A stretch of DNA of 32,539 bases from a virus. This document shows, one piece after another, positions 1 through 32,539 of this stretch. Below the pieces are notes generated by a model. It saw only the letters and a program-made list of their open reading frames with translations, was not told the DNA's origin and did not search any database. The stretch's first letter is position 1, and every line of letters begins with the position of its first letter. Both the position numbers and the translations under genes were made by a program. The DNA is taken from positions 1 to 32,539 of IMG/VR virus record IMGVR_UViG_3300004457_000003, one strand, 5' to 3'.

Positions 1-2024
1 GATAAGTTGATAACTTTAATAAGTTCTATCTTACAAACGTCCTCCGCGCTGGCGTTATAGTCGGCGATTTTGTTAATCCGATATAAAACGCCGTCCACAT
101 AAACAAGCTTTGAAAAATCAAGCGCATAAATATCGCGGTTCGTCAACCGGATGGTTGCGGTAACCAGGCGGCTGTCCTTATCTGTAATTTCTGCCATATA
201 AGGACTCCAATAAACATTAAACTGATTCACATTTAAAGCGCCGGAAGCCAATACAAAAAATAATTCCTTTGGCGTTCCGAAATGGATATCATTATTAGGT
301 GCATCTGGATCGTCAAGGTGGCCGGCATAACCGTAGGCCGTTTGGCTCGATAATACAGTCGTGCCATCGGTATCTAAAATATTCCACAAAGCCACGCCGG
401 TAACTTTTTTCGTTTGTAGTAAACGAATACAGCTATCTGTATTTTCTTCGACCAGTGTTGTTGTGCCTGTTCGTTTAAAGATAGTAGTATATACTTTTTC
501 TTCGCCGGAATAGCCTACCAACGGCGAGCCTGCAAATATTACTTCAACCGTTGTTTTTTCGTGTGCAAATTCGAACTCCGAATCGTACAGGTACGACCCA
601 TAATTTTGGTTATACCTTTTTTTATACAAATCATTATAGAAGTCGCTATCTTCTTTAAAATTAAATTCGTAATAACGGGAGAGCAACTCAGCCATCGGCT
701 TAATGCGCATAGGCTTTGAACGGTCTATTTTTGCGGAATAGTCCACGCCGTTAAACGGGTTCGCATCGTAGAAGTCTACGAAAGGTGCTATGAATACTTT
801 TTTATCCGAATGCCTATCTTCGTAAATGTACAGGTTGTGCAGCTTCACGATGCTACTGAGGAAATCTTTTTGTAAAACTTTTTTCGGTATCGCGTCATTT
901 ACTTTGATAGTATCGCCGAGCAAAACGGTTGTAGCAATAGCCGCCGCGCTGGTTATATCTATATTCGCTGTAAATTCCGCCGTGGATGCGGCAACCAAAC
1001 TACTGGCAGTTACAACAAAATAATCGCCGGGCGAAAAGGTTATCGCGCTAATTGACAAATCAAATGCAGTCCCTATTTCAGTTACTACTACCTGGTTTAT
1101 AATTACGCCATTTTTTTTTAGAGTTAGCCGCACCGGGTCGGGATAATCGGTGTACGATTCTATTACTACCGTTAGCGCAATATTTGTTACGGTCGGAGTT
1201 GCGCCGGCATAGTTGAAAGTTGCATTATCAGCTGTAGTGAAAGCGCCCAAAGTTCCTGAAGCAAAAACAATATCTTTGCTCGCCGCGCCGGCATTATCCT
1301 GCAACGCCGCCACCCGTGCGAGTATCGCCGTGTTAAGCGCCTGTAAAACTTTTTGCGCATGCGGGATAGTGAGCGCTTTAAACCGATCGGTATCGAAAAG
1401 GGCACATTCATAGTCGTAATCAGCCGCGGTAAAAAGTTTGTCGATGTATTCCTTTGCATACAACGCTGGGCGAAAGGTTCCGTACTTCCAACTATGTTTA
1501 GCGCTCGAATAATTACCGTAGTCAACCAATGGAAATAATACTCCGCTACCGGGTGTCGCATCCCAGCTGGCTGTAATATTCGCAACGCTATATTCCAAGT
1601 CATAGGCCGAGAAATCTAAATCCTCTAGCTTTCTGTTTCCCAACGCGGAAACCAGCCCGCCGAGTTCGCCCGTTACTGAAGCCTCAAACTCTACCGTATC
1701 ACCGTCAACGATAATTTCTAAAATCCTAAATACACCTTTAAATACTTGTATGTTTTCCGAAAAGATTATAGCGCGCGCGCTCACCGCCGCGTTATAGTTG
1801 TAGTTTATATTGGTCGCTGTCGGGTCATAGGTAGCGCCGCTTTCGACCTGAAAAATATTTCCGAATACTTTTTTATTCCTAGCCGTGCCTGGTAATATAA
1901 TCGTTTTTGAATAGGCCGTGTTCTTTGCCCCAAAATCTTTTATATCATCAAGCGCAAAAGTCAGCAGGGTTGAAAAATCGGGGCTGATATCGACCTGATA
2001 TTTTTCTATGAATAGTTCAATCAT
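1..2024 (-). CDS. Large tail (tail-tip/baseplate-like) protein, continues off the left end
   Basis: An uninterrupted frame of 674 codons starts at the ATG at 2024 and leaves the window at base 1 without a stop. Its ATG overlaps the stop of the upstream distal-tail gene (ATGA), so the start is firm. The N-terminal part resembles a Bacteroidetes phage tail protein that follows the distal tail gene: it opens MIELFIEKYQVDISPDFSTL, followed by a long beta-rich region and a Tyr-rich segment around residues 410-450. The last two bases plus base 32539 make a Ser codon and the frame runs into the ORF ending at 32263, so on a circular molecule the product has 766 residues. Its place between distal tail and tape measure supports a tail-tip, host-contact or assembly role. 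Exact function is inferred from order and not from a recognised domain. Confidence 0.75.
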   Translation of the reverse strand, partial: MIELFIEKYQVDISPDFSTLLTFALDDIKDFGAKNTAYSKTIILPGTARNKKVFGNIFQVESGATYDPTATNINYNYNAAVSARAIIFSENIQVFKGVFRILEIIVDGDTVEFEASVTGELGGLVSALGNRKLEDLDFSAYDLEYSVANITASWDATPGSGVLFPLVDYGNYSSAKHSWKYGTFRPALYAKEYIDKLFTAADYDYECALFDTDRFKALTIPHAQKVLQALNTAILARVAALQDNAGAASKDIVFASGTLGAFTTADNATFNYAGATPTVTNIALTVVIESYTDYPDPVRLTLKKNGVIINQVVVTEIGTAFDLSISAITFSPGDYFVVTASSLVAASTAEFTANIDITSAAAIATTVLLGDTIKVNDAIPKKVLQKDFLSSIVKLHNLYIYEDRHSDKKVFIAPFVDFYDANPFNGVDYSAKIDRSKPMRIKPMAELLSRYYEFNFKEDSDFYNDLYKKRYNQNYGSYLYDSEFEFAHEKTTVEVIFAGSPLVGYSGEEKVYTTIFKRTGTTTLVEENTDSCIRLLQTKKVTGVALWNILDTDGTTVLSSQTAYGYAGHLDDPDAPNNDIHFGTPKELFFVLASGALNVNQFNVYWSPYMAEITDKDSRLVTATIRLTNRDIYALDFSKLVYVDGVLYRINKIADYNASAEDVCKIELIKVINL

Positions 2025-3163
2025 CGTGACTGGGTTTTATAAGCGGTGCCGAAATTTAAGTCGATGCCGAGGCTTTTTGTGCCATCCACTATATGTTCGC
2101 ATTGTTCATAATTAGTCGCAGCCATTACGACTGGATATAACACCTCGCTATCTTCCAGGTATACAAGCGGGCTGGTAACCAGTTGGGCCAGCCATTGAAA
2201 ATCCGTGTCGCTCAATAGGTCAGTGTATATCCTTAATTTTTCTTTAAACTTGATGGCAAAGCTGGTTTGCTGTTCGTGCATGATACTGCCGGTCTTAAAC
2301 GTAACGGTACCGGAACCGTCCACACGATAGCCGGCCTGCTGATAGTCTTTTCTCTCGATGTCAAAAGTTTTTTTCCGCGCCTTATTAAATAACATCGTTT
2401 CAAATCCGCCGTACTTATTAAGAAAATGTACGGGGTAATTCGTGTAATTACCAGTGCAGATTATCCGCACGGTGTACGTAACACCGCCGACCGCTACCGT
2501 ATAACCTGTTGATGCGCTCGTAAAGTTTCCCGAGTAATCCGTATTAATTGCGCCCGGTGAAATATTAAGCACCTGCAAAGTATTGGCCGCCGTTGGTGTT
2601 ATTGTCTTTGTTCGTGTGGCTGTGCCGCCGGTTATTACTACGGTAAACGGCGTAGTGGTGGCGCTGAAGTATGGCAAATAAAAATTATTGTTCGTGAATA
2701 ACAAATCAAACGTAGTGTCGCGGACCGTCAGCGGCTTTGCCGTCAGGCTGGATATTGCGCTGGTTCCTGCGGTCCTGCCGTTATAATGATTGAAATATAC
2801 GCGGGGTGAATCGGTATGTACCACGGCACCCAATGTGCCGCCGTATTCTTCGCGCAATTTTACTACCACGGAAACAGAAAACGCACCCTCGCCAAGCTCC
2901 TGCGCTAATATCCCGCTGCCGGTCGGGGCCAGCGAGGCCGCAACATAACCCCTAACAATATTACCGATATCAAAAATACCGTAACCAGTAGCAGGATTCG
3001 GCATTACTTTGCCGGTAAATTCAAGCGTACCGTTGATATACACTTCATATACGTACTTGTAATTTACATAAGTAACCGGGTCGGCGGCGTGCGCATCGGA
3101 GGCTGTATAAACGAGCGCATCATTTACGCTGCTATATGCTGCCGGGGTGGCTGATAGTGTCAT
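2021..3163 (-). CDS. Distal tail-like protein
   Basis: A beta-rich, Thr/Gly-rich protein of 380 residues with few charged stretches until the C-terminal 130 residues. These contain a pattern I associate with Bacteroidetes phage tail proteins: a PVHFLNKYGGFE segment, a basic KARKKTFDIERKDY segment, then a LLSDTDFQWLAQL helix. It sits between a small tail gene and the large tail-tip gene, with which it overlaps by four bases (ATGA), so the two are translationally coupled. This is the position expected of a distal tail (Dit-like) or baseplate hub component linking the tail tube to the tip. No enzyme motif is visible. The family assignment is by resemblance and context only. Confidence 0.6.
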   Translation of the reverse strand: MTLSATPAAYSSVNDALVYTASDAHAADPVTYVNYKYVYEVYINGTLEFTGKVMPNPATGYGIFDIGNIVRGYVAASLAPTGSGILAQELGEGAFSVSVVVKLREEYGGTLGAVVHTDSPRVYFNHYNGRTAGTSAISSLTAKPLTVRDTTFDLLFTNNNFYLPYFSATTTPFTVVITGGTATRTKTITPTAANTLQVLNISPGAINTDYSGNFTSASTGYTVAVGGVTYTVRIICTGNYTNYPVHFLNKYGGFETMLFNKARKKTFDIERKDYQQAGYRVDGSGTVTFKTGSIMHEQQTSFAIKFKEKLRIYTDLLSDTDFQWLAQLVTSPLVYLEDSEVLYPVVMAATNYEQCEHIVDGTKSLGIDLNFGTAYKTQSR

Positions 3164-3169
3164 AAGTTT

Positions 3170-3475
3170 TTAATTTTCTCTTAACTGAAATTTTATTGCT
3201 TTGTTTTTCGCTTTCTCAATAACGCCGCGATGATAGGCCTGTACCGCTTCCATCCCGCCGCGCTTATACGCGTCCTTTAACTGCTGCTTGTGTTCTACGG
3301 CCACCATTACCGGAACTTCGATTTGGTAAAGTTCTTCATCCGATTTTACAAACTTTTCAAGCGGCGTGAGTTTAAGCTCCCAACCGGCCATTAATACTAA
3401 TTCTGTTTTCCACTCAAACACGGTAGGCATGCCCGCCGCTACTTCGTTTAACTTACTTGCAATTTGTTTGTTCAT
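3170..3475 (-). CDS. Small tail-module protein, unknown function
   Basis: A 101-residue soluble alpha/beta protein with no signal peptide, membrane segment or recognised motif. The C-terminal half is helical and basic (KDAYKRGGMEA, then VIEKAKNKAIKFQLREN). It lies 2 bases after the HK97 gp10-like gene and 6 bases before the distal tail gene, all on the minus strand, so it belongs to the tail operon. In many siphophages this slot holds a tail completion or assembly factor, but nothing in the sequence proves that role here. Confidence 0.6.
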   Translation of the reverse strand: MNKQIASKLNEVAAGMPTVFEWKTELVLMAGWELKLTPLEKFVKSDEELYQIEVPVMVAVEHKQQLKDAYKRGGMEAVQAYHRGVIEKAKNKAIKFQLREN

Positions 3476-3477
3476 AG

Positions 3478-4116
3478 CTATTTGTTTAAAAAATTAATGA
3501 TATCAATTTTTACCGCTTCGCCCATTTCCTTTTCGATAACGATTTGCATTTCCTTTGTCGCATCCCTCCAAAAGTTTGTCGGCTTCAGCCCTTTGCGCCG
3601 GATAAAGAATGCCACCTTAACCGCTTCTTTAACCTCCGCGCTTTCGATTCTTTTACCCCGTTTTTCACGGTGCGAAATTCCTACCTTAACATTCCTGGCG
3701 CTGCTACCTTCCCGGGCCAGCCATTCCATCAATGATTTTACAAACGGGGTAATACCTCCCGTATGTTTGCCGCGCTTGCCCTGCCGGAACTGAAACCTGC
3801 TGCCACGGTTCACCGCCCAGCCATTCACGCCCTCGTCAACAAAACTAGCGTAGCTGGCCGCCTGAATACCGATGCTGTATTTAGTTCCGTCAATCGTTAC
3901 ATTGGTAGGCTTTAAGCTATCGGATAGCCGCCCGCTGCTCGCCGCGTCTGCGGCCTCCAGTTTTTCGATAAGCTTATCAATGTACATTGCCGCCAGCGCT
4001 TCCAAGGTAAGGGCCGTGTCTTTAAACTTAACCTCGTTAAGGTCGGACTTATCCGCGCCAAGAAGGTCAAAGAACCCCTCGTCTATTGCCTGGTGTTGTA
4101 CTTTGGATAAGCTCAT
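3478..4116 (-). CDS. HK97 gp10-like tail completion/head-tail joining protein
   Basis: A 212-residue protein. A helical N-terminus of about 60 residues precedes the part that resembles the gp10-like family: a TKYSIGIQAASYASFVDEG strand pair with the characteristic YA..VDEG motif at roughly residues 80-100, a basic glycine-rich loop, and a C-terminal GLKPTNFWRDA motif followed by a long helix. Family members cap the tail tube where it meets the head. Its ATG overlaps the stop of the preceding gene (4113-4116). The 30 or so residues before the core and the basic insert make it longer than the usual ~130-150. Confidence 0.6.
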   Translation of the reverse strand: MSLSKVQHQAIDEGFFDLLGADKSDLNEVKFKDTALTLEALAAMYIDKLIEKLEAADAASSGRLSDSLKPTNVTIDGTKYSIGIQAASYASFVDEGVNGWAVNRGSRFQFRQGKRGKHTGGITPFVKSLMEWLAREGSSARNVKVGISHREKRGKRIESAEVKEAVKVAFFIRRKGLKPTNFWRDATKEMQIVIEKEMGEAVKIDIINFLNK

Positions 4117-4781
4117 TTATATAGTTCTTTTAAATATTCCTGCTCACTTTTTAAATAGGCCAAATCATTTAAGGCCTGAATAATCGGCAGCCCGAACACC
4201 TCATCCAATTTCACGCCCTCGTGTTCCGCCACCCGTTTTGCCGAGTGGATCCAGCCGTATTGTCTCAAAAACGGATGGTCAGCCGTTGGCCGCTTGATGT
4301 CCTCGCTCAAATCTTCCGGCGGCATATCGAACAATCCGTCATAGGCTTTGAGTAGCTCGGCAAAGGATTCTAAAAACACCAACAAATCAGGTAGCACACT
4401 ACGGGCAGAACCATTTAAAATCTTGCCTGCCTTTTCGATATGCTCGCCCTTATCCTTCGACAAACTGGCCGCAATCAAATGCAGCCCGAAAATAGGGCCA
4501 AACCTTTCGAGCCAGTATTGAATTTCTATAAACTGGCCGAAAGTAATCTTAAAAGCATCAGCCTGAAACTTCCTGTGGATATACCACCAGCGGCGGCGGC
4601 GCTGGCGTTCCATCAAGCGGCCGGCGAGTAGCCCGTAGGCTGAAAATATACCCAATGGCATTTTGTCTACCACCTCACCCGGCAGCTTATTGATAGCACA
4701 AATAAGCAGGGCCATGCGCTCTATATCATCGCTTTCTGATTCGTTCAATGCGGCATACCGCTGCCATTCGCTTAACTTCAT
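4113..4781 (-). CDS. Helical tail-module protein, unknown function
   Basis: A mostly helical 222-residue protein with a very basic RLMERQRRRRWWYIHRKFQ patch near residue 55-73 and an acidic C-terminal third. No enzyme motif or membrane span is visible. It starts 42 bases after terL, and its stop codon overlaps the start of the gp10-like gene. Tail assembly chaperones and head completion proteins often occupy this type of position, but I do not recognise the family. The W..YIH and GQFIEIQYWLERFG segments would be good seeds for a profile search. Confidence 0.6.
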   Translation of the reverse strand: MKLSEWQRYAALNESESDDIERMALLICAINKLPGEVVDKMPLGIFSAYGLLAGRLMERQRRRRWWYIHRKFQADAFKITFGQFIEIQYWLERFGPIFGLHLIAASLSKDKGEHIEKAGKILNGSARSVLPDLLVFLESFAELLKAYDGLFDMPPEDLSEDIKRPTADHPFLRQYGWIHSAKRVAEHEGVKLDEVFGLPIIQALNDLAYLKSEQEYLKELYK

Positions 4782-4823
4782 CGATATATAGTAGGGAAAA
4801 TTGATCTTTTATTTATACTTTTT

Positions 4824-6014
4824 TCATAACCATTCGTCGGGGTCGCCGCCAAAAGAATATTGCCCGCCAACTTCCAGCTTTTGGAAGGCATTAACGGCAA
4901 GGGCCAAACTCATTACACAGTCATCATGGAATCCGGAAGGCGCGCCGTATTTTACCCCGGTCGCAGAGTATTGATATTCGATAACCTCCAGCTCGTCCTG
5001 AATAGGACCGGCGGGGAAAAACACCGTTTTAGTGTGGACCGCATCAACCAACCTTAACATTAATTGTTGCTTGCTGGTAGTGGTGAACTTAAACCCGTAC
5101 ATGTTTGTAAAACCTTTTTGTAAATCCTCAACAATAGCATCGCCTACGCCGGTAGAATCAATATTGATTGCCGCATCCCGGTCGAGCCTTAAGATTGCCG
5201 CTTTTGTTTGATGCCAGTCTTTTTGGAACCGGTCGAAATACGCAACAGCCCCGTTTTCATCAAGGCCTATTATGACAGTCCAGTCCACCGATTTTGCTAA
5301 GTCAATGCCGTAAAACTTTGGCGTCTTGCTACTCAGCGGCCTGATACAATGGGTAATATAATCAATACCAAACGGATTCGCGGCATTCTCCATCGGATTG
5401 GCCATATATTCCTGTTCAAAAACAGCTTTCGGCAAATGTTTTTTTGCATCGTCTATTTCAGAAGCGTCAATATATGGGTTATCGTAGGTAGAAAATTTAA
5501 AGGCCTCCCAGTCTTGTGATCCGCCGTTAAGATATAGCGAGTAAAAGTAATTTTTTCCACGTGGTGTGCTTAGGAATATTGCACGCCCCTTGTAGTCGGT
5601 AAGCGTGGGCCTGATTGCCGATAGCCACCCGTCCTGAAGGTGTACAATGAAACTGGCTTCGTCAATGATAGCAAGGTGGAACTTAAGGCCACGCATTGCG
5701 TCCAGGTTTTCCCCAGTAAAGAATCTGATTGAACCGCCGGTAATGAATTCTATTAGTAAATCCTGCTCGTTTTTTTTATAGAGCTCTGCCGGTAGGTTTT
5801 CTAAAATTTCTTTAAAGAATATTTTGCCGAGTTGATAGGTCGGCGTTATATACGCAACCTTCCGGGCTTCGATACTTTCGTCAATGCTGATTGCCTGGCT
5901 TATTAAACTCTTACCGAAGCGGCGACCACACATCAAAACCCGGAACCTGGCCGTGCTATCTAAAATAGTTTTTTGCGCCGGGTGTGGCTCGGGAAGTGTT
6001 ACTTCGATGGTCAT
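4824..6014 (-). CDS. terL: Terminase large subunit (ATPase-nuclease)
   Basis: The DNA-packaging motor, 396 residues. The ATPase half shows a Walker A-type CGRRFGKS (29-36), Walker B LAIIDEA (114-120, D118/E119 catalytic) and coupling motif LSTPRG (148-153). The RNase H-like nuclease half shows three acidic positions: YGIDLAKS (D238), IDSTGVGD (D286) and FHDDCVMS (D364/D365). At 396 residues it is compact but has all motifs of both domains. Its ATG lies next to the stop of the terminase small subunit. It cuts and translocates phage DNA into the prohead through the portal encoded at 25122-27122, which is unusually distant on the map. Confidence 0.93.
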   Translation of the reverse strand: MTIEVTLPEPHPAQKTILDSTARFRVLMCGRRFGKSLISQAISIDESIEARKVAYITPTYQLGKIFFKEILENLPAELYKKNEQDLLIEFITGGSIRFFTGENLDAMRGLKFHLAIIDEASFIVHLQDGWLSAIRPTLTDYKGRAIFLSTPRGKNYFYSLYLNGGSQDWEAFKFSTYDNPYIDASEIDDAKKHLPKAVFEQEYMANPMENAANPFGIDYITHCIRPLSSKTPKFYGIDLAKSVDWTVIIGLDENGAVAYFDRFQKDWHQTKAAILRLDRDAAINIDSTGVGDAIVEDLQKGFTNMYGFKFTTTSKQQLMLRLVDAVHTKTVFFPAGPIQDELEVIEYQYSATGVKYGAPSGFHDDCVMSLALAVNAFQKLEVGGQYSFGGDPDEWL

Positions 6015-6476
6015 TTATTTGGCCCGAATGATTTTTATTTCGGTAACCTCGTTTTTATTTTCGGTCTTTTCAACAAGCCCGTTCAAACGCTGTGTTATTG
6101 ATGGATTATATACGCCAGCCATGCCTCCGGCGATTTGGTCTTCACGGATTATTTTACGTATCACTGCGCAGACGCTAATAAAAGCAGGGTATTCTACCTT
6201 ATTATAAAATATTTCGTCTATATTAGAATATATCTTTTTCCGATAACAATAGATATTAAAACCCTCAAGGCTCAAAGGTTTTTCTTTCTCCCTTTCTACC
6301 TGCTTACCAGCACCGCCTACCCAGTCAACAACAATAAAAGGCTTTGATTTTACCTCGACAGTATAATCGTCAAAGTGCTGCATCAACCTTTCAGGTGATT
6401 CTATTTTCAACGGCCTGCCTGGCGGCCTACTCTCCGGTTTCGTCGGGCTGGTCTTTAAGGCTTTTTTTGCTGCCAT
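6015..6476 (-). CDS. terS: Terminase small subunit
   Basis: A DNA-recognition packaging subunit of 153 residues when started at the ATG at 6476; the frame stays open upstream, but the next candidate start is a weak TTG. The N-terminus is basic and proline-rich (RPPGRPLKIESPERL), as in many phage small terminases. A GFNIYCYRKK segment and a C-terminal IAGGMAGVYNPSITQRLNGL helix pair follow. It is immediately followed by terL, the canonical arrangement. Its coding sequence contains one copy (6337-6363) of a 27-base sequence found again in the sigma-like gene (6968-6994). Confidence 0.8.
   Translation of the reverse strand: MAAKKALKTSPTKPESRPPGRPLKIESPERLMQHFDDYTVEVKSKPFIVVDWVGGAGKQVEREKEKPLSLEGFNIYCYRKKIYSNIDEIFYNKVEYPAFISVCAVIRKIIREDQIAGGMAGVYNPSITQRLNGLVEKTENKNEVTEIKIIRAK
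6337..6363. repeat. 27-bp exact direct repeat, copy 1 (in terS)
   Basis: This 27-base sequence, starting AAAGGCTTTG and ending CGACAGTA, is repeated exactly at 6968-6994, 631 bases away. Here it is read as TVEVKSKPF in terS. In the other copy it is read in a different frame. Confidence 0.9.
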
Positions 6477-6687
6477 TGTTTGACTTGTTGAAATTGTTAA
6501 AAACAAAATTTACCAAATGATTTTTACACTCCAGGCAGCCGCGCCAAGAAAAATCACCGTTGGGCGAAATTGAAAGTGCTATCTTTTCGAACCTTTCGGC
6601 CTCAGCATCGGAAAGGTGGCAATCAACCCCGGCGGCTGCACGTTCCTGAAAATGGGCCACGGAGGCGAGGTAGTCTTTGTCAGTCAT
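6427..6687 (-). CDS. Small protein upstream of terS, unknown
   Basis: An 86-residue protein, overlapping the sigma-like gene by 8 bases at its start and terS by about 50 bases at its end. The first ~55 residues form an acidic helical region, followed by a CLEC pair and an Asn/Lys-rich tail. The two cysteines (RGCLECKNH with a nearby histidine) could bind metal, but one CxxC alone is not a finger. The position between sigma-like factor and terminase suggests a packaging or late-gene accessory. Function not recognised. Confidence 0.5.
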   Translation of the reverse strand: MTDKDYLASVAHFQERAAAGVDCHLSDAEAERFEKIALSISPNGDFSWRGCLECKNHLVNFVFNNFNKSNNGSKKSLKDQPDETGE

Positions 6688-7150
6688 AGATTAATTTTTT
6701 GATTTTTTTGCGTGCTTTTATTACCGTTTCGTAAATCGAAGTTATTGGAATGCGGGTAACCTCTGAAACCCGTTTGTATGTGCCGTGCTGCGCATATAGC
6801 TTTAAAATTTCCGCAGGGTAAAAAGGTAGCTTATCAAGAGGCACTTGTACCTCTTCTTCTGTTATTACTGGCGTATCTTCAAACGATTCTACCAGTACTA
6901 AGTTTCCTACTTCCTTTGTCCATTTCGTTTCTTTGAATCGTAACGTGTTGTAAATAATTTTCGCGATAAAGGCTTTGATTTTACCTCGACAGTAAAGGTC
7001 TACTATTTCCGGCTCAGGTTTTTCTAAAAGAATTAAAAACACATGCTGTTTTAAGTCATCCCGAATGTGCGCCGGCTGAACCTTCTTTAAGCAGTCCGAC
7101 ACCTCCGCCGATTGATACAGGTTATCGATGATTTGGCGGGCACTTATCAT
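6680..7150 (-). CDS. Sigma-70-like small transcription factor
   Basis: A 156-residue protein with the layout of a minimal sigma-70-like factor. An N-terminal helical region with a hydrophobic-acidic face (HIRDDLKQHVFLILLEK, then GKIKAFIAKIIYN) recalls region 2. An acidic linker follows. The C-terminal helix-turn-helix ends in SIYETVIKARKKIKKLI, like region 4. Many Bacteroidetes phages carry such a gene just before the terminase genes. It probably directs RNA polymerase to phage promoters, plausibly late ones. The alternative is a terminase-linked HTH protein without polymerase contact. It contains the second copy of the 27-base repeat (6968-6994). Confidence 0.6.
   Translation of the reverse strand: MISARQIIDNLYQSAEVSDCLKKVQPAHIRDDLKQHVFLILLEKPEPEIVDLYCRGKIKAFIAKIIYNTLRFKETKWTKEVGNLVLVESFEDTPVITEEEVQVPLDKLPFYPAEILKLYAQHGTYKRVSEVTRIPITSIYETVIKARKKIKKLIYD
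6968..6994. repeat. 27-bp exact direct repeat, copy 2 (in sigma-like gene)
   Basis: Exact copy of 6337-6363. In this gene it is translated as YCRGKIKAF, so the two copies use different reading frames and the identity cannot come from shared protein sequence. Confidence 0.9.
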
Positions 7151-7160
7151 GCCGATAAAG

Positions 7161-7523
7161 TTAGTAATAAGTTTTCAAATTTTCATCAATTATTTTTTTA
7201 GCATCTTCGAACCCGTAGGCAATTTGGCATTTTATACCCCGGCTGGCCCATAGGTCAGAAATGGCGGCTTGTTTTTCCGATTGCACGCCGTTTACCGTTT
7301 TCAACTCCAGGAACCAAATTTGGGGCCTTAAAACGCCATTTACGGCGTGGAGCAAAAAAAGGAAATCCGGCACACCGGCCAATACACCCATTGCGAATAG
7401 TTGCATCCTGTGGCGGTCGGAGGTTGGGGCCTCGTTGGGGATGTGGAAATACATGCGGCGGAGCGCTGGGTAGTTTTGATTCACATACCTGTGAACGGCG
7501 GCTGTAAGTTGGTTTTCTGTCAT
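7161..7523 (-). CDS. VRR-NUC family nuclease
   Basis: A 120-residue stand-alone VRR-NUC domain of the PD-(D/E)XK nuclease fold. Visible motifs are HIPNEA (28-32), GVLAGVPDF with the catalytic Asp at 53, FLELKT with the Glu73-x-Lys75 pair, and the following Gln85 in QSEKQ. Length is typical of phage single-domain members, which are structure-specific nucleases acting on DNA junctions or flaps. It starts 430 bases downstream of the primase-helicase across the AT-rich gap, and ends 10 bases before the sigma-like gene. A role in resolving replication or recombination intermediates before packaging is inferred. Confidence 0.88.
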   Translation of the reverse strand: MTENQLTAAVHRYVNQNYPALRRMYFHIPNEAPTSDRHRMQLFAMGVLAGVPDFLFLLHAVNGVLRPQIWFLELKTVNGVQSEKQAAISDLWASRGIKCQIAYGFEDAKKIIDENLKTYY

Positions 7524-7956
7524 GGTTGATATTTTGGTTATTACCTCAATTACTCCATTTTTGATATTTTCCTATTAATATTTAGAAAATAAAAAAACAT
7601 TTTATAAATATTAGAGTTTGCAATATTACATACTACTACTAATAATAATAACTATATGTAATTAATAGAAAAAAATAAAGTAATAAAGTAATATTAATAT
7701 AATTATTTAATAATCAATAGTTTATAATTACTTTATTATTACTCCATTATAAAAATAGTATTAAAATAAGGTAATTTATTACCCCATTTTACCCTTTTGG
7801 TATATACTATTTTTATAATATGACTTAACATTTTATTAACTTATTATATTAATAAAAATATCTTATTAGAAATTTTCTAAAGTATATAAAAAAATCTAAT
7901 ATATTTTTAGGCTGATATATAACTTTTCTTTAATACATTTTAAAAAAATGGAGTAA
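7524..7956. other. AT-rich non-coding region with repeated ATTACYCCATT motif, candidate origin
   Basis: The only gene-free stretch over 300 bases. It is extremely AT-rich: only 21 G/C in the 180 bases from 7561 to 7740. An 11-base motif ATTACTCCATT occurs at 7549-7559 and 7738-7748, once inverted at 7947-7957 touching the stop of the primase gene, and with one mismatch (ATTACCCCATT) at 7778-7788. Next to the last is the palindrome GGTAATTTATTACC. Low-melting DNA, iteron-like repeats and adjacency to the primase-helicase fit a replication origin. A promoter or regulator region for the packaging genes is the alternative. No ORF, tRNA or clear terminator is seen. Confidence 0.55.
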
Positions 7957-10404
7957 TTAGAACGGTATATTTTCAGAGATAAAAACTTTTCCGCGCCCTG
8001 TATTGGCAGAAATTACCTTATTAAAATCCACAAAAACTTTCTCTTTTTTGGCCCATTCGGCCACCGCTTTTGCCAGTTTTTTACTGCTCGGCTGGTAGTG
8101 CTTTGGGATGCTATTATCGTTGTACCAGGTCTCAATCAGCCGCTTCCATTCCTCATTACTAACCTCACCCATCCGGCACCAGGTTTCCCATAATTCTTCT
8201 ATAAGGTCGCTAATAGTGTTACCGTAGGTCTGCCGAAACTGCTTTATCCATCCACCCTCAGACAAGCCGCGGCGGCTAAGCTTCAGGCCGGATGCCAACC
8301 ATTTTTGAACCCCGGCGGCGATAACCGTGTCGTAATTATTCCAATCTTCATCGGCCCAGCCGCGGGGAAAATGGCAGCCGAAGTGTACATCTATGCCGCC
8401 GCAAAGGGTAAAGAAGTTGGTAAATTCAATCGGTATAATACGGCGGCGCAAACCCCCGTCCGATACCTCGTAGCTGTAGTTTGTTTGTATCAGGAACTTT
8501 GGCATCTCAGCCATCGCCACGGTGGCTTCATCCTTAAAAAGCTTTTTGATTATAGCATCGTTTGAGGCCATATCTTTAAGGAACATGAACTCAAAGTTTT
8601 TCGGCACATCAGATAGGCAGAACACGCGCTCAAAGTTCCAAGACTGGAGGAACTTTTCGTCATACTTAACCTGAGCGCCTGGCTTGTTGCAAAGCGTGGT
8701 GGTGTGCTTCAGTAGGTTGCAGAAAACATTTTTACCCGACCCGCCGCCGTCCTCGGGGTTTTCGCAGGCTTCTACCAGGACAACGATATAGGCCGTTGTT
8801 TCGTCCTTATATTCATGGGCAAGGTAACCAATAGCCCGTTCCACATCTGGGCCGTAATCAGTGGCGAGGCGCAGGAAGTCGCTATATTTACCCTCGGCCC
8901 GGGGTTCGTAATTGCGGGGCTGGATTTTTTCGGCCCAAATCAGTTGGCTGATAGCCTCGTAAGGCACCAGCTCCGCGCCCTCGGCGGTAATGATTAAGAC
9001 CCCGTTGGAAAAACATTTGTAACAGACTTTTGGCGTATCGGTCAGAGTGCTATCCGGGGAAAGTACCGGTAGAAACCGAATAACGTGCTTATGGTGCTCT
9101 TCAAAAAACTTATCAAAGCTATTAACGATAGCACGGTACTGGTAGGCTTCCTCTTCCTTAATGTAGTCTTTTAATAGGTCATAGAACTGGCGGACGGTTT
9201 TACGGGTTATAATGCCGTCCGTAATCAGGCAGATGTCGCCGCGCCCGTCAATCTTGAATCCCATATTGCCAGCCACGGTGTAGAGTAGTTCACGGTCTAT
9301 AATAACCTTGCCTTCCTCGTCAATTTCCCAAAACAGGCCGTAGGGATGCAGGTCAGTTAGCTGCGCCTTAAGGATGGCGTGTTCTGTTGCCCCCGCCGGG
9401 CTGATATTCGCCGGCAGTTCCCGACCGTTCACCGCTGCTTTTTTTATCAGTCGTTTTTCAACTTCAGGCTTTATCCGGCCAAAGCCCGCCCCGATAAGGT
9501 ATTTAAAAGTATCTTTGTGGTCCCCATTGTATTTAAGTATCGATAGTACCGTTGCGGGATTATACCCACGGTCATTCTCAAGGGCTGTGCTGCTGGTAAA
9601 TATATAGAAGCAATGCTTTTCTTTGTTAAATGATGCACCGATCCTGTTGCGCTCTGTTTGATTCGGGCGCTCGTAGTAGGCAAACAGGGTAGTTTCCTTT
9701 AAAAAAGTCCAGCCCATTTCGGCAAGCACGTTTGCACCCTCGGCGCTGCCGTTGTAGTGTTCAAATGGGTTTTCTGAATACATCGTGTCCACGGCTTTAC
9801 TACCCGTGGCCTGCCGTGGTGCCTGTTGTTGTTTTTCACTGAACCCCTCGCAGATAGCGAACAGGGAGCAGCGCTCAGCCCATGTTATTACCGGGATAGG
9901 GTTTTCTAAGAAAACGGAATAACCAGCCGCCGGCGGTGCCAGCACATAGCCGCCCTCGCCGCGTGTTTCGATGGCTGCGCCCTTAGTTTCGGCTTTAAAA
10001 CAAAGTTTCGCATTGCCACCAGGCGCATGGTTTTCTATGCGGTAAATAATATGATACCCGCCGGAAGGGCTTTTATGAATCCTGAGCCGCGCCCAAAGTT
10101 CCGGGTAAAGCGTTTGTATGGCTTGGAATAGCAGGGCATCAATACCGTACCAGTTTTTTACATCAATGTCAATTACTTCGAGGTTGCCGGATACTGCCCC
10201 CGCGATAATAGCCAGCGCATGGGTGCCGCTTGTTTCAATGGCGGTGTAAAGGTCTGACTTGCTTATAATTTCGGACTGGTAACGTTTCCATGCGTGAATG
10301 GCTGGGCGTTTTGCCTGCTCCCCGGAATCATACACCGGAATGATAGATACGCCGGCGGCTAAGTAGTTTTCAGCCTGCTGCCAGGCGGTTTGGTTATTGC
10401 TCAT
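7957..10404 (-). CDS. Prim-Pol / superfamily 3 helicase replication protein
   Basis: An 815-residue fusion of primase-polymerase and helicase. The N-terminal Prim-Pol domain has the catalytic DxD in LEVIDIDVK (D79, D81), the SGGYH motif (H118) and a RGEGGYVLAPP motif near 148-158. The C-terminal helicase resembles the SF3/D5 type: Walker A GGGSGKN (552-558), a VFCLSDVP strand, sensor IQTNY (638-642) and arginine-finger region LRRRIIPIEF (651-660). One protein could therefore prime and unwind phage DNA. It follows the SF2 helicase gene by 13 bases. Its stop abuts the AT-rich candidate origin, which suggests that it acts there. Confidence 0.85.
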   Translation of the reverse strand: MSNNQTAWQQAENYLAAGVSIIPVYDSGEQAKRPAIHAWKRYQSEIISKSDLYTAIETSGTHALAIIAGAVSGNLEVIDIDVKNWYGIDALLFQAIQTLYPELWARLRIHKSPSGGYHIIYRIENHAPGGNAKLCFKAETKGAAIETRGEGGYVLAPPAAGYSVFLENPIPVITWAERCSLFAICEGFSEKQQQAPRQATGSKAVDTMYSENPFEHYNGSAEGANVLAEMGWTFLKETTLFAYYERPNQTERNRIGASFNKEKHCFYIFTSSTALENDRGYNPATVLSILKYNGDHKDTFKYLIGAGFGRIKPEVEKRLIKKAAVNGRELPANISPAGATEHAILKAQLTDLHPYGLFWEIDEEGKVIIDRELLYTVAGNMGFKIDGRGDICLITDGIITRKTVRQFYDLLKDYIKEEEAYQYRAIVNSFDKFFEEHHKHVIRFLPVLSPDSTLTDTPKVCYKCFSNGVLIITAEGAELVPYEAISQLIWAEKIQPRNYEPRAEGKYSDFLRLATDYGPDVERAIGYLAHEYKDETTAYIVVLVEACENPEDGGGSGKNVFCNLLKHTTTLCNKPGAQVKYDEKFLQSWNFERVFCLSDVPKNFEFMFLKDMASNDAIIKKLFKDEATVAMAEMPKFLIQTNYSYEVSDGGLRRRIIPIEFTNFFTLCGGIDVHFGCHFPRGWADEDWNNYDTVIAAGVQKWLASGLKLSRRGLSEGGWIKQFRQTYGNTISDLIEELWETWCRMGEVSNEEWKRLIETWYNDNSIPKHYQPSSKKLAKAVAEWAKKEKVFVDFNKVISANTGRGKVFISENIPF

Positions 10405-10417
10405 AGATTATCTTAGT

Positions 10418-11857
10418 TTATTTTATCAACACGTTAAAAAAATCGAGGCTTTCGGTTGTTTCATTTCGTTTGGCCCACCATTCATTGTAATTCATTTCGC
10501 GGCCATAATCGGCGAGGTATTCAGCGCCTTTTGATTTGGCTACGCGGGCGGCGAATGCTTTTTTATTCGTAGTTCGTGCATAGATGGCGAGTTCAGGCGG
10601 GGTCAATGAGCCGATAAATTTACCTCTTATTTTGTCATAATCCGACAATAAATTTATCATCTCCCCCTCGGCCAGTTCCGCCGCCGTTGCTTTGAACACA
10701 TGGCCGCATTCCGGGCATACTTTCATGGAAGGTGCAACCAATAGAAAGCAGACGGGGCATTCCTTCACGGGCGGTGTGCCGTCCTTTTTTTTCTTTTCTT
10801 TGCCCCGCCACTTTTCCGCCCATTCATGCTCGGCCGACCAAAGCCCATGCCGGGATCCGTTACCGCCGTAATCAAGCACGGTAAAGTGTTCCTTACCGTG
10901 CGCCTGCCGGGAGCCGCGCCCAATCATTTGAAGGTAAAGGGCCAGCGAAGTAGTGGCGCGCATTAAGATAACCATGTCGATTTGCGGAAAATCGAACCCC
11001 TTGGTCAGGATGCCAACTGAAACGCAAATCTTCACGCCCCCGTGTGTAAATTTAAATAGTTCACGGTCGGCGTGCTGGTTCTCCGTGTGTACCTCCGCCG
11101 CTTCGTACCCAGCCGCCCGCAGTTCTGCGGTAAGGTTTTGCGCGTGCTTGATAGAGCTGCAAAATATTATTGCCTTACTATAAGCGGCACGGTTTAAATC
11201 ATCGTGGATGCCGGCGTAAATCTTTGTTTTGGTAAAGGCTTCGTACTGGCTGGCCTCGGTAAATTCGCCGCGGCTATCCTTCGCCAGCCCGGCGGTATCA
11301 ACCCCGCGGCGCTCGTAGTGATAATAAGGTGCGAGGAAACCGGCTTCTACAAGTTCCTGCGGCTGCGGTCCTACCACTATGCCGCGGTAAATCTTAGGTA
11401 AGTGTTTTGCGACTTTAAAATCAGGCGTGGCAGTGAAGCCTATCAGGTAGGCCGCCGGCAGTTGTTCGAGTAGCTTAGTGGCCGTGCCGATGTGTGCCTC
11501 GTCATTGATGATAAGTAGACGGCTGCCGAGCGCCTGGAATTGTTCTACTATCCGCGGGCGGCGTGCCAAGGTCTGAGCCATAGCCACGTAAAGGCGGCCC
11601 GGTTCTACAAATATAAATTTTTGCTTTGCGGAAATATTTACCGCCGTAGGAACCTCCGCGGCTATCTGTGAAAAAATCTTGCGGCTTTCGGTCAGGATTA
11701 AAACGGTCGTACCCTTTGAAAGCGCCGTGTTACTGATTGAAAGAAAGGTTTTTGTTTTCCCTGAGCCTGTGGCGGCGCAGGCTATAATTTTTTTTGATTG
11801 CGCCAGTGCGGCGCGAATGTTAGTTACGAATGCAGTTTGGTAAGGGCGTAGGTTCAC
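10418..11857 (-). CDS. SF2 DEAD/DEAH-type helicase with C-terminal zinc ribbon
   Basis: A 479-residue ATP-dependent helicase of the RecG/UvrB/Rad25-like SF2 group. It shows a Q-type N-terminus NLRPYQ, Walker A AATGSGKT (28-35), motif II NDEAH (118-122), motif III GFTATP (140-145), motif V GILTKGFDFP and motif VI QMIGRGSRQ (310-318). A zinc ribbon follows, with CPVC (367/370) and CPEC (381/384). The start is GTG, chosen because the helicase core begins immediately after it. Oddly, the GTG abuts the U-run of a strong hairpin terminator and has no space for a normal leader. Role inferred: replication, recombination or repair, next to SSB and exonuclease genes. Confidence 0.85.
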   Translation of the reverse strand: MNLRPYQTAFVTNIRAALAQSKKIIACAATGSGKTKTFLSISNTALSKGTTVLILTESRKIFSQIAAEVPTAVNISAKQKFIFVEPGRLYVAMAQTLARRPRIVEQFQALGSRLLIINDEAHIGTATKLLEQLPAAYLIGFTATPDFKVAKHLPKIYRGIVVGPQPQELVEAGFLAPYYHYERRGVDTAGLAKDSRGEFTEASQYEAFTKTKIYAGIHDDLNRAAYSKAIIFCSSIKHAQNLTAELRAAGYEAAEVHTENQHADRELFKFTHGGVKICVSVGILTKGFDFPQIDMVILMRATTSLALYLQMIGRGSRQAHGKEHFTVLDYGGNGSRHGLWSAEHEWAEKWRGKEKKKKDGTPPVKECPVCFLLVAPSMKVCPECGHVFKATAAELAEGEMINLLSDYDKIRGKFIGSLTPPELAIYARTTNKKAFAARVAKSKGAEYLADYGREMNYNEWWAKRNETTESLDFFNVLIK

Positions 11858-11884
11858 AAAAAAAATGGCCGGAATCCGCCGGCC
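11858..11884 (-). terminator. Hairpin plus U8 between ssb-like and helicase genes
   Basis: On the minus strand GGCCGG, loop CGGATT, CCGGCC, then A and eight T. This is a textbook intrinsic terminator of six G-C pairs, between two genes of one operon, and the U-run ends at the helicase GTG. Confidence 0.75.
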
Positions 11885-11894
11885 CGGTTAAGGT

Positions 11895-12245
11895 TTAAAA
11901 TGGTAAATCGCCGGATGGCGCAGTATTGGTAGGAACCCCCGCCGCCCCCGGTGTCGTTTGCGTGCTGGCCACCTTACCGCCGCCAACGTAGCGTTTCGGT
12001 GTGGAGGCTTCGCGCTCTTCCTTTGACTGGTTTAAGTACAATGTGTGCGTTTCCCCGTACTGTGTTAATTCCTTCCGGTCGGCCAAACAAAGTTTAAGAT
12101 TTGTTTTTTTCTTGTTGGCGTTTTGGTAGATAGCCGGGCCGCTCAGTTTGTCGAGGCAAACCCAGCGTTCACCCGTTTTTTCGTTTACTACGATGCCGCC
12201 GGTCAGCGCATCATCAAGCGTGATTTCAAGCGTTATAAGTGCCAT
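11895..12245 (-). CDS. SSB-like single-stranded DNA-binding protein
   Basis: A 116-residue protein with a beta-rich N-terminal ~75 residues containing aromatic and basic residues (GERWVCLDKL, QNANKKKTNLKL). A low-complexity Gly/Thr/Pro linker follows, then the C-terminal tip PSGDLPF. A flexible linker plus an acidic-hydrophobic DLPF tip is the hallmark of bacterial and phage SSBs, which use it to recruit partners. The OB core is shorter than that of classic SSB (about 105 residues) and I do not see the usual SSB motifs, so a diverged phage SSB is the best reading. Neighbours are the exonuclease and the SF2 helicase. Confidence 0.65.
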   Translation of the reverse strand: MALITLEITLDDALTGGIVVNEKTGERWVCLDKLSGPAIYQNANKKKTNLKLCLADRKELTQYGETHTLYLNQSKEEREASTPKRYVGGGKVASTQTTPGAAGVPTNTAPSGDLPF

Positions 12246-12296
12246 AAAAAAGCCGGGTGTCGGGAGCCGGAGCCGTTAAGTGTTTAGTAAATTTAA

Positions 12297-12863
12297 TTAA
12301 ATTCGTGCGCCCAGCCTGCTAACTTGAAACTCCCACCAATCAGCAGAAACCGGGATAACTTTTACCTCCACATCGTGCGGCTTAGTAGGGCAAACCCGCA
12401 CGATAATACCCGTTTTGCAGCCGGTGGCGATGCAGTAGCCTGAAACCTGTTTGTCATAACCAAAGCGCTCGCACCCGGTGGCGATAGGTACGGCAGAAAC
12501 CTTCAGGTCAATAACGAGGCGGCCCACCCGCACCATATCCAGGCGGCCCCGGTAAGGTAACCAAAGCCCGTCATTGGTAAAGCTTGCCGTAACGGATAGT
12601 TCTGTTTCCATTTTAGCGAGGAGGCCGGGGCCGACTATTTCCCGCACCCGTGCGGCAATAGGTGCGACTACTGAGCGCTGTTGGTGGGCATAATTTTTCG
12701 GTTCGAGCAAATAGTTATGTACGGCGGTGCCTAGCTTCATTTTTTCAGTCGGCACGATAGGCGGCTGGCCTTCGTTTTTAATAGCCGAATATGACCAGCC
12801 TTGCAGGGCCTGGTAGTCGCTGAATTCCAGGCCCCGGTAAAGCTGTAGGTTGGTTACTTGCAT
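12297..12863 (-). CDS. PD-(D/E)XK exonuclease (RecB/lambda Exo-like)
   Basis: A 188-residue nuclease with the PD-(D/E)XK core: GTAVHNYLL (H49), YRGRLDMV (D109), LVIDLKVS (D119-L-K121) and the QVSGY motif (Q139 to Y143) typical of RecB-like, Cas4-like and phage recombination exonucleases. Such enzymes resect double-strand ends so an annealing protein can pair the strands. Its start overlaps the end of the 361-aa gene by 10 bases, and a Rad52-like annealing protein is two genes upstream. The three likely form a Red-like recombination system. At 188 residues it is shorter than lambda Exo (226). Confidence 0.82.
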   Translation of the reverse strand: MQVTNLQLYRGLEFSDYQALQGWSYSAIKNEGQPPIVPTEKMKLGTAVHNYLLEPKNYAHQQRSVVAPIAARVREIVGPGLLAKMETELSVTASFTNDGLWLPYRGRLDMVRVGRLVIDLKVSAVPIATGCERFGYDKQVSGYCIATGCKTGIIVRVCPTKPHDVEVKVIPVSADWWEFQVSRLGARI

Positions 12864-13939
12864 ACTTCTTCGAGTTGAAGGCCGTTAAATGTTTCGCCAG
12901 TTTCAGTGGCATGTTTCGCGAGCGCTGCAGCCATTTGGTCGATGGATAACTTTCCCCAGCTTTTTACGCGTAGGTACTTATTCACGGCCTGCCAGTTTTT
13001 AATAAAATTAGCGACTACGGCCATTGCCCATTGTTCTGATTCGACAACAACAATCTTTAATTCGCGTTTTACTTTCGGCACGTCTACGGTAACGGTTTCA
13101 GCCACGGCCACCAGCACATTAGTAGCCTGTTCTACCTGCAATTTCTCTGCTTCCTCGGCTGCTGCTGCTGCCTTAGTGTCTACTATTGCGGCAATGGCTG
13201 CGGTGGCGTTGGCGAGGTCATGTTCGTACATTTTAAACGTTTCGCCAGCCGTATTGATAGCGCGCTGCAGGTCCTCCGCCGGCTTGTAAGCCGCTACGGA
13301 GGCGAACACCGCCTTAGCGTCCGTGTCTGTTACCAAGGTACGGGAAAACTTTTGGAAGCCGGGAACCGGTATTTCCCCAAGCGCGGCGCAAAGTGTTTGC
13401 AATATCATCGGGATTCCAGCCATCGGAACGGACACTTTTAAAGTGTCCATATAAACGGCTGAGGTTTCCTTATCCAGCGCCGCGCGGTATTCGGACGCAA
13501 TACGGTAATACTCGTTTGTAATGTGCGCCTTCAGCGCGGCGAGTTCGCTGGCGTAGGCCTGTTTTTTCTGCGCCTCTACTTCGCCGCTTTTACGGAGGGC
13601 CAGTTCATGTTCCCCGGCCTTACTGATAAGGTCGGCGTTGCGTTTTTCAAATTCCATCGCCGGCACGAAAAGTTTTTCATCAATCAGGCGGGTAAATGCC
13701 AGCCGGGTTTCCTTGCCTGTAGCGGCGGCGGCTTTGGCTTCGCGGATAGCTTCCTGCACCTGAGAGAGGTCAGGGTTTTGCAGAACCCCGGTAAGGAAGC
13801 CTTGCACGATAAGTTCCTGCTTTTGCATTTCCTCAAAAGTTTGTGTGCGGATGGAAGCCATTTGAAGCCATCCTTTTTGCACCGGGCTAAGGTCGGCGGT
13901 TTGTGCCGGAAGCCCGGCGATTGCTGGTTCGTTTGTCAT
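12854..13939 (-). CDS. Coiled-coil protein of the recombination module, unknown
   Basis: A 361-residue, Ala/Glu/Lys-rich, mostly helical protein. Predicted coiled-coil stretches lie at about residues 85-160 and 220-285. The C-terminal part resembles a folded domain (VESEQWAMAVVANFIKNWQ, then LRVKSWGKLSIDQMAAALA). No catalytic motif is recognised. It sits between the Rad52-like annealing gene and the exonuclease and overlaps the latter, so it is expected to be co-translated with both. It may be a scaffold or modulator linking exonuclease and annealing protein. That is inference; phage proteins of similar layout are usually annotated as hypothetical. Confidence 0.6.
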   Translation of the reverse strand: MTNEPAIAGLPAQTADLSPVQKGWLQMASIRTQTFEEMQKQELIVQGFLTGVLQNPDLSQVQEAIREAKAAAATGKETRLAFTRLIDEKLFVPAMEFEKRNADLISKAGEHELALRKSGEVEAQKKQAYASELAALKAHITNEYYRIASEYRAALDKETSAVYMDTLKVSVPMAGIPMILQTLCAALGEIPVPGFQKFSRTLVTDTDAKAVFASVAAYKPAEDLQRAINTAGETFKMYEHDLANATAAIAAIVDTKAAAAAEEAEKLQVEQATNVLVAVAETVTVDVPKVKRELKIVVVESEQWAMAVVANFIKNWQAVNKYLRVKSWGKLSIDQMAAALAKHATETGETFNGLQLEEVCK

Positions 13940-13950
13940 TTTGTTAGGTT

Positions 13951-14517
13951 TTAAAGTTTAAAATTATCATCCACCGCCGGGGCGGATGGTGTTACAGGCT
14001 CCTGGTTGTACGATCCTACAAATTCGATAGTATCTTTGCGGTTCAAATCCCTACCAAAAAGTTTTCCGAGGTGGTCGGCCGCATCCTTCAGGGCCTGTGT
14101 TTTAGCTATCGGGGTAGCCATTTCCACAGCCCCGGCGTTCACGTTTGAGAAATCCAGCTTCAGCGGCCCGGAATCTTTTTTCGTCTGAAGCTCCTTAGAA
14201 CCAACGCCATCGTGAAATCGCCACTCATTTTTCACCGGGTGTAGGTAGTGCAGGCGAACAGTAACTTGGACGGCGTTAAAAAGTATCTGTGTCTGTTTCA
14301 CTTCTACTTGCCAGTCCTGAAAAATGCGGTCGAGCAAAAATTCAACTTTGTCGATAGGCAAATAATCGGTTGCTTTTGGTGAGCGTTTCAGCCAGGAGGC
14401 GTGCGGCGGCTGGTTGAGCAGTGTTTTAAACTGGTCGTTTTTAAAGGCGGTAGCAAGGTCAGCGTGCAAGTCCGCCAGCTTCGGTAGTTGTTGTTTGTTC
14501 GTTTCCATGTTGTTCAT
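13951..14517 (-). CDS. Rad52-like single-strand annealing protein
   Basis: A 188-residue protein when started at the ATG at 14517; another ATG lies 3 codons downstream, and one further upstream (14556) would overlap the preceding gene by almost 100 bases. The core has ATDYLPIDKVEFLLDRIFQ, then an amphipathic strand series (VEVKQTQILFNAVQVTV, LHYLHPVKNEWRFHDGVG), and ends with a helical TPIAKTQALKDAADHLGKLFG segment. This matches the shape of Rad52/Sak-type phage annealing proteins, where the last segment is the conserved A..KA..DA...LG..FG motif. The nearby PD-(D/E)XK exonuclease supports a two-component recombination system. The exact annealing family (Rad52, Erf or DdrA) needs a profile search. 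Confidence 0.62.
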   Translation of the reverse strand: MNNMETNKQQLPKLADLHADLATAFKNDQFKTLLNQPPHASWLKRSPKATDYLPIDKVEFLLDRIFQDWQVEVKQTQILFNAVQVTVRLHYLHPVKNEWRFHDGVGSKELQTKKDSGPLKLDFSNVNAGAVEMATPIAKTQALKDAADHLGKLFGRDLNRKDTIEFVGSYNQEPVTPSAPAVDDNFKL

Positions 14518-14713
14518 GATTGTTGTTTTTTTGCGTGAGTTCGTAATATACGGCATGTCTCTCCAAAATGAAGGGCTTAAAATACAAGCCGCGCCAATGT
14601 TCTAAAATCCGTTTCAGTTCTGCTGTTCCCCGAAAGCAGCGCACTTCCTTTGCGCACTCGTCAATGTATAGTGTTACTATTGTCGGCGGCTGGTGAGGCT
14701 TACTTAAGCGCAT
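14459..14713 (-). CDS. Small early protein, unknown
   Basis: An 84-residue protein started at the ATG at 14713, which overlaps the end of the preceding 33-aa gene; the open frame extends upstream only with a TTG. It is compact and mixed alpha/beta (PPTIVTLYIDECAKEVRCF, ELKRILEHWRGLYF). Its last ~20 residues are encoded within the start of the annealing-protein gene and are low-complexity Asn/Thr, so the folded part is about residues 1-62. No family is recognised. The tight overlaps on both sides mark it as part of the early operon. Confidence 0.5.
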   Translation of the reverse strand: MRLSKPHQPPTIVTLYIDECAKEVRCFRGTAELKRILEHWRGLYFKPFILERHAVYYELTQKNNNHEQHGNEQTTTTEAGGLAR

Positions 14714-14805
14714 AAAATCAGGGTTAAAACGGCTGCCCAAAATAGGTTCCAGTAGTCGGCGCGGCTGATTAGCGGCTGTTCCGAATGTTTGCGGTAATCA
14801 ATCAT
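14704..14805 (-). CDS. 33-aa small membrane-type protein
   Basis: The ATG at 14805 overlaps the stop of the 93-aa gene (ATGA), and the stop overlaps the start of the next gene, so it fits exactly into the operon. The first ~20 residues are polar (MIDYRKHSEQPLISRADYWN). The last 13 are hydrophobic (LFWAAVLTLILCA), enough for a short membrane anchor with the N-terminus in the cytoplasm. Function unknown. Confidence 0.5.
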   Translation of the reverse strand: MIDYRKHSEQPLISRADYWNLFWAAVLTLILCA

Positions 14806-15083
14806 AATGCTTCATTTACATCGTCAGCGAATGCCGGGGCAACATCGCAAATCAGGTCGGACAGGATGCGCCCGTACTGCTGCTCTAAGTCGGCAATGTT
14901 CGCCGAGGCCCTGCGAATGTTGTTTGCGTTGGCGATATCCAGCGCCTGGTTTTGTGTTACCCTGCCTGCGCGCTCCGCTTTGGCGTTGGCGTTGAGTTCA
15001 ATCCGGTACTTTAAAATTTCGATGGCGTTAAGGATCTTAGCAGCCTTATTGATTTGGTCGGCGTGATGTTGTAGGCGTGTCAT
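14802..15083 (-). CDS. 93-aa helical early protein, unknown
   Basis: A fully helical 93-residue protein rich in Ala, Asn, Ile and Leu, with heptad-like spacing across residues 10-75 (KILNAIEILKYRIELNANAK, then NIRRASANIADLEQQYG), so probably a coiled-coil oligomer. The C-terminus is acidic. It starts 18 bases after the 56-aa gene and is coupled to the downstream 33-aa gene by ATGA. No known family is recognised. The early position suggests host takeover or replication accessory function. Confidence 0.55.
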   Translation of the reverse strand: MTRLQHHADQINKAAKILNAIEILKYRIELNANAKAERAGRVTQNQALDIANANNIRRASANIADLEQQYGRILSDLICDVAPAFADDVNEAL

Positions 15084-15101
15084 AGCGTTTGTTTTTGTTG
15101 G

Positions 15102-15272
15102 TTAAATATCTTCTTCAGAAAATCCAAAATCGTTCCAAATTTCCTCGTCCGTGTCGGGCTGTTCCAGTAGGCAAGAATCCTCGTCATAGCGCTTGGGGCG
15201 CTCTTCAAGGTTTTCGTAATCGAACCCGGGTTCGTCAGGGTGTTTCGGGGCTGAGTAGTGGGTAAGTGGCAT
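15102..15272 (-). CDS. 56-aa acidic early protein
   Basis: An ATG at 15272 opens a 56-residue frame ending at 15102, between well-supported neighbours. The product is strongly acidic: the last 35 residues contain about 14 Asp/Glu (CLLEQPDTDEEIWNDFG, FSEEDI). Small acidic early proteins in phages sometimes mimic DNA or block host enzymes such as restriction proteins or polymerase, but this is only a class resemblance. It is preceded by a GNRA-looped hairpin (15294-15309) in the gap after the 111-aa gene. Confidence 0.6.
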   Translation of the reverse strand: MPLTHYSAPKHPDEPGFDYENLEERPKRYDEDSCLLEQPDTDEEIWNDFGFSEEDI

Positions 15273-15293
15273 GGCTTAAAAAGTTTGGTTAAT

Positions 15294-15309
15294 ACGGGGT
15301 TTCCCCCGT
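15294..15309 (-). terminator. Intergenic hairpin with GAAA tetraloop
   Basis: On the minus strand ACGGGG-GAAA-CCCCGT, a perfect 6-bp stem with a stable GNRA loop, in the 60-base gap between the 111-aa and 56-aa genes. A T5 run begins about 10 bases after the stem, so it may be a weak attenuator or an RNA-stability element. Confidence 0.45.
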
Positions 15310-15332
15310 TTCGGCTATTAAAGGCTCGTCAG

Positions 15333-15668
15333 TTAACCTTTGTAAGCCATGCGCTTTGCCTCCCTTGCTGCCTGCTGCGCTCTCCATGCTTTATCCTCTG
15401 CTACTTTTTTTTCTGCTACTTCGATAACATCGGCAGTAGGTTCTAAGGTTACAACGGCCTTACAAAGTTTTGAGTACCCAGCGGCCACTATTGCGGCCTC
15501 ATCCCTGATAATAACAAAAGGCGGCTTGTTTAAACAACCGGCGTAACGTGTAGAACGGCTGCTGTAAAAGTCTGATAACTTGCGGCGAACGATTTTGTAG
15601 CCAGTAGGGGCGTCTGTTAAGACAATCAAGTCGGATGCTTTCTGTTGTTGTAGTTTTGTGAGTTTCAT
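15333..15668 (-). CDS. 111-aa early protein, unknown
   Basis: The start is placed at the ATG at 15668 because a promoter -7 element lies just upstream (15692-15699) and the open frame beyond it has only a TTG. The N-terminal half is a small alpha/beta domain (KASDLIVLTDAPTGYKIVRR, later PPFVIIRDEAAIVAAGY). The C-terminal 30 residues form a charged Ala/Arg/Lys helix (AEDKAWRAQQAAREAKRM). No family recognised. It is the second gene of the leftward early block and likely strongly expressed early. Confidence 0.6.
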   Translation of the reverse strand: MKLTKLQQQKASDLIVLTDAPTGYKIVRRKLSDFYSSRSTRYAGCLNKPPFVIIRDEAAIVAAGYSKLCKAVVTLEPTADVIEVAEKKVAEDKAWRAQQAAREAKRMAYKG

Positions 15669-15691
15669 AACGTTGGTTTTTTTTGATAAAT

Positions 15692-15699
15692 CAAAGATA
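15692..15699 (-). promoter_or_regulatory. Bacteroidetes-type promoter -7 element (TATCTTTG)
   Basis: On the minus strand TATCTTTG is a perfect match to the TAnnTTTG consensus, 24 bases before the ATG at 15668. TTTG sequences lie 11 and 15 bases upstream, closer than the usual ~19, so the -33 part is imperfect. Confidence 0.55.
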
Positions 15700-15741
15700 A
15701 ATAATTTTTTCAAACAAAGAAATATTTTTTTCTTTTATTTA

Positions 15742-15769
15742 CGAAAACGATTTCGCTAAAGAATTTAGC
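15742..15769. promoter_or_regulatory. Tandem inverted repeats, candidate operator
   Basis: Two abutting inverted repeats lie between the HTH gene and the promoter at 15692: CGAAA-acga-TTTCG and CGCTAAA-gaa-TTTAGCG, sharing the central CG. The second straddles the HTH gene stop codon. Paired dyads of this size fit binding by a small HTH dimer. Confidence 0.4.
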
Positions 15770-15950
15770 GGATACCATACATCCCTAAAATCTGCCCTAT
15801 CCGTTCAACCTCCCCGGCCCTTAAGACTGGGATTTGGCCGTTCACCCAACGGAACAGGCGCAGGCGGTCTACCCCGGCCCGGCGGCAAATTTCGGCGTGG
15901 TTAAACATTCTGTCGGTGGCAAGCGTCTGCCTGATAATTTCAGCGGTCAT
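15765..15950 (-). CDS. Small Cro/XRE-like helix-turn-helix regulator
   Basis: A 61-residue protein that is essentially one helix-turn-helix: NHAEICRRAGVDRLRLFRWV forms the helix-turn-recognition-helix, followed by a third helix EVERIGQILGMYG. This length and layout fit Cro-like phage regulators. It is the first gene of the leftward operon and stands divergently to the outer-membrane protein gene at 16027, so it probably controls the bidirectional region 15951-16026 and/or the dyads downstream. A dedicated CI-type repressor partner is not seen, so lysis-lysogeny control cannot be claimed. Confidence 0.65.
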   Translation of the reverse strand: MTAEIIRQTLATDRMFNHAEICRRAGVDRLRLFRWVNGQIPVLRAGEVERIGQILGMYGIR

Positions 15951-16026
15951 ATCTTTTTTTTGGTAAAATTATAAAATATTTTTTCTAATTTGAAAACTTT
16001 TTTTACCTTTATAAAAATCAAACGCT
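15951..16026. promoter_or_regulatory. Divergent AT-rich intergenic region
   Basis: A 76-base, almost pure A/T gap between the leftward HTH gene and the rightward outer-membrane protein gene must hold both promoters. Near matches to TAnnTTTG are TACCTTTA (16004-16011, plus) and TAATTTTA on the minus strand. Neither has a convincingly spaced -33 element. Confidence 0.4.
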
Positions 16027-16542
16027 ATGAACCTAACATTTAACAACCGCGAACCCCGCGACCCATGGGAACTGAGAGTACTGGTGGCCGCTATTATTGC
16101 CCTTTGTTTTTTCCTTTCTTTTTTCAATTCCGCCCGCGCCCAGGACTGCCCCTGGAGGTACGAAAGCCGCGTGCAGGTAGTCGGCGGTATGTCCTTAATG
16201 CGCAGCAAGGATGCCATGCGCAAGGGCCAACACTTAGTTTTTCAGAACGCCAACGCCGGGGTAATATATAACGGCGTAGTAAAAAGTATTGCCATGATAA
16301 CTTACGGCCAGTACTCCGATTCGAACTACACCGCCCCGCGCAATACTATCGGATTTGAAACGGGCCTGTTCCTGACCGTTGGCCGTTTTACCCCGATGCT
16401 GGAGGTAGGCCTTAACCGGGCCGGAACCTACGTAAAGCCATCCTTAAAGGTGGCTTTAAATCATTGTTTCGCTCTCGATCTATATTACCAGCAGGGCAAT
16501 GCCGGGGCTGGATTTTTTGTTAATTTCGGTAAATCAGAATAA
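16027..16542 (+). CDS. Outer-membrane beta-barrel-type protein with signal peptide
   Basis: A 171-residue exported protein. After a charged start it has a hydrophobic core (VLVAAIIALCFFLSFF) and a cleavage-like NSARA|QD near residue 38. The mature part is beta-rich with alternating hydrophobic residues and ends in GAGFFVNFGKSE, and glycine/tyrosine-rich strands suggest an 8-stranded outer-membrane barrel. Its base composition resembles the phage backbone and not the AT-rich genes downstream. It stands alone at the start of the rightward block, next to the HTH regulator. Phage genes of this kind often alter the infected cell surface, for example receptor masking; that role is inferred. Confidence 0.65.
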   Translation: MNLTFNNREPRDPWELRVLVAAIIALCFFLSFFNSARAQDCPWRYESRVQVVGGMSLMRSKDAMRKGQHLVFQNANAGVIYNGVVKSIAMITYGQYSDSNYTAPRNTIGFETGLFLTVGRFTPMLEVGLNRAGTYVKPSLKVALNHCFALDLYYQQGNAGAGFFVNFGKSE

Positions 16543-16545
16543 CCT

Positions 16546-16617
16546 ATGACAAATAAAAGCAAAATCGAGAAAATGAATTATATCAAATGGCGTGAAGAAG
16601 TTCAATCGAAGCGATAA
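16546..16617 (+). CDS. 23-aa micro-ORF
   Basis: An ATG at 16546, three bases after the barrel gene stop, opens a 23-residue Lys/Glu-rich frame (KIEKMNYIKWREEVQSKR). It could be a real peptide or the residue of a truncated gene at the left edge of the AT-rich cargo. No other evidence. Confidence 0.25.
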   Translation: MTNKSKIEKMNYIKWREEVQSKR

Positions 16618-16630
16618 TGTAGCCCTTGCT

Positions 16631-16685
16631 CATAACGTTCCGCTGCTTTGTGTCAGGTGGGGAATTAGAACCACAAATTTTCAAT
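16631..16685 (+). repeat. Possible attC-like half site
   Basis: The sequence CATAACGTTCCGCTGCTTTG resembles the left arm of the palindrome at 18629 (TATAACGGTTTGTGGCTTGG), but no matching right arm ending in GTTATG is present, only a GTGG/CCAC hairpin. It lies at the left boundary of the AT-rich cargo. Confidence 0.25.
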
Positions 16686-16697
16686 TAAGCACTAAAG

Positions 16698-17027
16698 ATG
16701 ATAGAAGAAAAAATGCTCAATAAACCACTAAAAACCCACTTGCCAAACTTACTGGCTAAGTATAACGAGTGCTGCGACAACAATAACTTTGATTGGTTCC
16801 TTGACAAAGGATTTGATATGGGTGATTTTGTTTGGACTGATTGTAACGGTTGCAGCACTGGATTACTTGTAGATAATGATGGGACAGGTCGCATCAATGA
16901 AGATGGCGAATATAACACTACCTATTGCTTAAGGCTTTCTGAAATTGGCGAAAAAGAGGCTAACTGCATGATTAATTCAGGCGATTGTACTCAAGATCTT
17001 ATTGAGTTTATTAATGAAACCAAATGA
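16698..17027 (+). CDS. 109-aa cargo protein, unknown
   Basis: A 109-residue acidic soluble protein (many Asp/Asn/Glu) starting at the ATG at 16698. Six cysteines are spread through it (NECCDNN, TDCNGCSTG, YCLRL, NCMINSGDC), an unusually high count for a cytoplasmic protein of this size and possibly metal-linked. The central GDFVWTDCNGCSTGLLVDND segment reads like a small beta domain. AT-rich, first full gene of the cargo block. Its stop overlaps the start of a 27-residue hydrophobic peptide (ATGA), suggesting a functional pair. Family not recognised. Confidence 0.6.
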   Translation: MIEEKMLNKPLKTHLPNLLAKYNECCDNNNFDWFLDKGFDMGDFVWTDCNGCSTGLLVDNDGTGRINEDGEYNTTYCLRLSEIGEKEANCMINSGDCTQDLIEFINETK

Positions 17028-17107
17028 AACAAAACAAACAACCACAGGACTACACTATTCTATTATTGGGGATAGTATTCTTAATTGCTTTTTTGACAAG
17101 TATTTAA
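17024..17107 (+). CDS. 27-aa single-span membrane peptide
   Basis: The ATG at 17024 overlaps the stop of the 109-aa gene. The peptide has a polar, basic start (MKQNKQPQDY) and a 16-residue hydrophobic segment (TILLLGIVFLIAFLTSI), a classic small transmembrane peptide. Coupling to the upstream Cys-rich protein suggests an operon pair; toxin-antitoxin or anchor roles are possible but unproven. Confidence 0.45.
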   Translation: MKQNKQPQDYTILLLGIVFLIAFLTSI

Positions 17108-17127
17108 CCATTTAAACCTTATCAACC

Positions 17128-17337
17128 ATGACAAATCAAGTACAGAACCATAATAGCTTTGCAGTAGTGGTAAGTCCTAACGGTGGATTACCCTCATTAC
17201 AAAATCAAAATAGTAATACATATTGGGAAATGCAAACAATAGGGTATGAAGTATTACATACAGGGAATAAGAAAAGCTGTCAATCCTATTTGGAAGAAAT
17301 GATGGGAGAATTGATTAACATAAACTACTTTGAATAA
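17128..17337 (+). CDS. 69-aa cargo protein, unknown
   Basis: A 69-residue protein beginning MTNQVQNHNSFAVVVSPNGG. The Asn/Gln-rich N-terminal half contains a short beta segment, and the C-terminal half is helical with CQSYLEEMMGELININYF. It has its own leader ending AACC before the ATG, like the other cargo genes. The start with Phe-Ala-Val-Val-Val and the K.C..YLEEMM pattern recur in small Bacteroidetes phage accessory proteins as I recall them, but no function is known. Confidence 0.5.
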   Translation: MTNQVQNHNSFAVVVSPNGGLPSLQNQNSNTYWEMQTIGYEVLHTGNKKSCQSYLEEMMGELININYFE

Positions 17338-17367
17338 AACCTAACCTAATAATAAAAACCTACAACC

Positions 17368-18060
17368 ATGAAAATAACTAAAAACTTAATCATTACTAAA
17401 GAAAATCAGAATGATTATAAGAAACTAACAGAATGTAATTATTTACGTATTGAATCAGGGGCAAAACTCGATGCACCTGTCCTGACTACTACGGGCTACA
17501 TTGATTTGAGTGAAAATGCAAAACTCGATGCACCTGTCCTGACTACTACGGGCTACATTGATTTGAGAGAAAATGCAAAAATCTTATGTAAACTAACCAA
17601 TAACCTTAAATATCGTTCCATAGACCATAAAATGTTCGTAGTTGAGGCAAAAAAAACAACAAAAGGAATTAAGATATATTCAGGGTATAACCTAAATAAT
17701 ATCGAAAATAAAAAGCTAATAAAAGAAAATGCCTATGTAGCTGGAAAGGATGGTTTCTTTGCTCATGGTGAAACTATAAAGAAAGCTATTTCAGATGTTC
17801 AGTTTAAAATAATGGCTGAGAAACTAAAAAGCGAACCAATTAAAGAAGATACTATCATAACAGTAAAACATTATAGATTAATTACAGGTGCTTGTCAAGT
17901 AGGTGTGGATAGTTGGATGAAACAAGTATTTAATGAAAAAGAACAGGCTAAGATATTGGATAAAGGGATTAAGGCAAAAGAATTGTTGCCTATCCTAACC
18001 AAACATAATGCCTATGGTATTGACCGTTTTAAATCCTTAATTACTTTTATTACAGGCTAA
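17368..18060 (+). CDS. Repeat (solenoid-like) N-terminus plus conserved phage C-terminal domain
   Basis: A 230-residue protein. Residues 32-69 hold two near-identical 19-residue units, AKLDAPVLTTTGYIDLSEN and the same with REN, as in beta-solenoid or leucine-rich-like phage accessory proteins. The C-terminal ~110 residues read as a separate domain with DGFFAHGETIKKAISDVQFK, then HYRLITGACQVGV and ELLPILTKHNAYG, a pattern I associate with uncharacterised Bacteroidetes phage proteins. At DNA level the units are a 57-bp tandem duplication with one mismatch. After the stop an alternative frame remains open (18061-18172), hinting at a lost extension. Function unknown. Confidence 0.65.
   Translation: MKITKNLIITKENQNDYKKLTECNYLRIESGAKLDAPVLTTTGYIDLSENAKLDAPVLTTTGYIDLRENAKILCKLTNNLKYRSIDHKMFVVEAKKTTKGIKIYSGYNLNNIENKKLIKENAYVAGKDGFFAHGETIKKAISDVQFKIMAEKLKSEPIKEDTIITVKHYRLITGACQVGVDSWMKQVFNEKEQAKILDKGIKAKELLPILTKHNAYGIDRFKSLITFITG
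17461..17574 (+). repeat. 57-bp tandem duplication (two copies)
   Basis: Copies 17461-17517 and 17518-17574 differ by one base (gagtgaaaat versus gagagaaaat). Being a multiple of three, the unit preserves the frame and adds 19 residues per copy. The near-identity indicates recent duplication. Confidence 0.92.
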
Positions 18061-18070
18061 AAGCGAACTA

Positions 18071-18172
18071 TTGCAGGTATCTAATACATTGGATGAACAG
18101 GATTTTTTAGATAAAGCAATCGCATCCATGAAAGAACTAAACTCTAAATCCATAACTATTATATTTAATTAA
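18071..18172 (+). pseudogene. Possible out-of-frame gene remnant
   Basis: Just after the 230-aa gene stop, another frame reads a plausible protein C-terminus (QVSNTLDEQDFLDKAIASMK, ending KSITIIFN) without an ATG; TTG at 18071 is the only candidate start. It may be the tail of a small gene that lost its start or a frameshifted continuation. Weak evidence. Confidence 0.22.
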
Positions 18173-18177
18173 CCCTA

Positions 18178-18360
18178 ATGACAAAACAATACAGAATAGT
18201 TACTGATGCTTACTTGGGATATGAAGTTCAATATAGTTATTGGTGGCTACCATTTTGGATAGAAGTCAGTTATCCCTATTGTAACACCCATTCATCAATC
18301 GATGAAGCAAAAAAATTCATTAACGATATTAAGAAAATTGAAGTTTATAGAGAACCTTAA
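18178..18360 (+). CDS. 60-aa cargo protein, unknown
   Basis: A 60-residue protein rich in aromatic residues: MTKQYRIVTDAYLGYEVQYS, then WWLPFWIEVSYPYCNTHSSI, ending in a Lys-rich helix DEAKKFINDIKKIEVYR. The WWLPFW patch with flanking Tyr suggests a small beta-sheet platform that packs on a partner. Such short Tyr/Trp-rich proteins are frequent in Bacteroidetes phage accessory regions. The gene is 11 bases before the next ORF, probably the same transcript. Function unknown. Confidence 0.55.
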   Translation: MTKQYRIVTDAYLGYEVQYSYWWLPFWIEVSYPYCNTHSSIDEAKKFINDIKKIEVYREP

Positions 18361-18371
18361 AAAAGAATTTT

Positions 18372-18623
18372 ATGACAACTGTTAAAGAATTAAGAGAATT
18401 ACTTGCAACAATGCCCGATGATTATGAAGTGGTTATTTATCCAAAATATTCCTCTAATAAAGTAGATGGGTATAAAAAACATAGATTTAGAATTGACCAA
18501 GTTTGTGAACAAAAACCTTACGCTGTTTCAATTAAGGATGATGTTGAAAAACTGAAAACTTATTTTGGTGGTAAAGAACATGAAGAATATGAGGTAACTA
18601 ACCACGTAGCTATTCTTTTTTAA
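18372..18623 (+). CDS. 83-aa small phage-type protein, immediately before attC-like site
   Basis: An 83-residue protein opening MTTVKELRELLATMPDDYEV, followed by VIYPKYSS and a C-terminal strand HVAILF. This start (a helix, then a short-hydrophobic strand after PDDYEVVI) recurs in many small phage and plasmid proteins of unknown role. Its stop codon is 5 bases before the left end of the attC-like palindrome, the spacing expected for the gene of an integron-type cassette. Soluble, no signal. Confidence 0.6.
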   Translation: MTTVKELRELLATMPDDYEVVIYPKYSSNKVDGYKKHRFRIDQVCEQKPYAVSIKDDVEKLKTYFGGKEHEEYEVTNHVAILF

Positions 18624-18628
18624 TTGTA

Positions 18629-18722
18629 TATAACGGTTTGTGGCTTGGCGAAGTACCGCCTTGCAGAATGTTAAAATTTAGTACAAAGGCTTGTGGCGGT
18701 ATTTTGCCAAACCACTGTTATA
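18629..18722. repeat. attC-like imperfect palindrome between two cargo genes
   Basis: A 94-nt imperfect palindrome. The outer 6-bp arms TATAAC/GTTATA correspond to integron R boxes. Then comes an asymmetric unpaired spacer (5 bases versus 1), GTGG/CCAC, one mismatch, and 16 continuous pairs including two G-T (TTGGCGAAGTACCGCC with GGCGGTATTTTGCCAA), with a 34-nt terminal loop. AAC at the left and GTT at the right, the size, and the position just after an ORF stop all fit an attC recombination site. A plain stable hairpin or other repeat family is the alternative. No integron integrase is present. Confidence 0.5.
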
Positions 18723-18726
18723 AGCC
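18717..18726 (+). repeat. Left 10-bp inverted repeat flanking the methyltransferase
   Basis: GTTATAAGCC, the right end of the attC-like palindrome, is the exact reverse complement of GGCTTATAAC at 19224-19233, 3 bases after the methyltransferase stop. Confidence 0.7.
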
Positions 18727-18764
18727 GTTTTTATTGGTTAGGCATAATTTTAATTTATAAACGA

Positions 18765-19220
18765 ATGGCATTAAGATTTAACAAAGTAATAGCGAACACA
18801 AGAGAAAGCGACCATTACTGCACACCGAAAGAGTTTTATGATAAAATGGATAAAGAGGTTGGATTTACTTTTGACCCATGCCCTTTAAGGTGCGAAACTT
18901 TCAACGGATTAGAAGTTGATTGGGAAGGAATAGTTTATGTAAACCCTCCTTATTCACACGTTGAAGTTTGGATTGAAAAAGGCATTGAAGAAATACGAAA
19001 AGGTAATGCTGAAAAAGTTTGTTATCTGATACCATTAAGAACTGATAGTTGGTATTGGCATAATAAGATACTTGCTTTTTCAAGTGAAGTAAGATTGGTT
19101 AGAGGTCGTTTAAGATTTGGAGATAAAAAAGATTTAGCACCTTTCGGAGTTGCTTTAATTGTCTTTGATAAAACTCTTTCGGGTCAGGCAAAATTATTGT
19201 CTTATGAGGCTCGGTCGTAA
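18765..19220 (+). CDS. Dam-type DNA N6-adenine methyltransferase
   Basis: A 151-residue enzyme of the phage DNA N6-adenine-methyltransferase family. The start at the ATG at 18765 gives MALRFNKVIANTRESDHYCT, which begins the family fold; an in-frame GTG upstream lies within the palindrome. Motifs: SDHYCTPKEFYD (substrate/AdoMet region), FDPCP (37-41), the catalytic NPPY at 60-63, and a late LRFGDKKDLAPFG segment. It probably methylates phage DNA at adenine to block host restriction or tune regulation. It is orphan: no restriction partner is next to it. Flanked by GTTATAAGCC and its inverse GGCTTATAAC. Confidence 0.85.
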   Translation: MALRFNKVIANTRESDHYCTPKEFYDKMDKEVGFTFDPCPLRCETFNGLEVDWEGIVYVNPPYSHVEVWIEKGIEEIRKGNAEKVCYLIPLRTDSWYWHNKILAFSSEVRLVRGRLRFGDKKDLAPFGVALIVFDKTLSGQAKLLSYEARS

Positions 19221-19223
19221 AAT

Positions 19224-19233
19224 GGCTTATAAC
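19224..19233 (-). repeat. Right 10-bp inverted repeat flanking the methyltransferase
   Basis: GGCTTATAAC, the exact inverse of 18717-18726, immediately follows the methyltransferase gene. It resembles the outer end of an attC-like site, but no further palindrome follows it. Confidence 0.7.
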
Positions 19234-19266
19234 TAAGAAATAAGCGAACAAGTAAAACAATAACCA

Positions 19267-19488
19267 ATGACAAAATCACAAAACCTAATAGATAATGAAA
19301 TGTGGAAGGATACGCCACCAGTAGAAGTAATGGAAATCCACGCCAAAGAGTTCGCTGAATGGGTTGTGGTAAATGGGTGGCATTATAGTCAAATTTTAGA
19401 CAAATGGTATAAAGGGCGTATTTTTACTCCTTCAAAATTTTCCACTTCCGAACTTTACCAAATTTTCAACAAAAATAAAGATATATGA
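19267..19488 (+). CDS. 73-aa cargo protein, unknown
   Basis: A 73-residue soluble protein with a helical N-terminus (HAKEFAEWVVVNGWHYSQIL) and a C-terminal Ser-rich TSELYQIFNKNKD. The WVVVNGW and STSELYQIF pattern looks like small Bacteroidetes phage accessory proteins usually called hypothetical. Its stop overlaps the next gene start (TGA/ATG at 19485-19488), so it is co-translated with the YopX-family gene. Confidence 0.55.
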   Translation: MTKSQNLIDNEMWKDTPPVEVMEIHAKEFAEWVVVNGWHYSQILDKWYKGRIFTPSKFSTSELYQIFNKNKDI

Positions 19489-19838
19489 GAGATTTAAAAT
19501 TTAGAGCATGGGATAATTTAGGTTATATGTCTAACCCATTTACCTTAAAAGACATTCAGGATATAATGATTCAGTTTACTTCTGATTGTAAAATCATGCA
19601 ATACACAGGACTAAAAGACAAGAATGGTATAGGGATATACGAAGGAGATATAATCTTAAACCCAATAGTAACTGCGCCAGAGAATGAAGGTTGGGTTGTC
19701 TTTTGGAAGGATTATAAATGGATGCTAAAAATGAACGATACCTCATATAAGTATGAGTTTAGCATATCTTCTATTTTTACTTCCAAATTTCAAATTATCG
19801 GAAACATATACCAAAATCCTGAATTACTAACTAAATAA
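19485..19838 (+). CDS. YopX-family protein
   Basis: A 117-residue protein that opens MRDLKFRAWDNLGYMS, the characteristic start of the phage YopX family, with the family's mid-region MQYTGLKDKNGIGIYEGDII and later VVFWKDYKWM and FQIIGNIYQNPELL. Family members are widespread in phages of Firmicutes and Bacteroidetes, with unclear function. The gene is AT-rich like its neighbours and coupled to the 73-aa gene. It is the last confident gene of the rightward block. Confidence 0.88.
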   Translation: MRDLKFRAWDNLGYMSNPFTLKDIQDIMIQFTSDCKIMQYTGLKDKNGIGIYEGDIILNPIVTAPENEGWVVFWKDYKWMLKMNDTSYKYEFSISSIFTSKFQIIGNIYQNPELLTK

Positions 19839-19840
19839 CC

Positions 19841-19915
19841 ATGAAAAACAGTTACATTCCTAAATTACTTGTGTGTTATGTTCCTCATTTACAGGCATGG
19901 TTTATTTACGTATAG
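19841..19915 (+). CDS. 24-aa micro-ORF
   Basis: ATG at 19841, immediately after the YopX-family gene, encodes 24 residues (MKNSYIPKLLVCYVPHLQAW then FIYV). It overlaps an ORF in another frame (19878-19988). One of the two may be the real gene, or both may be halves of a frameshifted one. Confidence 0.2.
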   Translation: MKNSYIPKLLVCYVPHLQAWFIYV

Positions 19916-19988
19916 TGTAACACCATCCGATAAGCCTGGAGGTGCAACCGGTTGGATAGTTATTAGAAATTTAAAACTGAAAAAATAA
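19878..19988 (+). CDS. 36-aa small ORF at the end of the cargo block
   Basis: ATG at 19878 opens a 36-residue frame (HGLFTYSVTPSDKPGGATGW, then IVIRNLKLKK) that reads more like real protein than the overlapping 24-aa ORF. It ends 13 bases before the convergent endolysin gene. Possibly the 3' part of a frameshifted gene beginning at 19841. Confidence 0.35.
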   Translation: MFLIYRHGLFTYSVTPSDKPGGATGWIVIRNLKLKK

Positions 19989-20001
19989 GCTATGAAAACC
20001 C

Positions 20002-20550
20002 CTAAGCCTCATTCGCCGATAATCCCCCAGCCCCGGTAACCTGATAGGCCAGCACGGTGGCCGGCTGGCCGCTTTTATAAATAGGCCGGCGGCAAGCCGT
20101 GAGCCTGGACTTTTGAATCCGGGTAATACAATAACAATTTGACTGGTTACCGCCCATTACATGATAACTGGCCGAATCCTCTGCAATATAAATACCTACG
20201 TGAGCGCCGCCGGGCCGGATAAACACTAAGGTATCGCCCAGCATTGGTGTTGCGTTTGAAATACCCCAGTTTGCAAAGCTGGCAGCCCGCAACCGGTCAT
20301 AGTTCTGAAACGGCACCGCCTTACCAGCCCTGAGCGCAATAACAGTGTGTGCCAGAGCACACCATGCGACCTCATCATGGCCATACAAGTCAGCCACGCC
20401 GGCTTCTTCAGCCAGGGCCATTATTACGGGGTTGTCTTTTTCACCGAGTATTTCGGCGGTATCTTCAGCCAATAATTTCAGCCCCTCGGCCACCATTTTA
20501 GGCAGTACCGGTAAGGCCGTGAGCCAGTCGTAATGCGCGGGAAGTTTCAT
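20002..20550 (-). CDS. Endolysin, TIGR02594-type Cys/His peptidase
   Basis: A cell-wall hydrolase of 182 residues from the NlpC/P60-CHAP-like superfamily, close to the TIGR02594 family. The nucleophile region is DEVAWCALAH with Cys64. Then come the LGDTLVFIRPGGAHVGIYIA motif with His117, and MGGNQSN with Asn135, in the order expected for the triad. No signal peptide is present, so it depends on a holin to reach the wall. Its start overlaps the end of the spanin-like gene (ATGA at 20547-20550). It is the last gene of the leftward late operon, convergent with the cargo block. Confidence 0.85.
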   Translation of the reverse strand: MKLPAHYDWLTALPVLPKMVAEGLKLLAEDTAEILGEKDNPVIMALAEEAGVADLYGHDEVAWCALAHTVIALRAGKAVPFQNYDRLRAASFANWGISNATPMLGDTLVFIRPGGAHVGIYIAEDSASYHVMGGNQSNCYCITRIQKSRLTACRRPIYKSGQPATVLAYQVTGAGGLSANEA

Positions 20551-21200
20551 ATTTTAAAGATTTTGAGTTTTATCCAAAGCCCGTTTGAAAGTACGAGTGC
20601 CGCAATGGCCGCAATGAGCCATAGCATGTAGGTATTACCCTGCTTTTTGTTTTCCGTAGCTACGCCGCTAACATCCGCAACGGCCTGATTCAAGGCTGCT
20701 TTTTGCCGCAATAGGCTATTGATGCTATCTTCTTTTAAGGCAACCAGTCGGCGGTCTACTATCCAAAACTTTGCCGTGTCTGGCCGGGGAATGAAAACCG
20801 TTTGTGATCCGATAAGTTTTGCCGCATCCCGCTGGCCGAGGTCGTAGGCCGCCCGGATAGCGGTGTTGCAAGCTTTTGTGTGGGTGGTGTTAAGACTATC
20901 CACAATAGCCGCTACGCCCGCCGTGTCGGGCTCCGTTACCCTTACCAGCACGCTTACCGGGAACGTGTCAATGCGCCCCGGAATAATAACCGGTTGCGCC
21001 GTATCGTTGGCGCAGGGGAACAGGCTAAGTTCTGTTAAAAATATATAATGCCGTGCGGCTGGGTTAAGCATTACCCTTTCCGTTGCGCGCTCAATCTTCC
21101 GGGCCGGAGAGCAGCCGTTACATAGTAGCAATATAACAAGGAGGACAAATAACGCAAAGCCGAGAATCCACGGCTTTGCGTTTGGGTTGATAGTCTTCAT
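20547..21200 (-). CDS. Candidate unimolecular spanin (lipobox plus C-terminal membrane anchor)
   Basis: A 217-residue protein with a membrane-spanning N-terminus (ILGFALFVLLVILLLCNGC) ending in a lipobox-like CNGC with Cys30. A periplasmic body follows with a helical segment (DRRLVALKEDSINSLLRQKA), and a C-terminal membrane helix (MLWLIAAIAALVLSNGLW) with a basic tail. An outer-membrane lipoprotein signal combined with an inner-membrane C-terminal anchor is the architecture of one-piece spanins such as T1 gp11, which fuse both membranes at lysis. Position between a holin-like gene and the endolysin supports that. The alternative is an Rz-like or other lysis accessory. Confidence 0.55.
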   Translation of the reverse strand: MKTINPNAKPWILGFALFVLLVILLLCNGCSPARKIERATERVMLNPAARHYIFLTELSLFPCANDTAQPVIIPGRIDTFPVSVLVRVTEPDTAGVAAIVDSLNTTHTKACNTAIRAAYDLGQRDAAKLIGSQTVFIPRPDTAKFWIVDRRLVALKEDSINSLLRQKAALNQAVADVSGVATENKKQGNTYMLWLIAAIAALVLSNGLWIKLKIFKI

Positions 21201-21204
21201 AGGC

Positions 21205-21342
21205 TTACTTTGATTTTTTCAGCCAGCCGGTTAATAACTGAAAAACTGAATTTGCTTTGATGCCGGGAACCAGCGCCAATAATTCACTAAGGGCCAGTAA
21301 CCCGGCCAAGATAGCCGCTTTGTTGTCGATAATTGTCTGCAT
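21205..21342 (-). CDS. 45-aa holin-like small membrane protein
   Basis: An ATG at 21342 opens a 45-residue frame fitting exactly between the neighbouring genes (1 base after the upstream stop, 4 before the next ATG). It has a hydrophobic stretch (AAILAGLLALSELLALVPGI) followed by an amphipathic segment and basic end (LLTGWLKKSK). The arrangement directly before spanin and endolysin is where a holin is expected. With only one clear span, it could also be a class III-type or accessory holin. Confidence 0.6.
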   Translation of the reverse strand: MQTIIDNKAAILAGLLALSELLALVPGIKANSVFQLLTGWLKKSK

Positions 21343-21343
21343 T

Positions 21344-21937
21344 TTATTTTGATTTGATTAATAAAATCTTTGCCGAAACTGCTTTGATGTCCAAAATTTC
21401 CTCGTGTTCAAAATATTTTCGCTTGTCCATGTACACACACGATAGCACGCCGTCCACCAATCTTTCACCTATTCGAAAATTCCAAGCCTGCTTAACGTGC
21501 CACATTCTATGAGCTATGGCCACACCTTCAACCGCGCTGTCCTCGTCTGTGGTGGCGAATCCGCATGGTGCCTCTTCCAGTTCTTCCAACATTTCAGATA
21601 CGGGGCTGCATGGGATCCCCTGGAAGTCGTTGATAATAGACGGCGTATTGCTGTCCACTACCTCGTGCGTCATGCTGCTGCGCTTCAAGCTGATACCGCC
21701 CAGCGTGGTAACGCCGTTGTGGTATTCGATAACGCAAACTCGGTTAAAACCAAAGCGTTCCTTTAAAGCTTCAAGTTCCTTTTTAATCAATACATCGCGG
21801 GAGGTGGCCTTCTTTAAATCGTTGGCCATATTCCCTTTTTTTCTGCGCTGCTTGTAGTTCTGATACTGCCCCTTGACTACCTCCACTGCTACTATCGCCC
21901 CGCTTGTTACTATTGCCGCTGTTACTGTTGAATCCAT
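21344..21937 (-). CDS. Membrane-anchored GAF-like protein of the lysis cassette
   Basis: A 197-residue protein. The N-terminus is a hydrophobic stretch (VTAAIVTSGAIVAVEVVKGQ) followed by a very basic linker (NYKQRRKKGN) and a helix, so it probably sits in the membrane with a cytoplasmic body. The body has a GAF-like look: FNRVCVIEYHNGVTTLGGIS, then IINDFQGIPCSPVSEMLEEL, later GVLSCVYMDK and EILDIKAVSAKILL. Similar proteins recur near phage holins. A sensor or lysis-timing role is inferred; holin function for the N-terminal segment is possible. Ends 1 base before the holin-like ORF. Confidence 0.6.
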   Translation of the reverse strand: MDSTVTAAIVTSGAIVAVEVVKGQYQNYKQRRKKGNMANDLKKATSRDVLIKKELEALKERFGFNRVCVIEYHNGVTTLGGISLKRSSMTHEVVDSNTPSIINDFQGIPCSPVSEMLEELEEAPCGFATTDEDSAVEGVAIAHRMWHVKQAWNFRIGERLVDGVLSCVYMDKRKYFEHEEILDIKAVSAKILLIKSK

Positions 21938-21947
21938 TTATTATCAT

Positions 21948-22298
21948 TTATAGTGGAATATAGATTAGCGTTATTGGAACACATTTGTTTGAAGATAGGG
22001 ATATATAATCTGTGCATGTGTAGTAATAACTATCTATTGGGCCGAAATAACTATCTATATCTGCTTTAGTTGGGCATGTATTATTATTAGGTGCTAATAT
22101 AGCTACGGGGTAGGAAAAATTTTGCTGCATGTACCTGATTTGTGCATTCGTAACCAGCGCACAATCTTGTGTATAACCAGGGATCCCGTAACCGCCCCAT
22201 GTAACGCAAGTAGAACAGGCAACAACGTATATTACCGCATTGTTCGTGTTACCCTTCAGCGCGCCCGCCAGCAGTAGTGTTAAAAAAAGTATTTTCAT
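21948..22298 (-). CDS. Cys-rich secreted protein, unknown
   Basis: A 116-residue protein with a clear signal peptide (MKILFLTLLLAGALKGN). The mature part contains six cysteines: ACSTC, QDC, NTC, YTC and NKC, even in number as for disulfides. It is aromatic-rich (SYPVAILAPNN, then DSYYYTCTDYISL). Its ATG overlaps the fibre gene stop (ATGA at 22295-22298). It may be exported from the infected cell, or contribute to the virion with the fibre upstream. The family is not recognised. Confidence 0.6.
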   Translation of the reverse strand: MKILFLTLLLAGALKGNTNNAVIYVVACSTCVTWGGYGIPGYTQDCALVTNAQIRYMQQNFSYPVAILAPNNNTCPTKADIDSYFGPIDSYYYTCTDYISLSSNKCVPITLIYIPL

Positions 22299-23761
22299 TT
22301 TTTATTTTTTTCGAGTTGTTCAATCCTTTTTTCAAGCTGCCGAATTTTCAAAACCAAAACCTCAATATAATTTACGGCCTTCATTCCGTCCGCATTGGTA
22401 GTAACTGCATCGGGCAAATATTTTTCTACTTCCTGAGCCACGTAACCGATGTGTAATTTTTTATCAGGCCCGTTTTTCCAAACATACCAAATCATGTCGC
22501 CATCGCGGCGGATAATGTTTTTTAGTCGGCGGTCGGAGCTTACAATGAAGCTGGTGGCGGTAACGGAACCTGAAAAGGTAGCCCCGCTTGTATTAATTGT
22601 AAGATTTGTATTAGCACCTCCTGCACCGTCACCACCACTGAGTACCAACTCGTTATATCTACTGTTTGTCCTGTCGTAACTAATTATATTGCCAATATTT
22701 GAAGACACCCCAAGCTCAACGGCAGAACCCGTACCACTTGAATACCACCCTTTAAATCTTCCTTGTCCTTCTACATTCATTTGACCACTAAACGCCCCCG
22801 TAGTAAAACTTGCTGCACCGCCTGTAATACTTCCACCATTGGTAATATTTTGTGAACCCATATTTATTGCACCAGTCATAGTGCCGCCTGACAAAGGCAG
22901 GTAACTTGTTAAATTAGAAGTAAGGGCCACAGTACCGGTAGCATCGGGCAAATATATTGTCTTGCTGCTTCCTGTTGCTGTGGTTGCTTGTATGGTAGTA
23001 AGGTACGTTCCGTTGTTGGTAATGCTTAACCCGGTGCCGCCAATATAAGTGTATTGCGAAGTTCCTAAGCCTACGCCCATTAAGCTACCTGGCGATGCAA
23101 TATTCAAATTTCCTGTCATAGCGCCGCCGGTTTTACGTAGGTAATTACTCAACATCGTTGCCGTGTCGCTTATATTCGTTTTCAACGCTACGTTACTAAG
23201 CAACGCAATGTTACCAGTAGAATCAGGCAGGTACCAAGTACGCCCAGCCGTTACGGTTCCGCCTGTCGGTTGTAAAATGCTCGAATAACCGCTGGTAGAC
23301 AGTGCTAATACTGATCCCTTAACTTGCCCAGATGCGGTTATTATTCCACTCGCTGTAATATTTGCGCTCGTAGAAATAGAGCCGCCCGCCGTAATAGTTC
23401 CGTGTAATATTCCTGAAAGCGTTAGATCCTGACCGATAATTTGCCCGCTGGTTTTAATAGTATCAGATACCCAAAACTTTGCCGTCTGAGCCGCCAGCGT
23501 TGCGCCTGTTTGGTTATTGATATAACTACCACTCGCCGCCGTCCAGTAAGTTCCGTTTCCATAATAGATAATACTATTCAGTACGGCGAGGCCAAGCTTA
23601 TTATTGGCCGTGTCGCTCGGTGGAATGAAAGCAAAGCGGGCCTTTACCCGTGCGTAATTCCATCCGTAGTCCACCGGCTTAAAATATTTAGTCGTGTCGT
23701 TTGTCTGCGCCCCAGCCTTAATAGCGAGTAGAACCAAAAAAAGTAGGATGTATTTTTTCAT
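22295..23761 (-). CDS. Tail fibre/appendage with C-terminal S74 self-cleaving chaperone
   Basis: A 488-residue protein. It begins with a Sec signal peptide (MKKYILLFLVLLAIKAGAQ). The central region has repeating fibre modules GGAMTGNLNI / GGTMTGAINM, each preceded by a LPDSTGNIALLSN / LPDATGTVALTSN strand-turn, typical of phage tail spike shafts. The last ~80 residues (from 408) form the intramolecular chaperone of endosialidase (peptidase S74): SSDRRLKNI start, HIGYVAQEVEKYLPDAV, and a C-terminal coiled coil (LKIRQLEKRIEQLEK). It trimerises the fibre and then cuts itself off. The signal peptide is odd for a cytoplasmically assembled tail protein. Confidence 0.8.
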   Translation of the reverse strand: MKKYILLFLVLLAIKAGAQTNDTTKYFKPVDYGWNYARVKARFAFIPPSDTANNKLGLAVLNSIIYYGNGTYWTAASGSYINNQTGATLAAQTAKFWVSDTIKTSGQIIGQDLTLSGILHGTITAGGSISTSANITASGIITASGQVKGSVLALSTSGYSSILQPTGGTVTAGRTWYLPDSTGNIALLSNVALKTNISDTATMLSNYLRKTGGAMTGNLNIASPGSLMGVGLGTSQYTYIGGTGLSITNNGTYLTTIQATTATGSSKTIYLPDATGTVALTSNLTSYLPLSGGTMTGAINMGSQNITNGGSITGGAASFTTGAFSGQMNVEGQGRFKGWYSSGTGSAVELGVSSNIGNIISYDRTNSRYNELVLSGGDGAGGANTNLTINTSGATFSGSVTATSFIVSSDRRLKNIIRRDGDMIWYVWKNGPDKKLHIGYVAQEVEKYLPDAVTTNADGMKAVNYIEVLVLKIRQLEKRIEQLEKNKK

Positions 23762-23767
23762 CGTTTT

Positions 23768-24001
23768 TTATTTGTATAATATTTGTATAACCTGGTCGGC
23801 ATCAATAGCGCTGCCGAATGTAAATATCCCGGTAACGGTGTCAAATTTAAATTGCTGATTCGTTGGCGTGCCACTGGTAATCTGTTCCAGAGGATAGTTA
23901 CCCTTGTAACATAGTAGTACCGTGTAACCAATTAGCGCCGTACGTGTCAGCGTGCTGCCTTCGCTCCCGCTTGCCGTGTATGTTTCGTTAAAGCTTGCCA
24001 T
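23768..24001 (-). CDS. 77-aa protein related to the tail protein C-terminus
   Basis: A 77-residue beta-rich protein (MASFNETYTASGSEGSTLTR, then TALIGYTVLLCYKGN) ending in GIFTFGSAIDADQVIQILYK. The same module, aligned throughout, is found at the C-terminus of the joined tail protein: TGTFTFGVDLNPDEVVQILY. The two are therefore homologous, one free-standing and one fused. It sits directly before the tail fibre gene. Its role is likely structural, such as decorating or joining fibre or tail; the domain family is not named from sequence. Confidence 0.6.
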   Translation of the reverse strand: MASFNETYTASGSEGSTLTRTALIGYTVLLCYKGNYPLEQITSGTPTNQQFKFDTVTGIFTFGSAIDADQVIQILYK

Positions 24002-24005
24002 CGTT

Positions 24006-24461
24006 TTAATTTAAAGGAACCTGACATTTATTTGCCGCAAATCTTAAACCTATCGTTACACCAACGGAAACGCCAGCCGCCAAGTCGCTGAATTGATAAT
24101 CTTTTACTTCGAACTGATATTCGGTATCTTCAATTTCCCACCCGGTATATTCCCTATCTAAAAGCAGCGCTAAGTAATCCTCCGCGATGCTTACCATGTC
24201 GCTTTTAACTTCCCATTCGTTATCATTGCTATTGGTAGCGGTAGCCAATAGGTCGAAAAAATAAAACACAAAACTATAATTTGTAACCCTTTTCGAAGCG
24301 CTGATAGTGCCGCCCTTTAATTCGCAGAAACAAGCCGGATAATTCAGCGCCGCGCTATCGTCAAGGAATGCATCGGCGGGGCCAGCAAAAAAGTATTTGA
24401 TTTGTTTATGGCTTTCCGCAAGTTCCTGGAGGCGTTGTATTACCTGGTTTAATGTTTGCAT
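24006..24461 (-). CDS. Minor head-tail connector-like protein
   Basis: A 151-residue protein with the start at the ATG at 24461; a longer TTG-initiated reading is unlikely. It is alpha/beta: N-terminal helix TLNQVIQRLQELAESHKQI, a mid FVFYFFDLLATATNSNDNEW segment, then FEVKDYQFSDLAAGVSVGVT. The order (after a connector gene, before the tail module and fibre) and shape fit a neck/tail-completion protein of siphophages. No certain family. A 49-codon frame starting at 24555 overlaps its 5' end. Confidence 0.55.
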   Translation of the reverse strand: MQTLNQVIQRLQELAESHKQIKYFFAGPADAFLDDSAALNYPACFCELKGGTISASKRVTNYSFVFYFFDLLATATNSNDNEWEVKSDMVSIAEDYLALLLDREYTGWEIEDTEYQFEVKDYQFSDLAAGVSVGVTIGLRFAANKCQVPLN

Positions 24462-24555
24462 CGATTTTTTTTGTTTGTGCCGAAAATTCAACCCTCACCT
24501 TTTCGAGGTAGGCCAAAAGTTTTTCTTCATTTTTTTTTGTCGTTTTTACTGGCAT
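24406..24555 (-). CDS. 49-aa ORF overlapping the connector-like gene start
   Basis: ATG at 24555 opens a 49-codon frame with a Lys-rich helical first half (KTTKKNEEKLLAYLEKVRVE). The second half lies inside the next gene in another frame and is unstructured (Pro/Gly/Thr). It fills the gap between two good genes, but its large overlap makes it doubtful. Confidence 0.25.
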   Translation of the reverse strand: MPVKTTKKNEEKLLAYLEKVRVEFSAQTKKIDANIKPGNTTPPGTCGKP

Positions 24556-24563
24556 TGCTTTTT

Positions 24564-25115
24564 TTATTGTAAGCTATAATCAGAACGCGGCGCTTCCGTT
24601 TCATCACCTAGGTAAATCGGGCAAGTGTATGCCGAATTTTCGTGAGGTACTAAATCCGTGCCGCTTACAAATAAATTATATTCCGGAAAATGCGCCACGT
24701 TGGCAATCAAGTAAGCGCGGGCCAGCTTCGTGTAATGTTCCGCACGGTTCTTGTATTTAGCTACCAACGAGTAGAGCTCGCTCATCGTTGGCTCCTTTGT
24801 GTTTTCCGCCGTTTTGGTAGCTACGCCCTTGTTCCAGTACTGATAATTCAGCACTTCCGGTAATTCACTCATTACGAAATTACAAACGGCCATTACTAAG
24901 TAATCATCCGTTAAAGTTTTATAATACCCCGCCAAATTATCGGCGGCAATATCAGTAAGGATCTTATCGAATAACCTGGAACCAAGCAGCGGCATGATAT
25001 ACAAGTCTTGCACGGCTTTAATTTCCGGGTAAAGATTTTTGTCTTCGATATTATCGTGCAGGCTCATGCGCTCGCGGATAACATCGGGTAGGATAATGTA
25101 TGTAACGGTAGCCAT
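24564..25115 (-). CDS. Head-tail connector-like protein
   Basis: A 183-residue, largely helical protein starting MATVTYIILPDVIRERMSLH, with an early helix pair EIKAVQDLYIMPLLGSRLFD and a MSELPEVLNYQYWN segment. The PLLGSRLF motif near residue 40 following a Y.I-helix matches the connector family (DUF6712-like) of Bacteroidetes phages. It is encoded right after the portal gene, where the head-completion connector usually lies, and docks under the portal ring. Confidence 0.65.
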   Translation of the reverse strand: MATVTYIILPDVIRERMSLHDNIEDKNLYPEIKAVQDLYIMPLLGSRLFDKILTDIAADNLAGYYKTLTDDYLVMAVCNFVMSELPEVLNYQYWNKGVATKTAENTKEPTMSELYSLVAKYKNRAEHYTKLARAYLIANVAHFPEYNLFVSGTDLVPHENSAYTCPIYLGDETEAPRSDYSLQ

Positions 25116-25121
25116 ATCCTT

Positions 25122-27122
25122 TTAGTTTTTATTTTTTTTAATTACAACGTGCCTGAACCAGCCGTGGCGGCATTGGTATTCAATCGAGGTGCCGTTATTC
25201 CAAAAACCGCCGGCCCGCTTCATTACAGAATAGCCCAGCCGGTTGCTGATAGCCTGTATATCTTCGCGGCTAAATAGTTTTGTTTCCGATAAGGCCACCA
25301 TTTTTTTACAGAAAGCGCGTGAGGTCGGCAGAATAGTTGCGCCTGCTACTTCCGGGCGTTTCTCATAACTATACATTACCTGTATGTCAGGCAAGGTTAC
25401 TTTTTTAACGGCCTCAGTCATTTTCTTAACCCCGCCGGCATTGTCGATAATAGCCGCCACACTTTCAGGGCTTAACCCTAACTTTTCACCAATAGTTTTA
25501 GGCGTGGCCTTTGGGTTATCTTTTAAAATATCCACAATCTTTTTTTCATGCTCGCTCACTTCCGCGAAGGCCGCAAAAGCAAATTGCAATTCGTCAGCAT
25601 CGCTGGTAAACACTTCGCTTTTTTGCACCATGTAATCCGCTCGAGCCGTGCCATACTCCGCGAACATTGCCGCGATAGTTTCCTCTGATTCGTCTGCAAA
25701 ATCCTGCTCAAAGCCAAGGTATTCGGAAACATCAGCGTCCGTAAAACCAAAGCCATTCTTAAGCAACAGGCCAGCCTGTGTGGCTGATAGTTTGCCCTGC
25801 CCGTACTGCCTTACAATGCGGCTAATTTGTTGGTGCTGCTTGCCGGTTAAGTTTGTCAGCGTGCTATTATTTGCCATAGCTGCCTGGGCCACACCAGCCG
25901 CCGGGGCCGTGGCCGCAGCGGGGTATTTAGATAAGTCAATGCCAAGCTGTTCCATAATCCATTCCTTTGGCGCAAATTGCACAATAGTTGTCTCGCTAAA
26001 TTCCACACCCACCGGCTTAATATCAACAATGGTTACTTCGCCGTTAATATTATGCAGTTTCGCAAAGTACTTTACAACCTTTTCTAAGTTCCTTTGTTTT
26101 GCGTTGGCATAGGTATTTTTAAAGATATCAAAGGCCGCTTTCAATTCGCTGCTATTGCCAAGCTTACCTTCCTGCTGGATACCGAATAATAACGGGTGAG
26201 TAACCGAATGACCAGCGAAAATATTGGAAGTTATAACATTATCGGCACGGCTAAAATCTTCTTTAGTAAGGTCGCTGCTGCCTAAATCATCAACGGTCGG
26301 CCGCTTCGCCGGGTCGTTGTTATACGCAATTAATAACCGCTTGCCCTCGGAGCCGGTAAAAGCATTGCTTAATCTTTTTTCATTCGCAGCTTTCTTCGCC
26401 TCGCTCGGTTCGCCGTTATAAAAGTTAATAAACTTTGAAGGGCTGAAACCCGTTTTAGCGGATGTTAGCATAGCTTTTGAAACTTCGATGTCCGATTCAA
26501 TCCAGTTACATGCCGCCAGGAAGGAAGGCAGCGGGTAAGCGCCCTTCGTGCTGCGGTATTCCTTGATAAAAAAAATCGTTGCAACCTCAGCATCCGGGCT
26601 GAAGGCGTTATATATTTTCTCCGCCGTTTCCCAGCCCCTAGACCATTTGCGGCGATAATAATACTTTGTGTTATTCTCATTCGTGCGCATGCGGTTATAT
26701 GCTATATGGTACACATTGAACCCGCCACCTTTGCGCGGGATAACCTCCAAATAGCAGCCCCCGAAATTTTCAAGGTCAGGGCAAATCATTTGGGCCAAAT
26801 CATCCCAGCTTTGCTTTTCGTTGGCCTTTTTTAAATACTGCTGCATCGGCTCGTCCGTGCTGGTGAACCCTGATCCTAAAATATAAATACACTTGCCATT
26901 GATGATAGCATTGTGTTTCGCTGACTTGTTGTAAAGTTCAAGCAGATAACCGGGATAGTTATTCTCCGGGCCAAACGGCACAAAATCCTGACCGGCGCGC
27001 GGTTCCATATCCGGGATTTTTGAATCCGCAAATGAGGCCGCGAAGCTTTCCCCGGGTTCAAAACTATCCGGGGCGGGTGTATTATTAACCGGCGTAACCC
27101 TTGTATGTCGTTGTCGGCTCAT
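25122..27122 (-). CDS. Portal protein with C-terminal extension
   Basis: A 666-residue protein. The portal core (about residues 45-390) starts FVPFGPENNYPGYLLELYNK and has KSAKHNAIINGKCIYILGSG, long helical stem regions and VTHPLLFGI (307-315), as in Bacteroidetes phage portals. After ~390 there is a ~270-residue extension: an Ala/Pro linker, a helical region, an HTH-like segment (ILKDNPKATPKTIGEKLGL, about 530-550) and a terminal domain with SRAFCKK (601-607), RAGGFW (636-641) and CRHGW (651-655), a motif set known from phage head-morphogenesis proteins. It forms the DNA entry ring. Its start overlaps the preceding gene by 38 bases. Confidence 0.8.
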   Translation of the reverse strand: MSRQRHTRVTPVNNTPAPDSFEPGESFAASFADSKIPDMEPRAGQDFVPFGPENNYPGYLLELYNKSAKHNAIINGKCIYILGSGFTSTDEPMQQYLKKANEKQSWDDLAQMICPDLENFGGCYLEVIPRKGGGFNVYHIAYNRMRTNENNTKYYYRRKWSRGWETAEKIYNAFSPDAEVATIFFIKEYRSTKGAYPLPSFLAACNWIESDIEVSKAMLTSAKTGFSPSKFINFYNGEPSEAKKAANEKRLSNAFTGSEGKRLLIAYNNDPAKRPTVDDLGSSDLTKEDFSRADNVITSNIFAGHSVTHPLLFGIQQEGKLGNSSELKAAFDIFKNTYANAKQRNLEKVVKYFAKLHNINGEVTIVDIKPVGVEFSETTIVQFAPKEWIMEQLGIDLSKYPAAATAPAAGVAQAAMANNSTLTNLTGKQHQQISRIVRQYGQGKLSATQAGLLLKNGFGFTDADVSEYLGFEQDFADESEETIAAMFAEYGTARADYMVQKSEVFTSDADELQFAFAAFAEVSEHEKKIVDILKDNPKATPKTIGEKLGLSPESVAAIIDNAGGVKKMTEAVKKVTLPDIQVMYSYEKRPEVAGATILPTSRAFCKKMVALSETKLFSREDIQAISNRLGYSVMKRAGGFWNNGTSIEYQCRHGWFRHVVIKKNKN

Positions 27123-27465
27123 AACCTTGTTTAATTAATGGTGAGGAAGTTTTAAGAATCATTTTGCCGCACTCAACTTGCGTTAAGCCGGTCGGGTCGG
27201 TGTTCACCGCGCTTGCCTGTTCATACACCCGGTAAAAGTACTGGCCCTCCGCAGCGCTGGCAAATAGGGCCACACTATCGAAAGTAAAGATATTCACACG
27301 GTCGGGGTAGCTGCTCGCATCCGCCGCCGCCGCTACTATCTTTTTTACAGTAGTCTTCAAAGTTACGTGTGTAAACACAAACAAATAATAAGGTGCGGTA
27401 AGCGTCTTAAATTCGTTCAGTGTTACCACTGTGTCGCTGTGAGTTCCTTTGGTGTAGATCAGCAT
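27085..27465 (-). CDS. 126-aa structural-module protein, unknown
   Basis: A 126-residue protein. The ATG at 27465 is chosen because the open frame upstream runs into the terminator hairpin with only a TTG start. It resembles a small protein of Bacteroidetes phages: PYYLFVFTHVTLKTTVKKIV near the start, then FTFDSVALFASAAEGQYFYR and a VYEQASAVNTDPTGLTQVEC motif. Beta-rich, no signal. Located between tail tube and portal. Function is unknown; a minor tail or head part is likely. Confidence 0.6.
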   Translation of the reverse strand: MLIYTKGTHSDTVVTLNEFKTLTAPYYLFVFTHVTLKTTVKKIVAAAADASSYPDRVNIFTFDSVALFASAAEGQYFYRVYEQASAVNTDPTGLTQVECGKMILKTSSPLIKQGYEPTTTYKGYAG

Positions 27466-27507
27466 TATAATATAGTAGGGTAAATACCTTTTTTTTTCGG
27501 TCGGGGT

Positions 27508-27537
27508 AAAAAAAACCCAGCGGTAGAAACCGCCGGG
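27508..27537 (-). terminator. Strong intrinsic terminator after the tail tube gene
   Basis: On the minus strand CCCGGCGG-TTTCTA-CCGCTGGG followed by eight T: an 8-bp stem with one G-T pair and a U-tract. It lies 31 bases after the 173-aa gene, and before the ATG of the next. Confidence 0.85.
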
Positions 27538-27567
27538 CAACTGCTATGAGAACATGAAAAAAACTTT

Positions 27568-28089
27568 TTAAGAACCCGCAACTGTCAGACTGGTAACAGT
27601 AGATGAATCGCACTCATAAGCCGGGTTTTTTTCCTCGCCTTCGAATACCAATTCGTAGCCGTTACGGTCGGCCAATGTTTTACCGGTCTTACTGCCCCAG
27701 GTCTGAAGCATTAGGCCGTAATCGTGGCCATATAGCCAGGTGGTACCGTTTTCGTCAGTTACGGCAATCAGTAATCTGTTTTGACCGAGTAATAACAATT
27801 CGTTTCTTACGGCCGTAGTCATTTTGTTGATGGGCAGCTTGATGGTTTGCTTTATGCTGCTTGTTCCGTTTTCGCGGCTCAATGTGGCGGCTTCATCTCC
27901 CTCGGCAGTGTGGGCAATTACTTTATAATCGCGGAATAGTTTTCCGGTGGCTTTAGTTATCGCCGTTACTACGCCCGCAGATACGGTAATAGTTGTAGCA
28001 TTGTCAAACTCCATTATATAGATTTCCTTTACACCCCCAAACGAGTTGCGGCAATCGAGAGTGTAACCGGAAGTTAAGGCGCAGGCCAT
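27568..28089 (-). CDS. Putative major tail tube protein
   Basis: A 173-residue beta-rich protein opening MACALTSGYTLDCRNSFGGV, a start that I associate with an abundant Bacteroidetes phage structural protein. It has strands KEIYIMEFDNATTITV, a helix at LPINKMTTAVRNELLLLGQN, and ends GYELVFEGEEKNPAYECDSS. Length and position just after the major capsid gene suit a tail tube protein. It is bounded by hairpins on both sides (28111-28130 and 27508-27537), consistent with high, separate dosage of this transcript. A capsid decoration protein is the alternative. Confidence 0.6.
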   Translation of the reverse strand: MACALTSGYTLDCRNSFGGVKEIYIMEFDNATTITVSAGVVTAITKATGKLFRDYKVIAHTAEGDEAATLSRENGTSSIKQTIKLPINKMTTAVRNELLLLGQNRLLIAVTDENGTTWLYGHDYGLMLQTWGSKTGKTLADRNGYELVFEGEEKNPAYECDSSTVTSLTVAGS

Positions 28090-28110
28090 GTGATTTTATT
28101 TTAAAAGTTA

Positions 28111-28130
28111 GGGCCGGTATTACCCGGCCC
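28111..28130 (-). terminator. Hairpin after the major capsid gene
   Basis: On the minus strand GGGCCGG-GTAATA-CCGGCCC, a perfect 7-bp GC stem 9 bases after the capsid stop. The following TAACTTTTAAAA is only a weak U-tract, so partial termination or 3' end protection is more likely than full stop. Confidence 0.6.
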
Positions 28131-28138
28131 CTAAATAT

Positions 28139-29137
28139 TTATCCGAGGTAAAGAACATTCTTGTTCTGATTGGCTACGTGTGCGGCCAGTGTGAAGATAT
28201 GCTTTACAAACATGTCTTCCCTGTTTGGCGCGATTTTGTCGATAACCATTTTATTTATATCGGCAGCCAAATCAGTACACCAAACCAAGTGTGAAGGTAC
28301 GGCGGCAATCATACAGTTCTCTGACAATGGCACGAATTTAATTTCGATACCGTTATAAAAGTACTTGTCTGCCTTCATATCTACAGAGAACAAGTCACGG
28401 TAGGTTGCTGTTACGTTATAGATGTTGATATACTGCTTGTGGCTGTATGGCGCAAAGATAACAGGCTTTTCAGCGTTGTTGATAACCAGCGAAGGCATAT
28501 CGCCATAGACTTTTGCGTATTCAGCCGCAATGTTTGAGCTGGTGATAGTAGTACCCAGGCGCTTAATACGCGTACCCAGTGCACCGCCGTTGTATATCAT
28601 TTTTGCGATAACACCGTCCAGCTGTCCAGCTGTTTGTGCTGCTGCCCAAGATTGCTCGGCTGCTCCGCAAGAACCCTGACCGGTTCCCGGTGTAAGTGCT
28701 GCGATAGCTGTCTGAGTGGCGGCAGTTAAGCCGGTCCAGAAGTTCAACTCGGCATCGTAGGACACCTTTTTGCCATAAGCGGCTAAAACGGTGCGCTCAA
28801 ATTCGCTTGATGCGAGATTCCACGCGCCAGCCTTCATATCCCTTTTAAAACGTGAAGTACGCAGGGTTTCAGGGTTAAACTCATTATAGTACATTACTTT
28901 CGTAGGTGTTACGATAGTGTCTGTAACGGTGAGTGTTCCAGAACTGCTCGGCGCTGTGGCTACAAAAGCCTGCATCGCTACGGTGTTTGTATTTTCTGTG
29001 AAAATGGTTTCCGCCTTAACATCAGTTTCGAAGGCAACCAAATTTTCCGCTACGGTTTTATTTTCGAAAAGTAACTCTTCGAAAATGGGCTCGTAAGCTT
29101 TGCCCCGAATGGCTGAAGGTGAATAACTAAGGCTCAT
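28139..29137 (-). CDS. Major capsid protein
   Basis: A 332-residue protein with the sequence style of Bacteroidetes phage HK97-fold-type capsid proteins: a helical N-arm (PIFEELLFENKTVAENLVAF), then FNPETLRTSRFKRDM, a long helical spine starting NLASSEFERTVLAAYGKKV, and late strands PVIFAPYSHKQYINIYNV and VPLSENCMIAAVPSHLVWCT. Located right after the scaffold-like and 61-aa genes, as expected for a capsid gene in a protease-scaffold-capsid block. It is probably the most abundant virion protein. Mapping to a named capsid family needs a profile or structure search. Confidence 0.78.
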   Translation of the reverse strand: MSLSYSPSAIRGKAYEPIFEELLFENKTVAENLVAFETDVKAETIFTENTNTVAMQAFVATAPSSSGTLTVTDTIVTPTKVMYYNEFNPETLRTSRFKRDMKAGAWNLASSEFERTVLAAYGKKVSYDAELNFWTGLTAATQTAIAALTPGTGQGSCGAAEQSWAAAQTAGQLDGVIAKMIYNGGALGTRIKRLGTTITSSNIAAEYAKVYGDMPSLVINNAEKPVIFAPYSHKQYINIYNVTATYRDLFSVDMKADKYFYNGIEIKFVPLSENCMIAAVPSHLVWCTDLAADINKMVIDKIAPNREDMFVKHIFTLAAHVANQNKNVLYLG

Positions 29138-29149
29138 GGTTTTTCTGTT

Positions 29150-29335
29150 TTATTTTGTTTTTGTTTTAGGTGCTTGCTTTGTTGGTGTTTCCGTGTCCTC
29201 GATATCATCGGGGTAACTTTCTTTCAGGTGTTCCAAAACTGCCTGGCTCAATCCCGAATCGCTCGTTAAAGGTTTGGTGTTCGTGTTTTGCCCGTAGGGG
29301 AAAAGTGTTACACCTTTTTTTATCTGTAGTGCCAT
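29150..29335 (-). CDS. 61-aa head-module protein
   Basis: A 61-residue protein starting MALQIKKGVTLFPYGQNTNT, with a helical mid part (SQAVLEHLKESYPDDI) and a disordered Thr/Lys tail (TETPTKQAPKTKTK). Small basic-tailed proteins between scaffold and capsid are common in Bacteroidetes phages and may help assembly or DNA packing. Its leader CTATTATGGCACT is shared with the protease gene start. Function unknown. Confidence 0.6.
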   Translation of the reverse strand: MALQIKKGVTLFPYGQNTNTKPLTSDSGLSQAVLEHLKESYPDDIEDTETPTKQAPKTKTK

Positions 29336-29342
29336 AATAGGT

Positions 29343-29879
29343 TTAATTTTTTTGCGCCCTGAATCGCTGTAACGGTGTCATATCTTCCCACTTAGTAGGC
29401 TCTGCCGGTGCCTGCTTAGGCTCGGCGGCGAGTTCTTCCAGTATGGAAAACATTTGTTTTAACGGCTCAGGATTCTTTGAAGCTTCAAGGGCTTCTTTTA
29501 ATTTTTTCAGTTCGTCCTTTTGTTCTGCAAATTCAGCCTTCAGCGCCTCAAATTCAGCCTTCATTGTTTCCTGTGCCGGTGGCTCCGCCGCTGCTGCGGC
29601 CGGGCTTTCCAGTTCGGTAATCAACCCGCCTGCAACGGTAATAACTTCGCCGCTTTCAAGCTTGTATTCCGCATCGGGTGCGGGGTCGGTTCCAATAGTT
29701 ACGGATCCGCCTACTTCTAATTTGTCAACGGACAGAACTACGCCGTCAGAAGTTTTAAAGTCAGAAAGTGCAACCGGGGCCGCCGGGGCTGGCGTTGGAG
29801 CCGCAGCGGGTGCCGCTGGAGGTTCTGCGCCAAATATAAGCTGCTTAATAGCGTCTAATTTTTGCTCGAGGATTGTCAT
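29343..29879 (-). CDS. Putative capsid scaffolding protein
   Basis: A 178-residue protein without a typical fold. It has an N-terminal helix, a Pro/Ala linker, a short beta section (VALSDFKTSDGVVLSVDKL), then a long charged helix (AEFEALKAEFAEQKDELKKL) and a C-terminal basic end (EDMTPLQRFRAQKN). Coiled-coil in the middle with a basic capsid-binding C-terminus and placement between protease and capsid are standard for scaffolding proteins, which the protease removes. Composition extreme (Ala, Glu, Pro rich). Confidence 0.7.
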   Translation of the reverse strand: MTILEQKLDAIKQLIFGAEPPAAPAAAPTPAPAAPVALSDFKTSDGVVLSVDKLEVGGSVTIGTDPAPDAEYKLESGEVITVAGGLITELESPAAAAAEPPAQETMKAEFEALKAEFAEQKDELKKLKEALEASKNPEPLKQMFSILEELAAEPKQAPAEPTKWEDMTPLQRFRAQKN

Positions 29880-29929
29880 AAAATGATGTTCTTTTTTTAT
29901 TAGTAGGTGTTTTTAAATCGAATTTCGGT

Positions 29930-30517
29930 TTACTGTAGCAAAATTTCTTTGATTCGTTCAAATAGCTGCTCAGTACTCATGGCCTGTTTCTTAAATCCGA
30001 ATAGGCCTTCGACTGAAAAACCTTTTATTTCCCCGGCTTTAACCTTGTCCCAAACCTTATCGTCATTGACTTTTGCGCCAAGAAACCAAGTGCCTTCCGG
30101 GTAATCGCCGGCCATACCGGTTATCCCGTACTCGGTGTTTTTTATTACCGACTGGAAAAATACTACCCCGTCCGTAGCGGTGTCGGGATTGTGCATGGTA
30201 TTGAAATTCGTTTGGTAGTTTTTTTGGTAGAACTTTTCGGCAATAGCCGCGATAGTTTCTTTCGAGAAAAAAACTTCGAAAGCCTCGCCGGTCTTTTCGT
30301 CTTTCCTGACAATTCTCTGGTCAGGAATCATCGCCGGCCCAAAGATTATACGGCGTGCCTCGTCCTTAAAAGCGAAGGCCAGCGGTTCCGGCTGCTCCGC
30401 CCGGAAGGCAAACCAGTTGGCTTTTATGGCCGGCATGTCTACGCCGGAAATAAATTTTACCTCAAATTCACTGTCCTCTTCAGGACTAATAAGTAGTTCA
30501 AATAATGGTAGTGCCAT
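29930..30517 (-). CDS. Prohead protease (XkdF/S78-like)
   Basis: A 195-residue serine protease of the XkdF-like phage prohead group. It shows VKFISGVDMPAIKANWFAF at the start, RRIIFGPAMIPDQ (57-67), a catalytic His in NTMHNPDT (H109) and the catalytic Ser in EIKGFSVEGLFG (S168). It would digest the scaffold and capsid N-arms during maturation. It begins the head module, just after the tape-measure gene, and precedes the scaffold-like gene. Starts ATGGCACTACC with leader CTATT. Confidence 0.85.
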   Translation of the reverse strand: MALPLFELLISPEEDSEFEVKFISGVDMPAIKANWFAFRAEQPEPLAFAFKDEARRIIFGPAMIPDQRIVRKDEKTGEAFEVFFSKETIAAIAEKFYQKNYQTNFNTMHNPDTATDGVVFFQSVIKNTEYGITGMAGDYPEGTWFLGAKVNDDKVWDKVKAGEIKGFSVEGLFGFKKQAMSTEQLFERIKEILLQ

Positions 30518-30552
30518 AATAGATTATAGGTTGTTTCTTTAAAAAATTCGGT

Positions 30553-32250
30553 TTACCCCAGCCGCGCCGCCCGTGTTATTCTGCTGGCCCGTTCGCTATT
30601 GTTCCTTATATCAGCATCCAGTACGAAGGACCTGTTCACGCCACCCGCCGCCGCATTGCCAATAGCCTGAATGCTTTGACTGTTTAAGGAAGTACCTGCC
30701 TGCTGCGGTTGTATCGGCGCCGCAATAGTTTGGGCCGCCGCCGGCACACTTCCACCGCCGCCGGCACCGGGAACCTGAACCGCTAAAATGTTTTTAACGG
30801 CTGCGAAGCCGGCAGCGCCTATGGCTATTGCGGAAGGTATACCGATTGGGCCGGCCTCCAGGGATTTTGCAACCCCGCGCCAGGTGCTTATAATTGATGA
30901 AGCCACCGCCAGCGCTTTGCCGAAAACCGTTTCCCTGCCCGCTACCATTGAAAGGTTTTGCATAGCCGTAACCGTATTTTCCCAGATAGATTTTTTTGCC
31001 TCAGCTAATTTCTTTTCTATTTCGAGCTTTTGCGCGGCTGCTTCTTTTTCTTTGTCTATTTCCGCTTTGATTATAAAGGCCTGCGCTTTGGCTGCATCAT
31101 CCACGCTTTTTTGCCAATCCGCCGCTTTCTTTTCGTCAGCCTTTTTTTCCTCCTCAACCATTTTTAAACCGTCCGACAAAATCTTTTCCTCCTCCTCCTT
31201 GCTATCTTTTAAAAGTTTGCGCCCAAACTTTGCCAGTTCCTCACGTTTTTTTAGTTCCTCTTCTAAATCCTTTTTTCTTTTCTCGGAAATTTCGTGGTCT
31301 ATTTGTGCCTGCTGCCGTTCAAGGTTCGCAATAATCTTATTCGCAGCCCGCTTTTCGTTGCTTAAATCGCGCTCGGATTTGAAAACCTCCGCGTCAAGTT
31401 CTTTCATTTTATCGGCGGCTTCCTGGTTGTTCTTTGCCTTTTCTTCCAATAGCGATTTTTCAGCAGTAACCTTTTCGCGTGTCCGCTTCAAATCCTCCTC
31501 GCCGTTTTCCTCAATTAGCTTGCGCAAGTCGGCGGCTTCCTGTTTCCGTTTCGCCAACGGGATGCTTTCGTCATTAACGCGCTCCTTTAAGTCAGCAATT
31601 TTTGCCAAGGTTTGTTCATGTTGGACGAGGTCGTCCATTTCCTCTTTGTGTATCTGCTGCAATTTTTTTCTTGCCTCCGCACCTTTATTGTACGCCGCAA
31701 CCATTGCATCGCCCGCACCGCTGAAAGCTTCCTTCATATCTTTGCCGGCGCCCTTAAAATCAAACGTGAAAAACTTTATAATAGCATTACCAAACTTTAT
31801 AAGCCTGTCCATTACCACGTTTAATACTTGCCCCAGCCCCTCGAATATCTGCCCCATCTTTTCGGCGCCCGGTATCGTGTGAGTGAAGGCCTCATATAAT
31901 CCTTTTAACGCCAGCACGATGCCCGCTATCAATAACACTATCGGGTTTGCCATCAAGGCAAGTAATTGCTTACCCAATCCAGCCGCACCGCTACTGGCCC
32001 CCTCAAATGCGGGAACAGTTCCCTTTAAAGTTTCTTTAAGCTGTGCAAAATTGCCGGTCTTTTCCTTCGTGGCGTTGCTCAAAGCTTTTTGAGTGGCCGC
32101 AAGTTTCTGCGCCGCCTGTTCGTACTCCGACGACCCGACCTTTGCTCCGTGCATTTCGGAACGCAAATTTTTGATATCTTCGTGAACCTCTTTAACGGAC
32201 TTGCCGCTGATATCAATTTCAATCTTTCCTTTTACGTTAAAATCTGCCAT
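30553..32250 (-). CDS. Tail tape measure protein
   Basis: A 565-residue protein. An N-terminal coiled coil is followed by a hydrophobic segment at 95-117 (LLALMANPIVLLIAGIVLAL), a second (FGNAIIKFFTF), then a charged coiled-coil rod from about 180 to 410. A C-terminal hydrophobic part (GIPSAIAIGAAGFAAVKNIL) and a Gly/Ala-rich end complete it. This is typical for tape measure proteins, and its modest length suggests a tail on the order of 80-90 nm if the usual ~1.5 Å per residue holds. It follows the tail-tip gene, the reverse of the common order, and precedes the head module. Confidence 0.78.
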   Translation of the reverse strand: MADFNVKGKIEIDISGKSVKEVHEDIKNLRSEMHGAKVGSSEYEQAAQKLAATQKALSNATKEKTGNFAQLKETLKGTVPAFEGASSGAAGLGKQLLALMANPIVLLIAGIVLALKGLYEAFTHTIPGAEKMGQIFEGLGQVLNVVMDRLIKFGNAIIKFFTFDFKGAGKDMKEAFSGAGDAMVAAYNKGAEARKKLQQIHKEEMDDLVQHEQTLAKIADLKERVNDESIPLAKRKQEAADLRKLIEENGEEDLKRTREKVTAEKSLLEEKAKNNQEAADKMKELDAEVFKSERDLSNEKRAANKIIANLERQQAQIDHEISEKRKKDLEEELKKREELAKFGRKLLKDSKEEEEKILSDGLKMVEEEKKADEKKAADWQKSVDDAAKAQAFIIKAEIDKEKEAAAQKLEIEKKLAEAKKSIWENTVTAMQNLSMVAGRETVFGKALAVASSIISTWRGVAKSLEAGPIGIPSAIAIGAAGFAAVKNILAVQVPGAGGGGSVPAAAQTIAAPIQPQQAGTSLNSQSIQAIGNAAAGGVNRSFVLDADIRNNSERASRITRAARLG

Positions 32251-32262
32251 GACCTTGAAAAT

Positions 32263-32539
32263 TTACGGTTGATTATATAAAATTTGTACTACTTCATCGG
32301 GATTCAAATCTACCCCGAATGTGAACGTGCCAGTGTATTGGTTAAACTTAACCTGTAAAGGTGTCGGCGTGCGCCCTCTTAAATTAGGTATCATTTCCAG
32401 CACTGCCGTGCCGCGTATTACTAAGATAATAGTAAGGCCTGCGAGTGCCGGAACGCCTAAATAAGTTGTTTCACTACCGTCCGCAACGTATTTATAAACG
32501 CCGTCAGAAGTTCCAGGCGTTGGAAGTACACCCACGCCA
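32263..32539 (-). CDS. C-terminal part of the tail-tip protein (continuation of 2024..1)
   Basis: The frame is open from the right end to a stop at 32263, with only a GTG 5 bases from the end as a possible start, so it is a partial gene. On a circle it continues the frame of the tail gene at 1-2024 exactly (Leu codon 5-3, then Ser from bases 2, 1 and 32539). The last ~75 residues match the 77-aa protein at 23768-24001 (TFTFG, then DEVVQILY versus DQVIQILY). It lies 12 bases before the tape measure gene. This is most likely the C-terminal domain of a 766-residue protein. Confidence 0.7.
   Translation of the reverse strand, partial: GVGVLPTPGTSDGVYKYVADGSETTYLGVPALAGLTIILVIRGTAVLEMIPNLRGRTPTPLQVKFNQYTGTFTFGVDLNPDEVVQILYNQP

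Follow-up and report, generated by a model that had tools for sequence, protein, structure and literature searches.

A hairpin in a phage contig read as the recombination site of an integron-like gene cassette

The whole stretch of DNA analysed here, called the window, comprises the 32,539 nt of IMG/VR record IMGVR_UViG_3300004457_000003. It is a phage contig with genes for terminase, portal, helicase and primase, and its phage genes lie on the minus strand. The 94-nt imperfect palindrome under study sits in an AT-rich cargo region of the plus strand (about 16.6-20.0 kb), between a small ORF and a gene for a Dam methyltransferase (Table 1). The 83-aa product of the upstream ORF has no relatives among viral contigs. 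Farther upstream lies a decayed second site, which has lost its 3' GTTA and within whose loop ORF 16698-17027 begins. The window thus has two sites, of which only the one at 18629-18722 is intact, and an attI-like terminus with no integrase behind it; a search of the whole window for a tyrosine recombinase found none. Two repeats may also be mentioned: a 57-bp tandem duplication (17461-17574, 98% identical) in ORF 17368-18060, which yields two copies of a 19-aa repeat, and, in the Dam gene, an inverted repeat of 15 nt without mismatches, CCGAAAGAGTTTTAT (18825-18839 and 19168-19182, 328 nt apart).

Table 1. Features of the cargo region around the palindrome; R1 is the site model described in the text
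Feature	Coordinates	Strand	Basis
Putative end box TAGCCCTTGCTCATAAC of an older cassette, gene mostly lost	16620-16636	+	
Second, decayed hairpin site	16624-16762	+	R1 match, 52 bits, E 8e-9
Preceding small ORF, 83 aa, probably a remnant of an earlier cassette, without a hairpin in front	18372-18623	+	
Putative degenerate R''-like end box TTGTATATAAC of the preceding cassette	18624-18634	+	Family consensus
attC-like recombination hairpin, 5' end of the Dam cassette	18629-18722	+	R1 match 18622-18729, 89.7 bits, E 1.4e-16 (site is among the 55 from which R1 was built)
Predicted mobile unit, 599 bp: hairpin, GTTATAAGC, leader, dam and GCTTATAAC, bounded by TAAC on either side	18635-19233	+	Complementary boxes, L084/L090 boundaries, box rule
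R'-like box GTTATAAGCCGTTTT, cassette start	18717-18731	+	Box complementarity
Cassette gene, DNA N6-adenine methyltransferase (Dam, PF05869), 151 aa	18765-19220	+	
R''-like box AAAATGGCTTATAAC, cassette end, complementary to 18717-18731	19219-19233	+	Box complementarity
Putative attI-like terminus TAACTAAGAAATAAGCGAACAAG past the last cassette	19230-19252	+	Fits TAACTNNNNNATNNGCGNAA

Read directly from the letters, the palindrome agrees with its description in the earlier note: it starts 5 bases past the stop of the preceding ORF (TAA, 18621-18623), has the ends TATAAC (18629-18634) and GTTATA (18717-18722), an asymmetric spacer of 5 versus 1 nt and a GTGG/CCAC box, and its arms are separated by 34 nt. 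The two arms, GTGGCTTGGCGAAGTACCGCC (18640-18660) and GGCGGTATTTTGCCAAACCAC (18695-18715), are 21 nt each and 86% complementary; the remaining positions are the two G.T pairs already described for the inner stem and one C.A mismatch. As single-stranded DNA the palindrome folds with -18.7 kcal/mol (z = -4.1). Its opposite strand, the folding of which had been proposed as a check, is also stable, though less so than the gene-sense strand (-16.0 kcal/mol, z = -3.5). With these z values the hairpin is beyond chance. The boxes ATATAAC and GTTATAA fall outside the canonical attC R boxes (RYYYAAC and GTTRRRY), and the sole constant in the family is TAAC/GTTA. An Rfam search with the palindrome gave no match, a tRNA search at the same place gave none, and its exact long patterns have no second copy. 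BLAST against phages and plasmids gave mainly chance matches, with LR756502 as the exception.

Loosened patterns from the few first relatives were found in 77 viral contigs, versus only 21 contigs in a genome collection of 257 billion bases, and the family numbers hundreds of hairpin copies among phage contigs, with many others in genomes of Bacteroidota. The hairpins form sequence clusters, yet share a common frame, TAACG...(5-6 nt)...stem...loop...stem...(1-3 nt)...TGTTA. A covariation-supported alignment of 55 diverse sites, partly picked by the box rule described below, constitutes the model R1. Over these sites TAACG/TGTTA and one T-A pair are invariant, one G.T wobble is kept in 53, and compensatory changes on both sides are seen in 15 of the 22 pairs. 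The more stable strand is the gene-sense strand in 49 of the 55 (p = 2e-9). At E ≤ 1e-7, R1 detects sites in 128 of the 296 Bacteroidota genomes sampled, compared with 8 of 149 from the Spirochaetota, and such counts are lower bounds because R1 scores a hairpin type of about 66 nt weakly. This short type, with the loop TCGTTTTAATG, recurs in the arrays of L203, L174, L208, L005 and L115 and in Polaribacter phage P12002L.

Homologous hairpins precede many unrelated genes, and the type of hairpin goes with the downstream leader, which is conserved. The earlier note had suggested a search for the same palindrome followed by unrelated genes; the flanking genes do differ. It had also held that a constant gene pair, or resemblance to a REP/MITE family, would speak against an attC-like site; the outcome was the opposite, with differing genes and stems that vary with compensation. 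In L017-L093, leaders such as TGTGCTGGGCGGTTTATCAGCAC, lying directly past GTTA, fold into a second small hairpin (CCTGCTG...CAGTAGG), which shows compensatory change and is common to unrelated genes. Hairpins that share this frame but have long perfect stems (GCGGCTATAT...) are present in Spirochaete, Ignavibacteriales and archaeal MAG contigs (L107, L108 and L109), and these are possibly another branch.

The repeated unit consists of the hairpin, GTTANNNGC, a leader, one small gene and, past the stop of the gene, GCN'N'N'TAAC, which is the complement of the GTTANNNGC at the hairpin end. Of 111 neighbouring pairs, 83 have an R' box that over five bases is the complement of the next R'' box; shuffling gave a mean of 2.4 and a maximum of 9. 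The loci for this count were fetched via the integrase and not via the hairpin, and this integrase-first test is largely independent of the choice of R1 sites. By comparison, the two flanks of one and the same hairpin match in 2 of 130 cases. For last cassettes, the neighbouring box is the one in front of the attI-like site, and 15 of 21 agree with it. About a quarter of the neighbouring pairs violate the five-base rule, many of them through one terminal base. Median sizes are 281 bp for the cassettes and 88 aa for their ORFs, 39 of 101 of which start inside the hairpin. Among the matches listed, no two of 98 cassette proteins share a Pfam or PHROG family; the majority have no assigned function, and the others include a methyltransferase and exonucleases.

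The boundaries of the unit are seen in a pair of related loci, one filled and one empty. A 277-bp unit (hairpin, GTTAGCAGCC, gene, GGCTGCTAAC) is present in L090 exactly at TAAC, and L084 has the same flanks without it. In this unit the hairpin precedes the inserted gene, and so it is the downstream gene with which a hairpin moves. The earlier note had taken the site to follow an upstream cassette gene, as attC does, and this has to be reversed. The possibility that the hairpin is part of the upstream gene's cassette, which is the integron order, is ruled out by the same pair. A second presence/absence difference, between L203 and L207, is consistent with a cassette unit, and the pair L033/L047 is consistent with gain or loss of a cassette.

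By its R1 match and the complementary boxes round a single gene, the window site belongs to this family of hairpin-first cassettes. When the two boxes of its cassette are joined round the hairpin in silico, one long stem results (-25 kcal/mol, z -5.6). We read the palindrome, with a probability of about 0.88, as the site at which a mobile gene cassette of an integron-like system recombines in folded form. With no integrase in the window and a single intact site, the case for the window copy rests on family membership and the box pair. The earlier suggestion that part of the cargo arrived as gene cassettes is supported for the gene beside the hairpin by the box rule, the empty and filled pair and the hairpins before unrelated genes. 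The 599-bp cassette would plausibly have delivered a Dam-type methyltransferase and, with it, protection against host restriction.

In phages the sites are stacked into arrays, with up to 26 sites per record (in a 62-kb record) and nearly all on one strand. A tyrosine recombinase match is present in 9 of 44 array-bearing phage records, and in seven of the nine it lies 3' of the array and is codirectional with it. A search starting from the integrase found relatives in 138 viral contigs, many of them longer than 100 kb. Sites are present at 51 of 64 integrase loci and absent from the other 13, and about 250 of 253 sites at integrase loci are upstream of the integrase and on its strand. At nearly all phage loci, TAACTATTATATATA or a close variant lies about 35-60 nt before the integrase start, and the last cassette ends there. 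Judged on its sequence, TAACTATTATATATA is an attI-like site in these relatives of the window; L120 is a bacterial example of such a site. In L073, L067 and L071, attI-like termini (TAACTACCGTATAACCTTAAC and similar) have no integrase behind them and are possible secondary insertion sites. In the Bacteroidota, R1 sites lie within a few kb of a tyrosine recombinase (PF13495 and PF00589) on the same contig in about eight genomes, and in several genomes this recombinase stands at the 3' end of the array; the integrase adjoins the array, as judged by eye, in only about 8 of 15 assemblies, which are fragmented.

The earlier note had called such cassettes unusual in a phage with no integrase. The remark is true of the window contig, which has no integrase, but it misleads as to the family: phages hold such sites in large numbers, and in many relatives the array ends in an integrase gene. 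We read the window array either as a remnant without an integrase or as one that is mobilised passively; the Dam methyltransferase would be the last gene captured.

The array-linked recombinases match NF040815 (XerA/integron integrase), PF13495 and PF00589, and have the catalytic residues R...HxLRH...GH...Y. These family models and residues are common to the simple tyrosine recombinases XerA, XerC/D and IntI; the array-linked enzymes differ in being separate from IntI and from the host Xer proteins in the tree, in being tied to cassette arrays and, in the Bacteroidota forms, in having extra N-terminal modules. Against the IntI model TIGR02249, the array-adjacent integrases score 140-223 bits, under the cut-off of 265, and true Spirochaete IntI score 335-505. 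The matches of the array integrases to this model are split, with profile positions 183-236 missing. Compared with IntI4 (2A3V), the phage enzymes are about 43 residues short in the IntI-specific region, through which XerA and XerD align. In the tree, IntI forms its own clade and 21 of 22 phage enzymes form another, with the bacterial array enzymes placed between them without resolution. A Spirochaete IntI (L229) and the Bacteroidota array integrases (L127-L137) have an N-terminal W...W..P module with weak DUF5710/HARP-like matches; the module is absent in the phage enzymes.

The likeness to integrons and CALINs is extensive, consisting of single-gene cassettes in tandem arrays on one strand, hairpins with AAC/GTT ends, cassettes mostly of no known function and an attI-like insertion site beside a tyrosine recombinase. 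In the relatives this insertion site is recognised by sequence; in the window no integrase lies beside it. Complementary R'/R'' boxes on one cassette are likewise common to both, as found in the window (18717-18731 and 19219-19233) and in the 83 of 111 pairs. The differences concern the site, its place and the enzyme. Classical attC sites have two symmetric spacers with extrahelical bases. In the new family the two spacers are unequal (5-6 nt against 1 nt) and a G.T wobble is conserved; the hairpin stands 5' of its gene, often with the start codon within it, so that a gene is not followed by its own attC (L084/L090). The integrase is without the IntI-specific insert and in phages lies downstream of the array, codirectional with it. 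The definition of an integron requires an integrase with the IntI-specific additional domain (PMC9668308), which the array-linked recombinases do not possess.

It is improbable that the sites are canonical attC, with cassettes that came from a bacterial IntI integron and were stranded in the phage as a CALIN. The logic of R'/R'' boxes, hairpin and single-gene cassettes would be the same, and a site with the unit layout of the window, in phage P12002L, has been called attC and is active with IntI1 (PMC9892861). In the class 1 sites examined, however, the attC follows its gene, and here the hairpin goes with the downstream gene. Moreover, R1 matched none of the classical attC sites in five integron loci, even at E ≤ 1, and found no site beside ten Spirochaete IntI; the adjacent integrases, as described above, score below the IntI cut-off, are about 40 residues short and lie outside the IntI clade. 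A MAFFT alignment of eight class 1 attC sites was poor. In view of the integrase scores, the missing residues, the tree and the negative R1 result on classical attC, the system is filed as integron-like and not as an IntI integron. The proposed attC identity holds for the general kind of site, in that unrelated genes stand behind the hairpins, the R'/R'' rule applies and an empty and filled pair exists, but the site is not a canonical attC.

The study of Qi et al. (2023) described attC sites in phages, including Polaribacter phage P12002L, where they lie beside methyltransferase genes, and surveyed 10,705 genomes with classical attC models, describing 17 CALINs and 'divergent directions' (PMC9892861). 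P12002L has the same layout as the window, i.e., hairpin, GTTAGGCAC, methyltransferase gene and GTGCCTAAC, although our R1 search at E ≤ 0.001 did not recover it. Because P12002L displays the hairpin-first unit, that study, in which attC2 of this phage was active with IntI1, is the first evidence that such sites recombine and limits the novelty of the present findings; the hairpin-first unit and its integrase are absent from its description (PMC9892861). A literature search, with subscription papers and preprints outside its scope, gave no description of the hairpin-first layout or of the phage integrase; the sole overlap was PMC9892861, and prior publication is possible.

Transposition of single-stranded DNA by an IS200/IS605 (Y1 HUH) element, with units inserting 3' of TAAC and a sub-terminal hairpin, is very unlikely. 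The left-end hairpin, the short target motif TAAC and the strand polarity would all fit, but a Y1 transposase was detected in 0 of 44 phage records, in a search that detected its positive controls, and the array ends hold a tyrosine recombinase instead; full R'/R'' complementarity and ordered one-strand arrays leading to an attI-like site favour integrons. Hardly any weight can be given to a structured 5' untranslated RNA, or a terminator-antiterminator, that is not a recombination site. Such an RNA would account for hairpins directly 5' of genes with a conserved leader and for the ORF starts inside hairpins (39 of 101), and a missing Rfam match is to be expected of an undescribed RNA; what it leaves unexplained is the complementary box past the stop, the exact empty and filled site and the linkage to an integrase and an attI-like site. 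An additional role of the hairpin in expression may exist. Finally, a MITE/REP-type dispersed repeat, suggested by the clusters of near-identical hairpins in many contigs, can be dismissed, because the stems vary with compensation while the TAAC/GTTA ends and the spacing are fixed, and each unit encloses a gene between complementary boxes, a cassette rule that contradicts such a repeat.

For the integron-like cassette system, the following mechanism may be proposed. The integrase would excise the cassette in circular form, and the two boxes of the circle would close round the hairpin into one long stem. The folded single strand, presumably the better-folding gene-sense one, would then be recombined with an attI-like site or another hairpin at TAAC/GTTA, and single-stranded DNA linked to replication would be the source of substrate, as in integrons. 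We infer these excision and integration steps from the anatomy of the sites. Since the window contig has no integrase, either recombination in this phage would depend on an enzyme supplied by the host or by a co-infecting phage, or the array would now be immobile.

Apparently, the hairpins belong to a large and so far unrecognised family of integron-like cassettes, stacked into arrays by phages and their Bacteroidota hosts. A wider reading, which we put at somewhat less than even odds, is that a second cassette-recombination platform exists apart from IntI integrons, with a XerA-like recombinase, native to phages (jumbo phages included) and Bacteroidota and serving as a general exchange of small phage genes; on the same tentative reading, it has gone unseen because the attC and IntI search models fail to match it. 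IntegronFinder 2.0 found essentially one complete integron in the Bacteroidota (PMC9024848), and the presence of sites in 128 of 296 genomes of that phylum contrasts with this near-absence. If the interpretation as an integron-like system is right, phages have their own integron-like machinery, namely exchangeable single-gene arrays with their own integrase, and there is a concrete route by which genes, among them methyltransferases with the potential to counter restriction, would be shuffled from phage to phage as well as between phages and their hosts. R1, the box rule and the integrase would then be a search key to many phage genes of no known function, and the integrase and hairpin pair could serve as a new recombination tool. 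The question is also raised of whether the IntI-specific insert is really needed for recombination of folded sites.

Two minor observations concern the window and its relatives. In L006, positions 2960-3117 have 97% identity with codons 1-39 of the Dam gene in the window; this locus is a rearranged relative, with the 3' arm of the hairpin inverted and the remainder of the gene replaced. In the window itself, positions 7501-8100, between phage genes, have a GC content of 22%, far under the contig mean, and contain no clear gene.
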